Of a stretch of DNA of 59,178 bases, positions 1-59,178 are shown in pieces. The DNA lies in the NCBI GenBank assembly GCA_017478025.1, contig JAFVGZ010000009.1:1-59178 (forward strand), in the 5' to 3' direction. A model generated the notes under the pieces. The model was not told where the DNA came from. It ran no database searches and was given only the letters and a program-made list of their open reading frames with translations. This DNA comes from Prevotella sp. Lineage in GTDB: Bacteria; Bacteroidota; Bacteroidia; Bacteroidales; Bacteroidaceae. A program made the translations under genes and the position numbers. Each line of letters starts with the position of its first letter. The first letter of the stretch is position 1.

Positions 1-215
1 CGGCACTGCGCGTCGAACACGTAGATGACATCGTAGTAGGTCTGGTCGAACTGCTGATAGCCTCCAGGTGTGTAGATGAGCACCTGTCGCTCGTGATTGA
101 AATACTCCGACTTCATTGTGAGTTCCTTCACGCTTTCGAGTGGAACCTGCCCCTGTCCAGCCACTGCGACGAGGGCGAGCATCATTGTAAGAATAGTTTT
201 CTTTGTCATATTCAT
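1..215 (-). CDS. Secreted esterase (alpha/beta hydrolase fold), 3' part missing
   Basis: Only the first 71 codons are in the window; the gene continues past the left edge. The start at 215 gives MNMTKKTILTMMLALVAVAG, a short positive N-region and a hydrophobic core, so a signal peptide is likely (a second ATG lies at 209). After the leader, residues such as HERQVLIYTPGGY and YYDVIYVFDAQ resemble the first beta strands of the putative-esterase family (PF00756, esterase D/Fes-like), in which an extended 'R.v.vYlP.gY......YpVlYvlD' opening precedes the catalytic domain. The catalytic serine would lie outside the window. The family hydrolyses carboxylic esters in the periplasm or outside the cell; the substrate cannot be told. 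The gene is divergent from the 704-2755 operon. Confidence 0.6.
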   Translation of the reverse strand, partial: MNMTKKTILTMMLALVAVAGQGQVPLESVKELTMKSEYFNHERQVLIYTPGGYQQFDQTYYDVIYVFDAQC

Positions 216-703
216 TTCGTTTTATCACTGTACCTTTACATTTTAAATATACGACATTTCCGCAGAGATATTGCGTTCGGAGCTTTTATTTTCATCATAT
301 AACCTCCTCCGAGAGCCAGTCCGAGCCACATGGGTAGTGTTTTTTTTGAACCAATCAATCTCTTTGATGGGAAATCGATATTTGGATGTTGGTGCGTTCA
401 TGTTTTTGAAAGTCAGACGTAATGTGGTTTGGGTCACATGTTCTTATCCCGAATAGTGCTAATAATATGCAATAGTTGAAGGAATTTTATTTCCGTTTTA
501 TGTTTGGACAAAAATGTAAAGTCGTCTTTGCAATGTCTTTATAAGTGACGTAACAATCAGTCTATTTGTGATGTTTGTGTCATTTTGGCAATGGTTTTTC
601 TTGCGCATTTCAAGAAAACTCCGTAACTTTGTGGCGGAAAATAGAGATTAAGTTTCTTAAAAGCAATTATGTTGCACATTGTGGTGCAGTGAATAAAAAA
701 CGG
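216..703. other. Intergenic region between divergent genes
   Basis: No convincing gene. Short open frames exist but have no recognisable protein character. It contains the promoter of the 704-2755 operon (601-631) and a perfect 8-bp inverted repeat at 596-618 overlapping it. No clear TAnnTTTG box was found for the leftward esterase gene. Confidence 0.5.
601..631 (+). promoter_or_regulatory. Bacteroidota-type promoter of the anti-sigma/RelA-like operon
   Basis: TTG at 601-603 and TAACTTTG at 624-631 are separated by 20 bp, matching the Bacteroidota vegetative promoter (-33 TTTG/TTG, -7 TAnnTTTG). The predicted RNA start is about 65 bp upstream of the ATG at 704, which also argues against the longer reading frame that begins at 575 upstream of the promoter. 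The arms TTTTCTTG (596-603) and CAAGAAAA (611-618) form an inverted repeat over the -33 box, which could be an operator. Confidence 0.55.
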
Positions 704-1129
704 ATGAAGAAGGAACTACATCTTACGAATGACGTCTCGCAGGTGGTTGCACTCGGCGAATGGGTGGAGCGCCTGGGTGAGGAGTTGTCGCTGAACCCTG
801 CCGATGTGTTTCAGCTGAATTTGGCTTTGGAGGAGGCCGTCGTTAATGTGATAAATTATGCCTATCCAGGACAGACGGACATGCCTATCGTGTTGTGTGC
901 TACTGCAGACGAGGACGGAAAAGGAATAGTGTTCAGCCTGAAGGACAATGGTGTGCCTTTTGACCCGACAAAGGCGGATACCCCCGACATAACACTGTCA
1001 GCAGAGGAAAGGGAGATAGGAGGATTAGGCATATTCCTTGTGGAGCAGATGATGAGCCGGGTGGCTTACGAGAGGCAGGGTGAGAGCAATGTGCTCACGA
1101 TGGAATGGAAGAAGGCTGATAATGCATAA
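704..1129 (+). CDS. RsbW-type anti-sigma factor serine kinase (HATPase_c)
   Basis: This 141-residue protein is a single GHKL ATPase domain of the RsbW/SpoIIAB type. The N-box is visible as LALEEAVVNVINYAY, the G1 box as LKDNGVPFDP and the G2 box as GGLGIFLVEQMM. Such kinases bind a sigma factor or another target and phosphorylate a STAS antagonist on serine; the STAS gene follows 43 bp downstream, so a classical partner-switch pair is likely. The in-frame open region reaches back to 575, but the promoter lies at 601-631, so MKKELHLTND at 704 is the preferred start. It is the first gene of an apparent four-gene operon. The controlled target is not in the window. Confidence 0.85.
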   Translation: MKKELHLTNDVSQVVALGEWVERLGEELSLNPADVFQLNLALEEAVVNVINYAYPGQTDMPIVLCATADEDGKGIVFSLKDNGVPFDPTKADTPDITLSAEEREIGGLGIFLVEQMMSRVAYERQGESNVLTMEWKKADNA

Positions 1130-1172
1130 GACAATACAATAAAGAACAAATTTAATTTTAGGTAAATATACT

Positions 1173-1475
1173 ATGACATTAGAGATTTTAGAGAAGGACA
1201 ATCAGATTACTGGAGTATTGGACGGACGCTTGGACACAGCAGCATGCATGCAGTTCTCTGCTGACATGGAGCCGTTGATGGATAATGCGGATAAGCATAT
1301 CGTGCTGGATTGCTCGAAGCTGACGTTTATCTCATCATCAGGCTTGAGACTGTTCCTCTCGCTTCGCAAGGCAACGATTGCCAAGGGTGGTGATATCACT
1401 ATTGCAGGAGTGACAGCAGACGTGAAGCAGGTGTTTGCCATCACAGGTTTCTATTCGTTGTTTAACTTCCAGTAA
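1173..1475 (+). CDS. STAS-domain anti-anti-sigma factor (SpoIIAA/RsbV-like)
   Basis: A 100-residue protein made only of a STAS domain. The segment KLTFISSSGLRLFLSLRK (about residues 49-66) matches the conserved phospho-acceptor loop (D/T-x-S-S-x-G-L) of SpoIIAA/RsbV, with the serine that the partner kinase would phosphorylate. The N-terminal DGRLDTAACMQF matches the family's 'G.lD...a..l' opening. It sits between the RsbW-type kinase and the RelA-like gene, three bases before the latter, so it is almost certainly co-transcribed with both. In its unphosphorylated form this family releases a target from the kinase. Which target is released here is unknown. Confidence 0.87.
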   Translation: MTLEILEKDNQITGVLDGRLDTAACMQFSADMEPLMDNADKHIVLDCSKLTFISSSGLRLFLSLRKATIAKGGDITIAGVTADVKQVFAITGFYSLFNFQ

Positions 1476-1478
1476 GAG

Positions 1479-2228
1479 ATGTTCGCAAAGACCGAGTTTA
1501 CAGAAGAGGAATTGCAACAGATGGAGGCCGTGAAGGCCAAGATGGCTGAGCTGGATAGTTATGCTCGGCGCTTTGATGCGGGGGAGACACTTCCGCAGAA
1601 GTTGTTGCAAAGCCTTATAGACAGTGTGCTGGACGAGACGGTGCCTATGGCTGAGCGTCTCGGCATGCATGCTGAGCAGACAAAGATGCAGGATACCTGC
1701 GTCAGAATTGGATATCCTGAGGACTATAAGGCACTGAAGAAACTGCTGAGTGATTCAGAGGTGATGTGTGAGGTGGTATTCAAGACCTTCAAGATACCTA
1801 TTTGCGCAATGCTCGACGATGCTGGCATAGAGTATGACTTCCAATACAGAATGAAGTCTGTGTACTCCATTTGGCGCAAGATGCGCATAGACCAAAAGGA
1901 GTTTGACGATGTGTATGACCTGTTCGGTACGCGTATAGTTTATAAGGTGCCGCAGAATATCCTGCTGGCAGAGAATGTAGATGTGGAGAAACTCTACTGT
2001 TACAGGATATATAACATCATTGCAATGCTCTATAGGGTGCATCCTGATCGCATCAAGGACTGGGTGGCACACCCTAAACCCTCTGGCTATCAGGCACTGC
2101 AGTTTACCGTGATGGGACCGGACTGTAACTGGATAGAGATACAGTTGCGCTCAGAACGTATGGACTATGAGGCGGAGCAAGGTGTGGCTGCACACTGGCT
2201 GTATAAGGACGAAACGGCAAAGAAGTGA
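1479..2228 (+). CDS. Orphan RelA/SpoT-type (p)ppGpp synthetase-domain protein, no HD domain
   Basis: This 249-residue protein resembles the middle of long RelA/SpoT enzymes. Residues about 50-90 (VPMAERLGMHAEQTKMQD, then YPEDYKAL) look like the linker between hydrolase and synthetase domains. The synthetase core follows: YRMKSVYSIWRKM (nucleotide-binding R-x-K-S-x-x-S-I-x-x-K), DDVYDLFGTRIVY, HPDRIKDWVAHPKPSGYQAL, and EIQLRSERMDYEAEQGVAAHW. The family transfers pyrophosphate from ATP to GDP/GTP. The HD hydrolase and the C-terminal TGS/ACT regulatory domains are absent, so this is a short synthetase or a degenerate relative. A canonical histidine before 'AE.G' appears replaced by tyrosine (MDYEAEQG). 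The stop overlaps the GTG start of the next gene by four bases. The family call is firm; catalytic activity is inferred. Confidence 0.8.
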   Translation: MFAKTEFTEEELQQMEAVKAKMAELDSYARRFDAGETLPQKLLQSLIDSVLDETVPMAERLGMHAEQTKMQDTCVRIGYPEDYKALKKLLSDSEVMCEVVFKTFKIPICAMLDDAGIEYDFQYRMKSVYSIWRKMRIDQKEFDDVYDLFGTRIVYKVPQNILLAENVDVEKLYCYRIYNIIAMLYRVHPDRIKDWVAHPKPSGYQALQFTVMGPDCNWIEIQLRSERMDYEAEQGVAAHWLYKDETAKK

Positions 2229-2755
2229 TAGAGAAGGTGTTAGACTATAATCTAAGAAATATCACAACGATTATCTTTGACGTTGATGGCGTATTGTCTG
2301 CCAGCACAATCCCCGTGGGCGATGACGGTGAACCACTGCGCACAGTGAATATCAAGGACGGATATGCTATACAACTGGCAGTGAAGATGGGGCTGAGGCT
2401 TGCCATCATCACCGGTGCAAGGGAAGAGGCAATAGCGCGTCGCTTCACAAAACTCGGAATGAAGGATATATTCCTCGGGTGCGGAAGGAAGATAGAACGC
2501 TATGAGACTTATAAGGAAGAGAACGCAATAAAGGACGATGAGATAATCTATGTGGGCGATGACATACCTGACTATGAGGTGATGAAACGCTGTGGTTGCC
2601 CATGCTGTCCTGCTGATGCAGCGCCAGAGATAAAGGAGTTGGCAGTATATGTCAGTCCGCGCAATGGTGGTGCAGGATGCGTGAGGGATATCCTGGAGCA
2701 GGTGCTCAAAGCACAAGGACAATGGCTCAGCACGGAAAAAGCATTCGGATGGTGA
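2225..2755 (+). CDS. kdsC: KdsC-type HAD phosphatase (3-deoxy-D-manno-octulosonate 8-phosphate phosphatase)
   Basis: A 176-residue, capless HAD phosphatase. Motif I is FDVDGVLS with the nucleophile/acid pair D19 and D21, motif II is IITGARE, and motif IV is VGDDIPDYEVM. Size and the 'D.KDGyAIqlA...G...aiiTGr' pattern match KdsC, which removes phosphate from Kdo-8-P for lipopolysaccharide core synthesis in the cytoplasm. The start is GTG at 2225, overlapping the upstream TGA (GTGA), which suggests translational coupling with the RelA-like gene. A sugar phosphatase of similar shape (for example in the nonulosonate pathway) cannot be excluded. Confidence 0.82.
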   Translation: MIEKVLDYNLRNITTIIFDVDGVLSASTIPVGDDGEPLRTVNIKDGYAIQLAVKMGLRLAIITGAREEAIARRFTKLGMKDIFLGCGRKIERYETYKEENAIKDDEIIYVGDDIPDYEVMKRCGCPCCPADAAPEIKELAVYVSPRNGGAGCVRDILEQVLKAQGQWLSTEKAFGW

Positions 2756-2888
2756 TGGAGAATGTATAATTCATAATGCTTAAAGCTCAATGCTTAATTC
2801 CTCACTTGCCCAGCAGAGCAAGAACTCTTGATTACTTTAATAATAACAGCAATATAACAATCATATAAACTTAAAAACTAAAAAGAAA

Positions 2889-4157
2889 ATGAACATTAAC
2901 GATTATGATTTCGCAGGCAAGAAGGCCATCGTTCGTGTGGACTTCAATGTGCCTCTTCAGGATGGCAAAATCACTGACGACACTCGTATCAAGGGTGCCC
3001 TCCCCACACTGAAGCTGATTCTTGAGAAGGGTGGTGCACTTATCATCATGTCTCACATGGGCAAGCCAAAGGGCAAGGTGAAGGCTGAGCTGTCACTGAG
3101 CCAGATTAAGGACGCTGTAGCTGCTGCACTTGGTGTGCCAGAGGTAAAGTTTGCTCCTGACTGTGCAAAGGCTGACGCAGAGGCTGCTGCGCTGAAGGCC
3201 GGTGAGGTACTGCTGCTGGAGAATCTCCGCTTCTATCCAGAAGAGGAGGGCAAGCCTGTAGGTATTGACAAGGCTGATCCTGCATACGAGGAGGCTAAGA
3301 AGGCCATGAAGGCAAGTCAGAAGGAGTTTGCTAAGAAGTTGGCTTCATACGCTGATTGCTGGGTAATGGACGCATTCGGTACCGCACACCGTAAGCATGC
3401 CTCTACTGCTGTCATCGCTGACTACTTCGATAAGGACAACCGTATGCTTGGACTCTTGATGGAGAAAGAGGTGCAGGCTGTTGATAATGTGCTGAATAAT
3501 ATCAAACGCCCATTCGTGGCTATCATGGGTGGATCAAAGGTGTCTTCTAAGATTGGCATCATTGAGAACCTGCTGGGCAAGGTTGACAAGCTCATCCTCT
3601 GCGGTGGTATGACATATACCTTTGCCAAGGCTCACGGTGGCGAGATCGGTCAGTCTATCGTTGAGATGGATAAGTTGGATGTTGCTCTTGGCGTTGAGGA
3701 ACTGGCAAAGAAGAACGGCGTTGAGTTGGTGCTGGGTACTGACTGCACAGCAACAGACGGTCTGGACTTCGCTACTCTGAGCGTGAAGCCAGGTGCAAAG
3801 ATTACAACATGCATGTCTAACGCAATTCCTGCTGACCTGGAAGGTGTGGACGCTGGTCCTGAGAGCCGCGAGGCATTCAAGAATGCTATCAAGGGCGCAA
3901 AGACTATCCTGTGGAACGGTCCTGCTGGCGTATTTGAGTGTGACGAGTTCACTGCTGGTTCACGCGCTATTGGCGAGGCTATAGCAGAGGCTACCGCAGA
4001 GGGCGCTTTCTCTCTCATCGGTGGTGGTGACTCTGTAGCTTGTGTGAATAAGTTCGGACTGGCAGACAAGGTGTCTTACATCTCTACTGGTGGTGGTGCA
4101 CTGCTCGAGGCTATCGAGGGTAAGGTGCTCCCAGGCGTAGCTGCTGTACAGGCATAA
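2889..4157 (+). CDS. pgk: Phosphoglycerate kinase
   Basis: A 422-residue glycolytic kinase that moves phosphate between 1,3-bisphosphoglycerate and ADP in the cytoplasm. The N-terminal substrate site ([34 protein letters not shown]) and the C-terminal nucleotide site ([36 protein letters not shown]) are all present in the expected order. Length is slightly above the usual ~395-400 because of an insertion near residues 120-150 ([17 protein letters not shown]), common in Bacteroidota enzymes. It stands alone between the kdsC operon and a convergent gene and ends before a strong hairpin. Codon usage is strongly biased (AAG, GGT, CTG), consistent with high expression. No clear TAnnTTTG promoter was found in the 133-bp gap upstream. 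Confidence 0.97.
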
Positions 4158-4214
4158 AGCAAGCCTTCCAAGAACGTAAGGAAAGAAGATAAGACCAAAT
4201 ATAAAGACATAAAA

Positions 4215-4256
4215 AAGCGGCATCGTATCAACGAAGATACGGTGCCGTTTGTTATT
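4215..4256. terminator. Bidirectional terminator between convergent pgk and glmM
   Basis: Arms 4215-4229 and 4235-4249 form a 15-bp stem (two G-T wobbles) around a 5-base loop. A T-rich run follows on the plus strand and an A6 tract precedes it (T6 for the minus strand), so it can end both converging transcripts. Confidence 0.85.
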
Positions 4257-4274
4257 AGGATAGTTAGGGGCTTC

Positions 4275-5678
4275 TTACGATTTGCTCATATCATAAACGA
4301 TGTCCATAATTTCTTTGGCAAGTGCCTCAGCCTCTTCCATGGTATGGGCCTCGCTATAAACGCGGATGATAGGCTCTGTGTTTGACTTGCGGAGGTGTAC
4401 CCACTTCTCGGGGAAGTCGAGTTTCACGCCGTCAATGTCATTCACTTGTACGTCGGAGCGTTCAGAGTAGAGTGCCTTAACCTTTGTCAATATGGCATCA
4501 ACATCGGTGGAGGCTGTGAGGTCTATGCGGTTTTTAGCTATAAAATACTCTGGAAAGGTCTTGCGAAGTTCACTCGCAGTGCAACCTTTCTGTGCCAGCG
4601 AACTGAGGAAGAGTGCTATGCCAACAAGGGCATCACGGCCATAGTGACTCTCTGGATAGATGACACCACCATTGCCCTCACCGCCAATGAGTGCACCGAC
4701 CTCTTTCATTTTTGTCGTCACATTGACCTCTCCAACGGCTGCTGCGCTGTAAGTACCGCCGTATTTGCTGGTCACATCACGTAGGGCGCGGGTAGAGGAG
4801 AGATTGCTGACTGTCGTAGGCTGAGAAACAGTAGTGTGAGAGAGAACATAGTCGGCTACACTGACGAGGGTATATTCTTCGCCAAACATCTTGCCATCCT
4901 CACAGATGAAGGCAAGGCGGTCAACGTCAGGATCTACTACGATACCGAGGTCATAGCCACCACTCTTCAAGGTGTCCATAATACCTCCGAGATTCTTCTC
5001 TAATGGCTCTGGATTGTGTGCAAAATCACCGTTGGCCTCGCCATTGAGGAATGTGTATGACACTCCGAGACGGTCAAGAAGTTGTGGAAGGATGATGCCG
5101 CCGACACTGTTGATGGAGTCAACAACAACATTGAAATGGGCCTGCTTGATGGCAGCTGCATCCACCAACTTAAGATTCATTACTGCGTCAACGTGGCGCT
5201 CGTTGTAATCCTCTTGGGTGTAGTGGCCGAGATGATCAACGTCTGCGTACTCAAATGCCTCGTCAGATGCTATGGTGAGAACCTTATTGCCATCAGTAGC
5301 GCTGAGGAATTCTCCCTGATTGTTGAGCAGTTTCAGCGCATTCCAATGTCGTGGATTGTGTGAGGCTGTGATGATGATGCCGCCATCAGCCCCAGACATA
5401 GTGACCGCTAACTCAGTGGTGGGTGTCGTAGCAAGACCGATGTCAATGACATCATAACCCATGCCGAGCAGTGTGCCACAGACGACGCTTCTAACCATCT
5501 CGCCAGAGATGCGTGCATCGCGACCCACTACGATGCGTCCTGTACCAGATGGGGTGGACTGACGTATGAAGGTTGCATATGCAGAGGTGAATTTTACAAT
5601 GTCAAGAGGATTTAGTGTATCACCCGCAGGACCACCAATAGTGCCGCGAATGCCTGATATGGATTTGATTAATGACAT
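4275..5678 (-). CDS. glmM: Phosphoglucosamine mutase / phosphohexomutase
   Basis: A 467-residue alpha-D-phosphohexomutase. The phospho-serine loop is TASHNP (S106), the Mg2+ loop is DPDVDRLAF, the sugar-binding loop is GGEGNGGV, and the C-terminal phosphate loop is RKSNTEPIIRVYSEA. The family interconverts glucosamine-6-P and glucosamine-1-P for UDP-GlcNAc, feeding peptidoglycan and LPS; a phosphomannomutase/phosphoglucomutase role is possible from sequence alone. It is the last gene of the minus-strand run starting at sppA. A 154-bp spacer separates it from the upstream lipoprotein gene and holds one copy of the dispersed element (5769-5800). The start MSLIKSISGIRG fits the family's conserved 'sGiRG' opening. 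Confidence 0.88.
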   Translation of the reverse strand: MSLIKSISGIRGTIGGPAGDTLNPLDIVKFTSAYATFIRQSTPSGTGRIVVGRDARISGEMVRSVVCGTLLGMGYDVIDIGLATTPTTELAVTMSGADGGIIITASHNPRHWNALKLLNNQGEFLSATDGNKVLTIASDEAFEYADVDHLGHYTQEDYNERHVDAVMNLKLVDAAAIKQAHFNVVVDSINSVGGIILPQLLDRLGVSYTFLNGEANGDFAHNPEPLEKNLGGIMDTLKSGGYDLGIVVDPDVDRLAFICEDGKMFGEEYTLVSVADYVLSHTTVSQPTTVSNLSSTRALRDVTSKYGGTYSAAAVGEVNVTTKMKEVGALIGGEGNGGVIYPESHYGRDALVGIALFLSSLAQKGCTASELRKTFPEYFIAKNRIDLTASTDVDAILTKVKALYSERSDVQVNDIDGVKLDFPEKWVHLRKSNTEPIIRVYSEAHTMEEAEALAKEIMDIVYDMSKS

Positions 5679-5768
5679 AGTGACAATTTTGTGTTAGTAA
5701 TAATAAGATGTTGTGGTACGTTTGCGCTTCTGAGAGTCACGCGACACACAATGTTTGTTAACTCGTTC

Positions 5769-5800
5769 CGCTCAGCCCTTTGAGACGCTTGCGTATCAGT
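5769..5800 (+). repeat. Dispersed intergenic element, copy 1
   Basis: CGCTCAGCCCTTTGAGACGC followed by TTGCGTATCAGT resembles 48979-49012 (plus), 14905-14930 (plus, partial) and 23149-23180 (minus). Core: GCTC(g/a)GCCCTtTg..aCGCTTGC. Confidence 0.5.
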
Positions 5801-5832
5801 GTGGAGCAATAATTTGTTGGCTTGTTAATTCG

Positions 5833-6477
5833 TCATATTCCTCTCTCGTACGTCAGTTCGTATTCGCAGGCGTAAACACCGGTCTGTGCGTAGCTGTGTC
5901 CCTGATCATGAGGAAGTATAACCTTAACATGAGCCAACTCTGCTTCTGCTGAGTTTATACGTACTAGATTGATGTAACCGAGTGGGTAGAGCCAACCTGT
6001 GGGTACAGAAGATGAACCGTATTGTGTCTTAAGCATACCTTCAACAAAGGTGGCATTGAAGGTGCCGCTGGTGTTCTTTACAGTCATCTTGTCAACAGAA
6101 TTGGCAAGTACATTGAATCCCTCATTGAAACTTTGCAGAGAGTCTCCATTGATATTCCATTCTACATAGCGAACCAGAACGCTTGCACTCTCGCCGCTCT
6201 CTAGTTTCTTGCCTAGTCCCTTGCCTTTGCTAATGATTTGCATATAGATGCCATTGGAGGGAATGAGGACATACTCGTTCTTGGCTGTATCGGTAGTTTC
6301 GCCTTGGGCTTTGAATGTAGCCTCGTCAATGACCTTGATATTGTTCTTCTTAATGTATTCCTGAATAGCATTGAGCTCACGTTCACGCTGCTCGGCATAA
6401 GTCTCTGTCTGTTTGCATGAGCTGATGACAAATACAGCGATGATGACAAGGAGTAGGGGGAAAAGTGCTTTTTTCAT
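5833..6477 (-). CDS. DUF4827-like lipoprotein
   Basis: A 214-residue protein with a lipoprotein signal (lipobox VISSCKQ, cysteine near residue 21). The mature part starts with a charged helix (AEQRERELNAIQEYIKKNN) and then resembles Bacteroidota DUF4827 proteins, which show FKBP-like features (GIYMQIISKGKG, VLVRYVEWNINGD, WLYPLGYINL). That architecture recalls envelope peptidyl-prolyl isomerase-like lipoproteins, but no activity can be claimed. It lies 27 bp downstream of the DHH phosphoesterase gene and upstream of glmM, probably in the same operon. Confidence 0.6.
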   Translation of the reverse strand: MKKALFPLLLVIIAVFVISSCKQTETYAEQRERELNAIQEYIKKNNIKVIDEATFKAQGETTDTAKNEYVLIPSNGIYMQIISKGKGLGKKLESGESASVLVRYVEWNINGDSLQSFNEGFNVLANSVDKMTVKNTSGTFNATFVEGMLKTQYGSSSVPTGWLYPLGYINLVRINSAEAELAHVKVILPHDQGHSYAQTGVYACEYELTYERGI

Positions 6478-6504
6478 TATGTTTTGAGATTTTTTTCGTT
6501 GTTG

Positions 6505-7545
6505 TCAAAGTAGTGATGCATAGCTTTGTATTGCATCGCGAACTATCTTTTCGGCCTCCTGCAGGGAGCAGAAGAGCTTGCCGCCAGAGGCGTTTTTGTG
6601 GCCGCCACCATTGAAAAACCGCTGCGACATTTCGTTGCATGGAAAGTCATCAACGCTTCTCAGGCTCACCCATATTACATTGGGCTTCTCGCTATCTTCA
6701 CGTAGAGAGATAGAAAGACGATGATTGCGCAACTGCAGAGGCATGTTTACCAATCCCTCGGCATCGCCCTTGATGAAGTGAAAACGACGTTGCTCCTCCT
6801 TTGATAGCGTATAATAGGAGGCTCGCAGAGGAGTGAGCATGCGGAGTTTTTGGTAGAGAACATACCCCGTAAGGCGCAGACGGTCTATGCTGAAGACATG
6901 ATAGATGTTGCGATAGATTTTGTCTTTGTCTATACCTTTTGCCAAGAGCATGGATATGATGGTATATATCTCCGGTTGGTTGCTATTGTAGGTGAAACCT
7001 CCCGTGTCGGTCATCATGCCGCAGTAGATGTTTGCTGCCATGCTGCGCGTCATGTTTTCATAGTCGCCCAACTGGTGTATTATGCGAAAGACAATCTCAC
7101 TGGTGCTTGAGAGTTTTGGAAACGAGACACTCTGCACCGCCTTGACAGAGGGGTTGAGGTGATGATCCATGAGCAGGGTAGGCTTATCAGCCTTCTGTAG
7201 TATAGACTCCAGTTCTGCTCCTGCTCGTGAAAGTACATTGAGATCAAGTATGCAGATGAGGTCACTCTCCTGAATGAGAGCCTTTGCCTCGTCGCTTTTC
7301 TTGTCATAGCGGATGATATTCATCTGTCCAGGCATCCAATGCAGGAAGTCTGGATACTGGTCAGGGGCTATGACATGTACGCTCTTGCCTTGTTGCTGCA
7401 AGTATTCAGCCCATGCGAGACTAGATCCCAGTGCATCTCCATCAGCATTGACATGACAGATGATGACGACGTTTCTAACAGAGACAATGAGGGAGCGCAG
7501 TCGGGCTACCTCATTGTCTGTTAACAGTTCTATTCCCATTCTCAA
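6505..7545 (-). CDS. DHH-family phosphoesterase (NrnA-like nanoRNase/pAp phosphatase)
   Basis: A 346-residue protein with an N-terminal DHH domain and a C-terminal DHHA1 domain. Metal-binding motifs are HVNADGDALGSSLA (about residues 31-44), a central LDLN, MDHHLNP (about 126-132) and MMTDTGGF. The DHHA1 signature FFNGGGHKNASGG is near residue 318. Size and motifs match NrnA, which degrades short oligoribonucleotides and 3'-phosphoadenosine 5'-phosphate; a c-di-AMP/pApA phosphodiesterase role is also known in this family. Its ATG overlaps the stop of the upstream nucleotidyltransferase gene (ATGA), which supports start 7545 and translational coupling. Confidence 0.85.
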   Translation of the reverse strand: MRMGIELLTDNEVARLRSLIVSVRNVVIICHVNADGDALGSSLAWAEYLQQQGKSVHVIAPDQYPDFLHWMPGQMNIIRYDKKSDEAKALIQESDLICILDLNVLSRAGAELESILQKADKPTLLMDHHLNPSVKAVQSVSFPKLSSTSEIVFRIIHQLGDYENMTRSMAANIYCGMMTDTGGFTYNSNQPEIYTIISMLLAKGIDKDKIYRNIYHVFSIDRLRLTGYVLYQKLRMLTPLRASYYTLSKEEQRRFHFIKGDAEGLVNMPLQLRNHRLSISLREDSEKPNVIWVSLRSVDDFPCNEMSQRFFNGGGHKNASGGKLFCSLQEAEKIVRDAIQSYASLL

Positions 7546-8465
7546 AAGAGCTTGTTGGGATAAACGCCTTCTTCAACGAGTTTGGCTATGCGCGCAACTG
7601 TGTCAGGACGATCTTCCGAGTATGTTACTCCGAACCATTTGCTGGTGGTGTCAAGCACTTTGCAGGTTGCAGTACCCTCATTAATGAGTTTATTGACCAT
7701 CAGGGGGATAAAGAATTCTGACTTCAGGTTGGAGATGTTGGCGGGATCAGAAAGGAATTCCTTGAAATACTCCTCGCTATACTTGAAGTAATCAGGTGTG
7801 AATCCCCACATGTTCATAGATACGGGAGCATTGTCTTCTATGCCTACCCATTCGCCATCGTCCTTGTTGTCAGCACGATAAGCTACCTGTCCGTTGTCCA
7901 GACGTGCTATCTTCGTGCGCTCAACACATGTAGTGAGACAACCATTGTCATCCTTGGAACAGATACCACGACTCACGGTACCATTCTCAGAGAGCGTGTT
8001 GCCTACGCGGAAACCTACCATAGCATACTGGCCCGTAGCTCCTTCTGGCAATTCAGAGAGGAATTTTCCTATTACCATGAATGCATCGCGGTTGTAGAAA
8101 TCATCGCAATTAATGACGCAGAAAGGCTCCTTAATCACGTCTTTTCCCATCAATACTGCGTGGTTGGTGCCCCAAGGCTTTTGACGGCCTTCAGGTACGC
8201 TGAAGCCTTCAGGCAGCGCATCGATGCTCTGAAAGCAGAGTTCACACTTCACCTTGCCCTCATATTTAGAGAGAATCTGAGTGCGGAACTGCTCTTCAAA
8301 GTCTCTGCGTATTACCCATACTATTTTGCCAAAGCCTGCTTGAATGGCATCGTAAATACTATAGTCCATGATGGTTTCACCGTTAGGTCCCAGACCGTCA
8401 AGTTGTTTCAGACCACCGTAGCGGCTTCCCATTCCTGCCGCAAGAAGAAAAAGTGTTGGTTTCAT
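7542..8465 (-). CDS. NTP-transferase family nucleotidyltransferase
   Basis: A 307-residue cytosolic enzyme of the sugar-1-phosphate nucleotidyltransferase superfamily. The N-terminal LLAAGMGSRYGGLKQLDGLG is the nucleotide-binding loop, in the variant form seen in Bacteroidota rather than the classical GxGTR. WGTNHAVLMGKDV and INCDDFYNRDAF (metal-binding D-D) follow, with EFFIPLMVNKLI near the C-terminus. It probably activates a sugar or similar phosphate for envelope glycans; the substrate cannot be named. No left-handed beta-helix or acyltransferase domain is attached. It is coupled by an ATGA overlap to the DHH gene. Confidence 0.78.
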   Translation of the reverse strand: MKPTLFLLAAGMGSRYGGLKQLDGLGPNGETIMDYSIYDAIQAGFGKIVWVIRRDFEEQFRTQILSKYEGKVKCELCFQSIDALPEGFSVPEGRQKPWGTNHAVLMGKDVIKEPFCVINCDDFYNRDAFMVIGKFLSELPEGATGQYAMVGFRVGNTLSENGTVSRGICSKDDNGCLTTCVERTKIARLDNGQVAYRADNKDDGEWVGIEDNAPVSMNMWGFTPDYFKYSEEYFKEFLSDPANISNLKSEFFIPLMVNKLINEGTATCKVLDTTSKWFGVTYSEDRPDTVARIAKLVEEGVYPNKLF

Positions 8466-8527
8466 TGTTTTAGAAGTTTGTTATTTATTCTTTAATACTC
8501 TCGTTTTTCTGCTATTTTACTCGTTTG

Positions 8528-9577
8528 TTATGTGTTTAGATTTCCCTGCCATCCCTGTGCTTTCAGCTCAAACTCAGTGCCGTCACGGGCTACAAGCATC
8601 AGTCCCAGCTCAGGTTTTGTGATATGTCCTATCACTTTTATGCTATCCATAGCCTGCAGTTTCTCGTTGTCTCCAATGGGACAGGTAAATACCAACTCGT
8701 AGTCTTCACCTCCATTCAGAGCACAGGTGGTGACATTCATATTCATTTCCTCAGCCATTACTGCTGTCTGATAGTCTATGGGTAGGAACTTTTCAAATAT
8801 GCGGCATCCTTTGCCAGACTGTTCGCAGATGTGATGTAGCTCTGACGACAGTCCATCAGAGATGTCCATCATTGCTGTGGGATGGATGCCCTCCTTGCGT
8901 AGTTGCTCTATGATGTCACCGCGTGCCTCTGTCTGTAGTTGCCGTTGGATGAGGTATTCCTTGCCTGCGAAGTCTGGATTCCACGGAGTCTCAGGCTTGA
9001 TGAGACCCTCTTTCAACTGCTGATAATAGACGCTTTTCTCTCTTTCCAACAGTTGCAGGCCCATATATGCGGCGCCAAGATCACCTGACACGCATATCAG
9101 GTCCGTTTCTTTTGCGCCGCTACGGTAGATGATATCCTCTTTCTTTGCCTCTCCGATACATGTTATGCTTATTGCCAGTCCTGTCAGAGACGAGGTCGTA
9201 TCACCGCCTACGATGTCAACATTCCACTTATCACAGGCCATGCGCAGTCCAGCATAGAAGTCCTCAAGGTCTTCTACGACAAAGCGTTTAGACAGTGCAA
9301 TGCTTACGAGCATCTGCTTTGGAGTACCGTTCATGGCAAAGATGTCACTGATATTTACCATTGCTGACTTGTATCCCAGGTGCTTCATGTCCATGTATGT
9401 CAGGTCAAAATGCACTCCTTCCATCAGCATGTCTGTTGTCACGAGGGTCTCCGTGTCACTGTTGTGCAACACGGCACAGTCATCACCGATACCGGTGACG
9501 GTGGATGAGTTTCGCGGTTTTATGTCTTTTGTCAGGTGAGTGATGAGTCCGAACTCACCGAGCTTTGATATATTCAT
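8528..9577 (-). CDS. thiL: Thiamine-monophosphate kinase
   Basis: A 349-residue member of the PurM/ThiL superfamily that phosphorylates thiamine monophosphate to the diphosphate cofactor in the cytoplasm. Family landmarks appear in order: FGLITHLTK, GIGDDCAVL, TTDMLMEGVHFDL, GYKSAMVNISDIFAMNG (Mg-ATP site), DIVGGDTTSS, MMDISDGLSSELHHIC and NGGEDYELVFT. Length is slightly above E. coli ThiL (about 325) because of an insertion near residues 180-215. It lies 28 bp downstream of the purine nucleoside phosphorylase gene on the same strand. Confidence 0.93.
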   Translation of the reverse strand: MNISKLGEFGLITHLTKDIKPRNSSTVTGIGDDCAVLHNSDTETLVTTDMLMEGVHFDLTYMDMKHLGYKSAMVNISDIFAMNGTPKQMLVSIALSKRFVVEDLEDFYAGLRMACDKWNVDIVGGDTTSSLTGLAISITCIGEAKKEDIIYRSGAKETDLICVSGDLGAAYMGLQLLEREKSVYYQQLKEGLIKPETPWNPDFAGKEYLIQRQLQTEARGDIIEQLRKEGIHPTAMMDISDGLSSELHHICEQSGKGCRIFEKFLPIDYQTAVMAEEMNMNVTTCALNGGEDYELVFTCPIGDNEKLQAMDSIKVIGHITKPELGLMLVARDGTEFELKAQGWQGNLNT

Positions 9578-9605
9578 ATACTAATATAAAATAAGGTGTG
9601 TGGCT

Positions 9606-10415
9606 TTAGCATCGTGCCACCATTTCCCTAATCAATTTTGTCATTCTTGGCTGTACGCTGTTAGCTGCTTCCGTCACCTCTTCGTGAGTCGCTTCTGTCG
9701 GCACGTCGCTCAGCCCTATGTTGGTAATTATGCTGATTCCGAATACTCTGATTCCGCAATGACGCGCCACAATCACCTCTGGTACAGTGCTCATACCCAC
9801 CGCATCAGCGCCCCACATGTGAAAAGCCCGATATTCTGCAGGCGTTTCGTAGCTTGGACCTTGCAGTCCGAGGTACACTCCGTGCTGCAGTTTTATGTCG
9901 TTATCACGCGCTATATCATCAGCCAGAGTTATCAATGTTCTGTCATAGGCCTCGTGCATATCTGGAAATCGGGGACCTGTGGGCATGTTTTTTCCACGAA
10001 GAGGGTTCTCGGGGAAAAAGTTTATGTGGTCGGTGATAACCATCATGTCGCCCACTCTGAAGTCTTTGTTGGCTCCACCTGCGGCATTGCTGACGAAGAG
10101 TGTTTTGATTCCCAGTTCATACATTACTCGGATAGGGAATGTTACCTCCTGCATAGTGTATCCTTCATAGTAGTGGAACCGTCCCTTCATCGCAAGCACG
10201 CACTTGCCTCCGAGCTTCCCCATGATGAGTCTGCCATCGTGTCCCTCAACGGTAGAAATCGGAAAATGGGGAATATCCTTGTATGGCATTTCCCATGTTT
10301 CGTCTATCTCGTCAGCCAGATTGCCAAGCCCGGAGCCTAATATAACGGCAACGGAGGGCGTATCAGGCATGCGCTCCTTAATCCATTGTGCTGTTTCGGC
10401 TATTTTGCTGTACAT
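9606..10415 (-). CDS. Purine nucleoside phosphorylase (trimeric PNP I type)
   Basis: A 269-residue enzyme of nucleoside salvage that phosphorolyses purine nucleosides to free base and ribose-1-phosphate. Motifs of the trimeric PNP family are VILGSGLGNLADEI (phosphate loop), GRFHYYEGY, LFVSNAAGGANKDF, GLQGPSYETPAEYRA and GMSTVPEVIVARHCG. The length equals the family norm. The start at 10415 lies 38 bp inside the 3' end of lpxK in another frame; the N-terminus MYSKIAETAQWIKERM looks like the expected first helix, so the overlap appears genuine. Confidence 0.93.
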   Translation of the reverse strand: MYSKIAETAQWIKERMPDTPSVAVILGSGLGNLADEIDETWEMPYKDIPHFPISTVEGHDGRLIMGKLGGKCVLAMKGRFHYYEGYTMQEVTFPIRVMYELGIKTLFVSNAAGGANKDFRVGDMMVITDHINFFPENPLRGKNMPTGPRFPDMHEAYDRTLITLADDIARDNDIKLQHGVYLGLQGPSYETPAEYRAFHMWGADAVGMSTVPEVIVARHCGIRVFGISIITNIGLSDVPTEATHEEVTEAANSVQPRMTKLIREMVARC

Positions 10416-11472
10416 AGTTTATTATGGTTTGGTTAAAATCCTCCTCACCGTCCTCAAGGAAGACTACGCGTATCGGCAGGTAATTGATGTTGCGTCTCAC
10501 GTCTCTCGACAGACCGTTCAGGTTTTCCAACCGTGTTGCATCCTTCTCCGTTGTGATGATAATAGAGGGCTTCGGTATCATTTTGTAGGCCATATTGATG
10601 GCCTCCACGTCTGATTTCGTAAAGTCATGGTGATCATCAAAGTGCATTGGAGTGATGGATTTGCAGCGGCCTTTGAGGTCTGTCATAAGTTGCTCAGGAG
10701 ATGCAATACCCGTTATGAGAAGTACATTGGGTAGCATTTCTTTGGTTGCGATAGTGCGCCCTTCAACGAATACTGGCTGCAATGCGCCGTATTCTATTGT
10801 CGTGAAGAACAGTTTCTGGAACGGCATCAGTTTCATAGCTCTCTGCAGCACACGGTAATCCATCGGTTTCAGGTCCGTTGGACATTTTGTTATAATCACG
10901 ATGTCCGCTCTGTCCTTTCCCTTACAAGGCTCTCGTAACCGCCCGGCAGGCAGCAATTCGTCATATACAATCAGTCTGTGGTAGTCCACCAACAGTATAT
11001 TCTTTCCCGGTTTTACGTACCGGTGTTGGAACGCATCGTCCAGCAATATCACCTCCGTGTCCTTCGTAGCAGGATTGCTGAGCAGCATGTCTATACCGTG
11101 ACAGCGGTCACTATCTACTGCCACCTTGACATTCGGAAACTTCTTCAGCATCTGATAGGGTTCATCTCCTATCTGCGGCATTGTCGAGTGCTGGTCTGCC
11201 AACAAGAATCCTTTGCTCTTCCTTTTGTATCCCCGACTGAGCACTGCTACTTTGAACATGCTGCGCAGCAACGATATGAGGTACTCCACATGGGGTGTCT
11301 TCCCTGAACCGCCCACAGTGATATTCCCCACCGAAATGATGGGAATATCGTATGTTCTCGTCTTCAGTAGCCACTGCTCGTCAAACAAAAAGTTGCGTAT
11401 CCCTATTCCGATGCCGTATAGCCAGGATAGGGGTTTGAGCCAATGGTTTATTTTGATGAAGTCGCCTTCCAC
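10378..11472 (-). CDS. lpxK: Tetraacyldisaccharide 4'-kinase
   Basis: A 364-residue membrane-associated lipid A kinase. The N-terminal NHWLKPLSWLYGIGIGIRN is the family's membrane-anchoring segment, the P-loop is VGNITVGGSGKTP, and LSRGYKRKSKG, GDEPYQML, VDSDRC and LLDDAFQHRYV follow. It phosphorylates the 4' position of the lipid A disaccharide on the inner leaflet. The last residues (QQNSRNSTMD) extend over the start of the PNP gene by 38 bp. It sits 21 bp downstream of sppA, so co-transcription from the sppA promoter is likely. Confidence 0.94.
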   Translation of the reverse strand: MEGDFIKINHWLKPLSWLYGIGIGIRNFLFDEQWLLKTRTYDIPIISVGNITVGGSGKTPHVEYLISLLRSMFKVAVLSRGYKRKSKGFLLADQHSTMPQIGDEPYQMLKKFPNVKVAVDSDRCHGIDMLLSNPATKDTEVILLDDAFQHRYVKPGKNILLVDYHRLIVYDELLPAGRLREPCKGKDRADIVIITKCPTDLKPMDYRVLQRAMKLMPFQKLFFTTIEYGALQPVFVEGRTIATKEMLPNVLLITGIASPEQLMTDLKGRCKSITPMHFDDHHDFTKSDVEAINMAYKMIPKPSIIITTEKDATRLENLNGLSRDVRRNINYLPIRVVFLEDGEEDFNQTIINYVQQNSRNSTMD

Positions 11473-11493
11473 TGTGAGTGTTACGGTTCTTTG

Positions 11494-13290
11494 TTAGTTC
11501 GTCTTTTCGTTTATATTGATGTACTCACATCTTGCCTGTATTGGGTTCTGAGTCTCCAGACTCTTGATGATGTAGAATGGTTCATACAGTGTTCCGAGCG
11601 TGGCCTTCATCTGTTCGTCCAGATTGTTGCCGTTTCCTGTTGCCTTTTCCATCAGTTGTTCAATCAGTGTCGGTGGAGTAGGGTAGGCCTTTGTGATATA
11701 GTTCTTTACTTTTGCCAGTTCTGCGGCCTTTTTTATGGCCTCTGGCATGCCTCCTATCTCGTCCACCAGTTTCAGCCTCATGGCATCACCGGCTATCCAC
11801 ACCCGACCCTCGGCAATCTCTTTCACTTTGGCAATAGGCATCTTTCTGCCGTCGCTCACACGTTTGCAGAATAGCTCATAACCTCGGTTTATGTATTGCC
11901 TTAGCAGGGCTTCCTCTTCTGCGTCAAAGGGCCGTGCCGTCTGCAGCAGTGACATGTCAGCGTGTTTATTGGTCTTGACATTGTCAAATGTAAGCCCCAG
12001 TTTCTCTTTGTACAGTCGTGTCATGTCGGGGAACACGCCGAATATGCCTATGCTGCCGGTGATTGTCGTGGGTTGTGCTACTATCCATGACGCTGGCGCA
12101 GAGAGATAGTATGCTCCGCTGGCAGCTGCCCCGCTCATGGAGATTACCACGGGTTTCTTTTCCTTCAACATTGCTACGGAGTGCCATATCTCCTCCGATG
12201 CGAAACTGTCGCCGCCTCCGCTATTGATGCGTATCACCACAGCCTTCACGTCATCGTCTTTTGCCAACTCGTCAAGGTCTTTGACCATGCTCTTGCTTAC
12301 TATGCTCTGCCCGCCTGAAAATAGCAGCCCGGCCTCGGCATTTTGCACGATACTGCCTTCTGCATAGTATATAGCAATCTTGTCATCAGTACTGGAATCC
12401 ATGTCGCTGCGTACCTTCGTGGCAAGCTCAGAGCATGTTATTTGTTTTATTTCCTCGTCAGCATCTTGCTTCAGCAGTTTCTTTATCTCTGCCTTCACCT
12501 CGTTGGCGTACATTGTTTTGTCTATGAGGCGTTGCTTTATCAACTGTGCAGCCGGCTGTGCCATTGTTACATTGTCGGCATAGGCATTTACGCTGTCTTT
12601 GCTGATGCCGCGGCTTTTGCCTATCTCCGTTGCTACGGTTGTCCACAGACTGCTGACATATCGTGTCACCTGCTCGCGGTTAGCATCGCTCATCTTGCTT
12701 TCTGTATATTGCTCAGTGGCACTCTTGTATGTGCCCACTTTGATGACAGTCATCTTCACCCCGAACTTCTCCAGCAGATCCTTTACGTACATCGGCTGTG
12801 CTGCGAGTCCGTGAATGTCCAGTGTACCCTCAGGGTTCATCCACACTTTGTCTGCTGCCGAGCAAACGTAGTATGTTCCCTGCGTGTAGCTGTCGCCATA
12901 GGATACTATCCATTTCTTGCTTGTCTTGAAGCGCAGCAGCGCATTGCGAATCTCTCGCAGAGCACTATAGTCAGACAGCATCAGGCCCGATTCCACATAG
13001 ATGCCCTTTATATTTGGCTCCTTTGCTGCTGCATCAATGGCTATGACGATGTCATCCACACCCTGAGAAGACGGTGTAACCCCCATCATCCGGTTGACAT
13101 CATCACCTCCAACGTGCTCCACAATGTCGCCGTTGAGTTTCACTACAAGCACACTTCCATCTCTGATATCGGTGCTGTCACTCGTTGCTGCCACACCCGC
13201 AATGACGGCAAAACAAATTACCGTGAAAATACAGAATGTAATCAGTAAACCGACTACTGTGGCACAAACATATTTCAGAAATTGCTTCAT
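11494..13290 (-). CDS. sppA: Signal peptide peptidase SppA, 67-kDa type
   Basis: A 598-residue inner-membrane serine protease that degrades cleaved signal peptides. After MKQFLKYV comes one hydrophobic segment (about residues 9-35), then two tandem SppA/S49 domains. The N-terminal domain carries the likely catalytic lysine in KVGTYKSATEQYTE, and the C-terminal domain has INSGGGDSFASEEIW and the serine loop SMSGAAASGAYYLSAP, giving the Ser-Lys dyad of the long form. The frame is open 11 codons further upstream (13323), but the -7 box TAACTTTG lies at 13312-13319, inside that extension, so ATG 13290 is preferred. It heads the minus-strand run. Confidence 0.9.
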   Translation of the reverse strand: MKQFLKYVCATVVGLLITFCIFTVICFAVIAGVAATSDSTDIRDGSVLVVKLNGDIVEHVGGDDVNRMMGVTPSSQGVDDIVIAIDAAAKEPNIKGIYVESGLMLSDYSALREIRNALLRFKTSKKWIVSYGDSYTQGTYYVCSAADKVWMNPEGTLDIHGLAAQPMYVKDLLEKFGVKMTVIKVGTYKSATEQYTESKMSDANREQVTRYVSSLWTTVATEIGKSRGISKDSVNAYADNVTMAQPAAQLIKQRLIDKTMYANEVKAEIKKLLKQDADEEIKQITCSELATKVRSDMDSSTDDKIAIYYAEGSIVQNAEAGLLFSGGQSIVSKSMVKDLDELAKDDDVKAVVIRINSGGGDSFASEEIWHSVAMLKEKKPVVISMSGAAASGAYYLSAPASWIVAQPTTITGSIGIFGVFPDMTRLYKEKLGLTFDNVKTNKHADMSLLQTARPFDAEEEALLRQYINRGYELFCKRVSDGRKMPIAKVKEIAEGRVWIAGDAMRLKLVDEIGGMPEAIKKAAELAKVKNYITKAYPTPPTLIEQLMEKATGNGNNLDEQMKATLGTLYEPFYIIKSLETQNPIQARCEYININEKTN

Positions 13291-13311
13291 TACAAAAATG
13301 TCAATTTGCGG

Positions 13312-13343
13312 CAAAGTTAGCAAAAAAAATAATCAAAACCAAA
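13312..13343 (-). promoter_or_regulatory. Promoter of the sppA-glmM run
   Basis: On the minus strand TTTG (13343-13340) and TAACTTTG (13319-13312) are 20 bp apart, a near-perfect Bacteroidota promoter. The -7 box ends 21 bp before the ATG at 13290, so the leader is very short. Confidence 0.65.
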
Positions 13344-13413
13344 TGTTTTCCTTTTTATTTATAAATAAGGTGAAAAAAAGTAGGTGGCGTCGTCATCAGA
13401 AAAAGAAAACTTT

Positions 13414-13421
13414 TAACTTTG
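13414..13421 (+). promoter_or_regulatory. -7 box (TAACTTTG) before the CE12 esterase gene
   Basis: A consensus TAACTTTG lies 32 bp before ATG 13454. No TTTG is found at the expected -33 distance, so the promoter may be weak or activator-dependent. It is divergent from the sppA promoter, with about 70 bp between the two -33 areas. Confidence 0.4.
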
Positions 13422-13453
13422 CATAGCGCAATTATGCGTATTTTGCTAAAACG

Positions 13454-14704
13454 ATGTCTATGAAAGAAATACAACCTATACAGAAATGCCGCATTTCTCC
13501 CCAGTTGAGAGTGTGTGCAATGGTCCTGCTCTTGTGCTGTTTTTGTTTCTCCGCAAGCGCCCAGCGGTATGATTTTTCCAAGCAACGTCTCTCATACCCC
13601 TACTACCTCTCTGTCCCTGTGACTGACGGTAATTATCGTGTCACCGTTGTGGTGGGCAGTAAGAAGCATGCTGGTGAGACCTGCCTGCGTGCAGAGAATC
13701 GTCGCCTCATGGAGCACAAGGTGCTGACGCGTAAGGGAGAGATGAAGACATGCTCCTTCTTGGTCAACAAACGCAGTGTCAATATCCCCGCTTATGATTT
13801 CGGTGGCAAGCAGAAAGCAGCCTCCGTTGTAAAGATTAAGCCTGGTGAGGTTGGCTCATTCTCGTGGGATGACAGTCTGACGATAGAGGTTAATGGTGGT
13901 AATCCATGCGTACAGAGCATAACGATAGAGCCCGACACCACTGCCGTATCTCTCTTTCTTTGTGGCAATAGTACCGTTGTTGACCAGGGTCGTGAGCCCT
14001 GGGCATCATGGGGACAGATGTTCCCGGTGTGGTTCAGTGATAAGGTATGTGTCGCCAATTACGGTGAGAGCGGTCTGACGGCAAATACTTTCATTGCACA
14101 GAACCGTTTGGAGAAAATCCTCTCATGCATGAAGTCCGGTGACTATGTGTTCTGTGAGTTCGGACATAATGATGAGAAGGAAAAGGGACCCGGCACAGGA
14201 GCCTGGTATCACTACACCGTCAACCTGAAGAAATTCGTGGATATGGTACGTGAGAAGGGTGGCAACATCATCTTTTGTACTCCCACAGTGCGCCGCTTCT
14301 TTGAGAAGGACGGCACTCTGCGCAATACTCACGGCGACTTCCCTGCTGCTATGCGTGCTGTGGCAGAGCGCGAGAATGTACCGCTCATAGACCTTAATGC
14401 CATGACCAAGGTGCTCTTTGAGGCAATGGGAGTGGAAGGTTCCAAGCACCTCCTTGTGCACTATCCTCTCGGCTCATTCACTTGGCAGGATAGGGAGTTC
14501 GCTGACAATACCCATTTCAATCCCTTTGGAGCCTACGAGGTGTCAAAATGCATTGTGATGGGACTCAAGGAGCTTCAGTCTCCTTTGACGCAGTATCTGC
14601 GTCCGGGTTGGCAGGATTTCTCGCCTTCACAGCCTGATGATTGGCAACAGTTCTATTGGCCTCAGTCCATCTATCACGACTCTACTAAGCCTGACGGAAA
14701 CTGA
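13454..14704 (+). CDS. Rhamnogalacturonan acetylesterase (CE12-type SGNH hydrolase)
   Basis: A 416-residue secreted esterase. A signal peptide lies around residues 18-36 (VCAMVLLLCCFCFSASAQ); a second ATG at 13460 is also possible. Residues about 40-160 form a beta-rich N-terminal domain seen in Bacteroidota CE12 proteins. The SGNH core follows: block I GNSTVVDQG with the nucleophile S173, block II glycine in NYGESG, block III GHND (N239), and block V DNTHF (D351, H354). The family removes acetyl groups from galacturonate in rhamnogalacturonan-I, which opens the polymer to lyases. It lies just upstream of a PL11-type lyase, so the context supports the substrate. Confidence 0.87.
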   Translation: MSMKEIQPIQKCRISPQLRVCAMVLLLCCFCFSASAQRYDFSKQRLSYPYYLSVPVTDGNYRVTVVVGSKKHAGETCLRAENRRLMEHKVLTRKGEMKTCSFLVNKRSVNIPAYDFGGKQKAASVVKIKPGEVGSFSWDDSLTIEVNGGNPCVQSITIEPDTTAVSLFLCGNSTVVDQGREPWASWGQMFPVWFSDKVCVANYGESGLTANTFIAQNRLEKILSCMKSGDYVFCEFGHNDEKEKGPGTGAWYHYTVNLKKFVDMVREKGGNIIFCTPTVRRFFEKDGTLRNTHGDFPAAMRAVAERENVPLIDLNAMTKVLFEAMGVEGSKHLLVHYPLGSFTWQDREFADNTHFNPFGAYEVSKCIVMGLKELQSPLTQYLRPGWQDFSPSQPDDWQQFYWPQSIYHDSTKPDGN

Positions 14705-14821
14705 TTTATAATGCATAATTCAACATTCTCAAGTAGATAAACGCCCAGCTCTGGACTTTCCTCGCCTGAGTACCGCAGAAGATAAGCAATGTGTGAAGAG
14801 AGTTTAAAGCCGAGTAAGATG

Positions 14822-14883
14822 ATTACCAAAGGCTGGTAAACTGATTACCAAGGCTTGGTAACTCAATTACCAACGCTTGGTAA
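14822..14883. repeat. Array of three 18-bp palindromes, 22-bp period
   Basis: Units at 14822-14839, 14844-14861 and 14866-14883, with 4-base spacers ACTG and CTCA. The middle unit is ATTACCAAGGCTTGGTAA (arms TTACCAAG/CTTGGTAA around one G). The first unit reads ATTACCAAAGGCTGGTAA; the third has CGC at the centre. The first 40 bases are identical to the start of the array at 45943. Confidence 0.9.
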
Positions 14884-14904
14884 TGTTTCAGAACCACTCC
14901 GATT

Positions 14905-14930
14905 GGCACTCTGTGACGCTTGCATAACAC
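14905..14930 (+). repeat. Dispersed intergenic element, copy 2 (partial)
   Basis: GGCACTCTGTGACGCTTGCA followed by TAACAC matches the right half of the element at 5769-5800. Confidence 0.45.
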
Positions 14931-14997
14931 CGTGAAGCAAGAATTCATAGCGCATAATTTCTAAACAAAAGAACATTCAATAATAACTAACAGAAAC

Positions 14998-17900
14998 ATG
15001 AAAGTAAAACATCTATTCACCTTCCTGCTATTGGCGATGATGTCGCTCTCGGCAGGAGCTCAGCGTGTCACAGACAAGCTGACCCGTGGTTTGGTGGCTA
15101 TTCCGTCCAATGACAAAGATGGTGTTGACGGATCTTATGGCACCTATTCCGCAGGTATGTTTGTCAGCTGGCGTAAGTTGCCTGCAGATTATTATGACAC
15201 GAAGTACAATCTCTATCGCAATGGAACGAAGCTCAACAGCGAGCCATTGAGCGTTTGTAATTACCAGGATACCGAAGGTACAGCAACCAGTACCTATAAG
15301 GTGATACCTGTTGTTAAAGGCACGGAACGCGCGGATTTGGCTTCTGCTGAAGTGAAGCCTTGGTCGCACATGTACTGGGATATTCCGGTTAAGCCTGTTG
15401 TCAACCGTAACGGTGCCGACGTAGATGGGCAGTACTCGTTGAATGACTGCTCTGTAGCAGACGTTGACGGTGACGGTGAAATGGAGTTCGTTGTTAAGCG
15501 TCGTAATGATAGCGGGCTGAATGTGGCTGGCAATACAACAACCTTCAACCTGCATGAGTGCTACAAGATGGACGGCACTCGTCTGTGGTGGATTGATATG
15601 GGCCCCAACATGATGGCTGGTCCTGATGAGCAGTTTGACCTGATACTGTATGACTGGGACGGTGATGGCAAGGCTGAGGCACTTATGCGTGGTGCGGATA
15701 ACATGATTATCCATACGGCAACAGGTAAGACTATCAAAATCGGCAACATGGACTACTATGCTCCCCGTGATGAATATACCAAGGAAGGTAACGAATATCT
15801 TTTATATATAAATGGTACAACCGGTGAGCCTTATGGATGGGATGGTTCAGATAACTGGACTCCAATGGCTTATCCGCTTCCACGCTATGAGCAGGGTGAG
15901 AGTAACTACGCGACTGTATGGGGCACCAGTGACACAGGTCACCGCGCATGCAAGCACTATTTCGGTGCGCCGTATCTTGATGGCCGTAACCCAAGTATCT
16001 TCCTTGGTCGTGGCTGTTACACCCGCCATAAGTTCTGCGCACTGAATGTAAATCCTACCACTCACGAGTTGACTCAGATATGGCGCTGGAACTGCTATGA
16101 CTCTCGTTCACCTTGGTTTGGCAACGGCTTCCACAACTTTGCCATTGCCGATGTTGATATGGACGGTCGTGACGAGATTGTTTTCGGTTCTATGATAATT
16201 GATGACAACGGCTACGGCCTCTCTACCACCGGCTTCGGTCATGGTGATGCCCAGCATTGCGGTGACCTTGACCCATACCGCTGGGGACTGGAGCAGTTTG
16301 TCTGTCTTGAGAGTTCTACTGTGCCTGGCATAGCCTATACTGACGGCATGACTTCCACGCTGCGTTATACTACCGGCTCAGGTGGCGACAATGGACGTTG
16401 TATGGCAGGTAACTTCCAGAATACCTATCCTGGTGCTATCGGCAATACCTTCGGCTATGATGTCATCAGTCTTGTGGCCGACAAGAACATTACTGGCATG
16501 AACATGTCCAACGATGACTATATGAATATGCGCATATACTGGGATGGTGATCTGCTCGATGAGTTTATGGATTCACCGGGAGCCCAGGAGCGCTCACCTT
16601 ATGTGTATAAGGCACCGGGACAAAAAGAGGTCGGTACCAACAGATCATATACGAACAGTCGCTGCTGGGGCGGTTATGGTAATCTTAATAATTCATCAAA
16701 GAACAACCCCAGTTTCTTAGGTGATATTATTGGTGACTGGCGTGAGGAACTTGTTATACGTCAGGGAAATAGCTCTCTTCGCATCTATATGTCCAACTAT
16801 CCTTCTCCACATGCTATAACCTCTCTGTGGTATGACCACGAGTATCGCAACGGCATGACATGGCAGTGTGTAGGCTATAACCAGCCTCCTCACCCCAGCT
16901 TCTTCCTCGGAGAGATGGAGGGCATCACCAATGAGCCACCGGCCAACACGCTTGAGGGCCGTACTGAGGTGACCGGCTCTATCAGTGGGGGTGACCAGTT
17001 GATTATCTCCGGTTATGAGGACAAGACTGTCAGCGTTCAGGATGGCGCTGCTCCTAACGTGCTTTACGTAAATGCACCTGCACTTGTGGCAGGCAGCGGT
17101 TCACAGCAAGCCACCAGCTCTACACCTAAGCTGCCCGAGCAAACAGTGACCACCTACACCACAACGCTGACCGGCGGTGCCTTTGGTGGTGCCATGCGTC
17201 TGGTGAAGCAGGGTGAGGGCGTCCTTGTACTGCCTAATGTTACAGAGAAGCACACAGGAGCTACCGATGTGTGGAACGGTACGTTACAGTTCGACGGCAC
17301 ATTCGAGTCCAGCCCTCTGTGGCTCAATCGTCACACCAAGCTTATCAGTGACGGCGGCAAGTTCCTGGCAGGCCTGAAGGCTGATTATAATGCTTCTATA
17401 TTCCCCGGCGGACAGGGCAAGGTAGGCAACATCACCACTTCAACTCTTGAGATGGGCTTCGGTTCACGCATCGTCTTTGACTTCGCTAATGGTTCCTTTG
17501 ACCAGGTTAATGCCAACGCCCTTATGGTAGAGGCAAAGACAGATTTGGTGTGGATAGAGTATGGTCCTCGCTACAAGGCACCGGTATTGCAGTTCGAGGG
17601 AGCAAGCAATATTGAGGCAGGCACTTACGACCTTGGTACTATAGGAAAGGTAGAGGGTGACATCTCCCAGATTGTCCTTGAGGGCTTTGAAGCCACTAAG
17701 AAAGTTTCTCTGGCTTACAACGACGGTAAGTTGCAGTTGGTGGTAGAAGGCACGCGCGATGCAGGCACGGTGCAGTGGAATGGTACGGCAAGCGAGAGTG
17801 AGTGGCAGGAGGCTGTCAGTGAGACCTTCCTCATGGATGGAGCACCTACCTATTCAGCGAAGGGTGACCATGTGATATTCAATGATAATGCCGCAAACCC

Positions 17901-19686
17901 CAATGTTATCATCAAGGGAGCGGTAAGTCCTGCTGATGTTACTTTCAGCAACGAGACGAAAGCCTATATATTCATTGGTGACAGCATCGTGGGCAATGCA
18001 CCTATCGTTAAGAACGGTGCTGGCGTTGTCAACCTCAATAACATCAACCATTCTGGCAATACCACCGTCAATGCCGGTGTTCTGTCTGTGGCCCTGCTGG
18101 CAAACAACTCAGGTCAGAACTTTGGTTCACTTGGTGATGCTAACCAGCAGATTACGCTGAACGATGGTGCTACTTTGCGCACCAACGGTATCATCATTAC
18201 CGATCAGCAACTGAATATCAGCGGCACGGCAACCGTTGATGTACCTTCCGGCAAGAGTGCTATATTCAATAAGGCAATCAACGGCGAAGGAGCAACACTC
18301 GTCAAGAGCGGTGCTGGTACCCTTGAGACGGGTACAACTGCTACCAATATCGCAAAGATGATAGTCACGGGTGGACGTGTGACTTCCAATTACGCATCTA
18401 ATAATGTGGAAGCTCTGCCTAAGACAGTAGAATTCCAAGGTGGTATCATTTGGGGAGCTAATCAGGAAGGTGGCAGCGGTGTGACCAATACTACCAACTT
18501 CGTTGTGCCAGAGGGTAAGACCGGCACATTCTACGGTTCATTCCGTGGAGTATATAGCGGTACCTTGACCGGTTCTGGCACGTTCAATGTTTATACTGGC
18601 GGTGTGCGTTGCTACTACGATGGTGACTGGAGCCAGTTCAGCGGTACTATCAACGTAGGTAAGGAGAATCGTCAGAACAAGAAATCCTATGACCCGGCTT
18701 TCATGTACCGCAACTCAAAGGGTCTGCCTTTGGCAACTGTGAATGTCTTGCCTAATGTGCGCTTCGACAACCAAGGCAAGAGCATAACAGTTAAGGCTCT
18801 TGGTGGTACAGGCGCTGTCACAGGTACTGGTACGTGGATAGTCAACAACGATGAGGACTTCAAGCTCACTACAGAGATTGGTATAACGTCTGACCGCACC
18901 GATGACTATGGTGGCACTATATCAAAGAGTGCAACACCGCTCACCAAGCGCGGTAAGGGCAAGATGACCATATCTACCGTTGGCAATATGTACGGTACGT
19001 TTACTATCGAAGATGGCACCGTGATGTTCAACGACTCTAAGTTTACTGCTCTGCTCAACGGTGCAACTCCTACTATCGTAAAGGGTACGGGTCGTCTCTT
19101 CGGTCAGGGACAGGTGAACTCTATCCGTGTGATGACTGGTGCAGAGTTCCAGCCATGCGGCTCTACCTACACAGAGACATCTGCCGGTACTGTCAAGTGT
19201 GCTAACTACTTCCAGTCTGATGCAGGTTCTACAACTAATTTCTTCATCCAATCATCCAAGAATTCTTATCTAGAGGTTACCAATGGCGTTACCTTCAATG
19301 GTAAGCTGAAAGTCATCCTGGCTTCCAGTTACACACCGAAGGTTGGGGCTTCGTTCACTCTGTGGAAGGCTAAGACCTTCAGTGGTTCTACACTTGAGTT
19401 TGATTTGCCGGCTCTGCCATCAGGAATGGAGTGGGATACCTCAGGTGTGAAGGCAGCAACAGGCGTGCTCCGCATCATTGCTGCTACTCCGGTAGAGAAT
19501 GTATCAGCTGTTGAGACTGTAGGATGTAAGGTTTACACCGTTGACGGTGTATTAGTTCGCACCTTCAGTGCTAAGCGCAACGCGGTACGCAGTACTGTCA
19601 ACAAGCTCGGACTTGCCAGCGGAACATACGTTGTGTCTATAGCAAATGGTGATAACACTGAGACTGAAACCGTTATGGTAAAGTAA
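14998..19686 (+). CDS. PL11-type rhamnogalacturonan lyase with beta-repeat stalk and T9SS sorting tail
   Basis: A 1562-residue multidomain enzyme. The signal peptide ends near residue 22 (SLSAGAQ). Residues about 25-650 match family 11 polysaccharide lyases: DKLTRGLVAIP opening and calcium-loop repeats VADVDGDGEMEFVVKR, YDWDGDGKAEALMRG and DVDMDGRDEIVFGS, followed by GDIIGDWREELVIR. PL11 cleaves the rhamnose-galacturonate bond of RG-I by beta-elimination. Residues about 720-1490 are glycine/threonine/valine-rich and resemble autotransporter-associated beta-strand repeats (for example VKNGAGVVNLNN, LVKSGAGTLETG). The last ~65 residues (VYTVDGVLV, then GLASGTYVVSIANG, ending VMVK) match a type A T9SS C-terminal domain. 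PL11 enzymes are often shorter (about 600-650), so the stalk is a large extension that could position the enzyme away from the surface. Confidence 0.88.
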   Translation: MKVKHLFTFLLLAMMSLSAGAQRVTDKLTRGLVAIPSNDKDGVDGSYGTYSAGMFVSWRKLPADYYDTKYNLYRNGTKLNSEPLSVCNYQDTEGTATSTYKVIPVVKGTERADLASAEVKPWSHMYWDIPVKPVVNRNGADVDGQYSLNDCSVADVDGDGEMEFVVKRRNDSGLNVAGNTTTFNLHECYKMDGTRLWWIDMGPNMMAGPDEQFDLILYDWDGDGKAEALMRGADNMIIHTATGKTIKIGNMDYYAPRDEYTKEGNEYLLYINGTTGEPYGWDGSDNWTPMAYPLPRYEQGESNYATVWGTSDTGHRACKHYFGAPYLDGRNPSIFLGRGCYTRHKFCALNVNPTTHELTQIWRWNCYDSRSPWFGNGFHNFAIADVDMDGRDEIVFGSMIIDDNGYGLSTTGFGHGDAQHCGDLDPYRWGLEQFVCLESSTVPGIAYTDGMTSTLRYTTGSGGDNGRCMAGNFQNTYPGAIGNTFGYDVISLVADKNITGMNMSNDDYMNMRIYWDGDLLDEFMDSPGAQERSPYVYKAPGQKEVGTNRSYTNSRCWGGYGNLNNSSKNNPSFLGDIIGDWREELVIRQGNSSLRIYMSNYPSPHAITSLWYDHEYRNGMTWQCVGYNQPPHPSFFLGEMEGITNEPPANTLEGRTEVTGSISGGDQLIISGYEDKTVSVQDGAAPNVLYVNAPALVAGSGSQQATSSTPKLPEQTVTTYTTTLTGGAFGGAMRLVKQGEGVLVLPNVTEKHTGATDVWNGTLQFDGTFESSPLWLNRHTKLISDGGKFLAGLKADYNASIFPGGQGKVGNITTSTLEMGFGSRIVFDFANGSFDQVNANALMVEAKTDLVWIEYGPRYKAPVLQFEGASNIEAGTYDLGTIGKVEGDISQIVLEGFEATKKVSLAYNDGKLQLVVEGTRDAGTVQWNGTASESEWQEAVSETFLMDGAPTYSAKGDHVIFNDNAANPNVIIKGAVSPADVTFSNETKAYIFIGDSIVGNAPIVKNGAGVVNLNNINHSGNTTVNAGVLSVALLANNSGQNFGSLGDANQQITLNDGATLRTNGIIITDQQLNISGTATVDVPSGKSAIFNKAINGEGATLVKSGAGTLETGTTATNIAKMIVTGGRVTSNYASNNVEALPKTVEFQGGIIWGANQEGGSGVTNTTNFVVPEGKTGTFYGSFRGVYSGTLTGSGTFNVYTGGVRCYYDGDWSQFSGTINVGKENRQNKKSYDPAFMYRNSKGLPLATVNVLPNVRFDNQGKSITVKALGGTGAVTGTGTWIVNNDEDFKLTTEIGITSDRTDDYGGTISKSATPLTKRGKGKMTISTVGNMYGTFTIEDGTVMFNDSKFTALLNGATPTIVKGTGRLFGQGQVNSIRVMTGAEFQPCGSTYTETSAGTVKCANYFQSDAGSTTNFFIQSSKNSYLEVTNGVTFNGKLKVILASSYTPKVGASFTLWKAKTFSGSTLEFDLPALPSGMEWDTSGVKAATGVLRIIAATPVENVSAVETVGCKVYTVDGVLVRTFSAKRNAVRSTVNKLGLASGTYVVSIANGDNTETETVMVK

Positions 19687-19717
19687 TCGTCACCACTTAG
19701 TGACATTCATGAATAGT

Positions 19718-19756
19718 AAGGAGGCAAAGCCGGTCAATCCGAAGCTTTGCCTCCTT
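19718..19756 (+). terminator. Hairpin terminator after the PL11 gene
   Basis: Arms 19718-19730 and 19744-19756 (AAGGAGGCAAAGC and its complement) make a perfect 13-bp stem around a 13-base loop. The following run is T-rich but interrupted (TGCCTGTTTGTTTGTTG). Confidence 0.7.
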
Positions 19757-20032
19757 TGCCTGTTTGTTTGTTGTCACCAACAGAATAATCTCGTATCTGA
19801 CTAATATAAATAATGTACACGTACATTTAATTAATGGGGACACGTCGCCTCCTCTGTTCGCTTGAGACCGTTAGTCTGCATTGTTGGAGAGCATCCACAC
19901 GGGTACGTGGACTTCCTCGCCTATGACACAGCGACATAGTGCTTCTAATTCTTCTGCGATGATATACTCAAGAAATAATCACGGAACAGAGAGCTAATTC
20001 ATAAAAAATATTAAAAAAGTTTATTCTTAACC

Positions 20033-20060
20033 TTGTTTTCCCGCTTTTTCTGTACCTTTG
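20033..20060 (+). promoter_or_regulatory. Promoter-like TTG / TACCTTTG pair
   Basis: TTG at 20033-20035 and TACCTTTG at 20053-20060 with 17-bp spacing, slightly short for the class. The box lies 108 bp before ATG 20169. Confidence 0.45.
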
Positions 20061-20168
20061 CACTCGTATATCATAGTTGTCCGCCAATTGTGCAGCGTTG
20101 ATTATCATTTATTTTATTATACATTTTATAAACTAACTAATTATAAACTAACTAAAAACAAAACAATT

Positions 20169-22898
20169 ATGAAGAAACGTTTACTCTTTGCCTTTATGGC
20201 ATTGTGCGTTGCTGTTTCTGGATTTGCCCTTACTGAAGGAGAGTACATTTACACTCCTCAGGGACGTTTCCAGATTACGAGTGCTCCAGTAGCCACCAGC
20301 CTTTTCACAGATTTCTCTGGCTGGGAGGTAATCACAGCTGCTGAGGGTAAGACCATTCAGGACATTTTCGCAATTGATGCAGAGCAGGGTCCTGCTCCTG
20401 GTGTGAATTGTGCATACAGCCTTGACGCTACTGCCGGTGAAGGTATGTATTTCAAGTTTACCCCGACAAGTGCTGGTAACTCTTACGTTGTAAGCTTCAA
20501 GATGAAGGGTGCTCAGACCGTTACTACTCGTGTTAAGACCACTGATACCTCTATCAATCTTGTAAAGATAGAAGGTAACTCAGACGGTGTATGGGCTGGC
20601 ACAAATGATGTTGTTGTATGCAACACAGCAGAGGAGACGACAGACAATTGGGAGACCTACAACTATGCTATCGTAGGTGATGGTACCTCTCGCACTTATT
20701 TCATCTCATTCTCTGGTATGGCAAACAACATCTACATTGCTGACCTCCAGATTGCCGAGGCTCTGCAGGTAGCTGACCTTCGTGCTCGCGATGCTGCTTT
20801 GGCGAAGATTAATGTGTATAAGAATGTGTATGCATGGTCAGAGGATATCCTCGCTGATTTCGGTATCAATGATGCTCTTGAAGCTCTGAATGCTATTGGT
20901 GATCAGTCTGCACAGACGGAACTTGATGGAGCTTTGGAAACCGCTGACGCGACTCTGGTAGAGTTCCTTGACCAGAATATGGATGACTATCTGGCTACTA
21001 ACCCACAGAATTATCTGAATAAGTGGCCTGGCAAGACACAGAAGGCAAGCAAAATCGGTGATTGGACCTGTCTGCCTGGTGGTCGTGGCTTCTGGGAGAG
21101 TGAAGGTCAGGGTGCCTGGGATTTGGGTCACTTCCAGAATGCAGCCACATGGAACAACGGTTCACCTACAACAGCGCAGGGTGTAACAATGCGTAAGGAG
21201 CTCACTCCTGGTGCATACGTATTCTCTATTAAGGCTGCTGCTGCTATGCGCGAGCCAGTGAAGAATTCTTGGGCTCATGACGATGGCATGAAGCCAGCAT
21301 ACGGTATCGCATATATCGCAAAGGTTGTTGATGACGTTGTGACCGATACTCTTGTTTCTGCAACACAGGACCTTGAGCCTAACACCAGGAAGCCTTTCTA
21401 TATTACTGCAAACATTAACGAGACCGCTACATTTGAGATTGGTATGCTGGCATACTGTAAGGAGGCATATCAGGGTCTGACTCTTGGCTCTGTGACATAC
21501 GTCGTTGACGCATCTCTTCTGTGTAAGAACGACAACAAGTACAGCCAGAAGCAGTTAGGCTATGAGGCTGACGTTCGCGAGCAGATTAAGACTGGTCGTG
21601 ACAATATCACTTCAGCCACTGAGAGCATTGCAAATCCTGAGAAGTATTGGGGCAAGGCAGAGCTGCAGGCTTGCGTAGATACTGTGACTCCAAAGATTAC
21701 TGCTTACGAGGCTCTGACACAGGACGAGATCATCGCTACCTACGAGCCATACTATACTAAGACCACAGCAGACGACAATGGTCTGATGGTATATGAGGTA
21801 TATCAGGCAGCAGTGAAGGACATCATCGCAGCTAATCGCACATTCAAAGCCGTTAACGATACTCTTGAGTCAATGCAGACTGCTATTGACGGTGCAGAGC
21901 AGACACTGGCAATGCGCATTTACGACGCAGCTACAGGTAAGGACGCTTTGACCGCTGCTATCAACAAGGCTAAGGGCATCCAGGCTCAGATGCAGGCTGC
22001 TCAGTACAGCGAGGAGAATGCAGCAGCTGTCGTTGCCGCAAACGCTGAGCTGGCTGACGCAGTAGAAATCTTCAAGGCAAGTGTTCCTGCTGCTGCAGTG
22101 GCAACACTCGTTGACATTGACTTCGTACAGGATCCTGTACAGAATCCTGAGACCCTGCTCTATAGCATCAGCGGCGCTGCAGGCACTATGGATTTCGATA
22201 CATACAACGGTGAAGGAGCCGAAAACAGCACATCATTTGAGAAGGGCTTCTGGTCAAACGGCGAGCGGATCCTCAGCGATGTTCTCCGCGTAGGTAACGG
22301 TTCTGGTACTGTAACATTTGATCCTACAAATGGCACAGGCTCAATGGATTCTAACATCCTCAAGGTGGAGTTTGATTATTACTATGGTAGCCTGAGCGGT
22401 AAGAATGCTGGATTCTACATCTATAACGGTGAAACTGAGGCTGCTGCTCTCTTCATAAGCAAGTATAGCGGCACTGAGGTAGTCAACACATTTGGTCTTG
22501 ACAGAGGCTTGATTCCTGCACTTGGAAGCAGCGCAGTTAATAACGATGCTATCTGCGTTGAGACTAACAAGACTCACTTCGAGATTGTCTTCGACTTTGG
22601 TGAGAAGAGCATGTACTGCTCAACAAACGCTAACGGCAAGTCACAGACCTCTGAAAAGAAGCCGTTCGCTGAGGCTACTCTTACCTCTTTCGTTGTTAAG
22701 TCTGACTACAACAACTCTGGTCGTCGCTGCTGGTTTGACAACCTGAAGATCAGTAAGATTCAGGCCGGTGCGGTTGACCCATCAGGCATCGAGAATGCTA
22801 AGGCTGCTGACGCTAAGGAGGCTCCTGTTAAGGTTCTTGAGAATGGTCAGATTATCATCGGTGGCAAGTACAACGCTGCTGGTGCACTGGTGAAGTAA
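20169..22898 (+). CDS. Large secreted protein of unknown function with T9SS-like tail
   Basis: A 909-residue protein starting MKKRLLFAFMALCVAVSGFA, a clear signal peptide; the open frame extends 37 codons upstream, but that part spans the promoter region and is rejected. Visible parts: a beta-rich N-terminal half including a carbohydrate-binding-like stretch (about 325-470, with LTPGAYVFSIKAAAAM); an alanine- and glutamate-rich helical region (about 500-690, FIVAR-like, with ALTAAINKAKGIQAQMQAA); and a C-terminal beta-sandwich (about 695-865). The end, ENGQIIIGGKYNAAGALVK, resembles the short C-terminal tails of Prevotella secreted proteins. No catalytic motif is recognised. Its place between the PL11 gene and the SusC/SusD operon suggests binding or presentation of pectin, which is inference only. 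Confidence 0.65.
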   Translation: MKKRLLFAFMALCVAVSGFALTEGEYIYTPQGRFQITSAPVATSLFTDFSGWEVITAAEGKTIQDIFAIDAEQGPAPGVNCAYSLDATAGEGMYFKFTPTSAGNSYVVSFKMKGAQTVTTRVKTTDTSINLVKIEGNSDGVWAGTNDVVVCNTAEETTDNWETYNYAIVGDGTSRTYFISFSGMANNIYIADLQIAEALQVADLRARDAALAKINVYKNVYAWSEDILADFGINDALEALNAIGDQSAQTELDGALETADATLVEFLDQNMDDYLATNPQNYLNKWPGKTQKASKIGDWTCLPGGRGFWESEGQGAWDLGHFQNAATWNNGSPTTAQGVTMRKELTPGAYVFSIKAAAAMREPVKNSWAHDDGMKPAYGIAYIAKVVDDVVTDTLVSATQDLEPNTRKPFYITANINETATFEIGMLAYCKEAYQGLTLGSVTYVVDASLLCKNDNKYSQKQLGYEADVREQIKTGRDNITSATESIANPEKYWGKAELQACVDTVTPKITAYEALTQDEIIATYEPYYTKTTADDNGLMVYEVYQAAVKDIIAANRTFKAVNDTLESMQTAIDGAEQTLAMRIYDAATGKDALTAAINKAKGIQAQMQAAQYSEENAAAVVAANAELADAVEIFKASVPAAAVATLVDIDFVQDPVQNPETLLYSISGAAGTMDFDTYNGEGAENSTSFEKGFWSNGERILSDVLRVGNGSGTVTFDPTNGTGSMDSNILKVEFDYYYGSLSGKNAGFYIYNGETEAAALFISKYSGTEVVNTFGLDRGLIPALGSSAVNNDAICVETNKTHFEIVFDFGEKSMYCSTNANGKSQTSEKKPFAEATLTSFVVKSDYNNSGRRCWFDNLKISKIQAGAVDPSGIENAKAADAKEAPVKVLENGQIIIGGKYNAAGALVK

Positions 22899-22909
22899 CC
22901 TCTCCCCAG

Positions 22910-22964
22910 CCCTCCCCAAAGGGGAGGGAGATAGCCCCACCCCAGCCCTCCCCCAAGGGGAGGG
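22910..22964. repeat. Two tandem CCCTCCCC hairpins
   Basis: CCCTCCCC (22910-22917)/GGGGAGGG (22921-22928) and a near copy (22946-22954/22957-22964) form two strong GC hairpins. Flanks AGCCCTCC and GGGAGAT repeat in both copies. GC-rich units of this kind are scattered in many Bacteroidota genomes. Confidence 0.8.
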
Positions 22965-23015
22965 AGATGAGAATGGTCAAGGGCGTAATGGGAAAGGGAA
23001 TATAAATAACAATAG

Positions 23016-23056
23016 AAATCCCCCGTAAGGTATTGATCCTTGCGGGGGATTTTTGT
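23016..23056 (+). terminator. Intrinsic terminator
   Basis: Arms 23016-23030 and 23038-23052 form a 15-bp stem with one G-T pair around a 7-base loop, and run into TTTTT. It separates the 20169 gene from the SusC/SusD operon. Confidence 0.85.
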
Positions 23057-23148
23057 GTCGGTTTTGTTTAGTGGTTTCAATCTTTACTCGACTTTAGCAA
23101 GTGGGGCAACGCCCTGGGCTATAGGCTTTTGCCCTTTCTTGCTCCACG

Positions 23149-23180
23149 TTGTTACGCAAGCGTCCCATAGGGCCGAGCGC
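23149..23180 (-). repeat. Dispersed intergenic element, copy 3
   Basis: The complement reads GCGCTCGGCCCTATGGGACG then CTTGCGTAACAA, matching copies 1 and 4. Next to it (23109-23131) is sequence resembling the hairpin at 49034-49055. Confidence 0.5.
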
Positions 23181-23285
23181 AGGGCGTTTCACTACCTAAA
23201 TTGACTCAGGACGTTGTTCTATTTTTCTGTGGAAAATGGAGGCAAGTGCCTTTTGTAACTGCTTAATTTACAGGCGGTTGTAATA

Positions 23286-23373
23286 GCAGGTCTTTTACCC
23301 TCTGATTGCAGGTCTTTTACCTCCTAAAAGTAGGTCTTTTAGGAGGTAAAAGTAGGTCTATTACGACGTTAAA
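23286..23373. repeat. Array of four 22-bp units with an internal perfect inverted repeat
   Basis: Units start at 23286, 23308, 23330 and 23352, each opening G(C/T)AGGTCTTTTA or a one-base variant. Units two and three together contain TTTTACCTCCTAAAA (23315-23329) and its exact complement (23337-23351) around a 7-base loop. The sequence is unrelated to the ATTACC arrays, but the period is the same. Confidence 0.85.
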
Positions 23374-23564
23374 GTTACTCTGGCGAAAAACAATGCTTTT
23401 TCGGCGGTTTTTTGCGGAAAAATAGAACAAATGCTATAGCGCGTAGTTCTATCGTCTGATATCAAATTATTATATTTAATATCAAATACGTATTATTAGA
23501 TTTTATTAGGTTACCAAAGGTTTAATGCATTTTTTCCATTTTTTGAAATTATTTTGTTAAAATG

Positions 23565-23595
23565 TTGCAAGTTTGATAAATTTTTTGTTATTTTG
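23565..23595 (+). promoter_or_regulatory. Weak promoter candidate of the SusC/SusD operon
   Basis: TTG at 23565-23567 and TTATTTTG at 23588-23595 are 20 bp apart; the -7 box departs from TAnnTTTG at one position. ATG 23730 lies 134 bp downstream, leaving room for a leader that includes a small CACG/CGTG hairpin near 23627-23640. Confidence 0.35.
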
Positions 23596-23729
23596 CAGAT
23601 TGATGTATAGTGTACCAAGGTGTTGCGTCACGAAGGCGTGTATCTCTCGCGCGTGCGTACCTTTATATATTATATGCATTGCCCACTACTAACAAACGCA
23701 GAAATACTAAATAAACTAATTAATCATTT

Positions 23730-26612
23730 ATGAAAAAACTCTTTTTGTATGCATCCCTGCTGTGCATCGGACTGGCATCCTGTTCGAAGGATTACATCGT
23801 GCCACAGGAGGAAGGTGAATTGCCATCATGGCTTGGCGAGAGTATCTACAAGGAGCTGAAGCAACCATCACAGTTGGTTGGTACGTTCAATACGTACTGC
23901 CGACTGATTGATGATCTGGATTACGCAGAGGTGCTTGGTAAGACCGGTAGTAAGACTATCTTCCCAGCCAATGATGAAGCCTTCGCAGAGTTCTTCGAAG
24001 GTGGTAACAACAAGTTCGGCGTCAGCAGTTATGAGGAGCTGACTCACTCGCAGAAAGCAGAGTTGCTCTTCTCTACGATGATTGACAACGCTATCCTTGT
24101 CGGTTCGCTGTCTAACCAGCAGAACAGTCAGGGTGAAGTGTTGCAGGGTCAGTTGGTTAAACACCCCACTAACATGCGTCTCACCTATAGCGTGACACCG
24201 TGGTTCTCTCAGAACCTGCCGGCAAACAACAAGTACTTCAACCGTTTCAAGACAGACGGTCGCGGCTCTCTGCTGGCAGTCTTCGACAACACCGTAGCAC
24301 CTATGGTACACTTCACCGGTGAGTACATGCTGAACAACAACATGACCGTTACCGGCGATGACAGTGATTTCAAGATTCTCACCGGCAGTGACTATGTTGA
24401 CGGAGATGCATATATCTTTGACCGTAAGGTGATTAAGAGTGATGTGGTGTGTCAGAACGGTTACATCCATCAGCTTGACAAGGTGCTCGTAAATCCGGGC
24501 AACATGTCACAGGTGCTGCGCAGCGATGACGAAACACATTATATCTCACGCATTCTGGACTATTACTGTTTCCCAGATCCAGACATGACGCTGACGGAGC
24601 AGTATCGTGCTGGTGCTTCTGTGTTGGGTCAGGATACCGTCTTCGCTATCCGCTACCTGAGCAAGAACTCACAGCGCGCAAAGCTGTCACAGCCTTCTCG
24701 CGGTGTCACCGTTGCTGACAACCAGCTGCTGGACTTTGACCCGGGTTGGAACTACTACAATCCTACGCTGAAGGGTAGCACCACTACCGACGAGGCAGAG
24801 ATTGCAGCATTCCTGGCTCCTGATGATGATGCAGTAGAGGACTATTTCCTCAACGAGGCAGCATACATCCTGAAGAACCTCGGTGCTCCGGGCCTGCCTA
24901 TCACAGCTGAGAACCTCGATACTCATCTTGACGCAGTATATAACAGCGACCCGTCAATCTTTGCCAGCATTCTGAACAATGTGATGAAGGGTTATCTGAC
25001 CAAGACGGTGCCAAGCAACTTCTCTACGGTGCAGAACGACGCCTTTGAGTTCCTTGACGTTACGAAGGACGATATCATAAAGAAGGCTGACGGTAACTAT
25101 GATGTCACCATCGCCAACAACGGTGTCATCTACAAGATGAACAAGCTCTTCGGTCCAAAGCTTTATAACTCAGTCCTCGGCCCTGCCTCTGTATATAAGG
25201 ACATGCGCACGATGGGTGAGATGCTCAACGACCACCAGACCACAGCAGGTGTAGGCTCAAAGCTGGGTGCTGATATGTACTACTATCTGCTCTCTATGAA
25301 GGCCCGCTATGGTCTCTTCGTTCCTACAGACAATGAAAATCAGTTTATCATCATTGACCCTGCATCAGTAAAGGATACAGACGGTAAGCTGAAGGGTCTG
25401 CGCTTCAAGTTTGACCCAACTGCCGACGGTTCTTTCCACGTTTTGGTAAAGAAGTATATCTATAACGGCACAGGTCCATTCAATTCTATTTCTTCTTATA
25501 CAGAAACTGCTGGCGCTCAGGATATTAACATAGAGACCGGTATGTTCAACACTCAGATCAAGGACTTCCTTGACTACTGCACCATCGTGCTTGCCGACTC
25601 AACGGAGACAGGTAAGGGCAACCCGGTTTATGGTCTCTATGGCAACAAGTTCTATAAGACCAAGCAGGGCGGTGCCATCATGGTTGTTGACAACAAGGTT
25701 GCCGGCGGCCCACAGATCAGTGACCCATCACAGTGGAGCACCATCACTGAGGTATTCGATGAGAACAGCGCTGACGCAAAGATAGAGAACGGTACCGTAT
25801 ATCGTCTGAATTATCCTATGCAGCCCACTATCACCGGCGTGTATAAGACTCTGGAAGACAGTAAGTACGACTTCTATGACGAGAATGCTGACTATGACGT
25901 TAACCCACCACAGTATGACCACTTCCTCAACTTCTGCCTGCAGTTCAATAATGAGGACCTCTACTCATTTGCCGGTATCCTGACCGGTGAAAAGGGTGAG
26001 AACGTTGCAGCCAAGCTGAAGCCATACCGCGTGATTGACGATCAAGATAACTGGGCTATGCTCAGCGCTTACAACTATACCATCTATGCTCCTACCTACG
26101 AGGCAATGGTAATAGCACAGAGAGACATGGGGCTCCCAGTATGGAAGGATGTGCTCGCAGCAATGAATAACTGGCAGAGTGCCGGCTTCAGCAGCGAGGA
26201 CGAAGCTAAGAAATACGTGAAGGAGTGTCTTGACGTTATGTCTCGCTTCGTGCGCTATCACACCCAGAACAGCTCTCTCTTTGCTGACAGATACTTCAAG
26301 AACTATGACCCGGAGACGGGTTTGACAACTCCGGAGCCTGCTTACTCTACTTTCTGCTCTAACTCTATCGGTATCGCACAGACTCTGTCGGTATCAGGTG
26401 GTGACAACAAGCTGATTGTGAAGGACGCTTCAGGCACTGCAGTGACCGTCAACGCTTCTTCAAAGGATGCCAACCTCATTGCACGTGACATCACCGTAAC
26501 TTCAAAGAATGACTCACAGTACGGCCAGTACAACGTCATCGAGAAGTCTTCCTACGTGACCATTCACGGCATTGACAAGCCTCTCTGCTTCAACAGCAAC
26601 AGGAAGTATTAA
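23730..26612 (+). CDS. Fasciclin-like surface lipoprotein
   Basis: A 960-residue lipoprotein (lipobox GLASCSKD, cysteine near residue 18). Two or more fasciclin (FAS1)-type modules are suggested: LIDDLDYAEVLGKTGSKTIF followed by PANDEAF near residues 62-90 (H1-like) with GYIHQLDKVLV near 245 (H2-like), and later YTIYAPTYEAM near 790. The rest has no recognised domain. FAS1 domains are adhesion modules, and in Bacteroidota they often occur beside SusC/SusD genes as surface lipoproteins. It is the first gene of a seven-gene operon; the SusC gene begins 40 bp downstream. A glycan-binding role is inferred from context. Confidence 0.65.
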   Translation: MKKLFLYASLLCIGLASCSKDYIVPQEEGELPSWLGESIYKELKQPSQLVGTFNTYCRLIDDLDYAEVLGKTGSKTIFPANDEAFAEFFEGGNNKFGVSSYEELTHSQKAELLFSTMIDNAILVGSLSNQQNSQGEVLQGQLVKHPTNMRLTYSVTPWFSQNLPANNKYFNRFKTDGRGSLLAVFDNTVAPMVHFTGEYMLNNNMTVTGDDSDFKILTGSDYVDGDAYIFDRKVIKSDVVCQNGYIHQLDKVLVNPGNMSQVLRSDDETHYISRILDYYCFPDPDMTLTEQYRAGASVLGQDTVFAIRYLSKNSQRAKLSQPSRGVTVADNQLLDFDPGWNYYNPTLKGSTTTDEAEIAAFLAPDDDAVEDYFLNEAAYILKNLGAPGLPITAENLDTHLDAVYNSDPSIFASILNNVMKGYLTKTVPSNFSTVQNDAFEFLDVTKDDIIKKADGNYDVTIANNGVIYKMNKLFGPKLYNSVLGPASVYKDMRTMGEMLNDHQTTAGVGSKLGADMYYYLLSMKARYGLFVPTDNENQFIIIDPASVKDTDGKLKGLRFKFDPTADGSFHVLVKKYIYNGTGPFNSISSYTETAGAQDINIETGMFNTQIKDFLDYCTIVLADSTETGKGNPVYGLYGNKFYKTKQGGAIMVVDNKVAGGPQISDPSQWSTITEVFDENSADAKIENGTVYRLNYPMQPTITGVYKTLEDSKYDFYDENADYDVNPPQYDHFLNFCLQFNNEDLYSFAGILTGEKGENVAAKLKPYRVIDDQDNWAMLSAYNYTIYAPTYEAMVIAQRDMGLPVWKDVLAAMNNWQSAGFSSEDEAKKYVKECLDVMSRFVRYHTQNSSLFADRYFKNYDPETGLTTPEPAYSTFCSNSIGIAQTLSVSGGDNKLIVKDASGTAVTVNASSKDANLIARDITVTSKNDSQYGQYNVIEKSSYVTIHGIDKPLCFNSNRKY

Positions 26613-26652
26613 GCCCCCTAACAGAGATAAAAACTAAAAGACTAACATAACT

Positions 26653-29600
26653 ATGTCAAAATCTAAAATCCTATTGACACTCCTTTTCACCATCGTCGCC
26701 CAGGTGATGATGGCACAAGGAACAGTCATATCAGGTACGGTGGAAGACGCCATGGGTCCGGTGATGCTGGCCAATGTGGTGGAACGCGATGCCAATAACC
26801 GTATTGTCAGCGCTACACAGACTGATATGATGGGTAACTTCTCTATGGAGATTAAGAACCCGAAGAACAAACTCGTCGTCTCATACGTAGGAAGTAAGAC
26901 AAAGATACTTCCAATCGGTGACAATGTCACCTTCGCTATCAAGCTGGAGGATGAGAAGACCACTCTTAACGAAGTTACCGTGCGTGGCCGTCGTGCAAAC
27001 TCTGGCGGTCTGAGCATTGACAAGCGCGAGATTTCGGTATCACAGCAGACCTTCAACCTCCAGGACGTGGAAGGTATGGCGTTCACCTCAGCCGACGAGG
27101 CACTGCAGGGTGAGATTGCCGGTCTGGATATCGTAAGCAACTCTGGTAACCTCGGTGCCGGTACATCTATGCGTCTGCGTGGTGTCTCCACCCTGAGTGG
27201 TAGCGCAGAGCCGCTGATTGTCGTTGATGACAAAATCTTCGACTACAACAGCGATGATATCGATATTGAGAATGCCGACGAGGAGGCTTTCTCCTCTCTG
27301 CTCGCTGTCAGCGTTGATGATATCGCAAACATCACGGTGCTGAAGGATGCCGCTGCTACGGCTATCTGGGGTTCCAAGGGTGCTAACGGTGTCATCCAGA
27401 TTACCACTAAGCGCGGACGCCGCAGTAAGCCAAGAGTGAACATCGGATATAAGTTCACCGGCACATGGATGCCTACGGGATATACACTGCTGAATGGTGA
27501 TAACTACACGATGATGCTCAAGGAGGAGTTCTATAACCCGACACAGAGCACAAAGGCTACATCTACCATCAACGAAATCAATTATATCCGCCCAGAGTCA
27601 TGGCCCGAGGCAAACAACTGGAACAAGAACACCGACTGGGTTGACGCCATCACACAGTTCGGTCAGCAGCACGAGGCTAACCTCAGTGTCACCGGTGGTG
27701 GACAGAAGGCACAGTTCCGTATTTCTGCAGGTTATAACCACCAGGTGGGTACTGTGATAAAGCAGCGCATGGACCGTCTGACAACACGTCTCGTGTTGGA
27801 CTACAACGTGTCTGACCGCATCAGGTTCTCTACCAACTTCGCGTTGACATACACTGATAACCTGAAGAACTATACCCTCGGTAGCAGTAAGGACAACAGC
27901 TCCCACAACAACCTGCTGCCAATGGCGCTGGCGATGGCTCCTAACTCAAGCATCTATCGCTATGACCGCTATGGCAACATGACCAATGACTTCTTCTTGA
28001 TGAATCCTATCGTGAGTGGCAGAACTCCAGACGACGGTAACTATACGTCTGAGCAACTCTCTGATATCGTAAACATCGGTAACCCAGTGGCTTACGCCAA
28101 CAAGTCTTGGCAGAAGGAACAGACTTACAGCATCGTGCCTGACTTTGAGATCAAGTATGACCTCCTGGGTACTGGCAACGGCCAGCACCGCCTGACATTC
28201 AACGGACGCGTATATTTTGATATCTTCGCAAAGTCCCTGCCTACATTCATGCCAGGCAGCCTGTCTAACGGTTTCTATACCGACAATGACTACAACTACA
28301 TTACAAATGCTGAAACGAACCAGTTCAAGATGGGTTCACGTTTGCAGTTGACCTTCACTCCGGCATTCAAGAATGAGGACCTGTACCTCACCATGTTTGC
28401 ACGCTATGAGGCTAACACAAACAGGAATACATATCAGTTCCTGGGACAGAGTTCTATTCCTAACGGTATCACAGCGTCAACCATTGACGCTCACCTGCTG
28501 GATATGAATAACCAGCCAAGTACAACAAAGTGGTCATCACACAACTGGGTATATAACGCGCACTTCTCTTATAAGTCACGCTACAGCGTAGGTTTCTCTC
28601 TGCGTGCCGACGGTGACTCAAAGTTCGGACCTAAGAACCCTTGGTTCTATTCTCCATCTGTCTCTCTGCGTTACAACGTGAGCGACGAGAAATTCTTTGA
28701 GCCTCTGCGCAAGGTGGTATCAATGCTCGGTATCCGTGGATCATGGGGTATCACAGGTAGCTCCAACGCTTCTGTAGAGAACTACTTCAACCAGTACACC
28801 TCTCGTGCAGGACGTTATGGTGATGCTTATTACACCACGATGAGCGGCATGAAGCTCGATGACCTGCGTCCACAGAAGAAGATCGGTCTGAACCTCGGTT
28901 TCAATATCGGCTTCCTGGATGACAAGTACGAGATTGACATTAATATATATAATGAGAAGACCAAGGATCTTATCATGAAGAGCCTGCCAATCCCGACATC
29001 TGCAACATGGAACAGCTCTACTGCTCTTTCTTACGGTAACGTAGGTGAGATGGAGAACAGAGGTTGGGAGTTGAACGTCACCGGTAACAAGTTCATCAAG
29101 TCCGGCAAGTTCTCTATGTCTGCAAGCTTCAACCTGGCTCAGAATATCAACAAGCTGAAGTCAATGGACCAGCGCGTGCTCAACACTCTGAACACAGAGC
29201 CAACGTTCAGCGCCATCGGTTCAGGCTCTATGCTGACTCACGTCGTTGTGGGTGACCCGCTCGGTTCTATCTACGGATACAACTGTAAGGGTGTTTATCA
29301 GTACTCATACGACTACCTGACCAACTATAATACAAAGCAGATACAGCAGCAGACTCAGGCAGAGGCACGCGGCGAGACTTACGATTGGAACTATGAGGCT
29401 TGGATCAACCAGCAGCTGGCTGAGGGCAAGACATTCCCTGTAGCTACTGACGAGAACGGCCACGTCATCATGACCAATACCGGAGTGCCAAAGCACATGG
29501 CTTACTACTATGGTGATACAGAGTATAACTTCAAGGGCGGTGACGCTATCTATGAGGATGTGAACCATGACGGTAACATCAACGAGCTGGATATCAAGTA

Positions 29601-30105
29601 TCTCGGTTCTTCACTGCCTAAGATGCAGGGTGGTTTCAGCCTCACACTGCAGTATGGTCAGTGGAAGCTGGTTGCACGTTTCAACTATCGTTGGGGTAAC
29701 AAGATCCTCAATACGGGCCGCATGTCACTCGAGAGCATGAGAGGAACAGAGAACCAGTGTGCCTCTGTAACCTATCGTTGGCGTAAGGACGGTGACGTGA
29801 CTCAGATTCCACGCGCACTCTATGGCGCAGGCTATAACTATCAGGTTTCATCACGCTTCGTGGAGGACGGCTCATTCCTGCGCTTCCAGAACCTGCAGAT
29901 TTCTTATAGCTTCCCAAAGAAGAAGGTGCAGAAGCTCGGTCTGAACACTCTCTCTGCCTATGTGACTATGAACAACCTCTTCTGTTGGACGAAGTACACA
30001 GGTATTGACCCTGAGGTTGCAGGCAAGACATATCAGCCTACATACGACGGAGCAACAACACCAAGGTCTAAGTCTGTCACTGCCAGCCTTAACTTCGGCT
30101 TCTAA
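26653..30105 (+). CDS. SusC-type TonB-dependent outer-membrane receptor (first pair)
   Basis: A 1150-residue outer-membrane transporter. A signal peptide (LLFTIVAQVMMAQG) is followed by a carboxypeptidase-regulatory-like domain (about 25-110, GTVEDAMGPVMLANVV), a possible TonB box LNEVTVRGRR, a plug with GTSMRLRGVSTLSGSAEPLI and the SusC hallmark ITVLKDAAATAIWGSKGANG, and then a long beta-barrel ending in aromatic residue F (SLNFGF), as expected for insertion by the Bam machinery. It imports oligosaccharides or peptides with the SusD partner encoded next. In this locus RG-I fragments are the likely cargo (inference). Confidence 0.93.
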   Translation: MSKSKILLTLLFTIVAQVMMAQGTVISGTVEDAMGPVMLANVVERDANNRIVSATQTDMMGNFSMEIKNPKNKLVVSYVGSKTKILPIGDNVTFAIKLEDEKTTLNEVTVRGRRANSGGLSIDKREISVSQQTFNLQDVEGMAFTSADEALQGEIAGLDIVSNSGNLGAGTSMRLRGVSTLSGSAEPLIVVDDKIFDYNSDDIDIENADEEAFSSLLAVSVDDIANITVLKDAAATAIWGSKGANGVIQITTKRGRRSKPRVNIGYKFTGTWMPTGYTLLNGDNYTMMLKEEFYNPTQSTKATSTINEINYIRPESWPEANNWNKNTDWVDAITQFGQQHEANLSVTGGGQKAQFRISAGYNHQVGTVIKQRMDRLTTRLVLDYNVSDRIRFSTNFALTYTDNLKNYTLGSSKDNSSHNNLLPMALAMAPNSSIYRYDRYGNMTNDFFLMNPIVSGRTPDDGNYTSEQLSDIVNIGNPVAYANKSWQKEQTYSIVPDFEIKYDLLGTGNGQHRLTFNGRVYFDIFAKSLPTFMPGSLSNGFYTDNDYNYITNAETNQFKMGSRLQLTFTPAFKNEDLYLTMFARYEANTNRNTYQFLGQSSIPNGITASTIDAHLLDMNNQPSTTKWSSHNWVYNAHFSYKSRYSVGFSLRADGDSKFGPKNPWFYSPSVSLRYNVSDEKFFEPLRKVVSMLGIRGSWGITGSSNASVENYFNQYTSRAGRYGDAYYTTMSGMKLDDLRPQKKIGLNLGFNIGFLDDKYEIDINIYNEKTKDLIMKSLPIPTSATWNSSTALSYGNVGEMENRGWELNVTGNKFIKSGKFSMSASFNLAQNINKLKSMDQRVLNTLNTEPTFSAIGSGSMLTHVVVGDPLGSIYGYNCKGVYQYSYDYLTNYNTKQIQQQTQAEARGETYDWNYEAWINQQLAEGKTFPVATDENGHVIMTNTGVPKHMAYYYGDTEYNFKGGDAIYEDVNHDGNINELDIKYLGSSLPKMQGGFSLTLQYGQWKLVARFNYRWGNKILNTGRMSLESMRGTENQCASVTYRWRKDGDVTQIPRALYGAGYNYQVSSRFVEDGSFLRFQNLQISYSFPKKKVQKLGLNTLSAYVTMNNLFCWTKYTGIDPEVAGKTYQPTYDGATTPRSKSVTASLNFGF

Positions 30106-30136
30106 AACAGTTGTAACATCATCATAAAAGACAATA

Positions 30137-31888
30137 ATGAATATGAAAAAGATATTTTCAATCATACTGGCATGCATCGCGCTGACCTCTTGCGTTGACA
30201 CGGTTATCCTGCCGGAAAACAAGACAGTCGATGACGACTTCTGGAAGAAGAAGAGCGAGGTGAGCGCTGTCGTCTCTGCTGCGTATGCACAGCTGCGCGA
30301 CGAGGTGGCAATACGTAACATGATTATCTGGGGCGACTTCCGTTCCGATGAGCTCGTCGTAACATCTGCCCTCCCTGCTTCTACTACTCCTGCAAAGAAT
30401 CTGGGTCCAATCGCATTGGCACAGATTTATTCGTTGAACATAGAGACCGATAACGTGTTTACCACTTGGTATCCGTTCTATTCAGCCATCAACTACTGTA
30501 ACCTCGTGCTGCAGAAAGCAGAGAGCGTTGTGGCTGTTGACCCTGACTATACAATGGATGACTATCTGGCAAACCGTGCTCAGGCACTCGCGCTGAGAGC
30601 ATTCTGCTACTTCTACCTCACAAAGGTGTTCCACGATATCCCCGTTACACCGGGAGCATATCTGGAGAGCAGCGCAGACCTCAATGCTATGCAGGCAACG
30701 CCGGACTCTGTGCTCAATATGTGTATCAATGACCTGGAGGAGGCTGAGCAGTATGCTGTCTCTGGCAACATCTACGGTGACTGGCGCGATAAGGGGTACC
30801 TGAACAAGGACGGTATCAATGCTATCCTGGCAGACATCTACCTGTGGCGCGCATCTATCAACCGTGATGCAGCTGACTATCAGGCTTGCGTGGATGCCTG
30901 CGATAAGGTTATCAAGGCCAAGAAAGAGGCTTACGAGAAGGACGGTTTCAAGCGTTACCGCTACGGACAGGACGACACGGAGAAGGACTACTATCTCTCT
31001 CCTTATAATATGATGTACAGCGACCTCTTCGGCCAGAACGGTCAGAATGCTGACGAGAGCATCTTTGAGCTGCAGTATAAGCTCAGCAGTGCTAACAACA
31101 CCGGATTGGACAAGATGTACTTCCGTTACAGAAACAGAACATCTGACAGCTACGGTTATCTGAAGGCATCGTCAAAGTTCGGTACTGTTGACGGTACCGG
31201 TAACGGTGTGTGGATTAACAATGCCGACCAGAGACTCTACGAGTTCGTGTATGACGCAGGCAGCAGTAGCGTAGAGCAGTTTGCTGTACGTAAGATGGTT
31301 GCTACATCGTCTTCCGGTCTGAAGTCTGCTGACTCAAAGCGTGACCCGCGTACTTCGGTATATCAGAACTGGATATTCTATCGCCTCACTGACGTGATGC
31401 TGATGAAGGCAGAGGCTCTGGTGCAGCTCTATAACCTTGCTGGCAAGGCTGAGACAGATACACGCAATGAGGAGGCGTTCGCACTCTGCCAGTTCGTGAA
31501 TGACCGCGCACTCTCAGATGAGGACAGGTCAAGCTATACGCTGAAGTATTCTACCTATAAGGACAGAATGGAGGAGCTGGTTCTCGCAGAGCGTGCAAGA
31601 GAGCTCTGCTTTGAGGGTAAGCGCTTCTTTGACCTGATGCGTTATAACTATCGCCACACCAGCGTACAGGCTGACCTCACCAAGCATCTCTTTGACGAGG
31701 ATTACACTCTCGTGAATAACAACGATGAGTTCCTGGCTCTGCTGCTGCGCAAGTATCCGGCACCTACAGCGATGAGGTCTAAGATACGTGATGAGAGAAA
31801 TCTCTATATGCCTATTAATATGGACGAGGTGGAAATTAATACTAACTTGGTACAGAACCCTGCTTATAAGTCTTACTCTAAGTATTAA
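30137..31888 (+). CDS. SusD/RagB-family surface lipoprotein (first pair)
   Basis: A 583-residue lipoprotein; the lipobox is ALTSCVDT (cysteine near 17). Family features: YPFYSAINYCNLVLQKAE (TPR-type helix), ALALRAFCYFYLTKVFHDIP (the 'aRAfay..L...fgdvP' motif), AILADIYLWRASIN, and a C-terminal ELVLAERARELCFEGKRFFDLMRY, the SusD 'E.r.E...EG.R..DL.R' signature. SusD proteins act as lids over the SusC barrel and bind the glycan. A second ATG at 30143 (MKKIFS) is an equally good start. It lies 31 bp after the SusC gene. Confidence 0.93.
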   Translation: MNMKKIFSIILACIALTSCVDTVILPENKTVDDDFWKKKSEVSAVVSAAYAQLRDEVAIRNMIIWGDFRSDELVVTSALPASTTPAKNLGPIALAQIYSLNIETDNVFTTWYPFYSAINYCNLVLQKAESVVAVDPDYTMDDYLANRAQALALRAFCYFYLTKVFHDIPVTPGAYLESSADLNAMQATPDSVLNMCINDLEEAEQYAVSGNIYGDWRDKGYLNKDGINAILADIYLWRASINRDAADYQACVDACDKVIKAKKEAYEKDGFKRYRYGQDDTEKDYYLSPYNMMYSDLFGQNGQNADESIFELQYKLSSANNTGLDKMYFRYRNRTSDSYGYLKASSKFGTVDGTGNGVWINNADQRLYEFVYDAGSSSVEQFAVRKMVATSSSGLKSADSKRDPRTSVYQNWIFYRLTDVMLMKAEALVQLYNLAGKAETDTRNEEAFALCQFVNDRALSDEDRSSYTLKYSTYKDRMEELVLAERARELCFEGKRFFDLMRYNYRHTSVQADLTKHLFDEDYTLVNNNDEFLALLLRKYPAPTAMRSKIRDERNLYMPINMDEVEINTNLVQNPAYKSYSKY

Positions 31889-31933
31889 TTGCCCCAAGTG
31901 TGTAACAATTTTCGAAATAAAAACAAAGAAGAT

Positions 31934-34165
31934 ATGAACAAAGTTATATTTAATATAGGAAAGGTGTTAGCGCTTGGACTCGTCGGCGTGATGTGCTTCA
32001 CATCATGCACAGAGGAGCCTGACGGCTCTAACCTCTTTTCTGCCGAACAGAAGACCATTGCGGAGTTGGTTCGTGCTGACGAAGACCTGACGGCTTTCTA
32101 CCGCATGTTGGAGAAAAGTAAGTTCGACAAGTATATGGGCACGTACGGTGAATACACCTGCTTCGCTCCACAGAACGACGGCGTGGACCTGTACTTGGAC
32201 AGTCTCTATAACGATGAGTCGTACCTTATCTCCAAATCAAAACTGAAGCACAACGGTATCGCCGAGGCTGCCGACTGGGATAACCTCGACGTGATGGAGA
32301 AGGTGGAGCTGATGCCTGACTCACTCTGCGATGATATCGTGCGCTTCCACCTCTCTGGTGAGAAGCACCTGCAGACCGACCTCGACGGTACCGGTACTAC
32401 ATGGACAACGATGAAGATCGGACGTAGCATACGCGTCGGAACATTCACTGACGGTGAGTTTGTCGGTAAGACTTCCCTCAATGATGCTGCTGCTATCGTA
32501 GAAGGTGACGTGGAGGCTATCAACGGCGTGCTGCAGGTTTGCTCTACTGTTGTGCCTCGTTCAGACCGCACCATGAACGATCAGCTGCGCGTGGAAGGTG
32601 AGAAAGACCTCTCAATATTCTATGCAGCACTGGAGGCAACAGGCCTGACAGACACTCTGATGATTGAGAATAAGAAGAACGAGGATGGTACTAACAAGAC
32701 TTACTCTCTGGCAAGTCACAATGACCGTGACGGAAATCCTCTGTATTATCCAAAGGAGTGTATGATTAAGTGGACTGTATTCGCTGAGACTGATGACGTG
32801 ATGAGGGCTGCCGGTATCAACAACTTCAATGACCTGAAGCAGAAGTGTATCGAGTGGTATGGCAACTGCGGCGCTTGGTATGACTATATCAACGAGAAGG
32901 GTATCACCATCAGTACAGGTGATGACTATACCAACCCATTCAATGTGGTACACATGTTCGTGGCTTACCACATCCTGCGAGCAGGTATGCCTATCGACCG
33001 TATCGTGTATGAGAAGAATTCAAGTACCGATGCTTCTTGGAACTTCTGCTTCGGCTACGAGCCACAGGAGTACTTTGAGACAATGCTGCCAAACACTCTT
33101 ATGAAGGTATGGGAGACAAACCCAAAGACCACAAAGAACCTTTGGCTGAACCGCTATCTGACCAACAACACCCTGACATCACGTCTCGGACTGTGTGCTA
33201 TAGGTAACGGTGATGTAGATCACAAGCTTATCTTTGCCGGTGTTCCTGTTGACCGCAACAACAGCGTTGAGACTCTGAACGGATACATACATCGTATCGG
33301 TGGAGTGCTGAAGTATGACGAGAATGCAAGAAACGCACTCTATGAGCGCCTGCGCCTTGACTCTTCTACATTCCTCTATGAGCTTATCAATAACGGTCTG
33401 CGTGGTGCAACACCTGCTGAGGTCAGCACACTCAACGGTGGTGGCGACGGTAACCGTGTGGCATTCGAGAACACATTCTTTGACAATATCGTTTGCTACA
33501 ACCCAGGTACTCTGCTCCGCTTCAACGTGATGGGTGCTTGGCGTGCACACAACTCTGACCAGTTCCAGGGATGGGATGTATATGACTTCGCTATCAAACT
33601 GCCTCATGTACCAACAGGAGATTATGAGCTGCGTATCATCTATCCTCCTATGGCACGTGGCGGACTCATGCAGTTCTATATCGGTAACAGCTCTAAGCAG
33701 TCTGACATGGTAGCAGTGGGTATCCCATTCGATGCTTGTGCTAATCCTTATGAGGATGCTACCATTGGTTACGAGGACGTGATCAACCGTGACGAAGATG
33801 AGACATCTGACTGTGGTGTGGAGAGCGACCAGCGTATGCATGTACGTGGATATATGAGAGCTCCGGCTTCATTCTCACGTGGTACTTATAACACAGTCAC
33901 TGACCCGCTGACCTATTCTGATGACGATATCTATTCTGCAGCAAAGCAGATTATCGGTTCTACCAGCTGTCGTACAGAGACTGGCTACGGTACGATGATG
34001 CTGCGCCGTATCATCACTACCCAGCGCTTTGAGCAGGGCAAGGACTACTGGCTGCGCATCAAGAACTTGGTGAACGATGCTAACCTCGGTTGGTCATTCG
34101 ACTTCATTGAGCTCGTGCCACTTGACATCGTCAATAGCCAGAGCATGTCAGAGGACTGGTATTAA
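31934..34165 (+). CDS. Fasciclin-domain surface lipoprotein
   Basis: A 743-residue lipoprotein starting MNKVIFNIGKVLALGLVGVM with lipobox CFTSCTEE. The frame is open to 31889, but only from a TTG codon; ATG 31934 gives the signal peptide and is preferred. A FAS1-like module occupies about residues 45-205: FYRMLEKSKFDKYMG, YTCFAPQNDGVDLYL (H1-like) and INGVLQVCSTVV (H2-like). The C-terminal half includes a second such region and a beta-rich part (DYELRIIYPPMARGG) that could be carbohydrate-binding. It lies 45 bp behind the SusD gene. Confidence 0.7.
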   Translation: MNKVIFNIGKVLALGLVGVMCFTSCTEEPDGSNLFSAEQKTIAELVRADEDLTAFYRMLEKSKFDKYMGTYGEYTCFAPQNDGVDLYLDSLYNDESYLISKSKLKHNGIAEAADWDNLDVMEKVELMPDSLCDDIVRFHLSGEKHLQTDLDGTGTTWTTMKIGRSIRVGTFTDGEFVGKTSLNDAAAIVEGDVEAINGVLQVCSTVVPRSDRTMNDQLRVEGEKDLSIFYAALEATGLTDTLMIENKKNEDGTNKTYSLASHNDRDGNPLYYPKECMIKWTVFAETDDVMRAAGINNFNDLKQKCIEWYGNCGAWYDYINEKGITISTGDDYTNPFNVVHMFVAYHILRAGMPIDRIVYEKNSSTDASWNFCFGYEPQEYFETMLPNTLMKVWETNPKTTKNLWLNRYLTNNTLTSRLGLCAIGNGDVDHKLIFAGVPVDRNNSVETLNGYIHRIGGVLKYDENARNALYERLRLDSSTFLYELINNGLRGATPAEVSTLNGGGDGNRVAFENTFFDNIVCYNPGTLLRFNVMGAWRAHNSDQFQGWDVYDFAIKLPHVPTGDYELRIIYPPMARGGLMQFYIGNSSKQSDMVAVGIPFDACANPYEDATIGYEDVINRDEDETSDCGVESDQRMHVRGYMRAPASFSRGTYNTVTDPLTYSDDDIYSAAKQIIGSTSCRTETGYGTMMLRRIITTQRFEQGKDYWLRIKNLVNDANLGWSFDFIELVPLDIVNSQSMSEDWY

Positions 34166-34168
34166 GCC

Positions 34169-34201
34169 AATTCATAATGCATAATTAATAATTCATAATT
34201 G
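34169..34201 (+). repeat. AT-rich motif built of AATTCATAAT/ATGCATAATT
   Basis: AATTCATAATGCATAATTAA followed by TAATTCATAATTG lies between two genes of the operon. Shorter versions occur at 2765-2779, 14707-14722 and 39357-39376, each just behind a stop codon. Confidence 0.6.
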
Positions 34202-34216
34202 ACATAGACAATTATT

Positions 34217-36037
34217 ATGAAGAGAAATAAATATATAGGAATAATGATGCTGGCAGCAACTATGTTTGGTGCCGCATCATGCTCTGACTATTCGGACTAC
34301 AACACGGTGCCCGTATCCTCGCAGGCGGGAGCTGACCAGACGTTGTGGCAGAATATCAGCAGCGACCCGCAACTGACGAAGTTTGCCACCTTGGCAAAGC
34401 AATGCAACTTCTCAGAAGCTTTGAACAGCCCGCGATTCTATACCGTATGGGCACCAACAGACGATGCCATAGACCAATTGGAGTATGACAGACTCCTGGC
34501 AAGCGATAGCGCAACGGTTCTCAAGGAGTTCATTCAGCAGCACATCACAGAGTATAACTACCCTGTATCGTCTGCTCTGGAGGATAAGACAATCGTGTCA
34601 CTGAACCTGAAGCACCATGCTTTCACTCAGAGTTCATTTGACGAATTCCCCTACACTGCTATCAACCTGCCATCATCAAACGGTGTGATGCACAAGATCA
34701 GCGGATACTCCGAGTTCTTCAATAATCTTTATGAGAATATCGACAACCTCGTTGATTGTGACTCTCTGAAGAAGTATGTTCAGAAGTATGACATAGAGGT
34801 ACTTGATCCAAACAATTCTGTCATCGGTCCTATCAAGGATGGTAAGCAGACCTATCTGGACTCTGTGATGAGAAAGCAGAATACTGTTATTGCCAGCATC
34901 ATGCGTGCAAGCTTGGATAATGAGGACTCTACATACTGTATGCTCATTCCAAACGATCAGGCTTGGAGAGGTGCTTACGCTAAGATAGCTCCATACTACA
35001 AGTACATCACCAAGATGGACTATATGGATTTGTCTAAGAAGTCAACCGTAGCTTCTTCTACAACCGCTACCACAGCCAAGGCTGACGAGCCCGCTACCAC
35101 TACCAGTGATTATCAAGACTCACTGACTTGTCGCAACATCGTGAGAAATTTGGTGTTCTCTAACTCTACTCCACGCAATCAGGCTCTGTTCGACAACACC
35201 CCAATTTCACCAGATGACTCACTGCTTTCTACTCCCGGTAACTATCTGACGAACGGTCAGGAGATACAGAATCACACTGTTGACATTGACGAGATGAGTA
35301 ACGGTATTGCCCGTGTGATAGATTCTCTCACTTTCTATCCATGGGATACGTATGTGCCTTGCATCGTTTCTACCATGCCTGAACAGACACTGAAGGTAAA
35401 GGATGCGAAGGAATCTACGCTGAAAAAGACTATTCCGCTTGAAGACTTGAAGGAACGTCGTGATACTCTCTTCAGCAAGGTGCCGAAGATGTTCAACCAG
35501 TGGCTCTTCCCTGCAAGGGAGAAGTTCTTCACCTACTATGCTGTTGACAGTACAAACATTGACGGTACAACAGGTAAGCCAGAGCTGAACTTTAAGCTTA
35601 ACGGCGTACGCTCTGCTACGTATCACATCTATGTAATAACTGTTCCTGAGCAGATTTCTAATGATTATGCTGAGGCAACACCGAAGCCATACTATCTGCG
35701 TTTCTACCTCAGCTGGACTGATGCATCCAACAAGCAGCAATATACAGTGCTGCCTCAGGGAGCAAGATCTACTTATGAAATTACCACAGCTGACGGCAAT
35801 AGCACTGCAACACTGACCTACGTGGGCGACCCAGGACGTGTCAACGTCTTAGACTTGGGCGAGTTCACCTTCCCTGCTTGCTATGCCGGAACTGATGCTT
35901 ATCCAAGCCTTATGATGATGCACACCAAGACATATACCTCTGCCCAGAACCGTAACAGGTACGATCAGCAGATGCGTGTTGCCGGTGTCTATCTCATTCC
36001 GAAGGAGTATAATGACTATTGGGCAAATAAAGAATGA
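34217..36037 (+). CDS. Fasciclin-domain surface lipoprotein
   Basis: A 606-residue lipoprotein with lipobox GAASCSDY. It carries the clearest FAS1 module of the locus: KFATLAKQCNFSEALNSP then FYTVWAPTDDAIDQL (H1) near residues 55-85, and GVMHKISGYSEFFNNLYENI (H2) near 155. The region after 190 may be a second, divergent FAS1 module, with a Thr/Ala-rich linker near 275-300 (SSTTATTAKADEPATTT). Its stop codon overlaps the start of the second SusC gene by four bases (ATGA), implying coupled translation and a fixed stoichiometry with that receptor. Confidence 0.78.
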   Translation: MKRNKYIGIMMLAATMFGAASCSDYSDYNTVPVSSQAGADQTLWQNISSDPQLTKFATLAKQCNFSEALNSPRFYTVWAPTDDAIDQLEYDRLLASDSATVLKEFIQQHITEYNYPVSSALEDKTIVSLNLKHHAFTQSSFDEFPYTAINLPSSNGVMHKISGYSEFFNNLYENIDNLVDCDSLKKYVQKYDIEVLDPNNSVIGPIKDGKQTYLDSVMRKQNTVIASIMRASLDNEDSTYCMLIPNDQAWRGAYAKIAPYYKYITKMDYMDLSKKSTVASSTTATTAKADEPATTTSDYQDSLTCRNIVRNLVFSNSTPRNQALFDNTPISPDDSLLSTPGNYLTNGQEIQNHTVDIDEMSNGIARVIDSLTFYPWDTYVPCIVSTMPEQTLKVKDAKESTLKKTIPLEDLKERRDTLFSKVPKMFNQWLFPAREKFFTYYAVDSTNIDGTTGKPELNFKLNGVRSATYHIYVITVPEQISNDYAEATPKPYYLRFYLSWTDASNKQQYTVLPQGARSTYEITTADGNSTATLTYVGDPGRVNVLDLGEFTFPACYAGTDAYPSLMMMHTKTYTSAQNRNRYDQQMRVAGVYLIPKEYNDYWANKE

Positions 36038-39000
36038 TGACGACTATGAAAAGTACTATATATAACTTCCTACAGCGTCAGAGTCTCAGACTCTCACTCT
36101 GTGCCATTGTCTTGACTGCAAGCACAGTGGCTATTGCACAGGATGAGTTCGAAGACGAGGAGAGCTCGAGCCTCAAGGCTCCTAAGCGCACCGTCGTAGT
36201 TGACAACAATCCTACTATTAACGTGCAGGGTGTCGTTGTTGACGATGCAACGAAGAAGCCTGTTGCCGGTGTTCGAATCCAGGCCCTCAACGACAACCGC
36301 TATCCTGCCATGACCGATGCCGAAGGTAAGTTTACCATCAAGGTGCCTACCTTCACCACATCCCTCTTTGTGCAGGCTCCCAAGTATCTGTCACAGCAGG
36401 TGGCTATCATCGCAGGCGACTCTCTGCAGCAAGTGAAGATCAACTTGCTCAGCAACGCCTTCGCCTCAATGTATGAGGACGGAACCACGATTACGGCTAC
36501 CAACAGCTTCGTTTCTGACGGAAATGGTCTGACCATTGACGAAGAGATAACCAAGAAACTTGGTGCCGACATTCACAGCACAATGCACTCAGGTAATCTG
36601 GAGCAGGGTGCGGCAATGTTCATCCGTGGTATCAGTTCTATCAATGCCAATGCACAGCCGCTCATCATCCTTGATGGTGTAGAGTTGGATATGCAGCGTA
36701 GCCGTGAGTCACTGCACCTCGGTGACATCTTCAACATGCTGTCAACAGTAGCTCCTGAAGACATAGACAAGGTGACAGTGCTGAAGAATGCTACTGCCCT
36801 GTATGGTGCACGCGGTGCAAACGGTGTGATTCTCATCACCACAAAGCGCGGCAGGTCTATGGCTACACGTATCGATGCAAAGGTCGGAGTGGGCTGGACG
36901 TACGTTCCACGCACTCCTACAATGATGAACGCATCACAGTATCGCAACTTTGCAACAGAGCAGCTTGGTACAATTCCTGAGGTTCAGGAGCGTATCGGTT
37001 CTATCACGAACCCACTGCAGTTCAACTTCCTCAACGATGCAAAGGACGGTTACTACTATAACACCTACCACAACGATACTAACTGGAAGGACTACGTATA
37101 TCGCACAGCGCTGACACACAACTACAGCATCAATGTGCAGGGTGGTGATGACATAGGTATGTACAACCTCTCTGTAGCCTATATCCAGACGATGAAGAAC
37201 GTCAGGGAGACGAGCTATGACCGCATCAACGTGCGTTTCAACACTGATATCAATCTGCTGTACAACCTGCACACCAAGTTTGATATGTCTTTCTCACGTT
37301 CCAATACGAACCTCCAGGACGATGGCATCCTGCCAAATCTTAATTCTGGAACAGTGACATCGCCTACGTTCCTTTCACTGATAAAGAGCCCACTGCTCAA
37401 CCCTTATCAGTATAACAAGAACATTGAGGCCTTCACATCGCTGATATCTGATGCTGATGATCTCTACAGCACACTGAAGAATGGTAACTATTCTCTTGCC
37501 AACCCACTTGCTCTGTTTGACAACGGTGCCGGTGAGCGTAAGAATCGTAACGAGAATACATTCTTCAATGTCACAATCACACCGACATACGACATCAATA
37601 AGTACTGGAAGGTATCTTCACACTTCAGTTACTATCTGAACCGTAACTCTCAGGCTTACTACCGTCCAAACATCGGTCTGCCTTCATTCGCAATCGAGAA
37701 TCTCGGTACTGTTTATTCCAAGACTGCGTCTATCTTCTCTAAGGAGACAAACATCCTGAGCAATACACACGTGGATTGGAACAAGAAGTTCGGTGCTCAC
37801 AGCATCAACGCTATGGCAGGTTTCCGCTACAACTACTTCTCATTCGACAACAGCGACCTCAATACACAGTACTCCACAAAGGGTGAAGACGATAAGAACC
37901 CACAGCTTAAGGCTGGTGATGACGTGTATTCAAAGGTTACAGGTGCTGACGATGTATGGAAGAGCATGCAGATGTACATCACCGGTGACTATGACTACAT
38001 GAACAAATACTTCGCTACCGTATCTCTGCTGGGTGAGGCAAACAGCCGTTTCGGTAAGAATGCCAAGGGTGGTATGAAGCTGTTCGGCGCTAAGTGGGCC
38101 ATCTTCCCAAGCGTACAGTTCGGTTGGGTTATGACCAATGAGAAATGGTTCCCGAAGAACGGTTTCGTCAATTACCTGCGCCTCAATGTCGGCTTTGACG
38201 TGAGCGGTAACGATGATATCTCCAACTATGCTGCCCGTACCTCTTTCAATACCGTGCGTTACAACTACACCGAGATTGGTATCCAGTTGACAAACGTGGG
38301 TAACGAGGAGATTAAGTGGGAGACAACCAGCAAGCTGAACTTCGGTCTGCAGTCCAACTTCCTGCACAATCGCCTGGGCTTCAGGTTCGACTTCTACGTT
38401 CACAACACCAGCGACCTGCTGACTCTCAAGACCTTCAAGAACCCAATCGGTGGTATCAACAACTATTGGACCAACGACGGTAAGGTTCGCAACATCGGTT
38501 TTGAGATGGGTATCAACGGTAAGCCAATCGCTACAAAGGACTGGCATCTGGAGCTGGGAGCCACAATGGGACACTATAGCAACAAGGTTAAGGCTCTGGC
38601 AAACGGTGACTTCACCTCTTCTATCTATGGTGACAACAATATCCTTACCTCTGTCGGCAACTCTGTAGGCGTATTCTACGGCTATCAGACCAATGGCGTA
38701 TTCGCTACCAGCGAAGAGGCTGCCGCTGCGGGCAAGTACATCGTTGACGAGACCGGAGCAAAGAAATACTTCGGTGCAGGTGACGTGAACTTCGTAGATC
38801 AGAATAATGATGGTGAAATCAATGAGCAGGATAAGGTGATTATAGGCAATCCTAACCCAGGTATCTATGGCAACCTCTTCCTCAACCTCAACTGGAAGCG
38901 CTTCACACTCGGCATGACATTCAACTACACTGTTGGCAACGACGTGTACAACTATCAGCGCTCTGTCCTCAACAGCGGTGCTACGCTCTACAACCAGCAG

Positions 39001-39354
39001 GTTGCAGAAATCGGTCACTGGCGCTATGAGGGTCAGGTTACGACACTCCCGAAGCTGGCATACGGCGACCCAATGGGCAACAACCGCTTCTCTGACCGTT
39101 GGATTGAAGACGGTTCTTACATGCGTCTGAAGAGCCTCATGCTCACCTATCAGGTGCCCATCCCAGAGGCTTGGCAGTCATGGCTGCAGGGCGTATCAGT
39201 ATGGGCAGAGGGACGTAACCTCTTCACCATCACCAAATATACTGGCAACGACCCAGAGTTCTCTGTAAGCAACAACCAGCTCTATCAGGGTATCGATGGT
39301 GGCAACATCGCTCAGGGACGTATGTTCTCTATGGGTGTTAAGATTAACCTCTAA
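36034..39354 (+). CDS. SusC-type TonB-dependent outer-membrane receptor (second pair)
   Basis: A 1106-residue receptor. After the signal peptide (ending TASTVAIAQ) comes an acidic stretch DEFEDEESSSL, then a carboxypeptidase-regulatory-like domain (about 65-145, INVQGVVVDDATKKPVAGVR), and a plug with AAMFIRGISSINANAQPLI and KVTVLKNATALYGARGANGV. The C-terminal half is a beta-barrel ending in hydrophobic KINL. It differs strongly from the first SusC in the N-terminal part, so the two probably bind different ligands. It starts by ATGA overlap with the upstream fasciclin gene; a downstream ATG (MKSTIYNF) is also possible. Confidence 0.92.
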   Translation: MMTTMKSTIYNFLQRQSLRLSLCAIVLTASTVAIAQDEFEDEESSSLKAPKRTVVVDNNPTINVQGVVVDDATKKPVAGVRIQALNDNRYPAMTDAEGKFTIKVPTFTTSLFVQAPKYLSQQVAIIAGDSLQQVKINLLSNAFASMYEDGTTITATNSFVSDGNGLTIDEEITKKLGADIHSTMHSGNLEQGAAMFIRGISSINANAQPLIILDGVELDMQRSRESLHLGDIFNMLSTVAPEDIDKVTVLKNATALYGARGANGVILITTKRGRSMATRIDAKVGVGWTYVPRTPTMMNASQYRNFATEQLGTIPEVQERIGSITNPLQFNFLNDAKDGYYYNTYHNDTNWKDYVYRTALTHNYSINVQGGDDIGMYNLSVAYIQTMKNVRETSYDRINVRFNTDINLLYNLHTKFDMSFSRSNTNLQDDGILPNLNSGTVTSPTFLSLIKSPLLNPYQYNKNIEAFTSLISDADDLYSTLKNGNYSLANPLALFDNGAGERKNRNENTFFNVTITPTYDINKYWKVSSHFSYYLNRNSQAYYRPNIGLPSFAIENLGTVYSKTASIFSKETNILSNTHVDWNKKFGAHSINAMAGFRYNYFSFDNSDLNTQYSTKGEDDKNPQLKAGDDVYSKVTGADDVWKSMQMYITGDYDYMNKYFATVSLLGEANSRFGKNAKGGMKLFGAKWAIFPSVQFGWVMTNEKWFPKNGFVNYLRLNVGFDVSGNDDISNYAARTSFNTVRYNYTEIGIQLTNVGNEEIKWETTSKLNFGLQSNFLHNRLGFRFDFYVHNTSDLLTLKTFKNPIGGINNYWTNDGKVRNIGFEMGINGKPIATKDWHLELGATMGHYSNKVKALANGDFTSSIYGDNNILTSVGNSVGVFYGYQTNGVFATSEEAAAAGKYIVDETGAKKYFGAGDVNFVDQNNDGEINEQDKVIIGNPNPGIYGNLFLNLNWKRFTLGMTFNYTVGNDVYNYQRSVLNSGATLYNQQVAEIGHWRYEGQVTTLPKLAYGDPMGNNRFSDRWIEDGSYMRLKSLMLTYQVPIPEAWQSWLQGVSVWAEGRNLFTITKYTGNDPEFSVSNNQLYQGIDGGNIAQGRMFSMGVKINL

Positions 39355-39384
39355 AGAATGCATAATTCATAATTCCTGATTAAT

Positions 39385-41406
39385 ATGAAAAAGATATTAT
39401 ATTCAATCATTGCAGTACTCGGCATATTCGGAACAACAAGCTGTTCCGATGTGCTCGAGTCTGACAGCTCGCGCCAACTGTTTGAGCCCTCGCTCAGCGA
39501 GAAGACCGACTCTGTCTTCTATGCTTACGGCATTATGCAGGCCATGCAGCAACTTGCTGACCAGTATTTCTTCCAGAACGAGATGCGCGGCGACTTGGTA
39601 ACCACCACAAACAAGGCTACCACAAACCTGAAGAACCTCGCGTCCTTCACGGCTGATGTCTCTAACAAGTATGACAGTGTATATCTTTATTATAAGGTAA
39701 TAAATAACTGTAACTACTATCTGGCACACCGCGATACGACGCTGACAACCGGTGCACGCAACGTAGTGTGCAACGAATATGCTGCCGTAGCATCATTCCG
39801 TGCCTGGGCATACCTGCAGCTGACACGTCAGTACGGCAATGTGCCATACGTTACGGAGCCTGTGACAACTATCGACCAGATCAACTCCAATACAGCTCCG
39901 GCAAGCTATGCTGCTATACTTGCTGGCGAGGCAGAGAATCTGGAGAAGCTGAAGGCTCGCTACTCTGATGAGCAGATTGCAGTTCCTACATTCAATAACG
40001 CTTTGCGTTCCATCGGTCGTCTGAATTGGGATACAAGTGTAGAAAAACAAATGTTGCCAGGCAAGTGCTTCATACCGCTCAATGTGGTGCTCGGTGATCT
40101 CTATCTGGAGCTTGGCGAATATGAGAAGGCTGCGAAGTGCTACTATCAGTACCTGCGCTATGACGGAGAGCATGACCCATACTATGCGAGCATAAGAGGT
40201 ATTTCTGTAAACTTCTGTAATGCGATTAGAACCAGTTACAGTTGGTACAGCCCAATCTTCAAGAACCTGACAGACTTACCGGCAGACTTTAACGAGACCC
40301 AGCAGGGCTCGCTCTACGCAAATCAGCCTGTATGGGAGAATTCTTTCCAGCATTCTGCTGCAGCTGGTGATGTGATTTCATACATCCCAATGGCAGTGAA
40401 CTATACACAGGGTAAGACCACCGACATTCCTGCTATATTCGGCTATAGTTACTATGGCACAGATAAGAATGGTGATGTGCGTACCAGTAACCCCTATAGC
40501 ATTTTCAACTGCCCTAAGACAGAGAATATTCAGGTAGTGCCTTCCAAGGCTTACTGTGACTCTGCACGCCTTGCCCAGCACTATTACTACACCGTACAAT
40601 CCACTACCGGCAAGCAGTACTGGACAATTAAGAGTGCTCCTCTCGGTGATGCACGTGCACGTATCGTCAGTCAGGGTGATGGAGAAGATTCTTCTTACGT
40701 ATATTGCGATAAGCCTTCAACTGCTTACATCCTGCTCTATCGTAACGCTACCGTATGGCTTCACCTTGCAGAGGCTCTCAACCGTATGGGTTACCCCGAC
40801 GCTGCCTTCGCTGTGCTGAAGAATGGTATTCACTCTGAGCTGGCTAACTTCCGTTACTACATAGAGTACGTGAAGGATTCTCAGGGCAATGACTCTATCG
40901 ATGAGCAGGGCAATAAGATCATCGACGTAGAGAAGTCTCACATGGATGAGAACTATTACCTCACTCCAGAGTCATACGAGCTGCTTACGACCACATTGCC
41001 GTTCCTCTCTCAGGAGAACTCTGAAATCTTCCGCAATGGTGTGACAAAGGCCTTCGTAGGTATCCATGCCCACGGTGCAGGTGCTGTTGACTACATCAAC
41101 TCTTCTTACCGTTACAGCTCTGTGCTGAAGTCAAAGATTGACGACATCTATGCTAAGTTCAATCTCGGCACACCTTCTTACACCAAGGAGGACTTCATCA
41201 ACGCTATGGAGGACCTGCTCTGTGACGAGTACGCTATGGAGTTCGCATTCGAGGGAACCCGTTTCTCTGACCTGCGCCGTCTTGCTCTCCACAAGAACAT
41301 GGCTGGCACATACTCAGGAAACTTCGGAGACATCTGGCTCAGCAGAATGCTACAGAACAATGCTCCTGGCATAACAACTCAGAACTGCTACCTGCCTTTC
41401 CAATAA
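39385..41406 (+). CDS. SusD/RagB-family surface lipoprotein (second pair)
   Basis: A 673-residue lipoprotein (lipobox GTTSCSDV). SusD features are YYKVINNCNYYLAHRD, AAVASFRAWAYLQLTRQYGN with VPYVTEPV, LYLELGEYEKAAKCYYQYL (TPR), ATVWLHLAEALNRMG, and the C-terminal EYAMEFAFEGTRFSDLRRLAL. It is about 90 residues longer than the first SusD, with an inserted region around 270-420. It is the last gene of the operon, 30 bp after the SusC gene, and is followed by a terminator hairpin. Confidence 0.9.
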   Translation: MKKILYSIIAVLGIFGTTSCSDVLESDSSRQLFEPSLSEKTDSVFYAYGIMQAMQQLADQYFFQNEMRGDLVTTTNKATTNLKNLASFTADVSNKYDSVYLYYKVINNCNYYLAHRDTTLTTGARNVVCNEYAAVASFRAWAYLQLTRQYGNVPYVTEPVTTIDQINSNTAPASYAAILAGEAENLEKLKARYSDEQIAVPTFNNALRSIGRLNWDTSVEKQMLPGKCFIPLNVVLGDLYLELGEYEKAAKCYYQYLRYDGEHDPYYASIRGISVNFCNAIRTSYSWYSPIFKNLTDLPADFNETQQGSLYANQPVWENSFQHSAAAGDVISYIPMAVNYTQGKTTDIPAIFGYSYYGTDKNGDVRTSNPYSIFNCPKTENIQVVPSKAYCDSARLAQHYYYTVQSTTGKQYWTIKSAPLGDARARIVSQGDGEDSSYVYCDKPSTAYILLYRNATVWLHLAEALNRMGYPDAAFAVLKNGIHSELANFRYYIEYVKDSQGNDSIDEQGNKIIDVEKSHMDENYYLTPESYELLTTTLPFLSQENSEIFRNGVTKAFVGIHAHGAGAVDYINSSYRYSSVLKSKIDDIYAKFNLGTPSYTKEDFINAMEDLLCDEYAMEFAFEGTRFSDLRRLALHKNMAGTYSGNFGDIWLSRMLQNNAPGITTQNCYLPFQ

Positions 41407-41432
41407 GGCTGAGATAGAAAGCATACTATAAG

Positions 41433-41500
41433 CCGTGGCTGATATTTGGCTGTTTGTGTTGCTCGCAACATGAATATCTGAATATCAGCCACGGTTTTTT
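41433..41500 (+). terminator. Terminator of the SusC/SusD operon
   Basis: Arms CCGTGGCTGATATT (41433-41446) and its exact complement (41481-41494) form a 14-bp stem with a 34-base loop, directly followed by T6. Confidence 0.85.
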
Positions 41501-41530
41501 GTGCAAATTATTCAGAATTATTGCATTTTC

Positions 41531-41561
41531 TTTGGTAGATAATAAATTTTTCGTAACTTTG
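41531..41561 (+). promoter_or_regulatory. Promoter of the 41630 gene
   Basis: TTTG (41531-41534) and TAACTTTG (41554-41561) are 19 bp apart, a textbook Bacteroidota promoter, 68 bp before ATG 41630 and just behind the operon terminator. Confidence 0.7.
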
Positions 41562-41629
41562 CAACGGATAATGTACACATTTCAAATGTGACGACAATTA
41601 ATTACTAACTAAATATTTACAATTAGCTT

Positions 41630-43378
41630 ATGAAAAGAATTTTTACTCTTTCCTTAGTGATGCTCCTTACTTGCATGTGCGCTATGGCACAGGTAGTGTT
41701 GGGTGACATCAAGTTCAGCCTTGGTGAGGGCAAGAAGATCAGCCCCACAACAGGTAAGATTCTGGTGACATTCCCTGATGTTACCGGTGCTGATGAGAGC
41801 ACTGCGTTCACAATCGAAGGTAGCTTCGGCATCGAAGGTACCGAGTTTGACGGTGTTGAGGGTACATTCGCAAGCGGCGTAATCTTCGACTTGGCTGAGT
41901 ATGAGCTTCAGCCTTCTACTGAGTATGCCCTGACCATTACGTCTGTAAAGGTTGGCGGTGCAGAGTGCGCTGCAGAGGGTGGCTATGTTCTTCACTTCCT
42001 GACCCGCGGCGCAGAGCGTAAGATGTCATGGACATTTACGATTGACGAGGCATCCTCAGCACAGATTGTTGCCGAGGCCACTGCTAATCCCGCAGTTGAT
42101 GGAGCTGATGAGACCAAGTACATGGATATTACTAAAAATGATGCCACAACCAAACGCTATTATGTGCCCGCTCGTAATTATGAAGAGATTTTGCTGCCGG
42201 ACGGTACAGTTCTTCCTATGACAGAAGATCTTTCCTTTAAGTTTGGAAATAAGGCGTTTTATGTGGGTAAGTATAATGATGGAGACTACAAGGATCTGAT
42301 TAGCTTCAATGGTAAGAATCAGTACATGGTAATTCCTGACTGTAAGGTTGGCGACGTGATTACATTCAATGCTAACCGTGCTACTAAGGGTTCTGAAACT
42401 AAGCCAACCTGCATTCAAGCAATGAATGCTGCAGCTATTGCTACTGACGGAATCGTTTCTTCTTCCGGTGTTGCTGACTCTATTTGGCTGGGTAGCAGTT
42501 ATGCAAACTACAAGTTTGAAGCGCAGGTTGACGGTGACATCACTTTCCGTTTCAGCAACTGCTTGTTGAAGACTATTAACATTGAAGAAGGTATGCCAAA
42601 GGTTGCCCGTAACTACAATGTAATCGCACAGTATTCTGATGATACTAAGACTGTAGATCTTAAGGAACTCGTTGCCAAGAAAGAAGGTACCACAGGTTCT
42701 AATGTTAAGGTGAACTACCCATACTGGCTTGTTGATGCAGAGGGTAATGCTTATACACACGGCTCCAAGGGTAATCCGTTTGAAGAAGTTTTCGACCTGA
42801 AGAACAATGGTGGTGAGAACGAGGATACTACCTTCGTTGTCAAATATAAGAAGACCGACTTTACCGGTGTTGTATATCTCTCTGAGGGTGAGGATTTGGA
42901 GAATGCTGTTCTCTGCACACATGCCAATGCCGCTATCCGCTCTTCAATGGGTAAGGCAGGCTATGTAGCAGAGGATCTGAAGCTCGTTACCCTGCAGCCA
43001 GGAACCTATAAGATTCGTGGTGTCATCTTTGATGCCAATGGAACAGCAAGCCATCAGGTTGTACTGACCAAGGGCGAGGGTGAGGAGAACGAGTTGTATC
43101 TCACAGCCAATGCTACCAACTGGACAGAGGCAGAGACTGATCTCATCACCATAGAGACTCCTACAGACATCACTCTGAAGGCTGGAGGCAGTGACAACAA
43201 GGGTCTTGACGTCATCATGATCTATGCTTCTACCGATGCTCCTGACGATCCAGACGGTATCGTATCAGTCAAGTCTGCTGACGAGAAGGTTGCAGCTCGC
43301 AAGGTTGCAAAGAACGGACAGATTGTCATTGAGACACCTGCCGGCACCTTCAACGCTGTTGGCGCACAGGTGAAGTAA
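41630..43378 (+). CDS. Secreted beta-sandwich protein of unknown function with T9SS-like tail
   Basis: A 582-residue protein with signal peptide (LVMLLTCMCAMAQ). Residues about 22-130 look like an Ig-like domain (ILVTFPDVTG, YALTITSVKVGG). Residues about 135-330 form a beta-rich domain of a type often attached to Prevotella pectin enzymes (MVIPDCKVGDVITFNANRA). Another beta-rich part with LVTLQPGTYKIRG follows near 450. The end, KNGQIVIETPAGTFNAVGAQVK in two overlapping halves, resembles the tail of the 20169 gene product. No catalytic residues are recognised. It has its own promoter and terminator and lies between the SusC/SusD operon and the PL4 gene, so a role with pectin is possible but unproven. 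Confidence 0.6.
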   Translation: MKRIFTLSLVMLLTCMCAMAQVVLGDIKFSLGEGKKISPTTGKILVTFPDVTGADESTAFTIEGSFGIEGTEFDGVEGTFASGVIFDLAEYELQPSTEYALTITSVKVGGAECAAEGGYVLHFLTRGAERKMSWTFTIDEASSAQIVAEATANPAVDGADETKYMDITKNDATTKRYYVPARNYEEILLPDGTVLPMTEDLSFKFGNKAFYVGKYNDGDYKDLISFNGKNQYMVIPDCKVGDVITFNANRATKGSETKPTCIQAMNAAAIATDGIVSSSGVADSIWLGSSYANYKFEAQVDGDITFRFSNCLLKTINIEEGMPKVARNYNVIAQYSDDTKTVDLKELVAKKEGTTGSNVKVNYPYWLVDAEGNAYTHGSKGNPFEEVFDLKNNGGENEDTTFVVKYKKTDFTGVVYLSEGEDLENAVLCTHANAAIRSSMGKAGYVAEDLKLVTLQPGTYKIRGVIFDANGTASHQVVLTKGEGEENELYLTANATNWTEAETDLITIETPTDITLKAGGSDNKGLDVIMIYASTDAPDDPDGIVSVKSADEKVAARKVAKNGQIVIETPAGTFNAVGAQVK

Positions 43379-43399
43379 ATCTAAAGAAATAATTATTAT

Positions 43400-43460
43400 A
43401 AAGGAATAATGTGGAATGAAGGATGGTGTACATCTTAGTTCCTCATTATTCCTTTCTTAA
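43400..43460 (+). terminator. Hairpin terminator
   Basis: AAAGGAATAATG (43400-43411) and CATTATTCCTTT (43444-43455) form a perfect 12-bp stem with a 32-base loop, followed by CTTAAAAA. Confidence 0.65.
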
Positions 43461-43479
43461 AAAGTAGTATGCAGTGACG

Positions 43480-43605
43480 ATGGAAGCAAACAACAGACAA
43501 GAAAAACTCAGTCCATGGGAAAGAGCCATGAGGCTGGGACCTACTATTGAATTGATTTCAGGTTTCTCTTTTGATTCTGATTCAAAGGTGAGACTGCAAG
43601 ACTGA
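43480..43605 (+). CDS. Short partner protein of the PIN toxin (putative antitoxin)
   Basis: A 41-residue open frame, MEANNRQEKLSPWERAMRLG, then PTIELISGFSFDSDSKVRLQD. Its TGA shares the A of the next ATG (TGATG), the tight coupling typical of antitoxin-toxin pairs. No DNA-binding motif is recognised, and it is shorter than most VapB antitoxins (about 60-90), so it could be a truncated or minimal antitoxin made mainly of a toxin-binding segment. The call rests on position. Confidence 0.5.
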   Translation: MEANNRQEKLSPWERAMRLGPTIELISGFSFDSDSKVRLQD

Positions 43606-44033
43606 TGGGGCGTTATTTGATTGATACAAATATCTTTACATTCCTTGCCACAAATGACAGGGAAAGCGTTTGTCGTGATGTCAATGCGATATTAGATGAT
43701 TATGAAACAGAACTCCTTATTAGCATGGAGTCAGTTAGAGAGTTGATAGTAGCATACAGGGCGGGTAAACTTATATCGAAGTTTTTCAGTTCGCCTCTTG
43801 ACTTGATTGAAACCATTGAACATGATTATAACATACGCATTATTCCTGTAGATATGGAGGTTATGCGAACGATGGCAAAATTAGTCATCAACAAAGCAGA
43901 AGAACACAACGACCCTTCTGACCACGTTATTATATCTCAGGCTATTACTATGAAATTGCCTCTGATTTCAAGTGACCGCAAGTTCCCTTTCTATGAAAAA
44001 CAAGGATTGGAACTTATCTACAACCGAAAGTAA
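43605..44033 (+). CDS. PIN-domain ribonuclease toxin (VapC family)
   Basis: A 142-residue PIN domain. The acidic metal-binding residues are visible in YLIDTNIFTFL (first Asp, residue 6), SMESVREL (Glu), DPSDHVIISQAI (Asp) and SSDRKFPFYE (last Asp). VapC toxins cleave specific RNAs in the cytoplasm and are held in check by the partner encoded just upstream. The sequence is more AT-rich than its neighbours, and the pair sits between two genes of a pectin locus with which it has no functional link, so it was probably acquired by transfer. Confidence 0.83.
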   Translation: MGRYLIDTNIFTFLATNDRESVCRDVNAILDDYETELLISMESVRELIVAYRAGKLISKFFSSPLDLIETIEHDYNIRIIPVDMEVMRTMAKLVINKAEEHNDPSDHVIISQAITMKLPLISSDRKFPFYEKQGLELIYNRK

Positions 44034-44068
44034 ACATTTGATAAATAACAATATACATATATAAGTTA

Positions 44069-45937
44069 ATGACAATGAAGAAAACAATTATCCTGATATG
44101 CCTTACCTTACTATCGGTATGTACTGTGTCTGCCGATGAGTTGACCATGACCGTCAGCGGTATGAGTACCACCATGACCAACACTATTGGTACCCGCAAG
44201 ATTATTGCCAAGATTAACAGCAGCGGACGTGTAAGTTCATTGACCATCGGTGGAACGGAACTGTTGGGAAGCAACGGTATCTATTTCGACTACACCACCG
44301 CCAACGGCAATCAGGGACTCAGTCCGTCTAAGATTACGGTCGTTAAGAATACTGCCGACTATTGTGAGGTGCTCTATAGCGCCACCAGCGGCAACACCAT
44401 CTGGGAGCAGGGCTTCATCATGCGCAAGGGTGTGCAGAAGCTCTACACCTACGTGATAGCCACAGGCACAGCCACTTCCGCCAACGAGCCTATCAAGGAG
44501 GCACGCGTCTGCACCCGTACCGCAGAGTCTTTGCTCTACGGCTATGTGGATTATCGCATGAATGGCAAGATACCATCCAACAGCGAGATGGCTGAAGCTG
44601 AGAAAGAGGAGATACAGGATGCGACATACCGTTTGGCTGATGGCAGCATATACACCAAGTACAATTGGGCCAACTACATAGAGCGCGACACTCTGCACGG
44701 ACTGAGCAACGGCAAGTATCACGGCATCTACAATATCCCCGTGAGCTATGAGTGGATTAACGGCGGCCCAGACCGTCAGGAACTTACTGTTCATGCTACC
44801 TCCAAGTCGCCCATCACCATACAGATGCTGCAGGGTGAGCACTTCGGCGGTCAGGCAATGGTACTTAATGATGGTGAGAAGAAGCTCTATGGCCCGTTCG
44901 CCATCTGCCCCACCTATAGCTCCGACCCCGTGAAATATGCCCGCAACCAGGCTGTTGCCGAGGCCGCCGCGTGGCCTTACCAATGGTTTGAGAATGACCT
45001 GTATCCTCGTGAGCGCGGTACCGTAAAGGGACATCTCAACGTTACTACCGGTCAGCGCAACGACAGCGTGCGTATCATCCTGGCACAGGAGAAGGGTAAG
45101 GAACCACAGGAGATGATGCACGGATATCAGTTCTGGACACTTACAGACGAGAACGGCAACTTTGAGGTAAAGAATGTACGTCCTGACACCTACCATCTCT
45201 ATGCCTACGCTAAGGCTGGCGAGGTGACCGATATGCTGGAGATGGACGACATCAACGTCGTGGCTGGCGACAATGACCTCGGAGAAGTGAAGTGGACACC
45301 GAAGAAATATACTCAGATGCTATGGATGATAGGCCAGAACGACCGCCGCAACAACGAGTTCCGTATGGCAGACACCATACGTCAGTATGGGTTGTGGGAA
45401 CTTGTGCCCTCTAGCCTCACATACACCATAGGTCAGAGCGACCCGAAGAAAGACTGGTACTACGCTCAGACGCAGAAGAACGGCACTTGGATCATCAAGT
45501 TCAACCTCGACCAGCGTCCTGCCGGACGTGTCTATCTCACCGCCTCAATAGCGGGCTGCAGCGGCAGCGGCTCACAGCTCACCGTGAAGGTGAACGGAAC
45601 CACGCGTGCCACATGGAAGCCGGGATTCAACGATGCCTGCATCTATCGTAGCGCCGTGAACAGCGGACGTCACTATGTCTTCTCGACAGACTTCATCAAT
45701 ACCGGCCTTAAGGTGGGTGAGAATACCGTAGCCTTTACCTATAGTGGAGGTGGAAGCAAGGACGGTATCATGTACGACTGCATAAAGCTGGAGGCAGGAG
45801 ACATCATTACCGGCATTGACCACATAACAGACAAGAATGCTTCAGAGGCAGAGATGCCTGCAAAGTATTTTGATAACGGACGCATCGTGATTGAGAAGAA
45901 CGGTGTGCGCTACAGCCCTGATGGGTGCAGGCTATAG
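44069..45937 (+). CDS. PL4-type rhamnogalacturonan lyase
   Basis: A 622-residue secreted enzyme; the signal peptide is TIILICLTLLSVCTVSADE (ATG 44075, MKKTIIL, is an alternative start). The layout fits family 4 polysaccharide lyases: an N-terminal beta-sandwich lyase domain to about residue 310 (GYVDYRMNGKIP, KYNWANYIERDTLHGL, HFGGQAMVL), a fibronectin III-like domain (about 315-405, RGTVKGHLNV), and a C-terminal galactose-binding-like module (about 415-575, MLWMIGQNDRRNNEFR). PL4 enzymes cleave RG-I by beta-elimination, complementing PL11. The C-terminus (FDNGRIVIEKNGVRYSPDG) resembles short secretion tails. A palindrome array follows directly. Confidence 0.82.
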   Translation: MTMKKTIILICLTLLSVCTVSADELTMTVSGMSTTMTNTIGTRKIIAKINSSGRVSSLTIGGTELLGSNGIYFDYTTANGNQGLSPSKITVVKNTADYCEVLYSATSGNTIWEQGFIMRKGVQKLYTYVIATGTATSANEPIKEARVCTRTAESLLYGYVDYRMNGKIPSNSEMAEAEKEEIQDATYRLADGSIYTKYNWANYIERDTLHGLSNGKYHGIYNIPVSYEWINGGPDRQELTVHATSKSPITIQMLQGEHFGGQAMVLNDGEKKLYGPFAICPTYSSDPVKYARNQAVAEAAAWPYQWFENDLYPRERGTVKGHLNVTTGQRNDSVRIILAQEKGKEPQEMMHGYQFWTLTDENGNFEVKNVRPDTYHLYAYAKAGEVTDMLEMDDINVVAGDNDLGEVKWTPKKYTQMLWMIGQNDRRNNEFRMADTIRQYGLWELVPSSLTYTIGQSDPKKDWYYAQTQKNGTWIIKFNLDQRPAGRVYLTASIAGCSGSGSQLTVKVNGTTRATWKPGFNDACIYRSAVNSGRHYVFSTDFINTGLKVGENTVAFTYSGGGSKDGIMYDCIKLEAGDIITGIDHITDKNASEAEMPAKYFDNGRIVIEKNGVRYSPDGCRL

Positions 45938-45942
45938 TAAGA

Positions 45943-46026
45943 ATTACCAAAGGCTGGTAAACTGATTACCAAGGCTTGGTAACCGCATTACCAAGGCTTG
46001 GTAACTCAATTACCAAGGCTTGGTAA
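45943..46026. repeat. Array of four 18-bp palindromes, 22-bp period
   Basis: Units at 45943-45960, 45965-45982, 45987-46004 and 46009-46026 with 4-base spacers ACTG, CCGC and CTCA. Units two to four are exactly ATTACCAAGGCTTGGTAA; unit one is ATTACCAAAGGCTGGTAA, the same variant that opens the array at 14822. It lies between the PL4 gene and the gene at 46066. Confidence 0.92.
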
Positions 46027-46065
46027 CTTCTGGCTACTTGAGAAAGTTAATCAAATAATAATACA

Positions 46066-48846
46066 ATGACTTTAAGGAAAACATTGCTATCCCTTCTCCT
46101 TCTCCTGCCTTTGGCTATGAGCGCTGATGCACTTGATGACCTGCAACAGCTCTTTGCATCCAAACCACAGGTGCAGGAGAAAATCTATATCCACACGGAC
46201 AATAACTGCTATTTTCTCGGCGACACGCTGTGGTACAAGGCCTACGTCGTGAGGGCCGACAACCTGAAGCCCACCAACTATTCCAAGTACCTCTATGTGG
46301 AGCTGCTGTCCCCCGACGGCTATGTTGTGGAGCGTCAGCACATCCCCGTGAGTGCCAATGGTGCCACGTGCGGACAGTTTGCACTGACTGACACGCTCTA
46401 TTCCGGCTTCTATGAGGTTAGGGCCTACACGCGATGGCAGCTGAATTTCAACGTGACGCATAAGGACTACACCACCAATGACCGTCTGAAATTCTATGGA
46501 GTTCAGGCTGCTGCCGACTTCTTCCGCGACTTTGAGGGACTCTATTCCCGCGTCTTTCCCGTGTATCAGAAGCCCAATACCGTGGGTGATTTCAGCGAGC
46601 GCTATATGTCCAAGCGCCCCAAGCAGCGAGTGTTGAAGGAACACAAGGCGCTGTATGTCACCTTCTATCCCGAGGGCGGACACTTGGTAAAAGGCTTGTC
46701 GAGCAACGTCGCTTTTGAGGTCAAGGACAACAACGGCGAGCTGATAGACATCGAGGGCACCCTCTCCGATGGGCGCACCGTCAAGACTTCACACCTAGGC
46801 AAGGGCGAATTTAACATTACGCCGCAAGGTTCTTCTACGGCATTAAGGTTGCATTGGAACGACCGCGACTGGAGTTTCACACTGCCCAAGGCAGAGGAGG
46901 GTGGTGCTACGGTAGCTTATAATACCTCTAAGCACAGTGCCGACATTCGCAGCAAAGGCATCAGCGCCGCTGCCTATATGGTGATGTGCCGCGGAAAACT
47001 GATAAAGTTTGAGCGTATCAAAGGCAATACGACAGTGCAGCTCAGCGGTCTGCCCACTGGCATCAACGAACTGATAGTATATGATGTCAATGCCCAACCG
47101 TTGGCTTCGCGACTGTTCTTTGTGAACAATAACGATTACTCCAAGCCCCTGCAGGCTTCGCTGACTACTGTTGCCGATGGCGGTACCGTTGGCAAGACCA
47201 CCACCATAGCCCCATACGCTGCCATGCAGTTACAGGCCAGCAGCGATGTGCCATTGCCCACCGTCAGCATCTCCGTGCACGATGCACAGACCGACGAGCC
47301 GGGATATGACGATGGAAACATCATGACCGACATGCTGCTAAGCTCAGAACTGAAAGGCTTCATACCTTATCCAGCCCAGTATTTCCCTATGGCAAAGGGT
47401 GGCAAAGAGCCTGATGCCGCAACGCTTGCGAAGGCTGCACAGAACCTTGACCTGCTGATGAAGGTGCAGGGCTGGCGCAGGTATAAGAGGCAGAAGCAAC
47501 TGCGCTACCTCCCCGAGAGGCGTTTCACTTTTGAGGGCACCGTGCTCACCATCCCCGACATAGCTTCAATAGCATTAGAAACAGACTTCGCCAATGCCGG
47601 CAAGAAAGCTTATACTACCAGTGATTTGGCAGAAACGGATATGCAACAATGGGTAGGTGGTACGACATCATATGAATCCTTTGAAAGCGTACGCCCTGAC
47701 GATGAAGACACTGAAAACATGGAATTGACAGCCGAGACCGTTGACGACCAAGTGGAATACGCCACGCAGCAAGACATGAAGTTAGGTTCTGGACGTGTAA
47801 AGCGTTCCGTTATCGTGGAGGCAAACCTCACCAAGGACGGCGACCTGGCAGTTGCATCGGCGCGCACAGACAGAAACGGACACTTCATTTTCAATCTGCC
47901 AGAGTACTACGACAGTGCCATTCTCTTTGTCAAGGCTTATAACCCAGCAGACTCAGCAAGCAAGAATCTCTCTGCCCGTGACCCGCAGTTTGCTAACGAA
48001 AGAGTCTTCCCTGACTACTTCGTGAAGCGCGATATGATATTCCCCATCTACTCACAGCCCTACTCATGGTATCAGATGAACTCCCCTGAGCTGCAGTTCT
48101 TTGACGAGGATGACGAGAACATACCTGAGAACAGCAAGCTGGCAGGCGATCATCGTCTGCAGACGGTCATTGTGAAAGCCCGTCGTCGCGGCAAGCGAAG
48201 GATTGACATGGATAAGCCAGCATTGGTGCGTGATATCTATCAGATATACAATGACATCAGCGATTATGGTCTGATGCTGGGTGTCTATGATGCTACGCGC
48301 ATGCCTGTAGCTGTGGCAACCTATCTCTGCGGCAACATGGGACGTCGCAATATGTTCAATATCCGTGCTATGGTCAATGGCACATCCTTCTATCGCAACT
48401 ACATTCCCACAGGCAACGAGTATGACAAACCCGCAACATCGTTAGCGGTATTTCAGAACACGATGCTGACAAACCTGAAGGATATCCGCGCCTATACCGA
48501 CTATGAGCTGCGCACGGACTCCGGCGCTGTGGTAGAAACGAACAGCCCGGACATCACGCTTGAGTTTGTGCCCATGCCTGAAGGCTCCAAGCGCTACACC
48601 TACCGTGACCGTCGCTACGTGCTTGATGGCATTGCGTACCCAGAGGAATACTATTCCCCTGACTACTCCAAGGCCATACCAAAGGAGCCGAAGGACTATC
48701 GTCGCACGCTCTATTGGAACCCGAATGCCAAGCCCGAGGCTGATGGTCGTTTCACCACAACACTCTACAACAACTGCCGTGAGACGAGGGTAACAGTGTC
48801 TGCCTGCGGCATAGACGGCGAGGGTCACGCCTACTTCAACTATTGA
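46066..48846 (+). CDS. Large exported protein with MG2-like (macroglobulin-type) N-terminus
   Basis: A 926-residue protein with a signal peptide (LLSLLLLLPLAMSADA). The opening VQEKIYIHTDNNCYFLGDTL and WYKAYVV matches the MG2-type beta-sandwich seen in Bacteroidota macroglobulin-like proteins, which usually begin 'EKvYlHtDk..Y..GetiWfk'. Two further beta-rich regions follow (YVTFYPEGGHLVKGLSSNVA; then SVIVEANLTKDGDLAVASAR near 585). The second half includes a plug-like segment with IYQIYNDISDYG and FNIRAMVNGTSFYRN near 725-790, recalling TonB-plug relatives of such proteins. There is no thioester motif (GCGEQ). The role is unknown; outer-membrane or periplasmic location is likely. It is the last gene of the pectin region. 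Confidence 0.6.
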   Translation: MTLRKTLLSLLLLLPLAMSADALDDLQQLFASKPQVQEKIYIHTDNNCYFLGDTLWYKAYVVRADNLKPTNYSKYLYVELLSPDGYVVERQHIPVSANGATCGQFALTDTLYSGFYEVRAYTRWQLNFNVTHKDYTTNDRLKFYGVQAAADFFRDFEGLYSRVFPVYQKPNTVGDFSERYMSKRPKQRVLKEHKALYVTFYPEGGHLVKGLSSNVAFEVKDNNGELIDIEGTLSDGRTVKTSHLGKGEFNITPQGSSTALRLHWNDRDWSFTLPKAEEGGATVAYNTSKHSADIRSKGISAAAYMVMCRGKLIKFERIKGNTTVQLSGLPTGINELIVYDVNAQPLASRLFFVNNNDYSKPLQASLTTVADGGTVGKTTTIAPYAAMQLQASSDVPLPTVSISVHDAQTDEPGYDDGNIMTDMLLSSELKGFIPYPAQYFPMAKGGKEPDAATLAKAAQNLDLLMKVQGWRRYKRQKQLRYLPERRFTFEGTVLTIPDIASIALETDFANAGKKAYTTSDLAETDMQQWVGGTTSYESFESVRPDDEDTENMELTAETVDDQVEYATQQDMKLGSGRVKRSVIVEANLTKDGDLAVASARTDRNGHFIFNLPEYYDSAILFVKAYNPADSASKNLSARDPQFANERVFPDYFVKRDMIFPIYSQPYSWYQMNSPELQFFDEDDENIPENSKLAGDHRLQTVIVKARRRGKRRIDMDKPALVRDIYQIYNDISDYGLMLGVYDATRMPVAVATYLCGNMGRRNMFNIRAMVNGTSFYRNYIPTGNEYDKPATSLAVFQNTMLTNLKDIRAYTDYELRTDSGAVVETNSPDITLEFVPMPEGSKRYTYRDRRYVLDGIAYPEEYYSPDYSKAIPKEPKDYRRTLYWNPNAKPEADGRFTTTLYNNCRETRVTVSACGIDGEGHAYFNY

Positions 48847-48978
48847 CGGTGGTGTGCCCCAGGGGCAGAGCACACACTTTCGCTAATTCATAAATAATTC
48901 GTCTTTTGCAAGTATGCCCTGCTCAGAGCTTTGCTCGCCTGAGCACCGATAATATTGAATGATGTGCGAAGAAGGACC

Positions 48979-49012
48979 CGCTCGGCCCTTTGGTATGCTT
49001 GCACAGCAATAA
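48979..49012 (+). repeat. Dispersed intergenic element, copy 4
   Basis: CGCTCGGCCCTTTGGTATGC followed by TTGCACAGCAATAA matches the element. Upstream, GCTCGCCTGAGCACCG (about 48942-48957) also resembles CCTCGCCTGAGTACCG near 14760, so the related block may be longer than the core. Confidence 0.5.
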
Positions 49013-49017
49013 CCTAC

Positions 49018-49055
49018 TTATAGCCCAGGGCATCGCTCTGGGCTATAAGTTTTTA
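49018..49055 (+). terminator. Terminator-like hairpin
   Basis: TTATAGCCCAG (49018-49028) pairs perfectly with 49038-49048 around a 9-base loop and is followed by a GTTTTTAG run. A related sequence (CGCCCTGGGCTATAGGCTTTT) is found near 23110. Confidence 0.6.
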
Positions 49056-49174
49056 GCCTTACAGACCGTTTTCCCAAAAGTCGAGTAATAGGACGTTCTT
49101 GCGCTCCATAGGTGCTCAGGCGCTTCGCGTAGTCCTCCGATTTGGGTGTAACCGAAAGATTTTCACCATTTTTC

Positions 49175-49205
49175 TTTGTCGTTTCAAAAATAATTCCTAA
49201 ATTTG
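49175..49205 (+). promoter_or_regulatory. Promoter of the structured RNA candidate
   Basis: TTTG (49175-49178) and TAAATTTG (49198-49205) are 19 bp apart, a full consensus match. The nearest ATG of a real gene is 380 bp downstream, so the first transcribed bases are noncoding. Confidence 0.6.
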
Positions 49206-49209
49206 CAGC

Positions 49210-49500
49210 GTCACTTGAAGGTTACCACGAGTACCCCCCAAAGAGTGACAGACATAGAGGCAGAAAACAGAAGTGTTATGCTCTTTCTTGCAAGCTGAAA
49301 ACGTAGGAAATTTTCAATCATTGCAGAATGTTTTTGAGATGGGTCAGTGTAAACACTGTCACACCTGAAATAACAGGAGATAGACATAGCAGCTTCACGC
49401 TATGCGTGGAACTGACTATAGAAATCATCTTTGTTATTTCGGGTAATCCTACGACCCTCAGCTTGAAGATGTGAATATACAGTTCCACGCTTCTTGTAAG
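49210..49500 (+). ncRNA. Candidate structured noncoding RNA or leader, pseudoknot-like
   Basis: No protein-like frame is seen here, but complementary segments are dense. Local hairpins: GTCACT/AGTGAC (49210-49215/49244-49249), TGAAAA/TTTTCA (near 49296-49316), CAGTGT/ACACTG (49345-49350/49353-49358) and CATAGC/GCTATG (49385-49390/49399-49404). Two long pairings interleave: ACCTGAAATAACA (49363-49375) with 49432-49444 (13 bp, one wobble), and GCGTGGAACTG (49404-49414) with 49480-49490 (11 bp, perfect). The order A-B-A'-B' is that of an H-type pseudoknot. CACGC-TAT-GCGTG (about 49397-49409) competes with both. It matches no RNA family I recognise. It could be a separate small RNA or the leader of the gene at 49585. 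Confidence 0.45.
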
Positions 49501-49522
49501 TGTATAACAGGCCTTAACTTTG
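49494..49522 (+). promoter_or_regulatory. Second promoter, nearest to the first leucine-rich repeat gene
   Basis: TTG (49494-49496) and TAACTTTG (49515-49522) are 18 bp apart. It overlaps the end of the structured stretch and lies 62 bp before ATG 49585, so the surface-protein genes could be transcribed apart from the upstream RNA. Confidence 0.5.
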
Positions 49523-49584
49523 GAATGAAAAGGCTTTGATTAGTACTAGTACTGATTCCTAAAACAATATAACTTCTACGGACA

Positions 49585-52527
49585 ATGAAACAAAAACTAT
49601 TCTTATTAACACTTTTAATTGTAGGATATAATTATTCTGTAAAAGCTACAATTGAATACTATTCTGATTCTGAGTTGCATCTGAACTTTAAGCTTGATAC
49701 GGATACTAAAGAAGCCACCATTGGAACAGGGCTGGACAGAGAACGTGCTAACGCAATTTACATGCCTCCTTATGACGATCCATGGTGGAACACCGGCGAA
49801 AATCTATGGCAATACCTTGACATACCTAGCACAATTACGTATAAAAATATTACTTATACGGTTAGAGAAGTCGCACCCTTTGCTTTTTTTAAGTCATCCA
49901 GTATTCAAAATATCAAACTGCCTGAAACAGTTCGACATATTGGAGCATTTGCATTTTATTGGTGCAATAATCTGAAGTCTATTAACATTCCAGATTTAGT
50001 GACTTCAATTGAAGAGTCTACTTTTGTTTGGTGCAACAAGTTGGAATCCATAGAGTTGCCCGCGAATATTAGTTATATAGGCAATTCCGCTTTCAGCGAT
50101 TGTATCAATTTGAAAAGTATTAATATTCCAAGAAAATGTGCTTCTGTGGGTGACGAAGCTTTTAAATGGTGTACGAGTTTATCAACACTCATTATTGAGG
50201 ATGGAACAACACCCTTGAAATTGGCATGTTGCTATGGATTGGGACTTAATTATGATGGCTCTATGTCAAAACATTATCGAGGAATGTTTTCTGATTGTCC
50301 TTTGAAGCGTCTACATTTAGGAAGAGACATTGAATTCTTTTCTGAATTTATCAATGGATGGTATCCTCCATTTATGGGTTATTATTACAAGGGGAAAGGA
50401 ACGGATAATAAAGATATATTTATTGATGAAGGTAAAATATACGAAGAAGTTACTATTGGAGACAATGTCACAGTAATTCCTGAAGCTATGTTTAAATATG
50501 CTACAATTCCCAATAGTATTACTTTACCATCACAATTGAGATATATTGGCGATGATGCTTTTTCCAACAGAAGTGGAACAGATGGTACATTACATCAACA
50601 GCAACTTGTTTTTCCTGCCACTTTAGAGTATGTAGGTAAACATGCCTTTACAAATTGCTCACGTCTTGGCACAATTGTTTGCGAGGGAACAACTCCACCA
50701 GCACTTCCTGACAGAACATACTATAACGCTTTCAGTGGTTGTAATATACTTTTTTTTGTTCCTCAAAATACAAGAACAACATATTTGAACACAGACAATT
50801 GGAGTGGTTACAAAATTGTGGAGGCCTCAGATATCGTAGTAACAATCAACGTGAAAACTGCAGGAACTCTATTTGATAGATTAAATGCGCAAGGGTATCA
50901 ATTAGGAACTATTACACGATTGAAATTAAAAGGAACATTAAATGGCACTGACTGGGCACTGCTTCAAAAAATGTCGGTATTATATGACTTAGACATTTCA
51001 GAACTCGACATGGAAGAAATATCAGAAGGGCAGTTTGCCCAAAGTTCCCTTATTTATATAAAATTGCCCCAAAATATAAAGGCTATCCGCGACAATGCAT
51101 TTTACCAATGTAGAAATCTCACTGGCACAATAGAGATTCCTGTATCTTGTACCGAGATTGGGAAACAGGCATTTCGAGAGACAGGAATCACAGGTTTGCT
51201 ATATGAAACCCCATTACATATCTCAGAATTCGCATTTTGTGATTGTTCTCGTCTTGAAGAAGTATATATTAAAGGTGAAGGTACAATTGTTGATTGGCTT
51301 GCATTTGGAAAGTGTGGTTTAAAAAAAGTGACAATTGGAAGGGGAGTGACTCTTGGAGCAAATGCTGTGGTTTTATGTGATAATCTTAAAGAAGCGATCA
51401 TAGAAGATGGTGTAACATCTTTAGGGGAAAATTCATTATATAATGACGGCTTAGAGAAAGTTTATTTTGAAGGAGCTATAGAAGAAATTGGCAGATCTGT
51501 ATTTCGCAATGAATATATCGAAGAAGTTCATATTTCAGACATAGGCAAATGGTGTGAATTGACATTTCCGTATGAATCTCATCCATTTTACAGGCCAAAT
51601 GTTTCTGACCCGGTTCCAACCCTTTATTATAACGGTGAAGAATTGGTAAATGTTGAAATACCCGAAGGCGTTAAACGCATTGGTGATCTTTCCTTCTATA
51701 TGTGCGACAAATTAAAAACGGTAAAATTCCCCGAGACATTAGAATCTATCGGGACTAAGGCTTTTTATGGATGTACGTCAATGGAGAATATACAATTCCC
51801 ACCAAATTTGGAGAGCATTGGTTCAAATGCCTTTAGTCTGTGCAGTAATTTAACCAACATAGATATTCCACAAAGTGTTACAAGTATCTCTTCCGGAGCT
51901 TTCTACAATAATAAACTTAAGAAAGTAGTGGTGCACTGGAAAAATCCGATAGGTATATCATCCAATACTTTTTATAATGTTCCATCTGATTGTTGGTTGT
52001 ATGTTCCAATAGGAACCGCTTCAAAATATGCAAATCTAGAGTGGAATAAAATTCCTAACATTAAAGCAGTTGGCTTTCTAACTCTCAAGGTAAACACAGG
52101 TGGTTCAGCCAGTTGCGATGCTTATAATGTATCTGTTACAAATAACACAGAAAGCATAATGTTTACTCCTTATCAGGATTTTTATATAAAGCTGGTGCCG
52201 AATGAAAACCATAAGATATTCAAAGTAAAACTAAATGGAGTGGATGTATTGTCAGAACTGGAAAATGGACAACTATATATTGAGGATCCAGATGAAGATA
52301 TAGCCCTTGATATTACATTTGCAGAAAATCATATAGAAATGGGGGACACAAATGGAGACAGAGCCATTGATGAGAAAGATGCTAAACATGTGGCCGGTCA
52401 TATAATAAAAAAGAATTCTATAGATTCATTTTATGGGTATGCGGCGGATATGAATGATGATGGCGTTATCAATATTACAGATATTCTACTTATTATAAAA
52501 AAAGCTAAAGAGCTAAACCAAGAGTAA
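49585..52527 (+). CDS. BspA-type leucine-rich repeat surface protein with C-terminal dockerin
   Basis: A 980-residue exported protein. After a signal peptide (LFLLTLLIVGYNYSVKA) come two blocks of BspA/TpLRR (LRR_5) repeats, about residues 95-400 and 480-810, with units such as LKSINIPDLVTSIEESTFVW and LKTVKFPETLESIGTKAFYG. The last ~60 residues form a type I dockerin-like pair: DTNGDRAIDEKDAKHVAGHI and DMNDDGVINITDILLIIKKA, each with a calcium-loop D-x-N-x-D. Such LRRs mediate adhesion, and dockerins bind cohesins or act as calcium-stabilised end caps. The gene is AT-rich compared with the pectin genes. It lies 28 bp upstream of a second LRR gene. No typical T9SS tail is seen after the dockerin. 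Confidence 0.85.
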   Translation: MKQKLFLLTLLIVGYNYSVKATIEYYSDSELHLNFKLDTDTKEATIGTGLDRERANAIYMPPYDDPWWNTGENLWQYLDIPSTITYKNITYTVREVAPFAFFKSSSIQNIKLPETVRHIGAFAFYWCNNLKSINIPDLVTSIEESTFVWCNKLESIELPANISYIGNSAFSDCINLKSINIPRKCASVGDEAFKWCTSLSTLIIEDGTTPLKLACCYGLGLNYDGSMSKHYRGMFSDCPLKRLHLGRDIEFFSEFINGWYPPFMGYYYKGKGTDNKDIFIDEGKIYEEVTIGDNVTVIPEAMFKYATIPNSITLPSQLRYIGDDAFSNRSGTDGTLHQQQLVFPATLEYVGKHAFTNCSRLGTIVCEGTTPPALPDRTYYNAFSGCNILFFVPQNTRTTYLNTDNWSGYKIVEASDIVVTINVKTAGTLFDRLNAQGYQLGTITRLKLKGTLNGTDWALLQKMSVLYDLDISELDMEEISEGQFAQSSLIYIKLPQNIKAIRDNAFYQCRNLTGTIEIPVSCTEIGKQAFRETGITGLLYETPLHISEFAFCDCSRLEEVYIKGEGTIVDWLAFGKCGLKKVTIGRGVTLGANAVVLCDNLKEAIIEDGVTSLGENSLYNDGLEKVYFEGAIEEIGRSVFRNEYIEEVHISDIGKWCELTFPYESHPFYRPNVSDPVPTLYYNGEELVNVEIPEGVKRIGDLSFYMCDKLKTVKFPETLESIGTKAFYGCTSMENIQFPPNLESIGSNAFSLCSNLTNIDIPQSVTSISSGAFYNNKLKKVVVHWKNPIGISSNTFYNVPSDCWLYVPIGTASKYANLEWNKIPNIKAVGFLTLKVNTGGSASCDAYNVSVTNNTESIMFTPYQDFYIKLVPNENHKIFKVKLNGVDVLSELENGQLYIEDPDEDIALDITFAENHIEMGDTNGDRAIDEKDAKHVAGHIIKKNSIDSFYGYAADMNDDGVINITDILLIIKKAKELNQE

Positions 52528-52555
52528 TAGATAATAATTAAAATTCATTATAAAA

Positions 52556-55500
52556 ATGAAAAAAACAGGACTTCTCATATTAGCTTTGTTATACAATTCT
52601 TTGTTATTTTCCAAAAACTACGATACTTTTGTAGTTAATACGATAGAGGGTATCCCCATGACGTTTTTTATTGCAAGCGAAAATAACAAACAAGTCATTG
52701 TTGGGGGTCGGAGTGGAACTAACACATCACCTACTCTCAATAGTATTTCTACTTCTACTCAAGGTGAAGTAACCATTCCCGCTGAGGTCAGCTATAATGG
52801 CAACACATATCGGGTTATTCAGATAGGACAAAATGCATTTAAAGATTGTTCATTAATAACTACTATAAATATACCGGAAAATATCACGAGGATTAATAAC
52901 CAAGCGTTTTCAGGTTGCACATCTATAGAGTCTGTCAAAATACCAAATGAAGTACAGTATTTAGGCTCTGCTTTTGAGAATTGTACCAGATTGGAATCTG
53001 TTGAACTAGGAAATAGCCTTACTTCTATCAGCGGATCATTCATTGGATGTGTTTCATTAAAATCGATAGAATTACCCAGCAATTTGCAAAGTATTGGTAA
53101 TAGGACGTTTAGCGGCTGTACCTATTTAGAATCTGTAAAAATCGGAAATCAGATAGTTACTCTTGGTGATTTTGCTTTTGAAAATTGTTCAAAACTTAAT
53201 AATGTTACTCTTCCAGAAACTCTGAAATCTATTGGGAAAGGCGCTTTCTATAATTGTTCAAGTTTTACATCCATCTCACTCCCGTCAAATCTTATATATA
53301 TTAAAAATAGTGCATTTTTCGGTTGTAGTGGCATCACAAGTATTAGTATACCAGGTAAAGTTGTAAGTATCGAAGACGATGCTTTTACTGGCTGTCATTT
53401 TACCAACGTCAGGATTGAAGATGGCACTGATGATCTTACGCTAGGGTATAATGCCTCTCTTACTTCCGGCTCAAACTATAAGGGACTGTTCTATTTGTCA
53501 TCCACTCCCGAATTATCTGAAGTTTATATAGGCAGGAATATTATTTGTACTGTACCCAAACCCTTTAAAGGACTTACATGCTTGAAAACTGTAAGATATG
53601 GCAATACGGTAAACACCATAGCCGAAGGAGAATTTTACAATTGTTCAAATCTAAAAAATGTTGAATTTGGTAATGGTTTAACAAGCATTGGTAAAGAAGC
53701 TTTTTATGGTTGTACTTCATTACAATCGATTGATTTTAACAACTGTTCAGTTTCTGTTGGCGAATATGCATTTTACAAATGTTCTAGTTTAGAGAGTGCT
53801 CAATTGGGAAATGCAGTGACCAAAATCGGACAATATGCATTCTACCAATGTTCTTCACTGGAGTCTATAGAAATTCCCCAAAGCGCGGGAAGTGTTGGCG
53901 ATTATGCGTTTTATGAATGTTCCAACTTGCGTTCAGTTAAAATAGGAGGTGTTTATTCTATTGGATGGAATGCCTTCTACAGGTGTTCACATATATCAAC
54001 CCTTACTCTTGATGAAGGAATTCAATTGATTAGCATACAAGCGTTCTATGGATGTAGTTCCATCAAAGAAGTTGTACTTCCAGCAAGTACAAAAGTAATT
54101 AAGGCTAATGTATTCACGAACTGCACTTCTTTGGAAAAAGTTACCATTTTAGGATCTTTGGATTATATCTGCGGTTTTTCATATTGTACGAAATTATCAT
54201 CCATTTCACTTCCTGAAGGTCTAAAGGACATAAATGAAAATGCATTTTCTGGTTGTTCATCTTTGACCAGTATTTCGCTTCCCAATACTGTCACAAATAT
54301 CGGACAATATGCTTTTTATAATTGCACAAATTTAAACAGCTTACAAATGTCTGATAATTTGAAAACTATCGGCAAGTATGCATTTCAAAAATGTGGTTTA
54401 TCTTCTATTGTTATCCCAAAAACAACCACTACCATAGGTGAATACGCTTTTAAGGACTGTTCCAAATTAACTGTTGTGACTGTTGAGAATTCGACTCCTA
54501 TATCTATCAATTCAAATGTTTTTGCAGATGTTGTGACCAATGCGACTTTACATGTTCCCTATAGCTGTAAGTCTGTCTATCAGGAGAATACTGTATGGAA
54601 AATGTTTACGACTATCAAAGAAAATGGGGTTAAACTTGGAGATGTTTTTAAGGCAAATGTAAATAACACAACTTGTAGCTTCACAGTGACAAATCTTGAG
54701 TCTTTAGAAGTTCAGTTAAGTCAAGCTGGAACTTTAACTGGCAGCCTGACCATCCCTTCAAAAGTATATGGTGATGATGGCACTTCTTTTTTCATAAAAA
54801 GCATTGGTGAAAATGCATTTTCCGGAAAAGGGATTGGTGCTCTTCGTATTTCTGAAGGTATAACGGCTATTTATAAAGATGCATTTTCAGACTGTACAGA
54901 ACTAACTACTGTAACATTGCCTAAAAGTATTACCTATATGGCAGATGCTTTCAAATATTGCAGCAATCTACAATCATTAACTGTGTTTTGGAGAAATCCA
55001 TCTGATATTCAGATGGACATAAGGATTTTTGAATATATTACTTCAAATTCAGTATTGTTAGTACCTGCAGGTACAAAAAGTCGTTATGAGGAAATAGACA
55101 TTTGGCAGAAATTTTCACAAATAGTTGAAGTTAGTCCAATCTCTGTTGGTGATGTCACAACAAGTTATGGCTCACAAGCTGATTTGCCGATTATTTTGAA
55201 CAATGCAGAAGTGATATCTGGTATTCAATATAAGTTAACATTACCAGAGGGAGTGTCTTTGGCAGAAGAGGATGGAGAACCCATTGTTTCATTGACAAAC
55301 AGGACGGATGGTTTTACAGCTATGGGGCGAAAGGATCCTGATACAAAGAATAGTTATCTTTTTGTAATGTTTTCTTTGGGAGGGAATTCCATCACAGGTA
55401 ACGAAGGTGCCATTATGAATGTCAAACTGAATATTTCTTCAGATGTGAAAGTCGGCAGATACGACATAATTATTGAGGATGTTACTTTAGCAACGTCAGC

Positions 55501-57406
55501 ATTTAATACTTTATATCCAGCTGCGGCAAGTTCTGAATTGTTAATAGATTCTAATGTAAAGAAAATAGACTTTAAGGACGCAAATGTAAAGGCTATCTGT
55601 ATAGATAACTGGGATACTAATGGAGATAAAGAACTTGATATAAGTGAGGCGTCAGAAGTAAATGATTTGGGAAATGTTTTTAGAGGAAATGCGGAGATTA
55701 TATCATTCGATGAGTTGCAATATTTTACCGGACTAAAATCCATTGGGGAACTGGCTTTTGATGGATGTTCTGCTTTGACCTCAATTGAGATTCCAAAGTC
55801 CGTGACTTCTATCGGGGGAAACGCGTTTTCCGGGTGTAACTTGGTAAGTATTTCCGTTGAAGAAGGAAATAGTATCTACGATTCCCGTGAAAAATGTAAT
55901 GCCATAATAGAAACCAATTCTAACGTGCTAATAATAGGTTGTAAAAATACTAAAATCCCTAATTCCGTGACTTCTATCGGAGACCGGGCTTTCAAAAAGT
56001 GTTCTGCTTTGACCTCAATTGAAATCCCTAATTCCGTAACAAGCATTGGAGAGGAAGCTTTTGGGTACTGTAATGGCTTGACATCTGTAACAGTGAACTG
56101 GGAACATCCCATAAATATAAGTAAAGACGTATTCACTAATCGTGCAAATGCAACCTTGACGGTGCCATCTGGAAGTAAATCATTGTATAAGGCGGCAGAT
56201 TATTGGAAAGAGTTTAAAGAGATAATAGACCCTGTTTCGCAGCCAATGATAGATGACTATTTGTCTGCTGTTGCTGTAAAGATGCGAGGCGGTGAGACTA
56301 AGACCGTCGATATTCTGCTGAACAACGAGGTTGCCGACTATACAGCCTATCAGTTCGATCTTACACTGCCAGAGGGCTTTACTGTAGCCAAGAACAAGAA
56401 AGACAAGTGGGATGTCACCAAGGGCGAACGTTATGAGGACGATAACCAGCAACTGACTGTAGAAATGCTGGATGAATCAACAAACACGTATCGCATTCTC
56501 TGCTTCTCTCTGTCGAATGATGTTATTGAGAATACAGAAGGCTGTATCATGAAGGTTGCAGTTAAGGCAGGAGACGACTTGGAAGACGGCGATTATCTTA
56601 TCAGGCTAAAGAACGTCACCTTTACCCGTGTTGACGGTACAGACTATATCCTTTCGGATGCAGAATTTAAGATTACTATCAATAATGTGGTTCCAGGCGA
56701 TACTAACGGTGACGGAACAGTGAACGTGACAGACATCGTGGAGATGGTGAACTACATTTTGAACAAGCCTTCTGCCTCATTCATATGGTCTGCTGCCGAT
56801 GTAAACGGTGATGAGCAGGTGAACGTGACGGATATCGTATGTACAGTAAATATTATAATGTCATCAGGATACAGAAATACTGCATTATGTCGGGGCCGAA
56901 TGGCAAGTACATACCGCGACCTGCTTACAATGAACACCACATCTCATGACAAAGAAATTTCATTAGTTATGAATAACGAGAGTGATTTCGTTGCAGCCCA
57001 ATTCGATGTACTATTATCTAACGGTCTGCAAATTAAGAATATCCACTTGAATAACAAACGCAGCAACGGCCATAATTTAGTCTGGTCAATGGTAAACGAA
57101 AACACATGTCGCGTTGTGGTATACTCTTTATCAAATAATACCTTCTGTGAAAATGACGGAGAACTGTTACAAATGGAATTGATGGGAAATGGAGGTACAG
57201 TGGTTGTTTGCAATACCACATTTGTAAACTCTGAAATGGAGGCCAAATCGTTTGATACGGTCTATGGAGTTACTACAGGCATCCAAACACAAAAGAGTGA
57301 TGAAACTGAGGATTTTAACTATGACATGAATGGACGCAGGTTGAACCAACGTCCTTCAATGAAGGGAATATATATTAAGAATGGAAAAAAATATATTGTG
57401 AAATGA
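52556..57406 (+). CDS. Giant BspA-type LRR protein with cohesin-like and dockerin modules
   Basis: A 1616-residue exported protein (signal peptide LLILALLYNSLLFSKN). About 25 BspA-type LRR units fill residues 80-860 (for example LESVKIGNQIVTLGDFAFEN). A cohesin-like sandwich follows (about 862-1000, SGIQYKLTLPEG), then an EF-hand-like DTNGDKELDISEASEV leading into more LRRs (about 1020-1215), a second cohesin-like module (about 1230-1380, AYQFDLTLPEGFTV), and a dockerin (about 1382-1440, DTNGDGTVNVTDIVEMVNYI and DVNGDEQVNVTDI). A third cohesin-like module follows (about 1460-1570, AAQFDVLLSNGLQI), then a tail YDMNGRRLNQRPSMKGIYIK typical of T9SS-type sorting regions. Its stop overlaps the next start (ATGA). 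Confidence 0.82.
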   Translation: MKKTGLLILALLYNSLLFSKNYDTFVVNTIEGIPMTFFIASENNKQVIVGGRSGTNTSPTLNSISTSTQGEVTIPAEVSYNGNTYRVIQIGQNAFKDCSLITTINIPENITRINNQAFSGCTSIESVKIPNEVQYLGSAFENCTRLESVELGNSLTSISGSFIGCVSLKSIELPSNLQSIGNRTFSGCTYLESVKIGNQIVTLGDFAFENCSKLNNVTLPETLKSIGKGAFYNCSSFTSISLPSNLIYIKNSAFFGCSGITSISIPGKVVSIEDDAFTGCHFTNVRIEDGTDDLTLGYNASLTSGSNYKGLFYLSSTPELSEVYIGRNIICTVPKPFKGLTCLKTVRYGNTVNTIAEGEFYNCSNLKNVEFGNGLTSIGKEAFYGCTSLQSIDFNNCSVSVGEYAFYKCSSLESAQLGNAVTKIGQYAFYQCSSLESIEIPQSAGSVGDYAFYECSNLRSVKIGGVYSIGWNAFYRCSHISTLTLDEGIQLISIQAFYGCSSIKEVVLPASTKVIKANVFTNCTSLEKVTILGSLDYICGFSYCTKLSSISLPEGLKDINENAFSGCSSLTSISLPNTVTNIGQYAFYNCTNLNSLQMSDNLKTIGKYAFQKCGLSSIVIPKTTTTIGEYAFKDCSKLTVVTVENSTPISINSNVFADVVTNATLHVPYSCKSVYQENTVWKMFTTIKENGVKLGDVFKANVNNTTCSFTVTNLESLEVQLSQAGTLTGSLTIPSKVYGDDGTSFFIKSIGENAFSGKGIGALRISEGITAIYKDAFSDCTELTTVTLPKSITYMADAFKYCSNLQSLTVFWRNPSDIQMDIRIFEYITSNSVLLVPAGTKSRYEEIDIWQKFSQIVEVSPISVGDVTTSYGSQADLPIILNNAEVISGIQYKLTLPEGVSLAEEDGEPIVSLTNRTDGFTAMGRKDPDTKNSYLFVMFSLGGNSITGNEGAIMNVKLNISSDVKVGRYDIIIEDVTLATSAFNTLYPAAASSELLIDSNVKKIDFKDANVKAICIDNWDTNGDKELDISEASEVNDLGNVFRGNAEIISFDELQYFTGLKSIGELAFDGCSALTSIEIPKSVTSIGGNAFSGCNLVSISVEEGNSIYDSREKCNAIIETNSNVLIIGCKNTKIPNSVTSIGDRAFKKCSALTSIEIPNSVTSIGEEAFGYCNGLTSVTVNWEHPINISKDVFTNRANATLTVPSGSKSLYKAADYWKEFKEIIDPVSQPMIDDYLSAVAVKMRGGETKTVDILLNNEVADYTAYQFDLTLPEGFTVAKNKKDKWDVTKGERYEDDNQQLTVEMLDESTNTYRILCFSLSNDVIENTEGCIMKVAVKAGDDLEDGDYLIRLKNVTFTRVDGTDYILSDAEFKITINNVVPGDTNGDGTVNVTDIVEMVNYILNKPSASFIWSAADVNGDEQVNVTDIVCTVNIIMSSGYRNTALCRGRMASTYRDLLTMNTTSHDKEISLVMNNESDFVAAQFDVLLSNGLQIKNIHLNNKRSNGHNLVWSMVNENTCRVVVYSLSNNTFCENDGELLQMELMGNGGTVVVCNTTFVNSEMEAKSFDTVYGVTTGIQTQKSDETEDFNYDMNGRRLNQRPSMKGIYIKNGKKYIVK

Positions 57407-59178
57407 AAAAACTATTATTTATCAGCGTCCTACTCGCCATTGTGGGCAGGATGCAAGCAGACAATCTGGCAGTGTCTGACTTTAATTTAACTGCTGGTGA
57501 AGAAAAGCGGTTTTCAATTGAACTGAATAACCCAGATAGAAACTATGTGGCTTTTCAGATTGATCTGACCTTGCCAGAAGGCATGACGATAGCAGTCAAC
57601 AAGAAAGGTAAGTTAATGGCTACACTGAATGAAGATCGTTTAGACGACCATACGATGACAGTAGAAAACATCGGTAATAATGTCTATCGCTTTATTTCTT
57701 TTTCAATGTCTAATTCAGAGTATTATGAAACGAGTGGAGAATTGATTAGTGTTACGGTAAGAGCTGCTGACAATATTACAGGAGGAACCAAGACGGCTAC
57801 GATAACTGGTCAGACGTTTACTGAGAAGAGTGGTGTACAGCATAATCTTCAGAATACTTCATTCAGCATTACACTACCGGCTACAGTAGTACCAAAGGTG
57901 AAGGTTGACGATAAGTCTCGACAATATGGTGAGGATAACCCGCAGTTTACCTATACAGTAACAGAGGGTACGTTGACAGGTGTTCCAGAATTAACAACTA
58001 CAGCAACCAAGACCTCGTCTGTAGGTACGTACCATATTACTGTAAATCAGGGAACCATAGAGGGAAGCTATGAGGCAACGGAGGGTAAGCTGACCATCAC
58101 TAAAGCTCCGCTGACCGTTACCGCCAAGAGCTATACCATAAAGCAGGGTGATGCCCTGCCAACATTCGAGGCTGAGTATAGCGGCTTCAAGAACAATGAG
58201 ACTGCCAGCGTACTGACTACACAGCCTACGATTACCACCACTGCCACTTCTGCCAGTGCCCCTGGTACCTATGACATCATCGTGTCAGGAGCCTTTGCCG
58301 GCAACTATGACATCACTTGCGTCAAGGGCACATTGACTATCACGGCAGCAGCCCCCGTAACTGTTGCTACAAAGAGCTATAGCCGTAAGTATGGTGAGGC
58401 TAATCCTACGTTTGAATATACCACCTCAGGTGCAGCACTGAGTGGCACGCCAAGCATCACTTGTGAAGCTACTGCAACCTCACCAGTCGGTGAATATGAA
58501 ATCGTGGCAAGCAAGGGAACGGTTACGAACTATAACGTAACTTACGTGAACGGTAAGCTGACTATCACTAAGGCTCCGCTGACCATTACCGCCAAGAGCT
58601 ATACCATCAAGCAAGGTGATGCCCTGCCAACGTTTGAGGCTGAGTATAGCGGATTTAAGAACAATGAGACTGCCAGCGTGCTGAGCACACAGCCGACTGT
58701 CGGGACTACGGCAACATCAGCAAGCGAACCTGGAACATACGACATAATTGTCAGCGGTGCAAGTGCAACTAATTATGATATCACTTACGTCAAGGGTACA
58801 CTGACGATTACGCAGGCAGATCCTGTTACAGTGGCAGCCAAGAGCTACAGCCGTCAGTATGGTGAAGCAAATCCTACGTTTGAATATACCACCTCAGGTG
58901 CAACACTGAGTGGTACACCAAGTATCACTTGTGCAGCAACAGCCACTTCGCCGGTAGGAGAATATGACATTGCGGCAAGCAAGGGAACGGTTACGAACTA
59001 TAACGTAACTTACGTAAATGGTAAGCTGACAATCATCAAGGCTCCGCTGACCGTTACCGCTAAGAGCTATACCATAAAGCAAGGCGATGCCCTGCCAACG
59101 TTTGAGGCAGAGTATAGTGGCTTCAAGAATAATGAGACGAAGGCAGTATTGACTACTCAGCCGACTATCAAGACTACG
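57403..59178 (+). CDS. MBG-repeat surface protein with cohesin-like N-terminus, 3' end outside window
   Basis: The frame stays open for 592 codons to the right edge. Start ATG 57403 overlaps the preceding stop (ATGA) and gives MKKLLFISVLLAIVGRMQAD, a signal peptide. Residues about 20-165 form a cohesin-like domain homologous to those of the upstream protein (YVAFQIDLTLPEGMTIAVNK). From about 170 on come MBG-type repeats of roughly 75-80 residues in two alternating forms: one opening APLTVTAKSYTIKQGDALPT, the other with AKSYSRQYGEANPTFEYTTS. At DNA level the two-domain unit repeats every 468 bp. MBG repeats build long, stiff stalks of adhesins. The secretion tail would lie outside the window. 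Confidence 0.82.
   Translation, partial: MKKLLFISVLLAIVGRMQADNLAVSDFNLTAGEEKRFSIELNNPDRNYVAFQIDLTLPEGMTIAVNKKGKLMATLNEDRLDDHTMTVENIGNNVYRFISFSMSNSEYYETSGELISVTVRAADNITGGTKTATITGQTFTEKSGVQHNLQNTSFSITLPATVVPKVKVDDKSRQYGEDNPQFTYTVTEGTLTGVPELTTTATKTSSVGTYHITVNQGTIEGSYEATEGKLTITKAPLTVTAKSYTIKQGDALPTFEAEYSGFKNNETASVLTTQPTITTTATSASAPGTYDIIVSGAFAGNYDITCVKGTLTITAAAPVTVATKSYSRKYGEANPTFEYTTSGAALSGTPSITCEATATSPVGEYEIVASKGTVTNYNVTYVNGKLTITKAPLTITAKSYTIKQGDALPTFEAEYSGFKNNETASVLSTQPTVGTTATSASEPGTYDIIVSGASATNYDITYVKGTLTITQADPVTVAAKSYSRQYGEANPTFEYTTSGATLSGTPSITCAATATSPVGEYDIAASKGTVTNYNVTYVNGKLTIIKAPLTVTAKSYTIKQGDALPTFEAEYSGFKNNETKAVLTTQPTIKTT
58105..59178 (+). repeat. 468-bp tandem DNA repeat inside the MBG gene
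   Basis: The segment beginning GCTCCGCTGACC recurs at 58105, 58573 and 59041, exactly 468 bp apart (156 codons, two MBG domains). Copies match in long stretches with scattered, mostly third-position differences. The third copy is cut by the window edge. Confidence 0.9.

Follow-up and report, generated by a model that had tools for sequence, protein, structure and literature searches.

Introduction

Pseudoknotted riboswitches such as the cobalamin and c-di-GMP-II classes (drawn here from general knowledge and compared via Rfam only) have a large covarying core in a 5′ leader and exclusive pairings near the start codon, and place several genes under one RNA type. Riboswitches often change their outputs around one such core. 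Bacteroidota are among the most abundant human gut bacteria and, to our knowledge, only a small number of cis-regulatory RNAs has been described in them. A leader fold combined with an upstream ORF (uORF) is known from atypical B12 riboswitches of Mycobacterium tuberculosis, set beside our RNA by description only, as given in part of PMC11260477. In Bacteroides, the FopS/GibS sRNAs constitute a multicopy paralogous RNA family of Bacteroidaceae; the FopS sRNAs, as portrayed in the matching passages of PMC11697453, carry a single-stranded 5′ stretch and a Rho-independent terminator hairpin, and act on target mRNAs.

Here we describe a structured RNA ahead of a BspA-type gene in a 59,178-nucleotide stretch of Prevotella sp. 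DNA (the window, meaning the whole stretch analysed). We interpret it as a candidate riboswitch-like cis-acting 5′ leader, with a probability of roughly 0.65 on the sequence evidence. On the sequence evidence, the RNA would share the features listed above with pseudoknotted riboswitches, its exclusive pairings near the start codon being predicted ones; unlike them, it has no Rfam match at cut-off, no common pathway was seen among its downstream genes, and most Bacteroidales cores enclose a mini-ORF. With the M. tuberculosis leaders it has in common a fold joined to a short frame, and with FopS/GibS its multicopy, paralogous occurrence in Bacteroidaceae, from which its pseudoknotted leader sets it apart by the FopS description (matching passages of PMC11697453), not by sequence. 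Identity with FopS/GibS was rejected, a T-run after the tail, as expected of the intrinsic terminator in those passages, being found in 10/139 copies of the Bacteroidales set.

No paper among the PMC open-licence full texts (taken without supplements) was recognised as describing this RNA. The leader family was not recognised in the matching passages of PMC11697453, PMC8040213, PMC7366714 and PMC2864571, and the Bacteroidota names searched for occur 0 times in PMC11109978 and PMC8632094. The Bacteroides-2 and GUCCY-hairpin motifs are listed without an Rfam number in the passages of PMC2864571, and motifs confined to supplements lie outside this search. Because these searches turned up no such RNA, the family is apparently a new class within the cis-acting structured leaders, unusual in the mini-ORF in its core and in its very wide gene set.

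Results

A densely structured interval ahead of a BspA-type gene

The RNA lies in an intergenic interval bounded by the end of a 926-aa ORF (48846) and the start of a BspA-type gene (49585). A sequence-only reading of the window had proposed here a gene-free, pseudoknot-like RNA between two promoters, acting either as a separate small RNA or as a switch-like leader controlling adhesin expression. Only three ORFs of at least 50 aa lie wholly within 48846–49585; they measure 54–58 aa and are on mixed strands. Its features, and the gene that follows, are:

49175–49205, + strand: Bacteroidetes-type promoter, read from the sequence (TTTG at 49175–49178, TAAATTTG at 49198–49205, spacer 19 nt)
49210–49249, + strand: 5′ hairpin P0 (49210–49216 with 49243–49249)
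49269–49497, + strand: conserved RNA core from P1 to the tail, matched by covariance model R1
49269–49494, + strand: helix P1 (49269–49275 with 49488–49494; only the outer 5 bp when PK-B is formed)
49278–49298, + strand: mini-ORF (start codon at 49278, 6 codons, stop inside P3)
49292–49464, + strand: helix P3 (49292–49298 with 49458–49464), from the swap test and covariation
49302–49453, + strand: helix P4 (49302–49308 with 49447–49453), from the swap test and covariation
49318–49362, + strand: extra arm of about 45 nt, edges placed by eye, absent from the other rows of the first alignment
49363–49444, + strand: helix A, which occupies the family's P5 position (49363–49375 with 49432–49444)
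49396–49408, + strand: hairpin P6b (49396–49400 with 49404–49408)
49404–49490, + strand: helix B, pseudoknot PK-B (49404–49414 with 49480–49490), exclusive with P6b
49511–49534, + strand: hairpin P7 (49511–49515 with 49530–49534), overlapping the proposed second promoter
49585–52527, + strand: downstream gene, a BspA-type LRR_5 protein with dockerin (Pfam), start codon 88 nt after the core

The first promoter was found as proposed, and the two long helices are exact, helix A having 13 bp including one G-U and helix B 11 bp worth −19.0 kcal/mol as a duplex. Their A-B-A′-B′ interleaving was borne out in the sequence, and the local hairpin said to compete for the B strand is P6b. The density of structure exceeds chance: 49210–49495 folds to −91.4 kcal/mol compared with −64.6 (sd 5.0) for shuffled sequences (z = −5.4), none of 200 shuffles being as good. 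Hairpin P7 has a folding energy of −7.0 kcal/mol, and its loop GGAAU (49522–49526) is complementary to the core tail at 49482–49486, a 5-bp pairing termed PK-C. As for the second promoter, the letters TAACTTTG are present at about 49514–49521, but they sit inside the predicted P7 and are probably part of that hairpin; with TAnnTTTG within 50 nt after the core in 2/139 copies (the window and L074), a second promoter was rejected as a family feature.

Around the RNA, the segment 49585–57406 encodes two large BspA-type LRR_5 proteins in tandem, with dockerin type I domains (Pfam). On the upstream side, 48910–49145 contains short palindromes of REP-like character that partially match dozens of sites genome-wide, and the whole intergenic interval as query gave 75 matches in the window’s genome.

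A widespread family of structured RNAs

A DNA search of 60 relatives yielded three distant loci matching the folded part (L016, L019, L025), which have short conserved blocks in common and paired blocks that differ in step. A covariance model (R1) built from these three alone, with the window left out, gave a single match up to E = 1 on the 59-kb window (73.4 bits, E = 5.1e-16). Window positions 49269–49497 are a member of a widespread structured RNA family, recovered by these searches of related genomes: R1 copies occur in 79/149 genomes searched as relatives (52/98 of the good ones), at 1 to 14 per genome. A second model (R2), made from 95 matches, found 8 copies in the window’s genome up to E = 0.1 and, across the phylum, matched 21/296 genomes including the window’s, 19 of the 21 being from other orders of the class.

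A search with a sequence pattern gave at least 118 stretches among the matches listed, 80 of which carry titles. Among these listed matches, titled isolates belong to Bacteroides, Phocaeicola, Prevotella, Mediterranea and Marseilla, titled metagenome-assembled genomes (MAGs) include Parabacteroides, Alistipes, Butyricimonas and Muribaculaceae, and two MAG records labelled Firmicutes and Roseburia may be misbinned. One genome of the window genome’s genus (G068) and a MAG labelled Prevotella sp. have identical leader cores (L041, L145). We pooled 151 copies and kept 139 distinct cores, at least 101 of them fetched with the pattern; because the pattern constrains part of P4 and part of the mini-ORF, frame and spacing counts were redone on the 38 copies found without it. 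Only the counts of 66, 62, 17 and 26 copies are thinned for relatedness.

The sequence-only reading had recognised no known family, and neither Rfam 15 nor the papers searched supplied one. Rfam 15 gave 0 matches on the window at the gathering cut-off, and a permissive search of 48847–49700 gave three far below it, one being Mu-gpT-DE at 49363–49388 (16.4 bits against a cut-off of 49); up to E = 1, six further loci and nine class-level loci showed no match on the RNA. With scores far under cut-off or no match, the permissively searched Rfam families were rejected.

Copies also occur in plasmid records and in one phage record. Of two plasmid copies, L188 at 4044–4260 (NZ_AP019725.1) and L185 at 4062–4246 (NZ_OY725823.1), one lies between a mobV relaxase gene and the beta-lactamase MUN-1, and one ahead of a DUF4433 gene, presumably DarT-type. 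Two copies have an off-family 5′ start of the core and look decayed: L190 (3975–4148), 375 nt before an annotated DUF6088 gene, and L072 (3574–3730), 226 nt before a gene resembling DUF6088 by eye.

Another conserved leader, roughly 330 nt long, precedes unrelated genes at L002 1560–1920 (G000:C30), L011 1510–1860 and L017 1510–1880 (edges approximate). L002 and L011 are 85% identical over 257 nt; the leader has a GGCGUGGGC block and, in these two loci, an end of CCUACGCC and a T-run. It gave no R2 match and a Rfam match only at chance level, in L017; it may be a distant sibling of the window’s family. The window’s promoter segment, 49108–49212, is 96% identical over 105 bp to G000:C30:104497–104601, before this second leader, and similar promoter stretches recur in relatives, as if leaders had exchanged promoters.

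Covariation and predicted mutually exclusive pairings

Across 99 aligned copies, 96.0% of cells pair and 29 of the 35 pairs change on both sides, with 721 compensatory cells compared with 196.6 (sd 20.2) in shuffled alignments and 51 to 88 with partners slid; these counts accept G-U pairs and include the antisense row L048 (+) of alignment A5, which is left out of the swap tests and of the thinned mini-ORF counts. Fitting alignments A4–A6 to the R1/R2 structure biases them towards it, and the slid control and swap tests serve as the counterweight. In swap tests on 66 copies below 85% identity, P3 paired at 0.89 with its own partners versus 0.55 with swapped ones, with 38 distinct fully paired strands, and P4 at 0.99 versus 0.78; a perfect 7-mer of P5 was present in 54/66 copies versus 25.4% after swapping; P3, P4 and P5, whose place helix A takes, all covary. 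P1 (4.29 own versus 4.18 swapped of 5 pairs; 21/62 copies fully paired), P6b (0.99 versus 0.98) and PK-B (1.00 versus 0.99; 62 copies) showed no gain because their strands are near-invariant. The consensus also has conserved bases outside the helices. The alignments thus point to a covarying conserved core as in riboswitches, with promoter and ATG spacing placing it in a 5′ leader.

Since PK-B is too invariant for the swap test, it was examined in divergent copies. Overall, 451/469 PK-B cells pair in 67 copies (the 80 rows of A6 less 13 further same-source rows), a count made in the best register with no swapped control and including a misplaced window row; the window’s own PK-B was read separately. 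U-A pairs become C-G in L197, L198, L221 and L226, and G-C pairs become A-U in L193 and L191; L193 departs from the consensus in step at three places, namely hairpin arm, shared arm and tail. The weak hit L200 has a different helix at PK-B, in another register. P6b and PK-B share one arm and are mutually exclusive, and the divergent copies, though few, support helix B and the two exclusive folds that had been suggested from the window.

By eye, many copies have between the core and the ATG a P7 hairpin whose loop (GGGACUG, for example) is complementary to the CAGUUCC of the core tail; some copies, for example L061 and L063, have no visible P7 hairpin. Six-base PK-C complements were missing in 28/62 copies and present in 34/62 versus 24.7% after swapping, and in 22/40 copies with a non-consensus tail versus 18.0% (GGUGCUG/CAGUGCC, GGGCUG/CGGCCC and GGGUUU/AGACCC are examples). 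P0-like hairpins were seen by eye in many Bacteroidales copies.

Near-fixed spacing to a promoter and to varied genes

The promoter element TAnnTTTG occurs within 110 nt before the core in 128/135 copies, compared with a shuffled expectation of 9.3 and with 12/135 in the next 110 nt; it starts a median of 52 nt before the core, measured on the motif nearest to 58 nt where several are present. In 123/139 copies the core is followed, in the same direction, by an ORF of 80 aa or more whose ATG lies within 300 nt of the core end; its median distance is 52 nt (quartiles 48 and 58.5), with 88/123 at 40–65 nt. Copies found without the pattern agree, with an ORF in 31/38, an ATG at 40–65 nt in 22/31 and a median of 52. 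Six of the 16/139 copies lacking an ORF by this rule have less than 500 nt left.

The 123 downstream proteins fall into 68 unrelated clusters, 54 of them single, the largest having 14 members (C10 peptidase and BspA-like) and 12 (HSDR_N-type, one of the 12 run on Pfam); Pfam was run on 9/123 downstream proteins. All 12 related HSDR_N-type genes keep a leader. Signal-peptide-like starts, called by a simple home-made rule, were found in 61/107 downstream proteins (ATG at 25–100 nt) versus 120/519 other ORFs of the same loci. No common pathway was seen among the downstream genes, no ribosomal protein gene was recognised among the starts of the 68 cluster representatives, and no reverse transcriptase (retron) was recognised among them by eye. 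Three of the eight copies in the window’s genome precede BspA-type genes: the window’s (Pfam) and, by eye, L195 and L199. The last (G000:C16:17361–17442), 47 nt before its BspA-type gene, is a natural internal deletion in which P4 to P6 are lost and, by eye, the promoter, P1, mini-ORF, P3, tail and P7 are retained.

A switch-like leader is supported in Bacteroidales because promoter and ATG spacing are near-fixed, the helices covary and one strand has two exclusive conserved partners. On these sequence features the family looks like a 5′ leader in Bacteroidales, not a separate sRNA, and of the two proposals for the window copy the separate sRNA was rejected. Adhesin control is too narrow, because LRR surface proteins account for only a minority of the 68 downstream clusters.

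A mini-ORF within the core

An ATG stands at the core start in 135/139 copies; in 118 of these 135, the frame it opens reaches a stop after 4 or 8 codons. Among copies found without the pattern, a start occupies this place in 37/38 (35 ATG, one TTG and one GTG, the latter two sought after the fact), the single exception being the decayed copy L190. The frame ends early mainly where P4 is out of frame with it: in these 38 copies, a stop within six codons was present in 13/16 with P4 out of frame versus 1/21 in frame (p = 2e-6), and in the pattern-fetched set in 39/43 versus 14/54 (p = 5e-11). Thinned below 75% identity, the counts are 6/8 versus 0/9 (p = 0.0023) for copies found without the pattern and 8/11 versus 2/15 (p = 0.004) for all Bacteroidales rows of A5. 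Such coupling would suggest that a short frame is translated and under selection, or at the least that its early termination is.

It would also suit a leader that senses ribosomes themselves, in which those on a mini-ORF of 4–9 codons stop at or inside P3/P4, open these helices and set the downstream fold, or, in a variant, bypass the structure and reach the main start; a small molecule would be unneeded. The start in nearly all copies found without the pattern, the coupling and, by eye, an A-rich region before the mini-ORF favour such sensing. However, the P4 triplet is a stop in either frame (20/21 in frame and 16/16 out of frame in the copies found without the pattern, for T followed by two purines only; 18/19 and 16/16 without that limit), so the P4 stop alone is no evidence. 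The start is also absent from three copies of the window’s genome (L195, L197, L198) and from 8/9 class-level copies (L201–L209), and the AUG could stem from a conserved hairpin loop, with the stops merely limiting accidental translation. We regard ribosome sensing as the sole input as doubtful, though worth entertaining.

Copies outside Bacteroidales

Among nine class-level loci, six have an ATG 40–52 nt after the core (L201, L202, L203, L205, L208, L209), as do four of twenty further loci at 39–48 nt (L212, L215, L217, L218); many class-level copies have no ATG at about 50 nt. A run of at least five T within 24 nt of the tail motif follows 18/29 class-level copies versus 10/139 of the Bacteroidales set, which suggests a different output on the same core, perhaps termination. 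Candidate antiterminator pairing, by a generic test, occurred in 9/18 class-level copies with their own partner, not clearly above the 35.7% with swapped ones. These T-run relatives could be separate or attenuated RNAs. By eye, L210 and L206 seem to precede sigma-factor-like genes and L219 and L229 TonB-receptor-like ones, with ORF starts at 97 nt (L210), 226 nt (L219) and 228 nt (L229).

Discussion

We propose that the family is a riboswitch-like leader that, from a near-fixed distance, probably switches many unrelated genes of gut and other Bacteroidota on and off. Transcription would start near 49210–49212, and the leader would fold into a compact pseudoknotted core. Its tail strand, 49480–49494, has three potential partners: the 5′ end (P1), the 3′ arm of P6 (PK-B) and the P7 loop before the start codon (PK-C). 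As P6b and PK-B would exclude each other, and a long PK-B would conflict with PK-C, the folds could interchange and would then differ just upstream of the start codon. If PK-B forms in the cell, this strand exchange may control translation start, T-runs being rare there in Bacteroidales, and a signal, or ribosomes on the mini-ORF, would set the fold for a regulon of accessory, often exported genes. As to the signal, GGDEF proteins (PF00990) are rare, occurring in 3/149 genomes, partly incomplete, compared with 8/14 control rings, whereas the RNA is present in 79 of the 149, and c-di-GMP is therefore an unlikely trigger. We prefer the riboswitch reading because one core with changing outputs is a habit of riboswitches.

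An RNA-binding regulator could instead recognise the core and repress or activate translation of the regulon. Such a global binder would fit the conserved bases outside the helices and the diversity of the regulon, but a switch accounts equally well or better for the exclusive long-range helices, and we consider regulation by a protein alone unlikely. A stand-alone trans-acting RNA lying before genes by chance could explain the T-runs of class-level copies, which resemble intrinsic terminators; their rarity in the Bacteroidales set, the sharply peaked ATG spacing and the covariation of the segment before the ATG with the core tail make it improbable. Still less probable is an element that folds as single-stranded DNA and serves as a recombination site or marks a gene cassette, suggested by the plasmid and phage copies, once between mobV and a cargo gene, and by the unrelated downstream genes, but at odds with a promoter element at near-fixed spacing, with G-U among the accepted pair types and with the leader kept by each of 12 related HSDR_N-type genes.

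Returning to the riboswitch-like leader, its multicopy occurrence before genes for surface proteins, secreted proteases, restriction-type proteins, a DUF4433 protein and a beta-lactamase would amount to an unnamed, regulon-scale layer of control, and would make directly testable the question of which one signal is common to these genes. More tentatively, the leader may be class-wide, with a start-stop mini-ORF built into the pseudoknotted core in Bacteroidales, where ribosomes, alone or with a ligand, would drive the exchange between P6b, PK-B and the loop beside the main start. If this were true, accessory, surface and mobile-element genes of Bacteroidota would be under a single common RNA on-switch.
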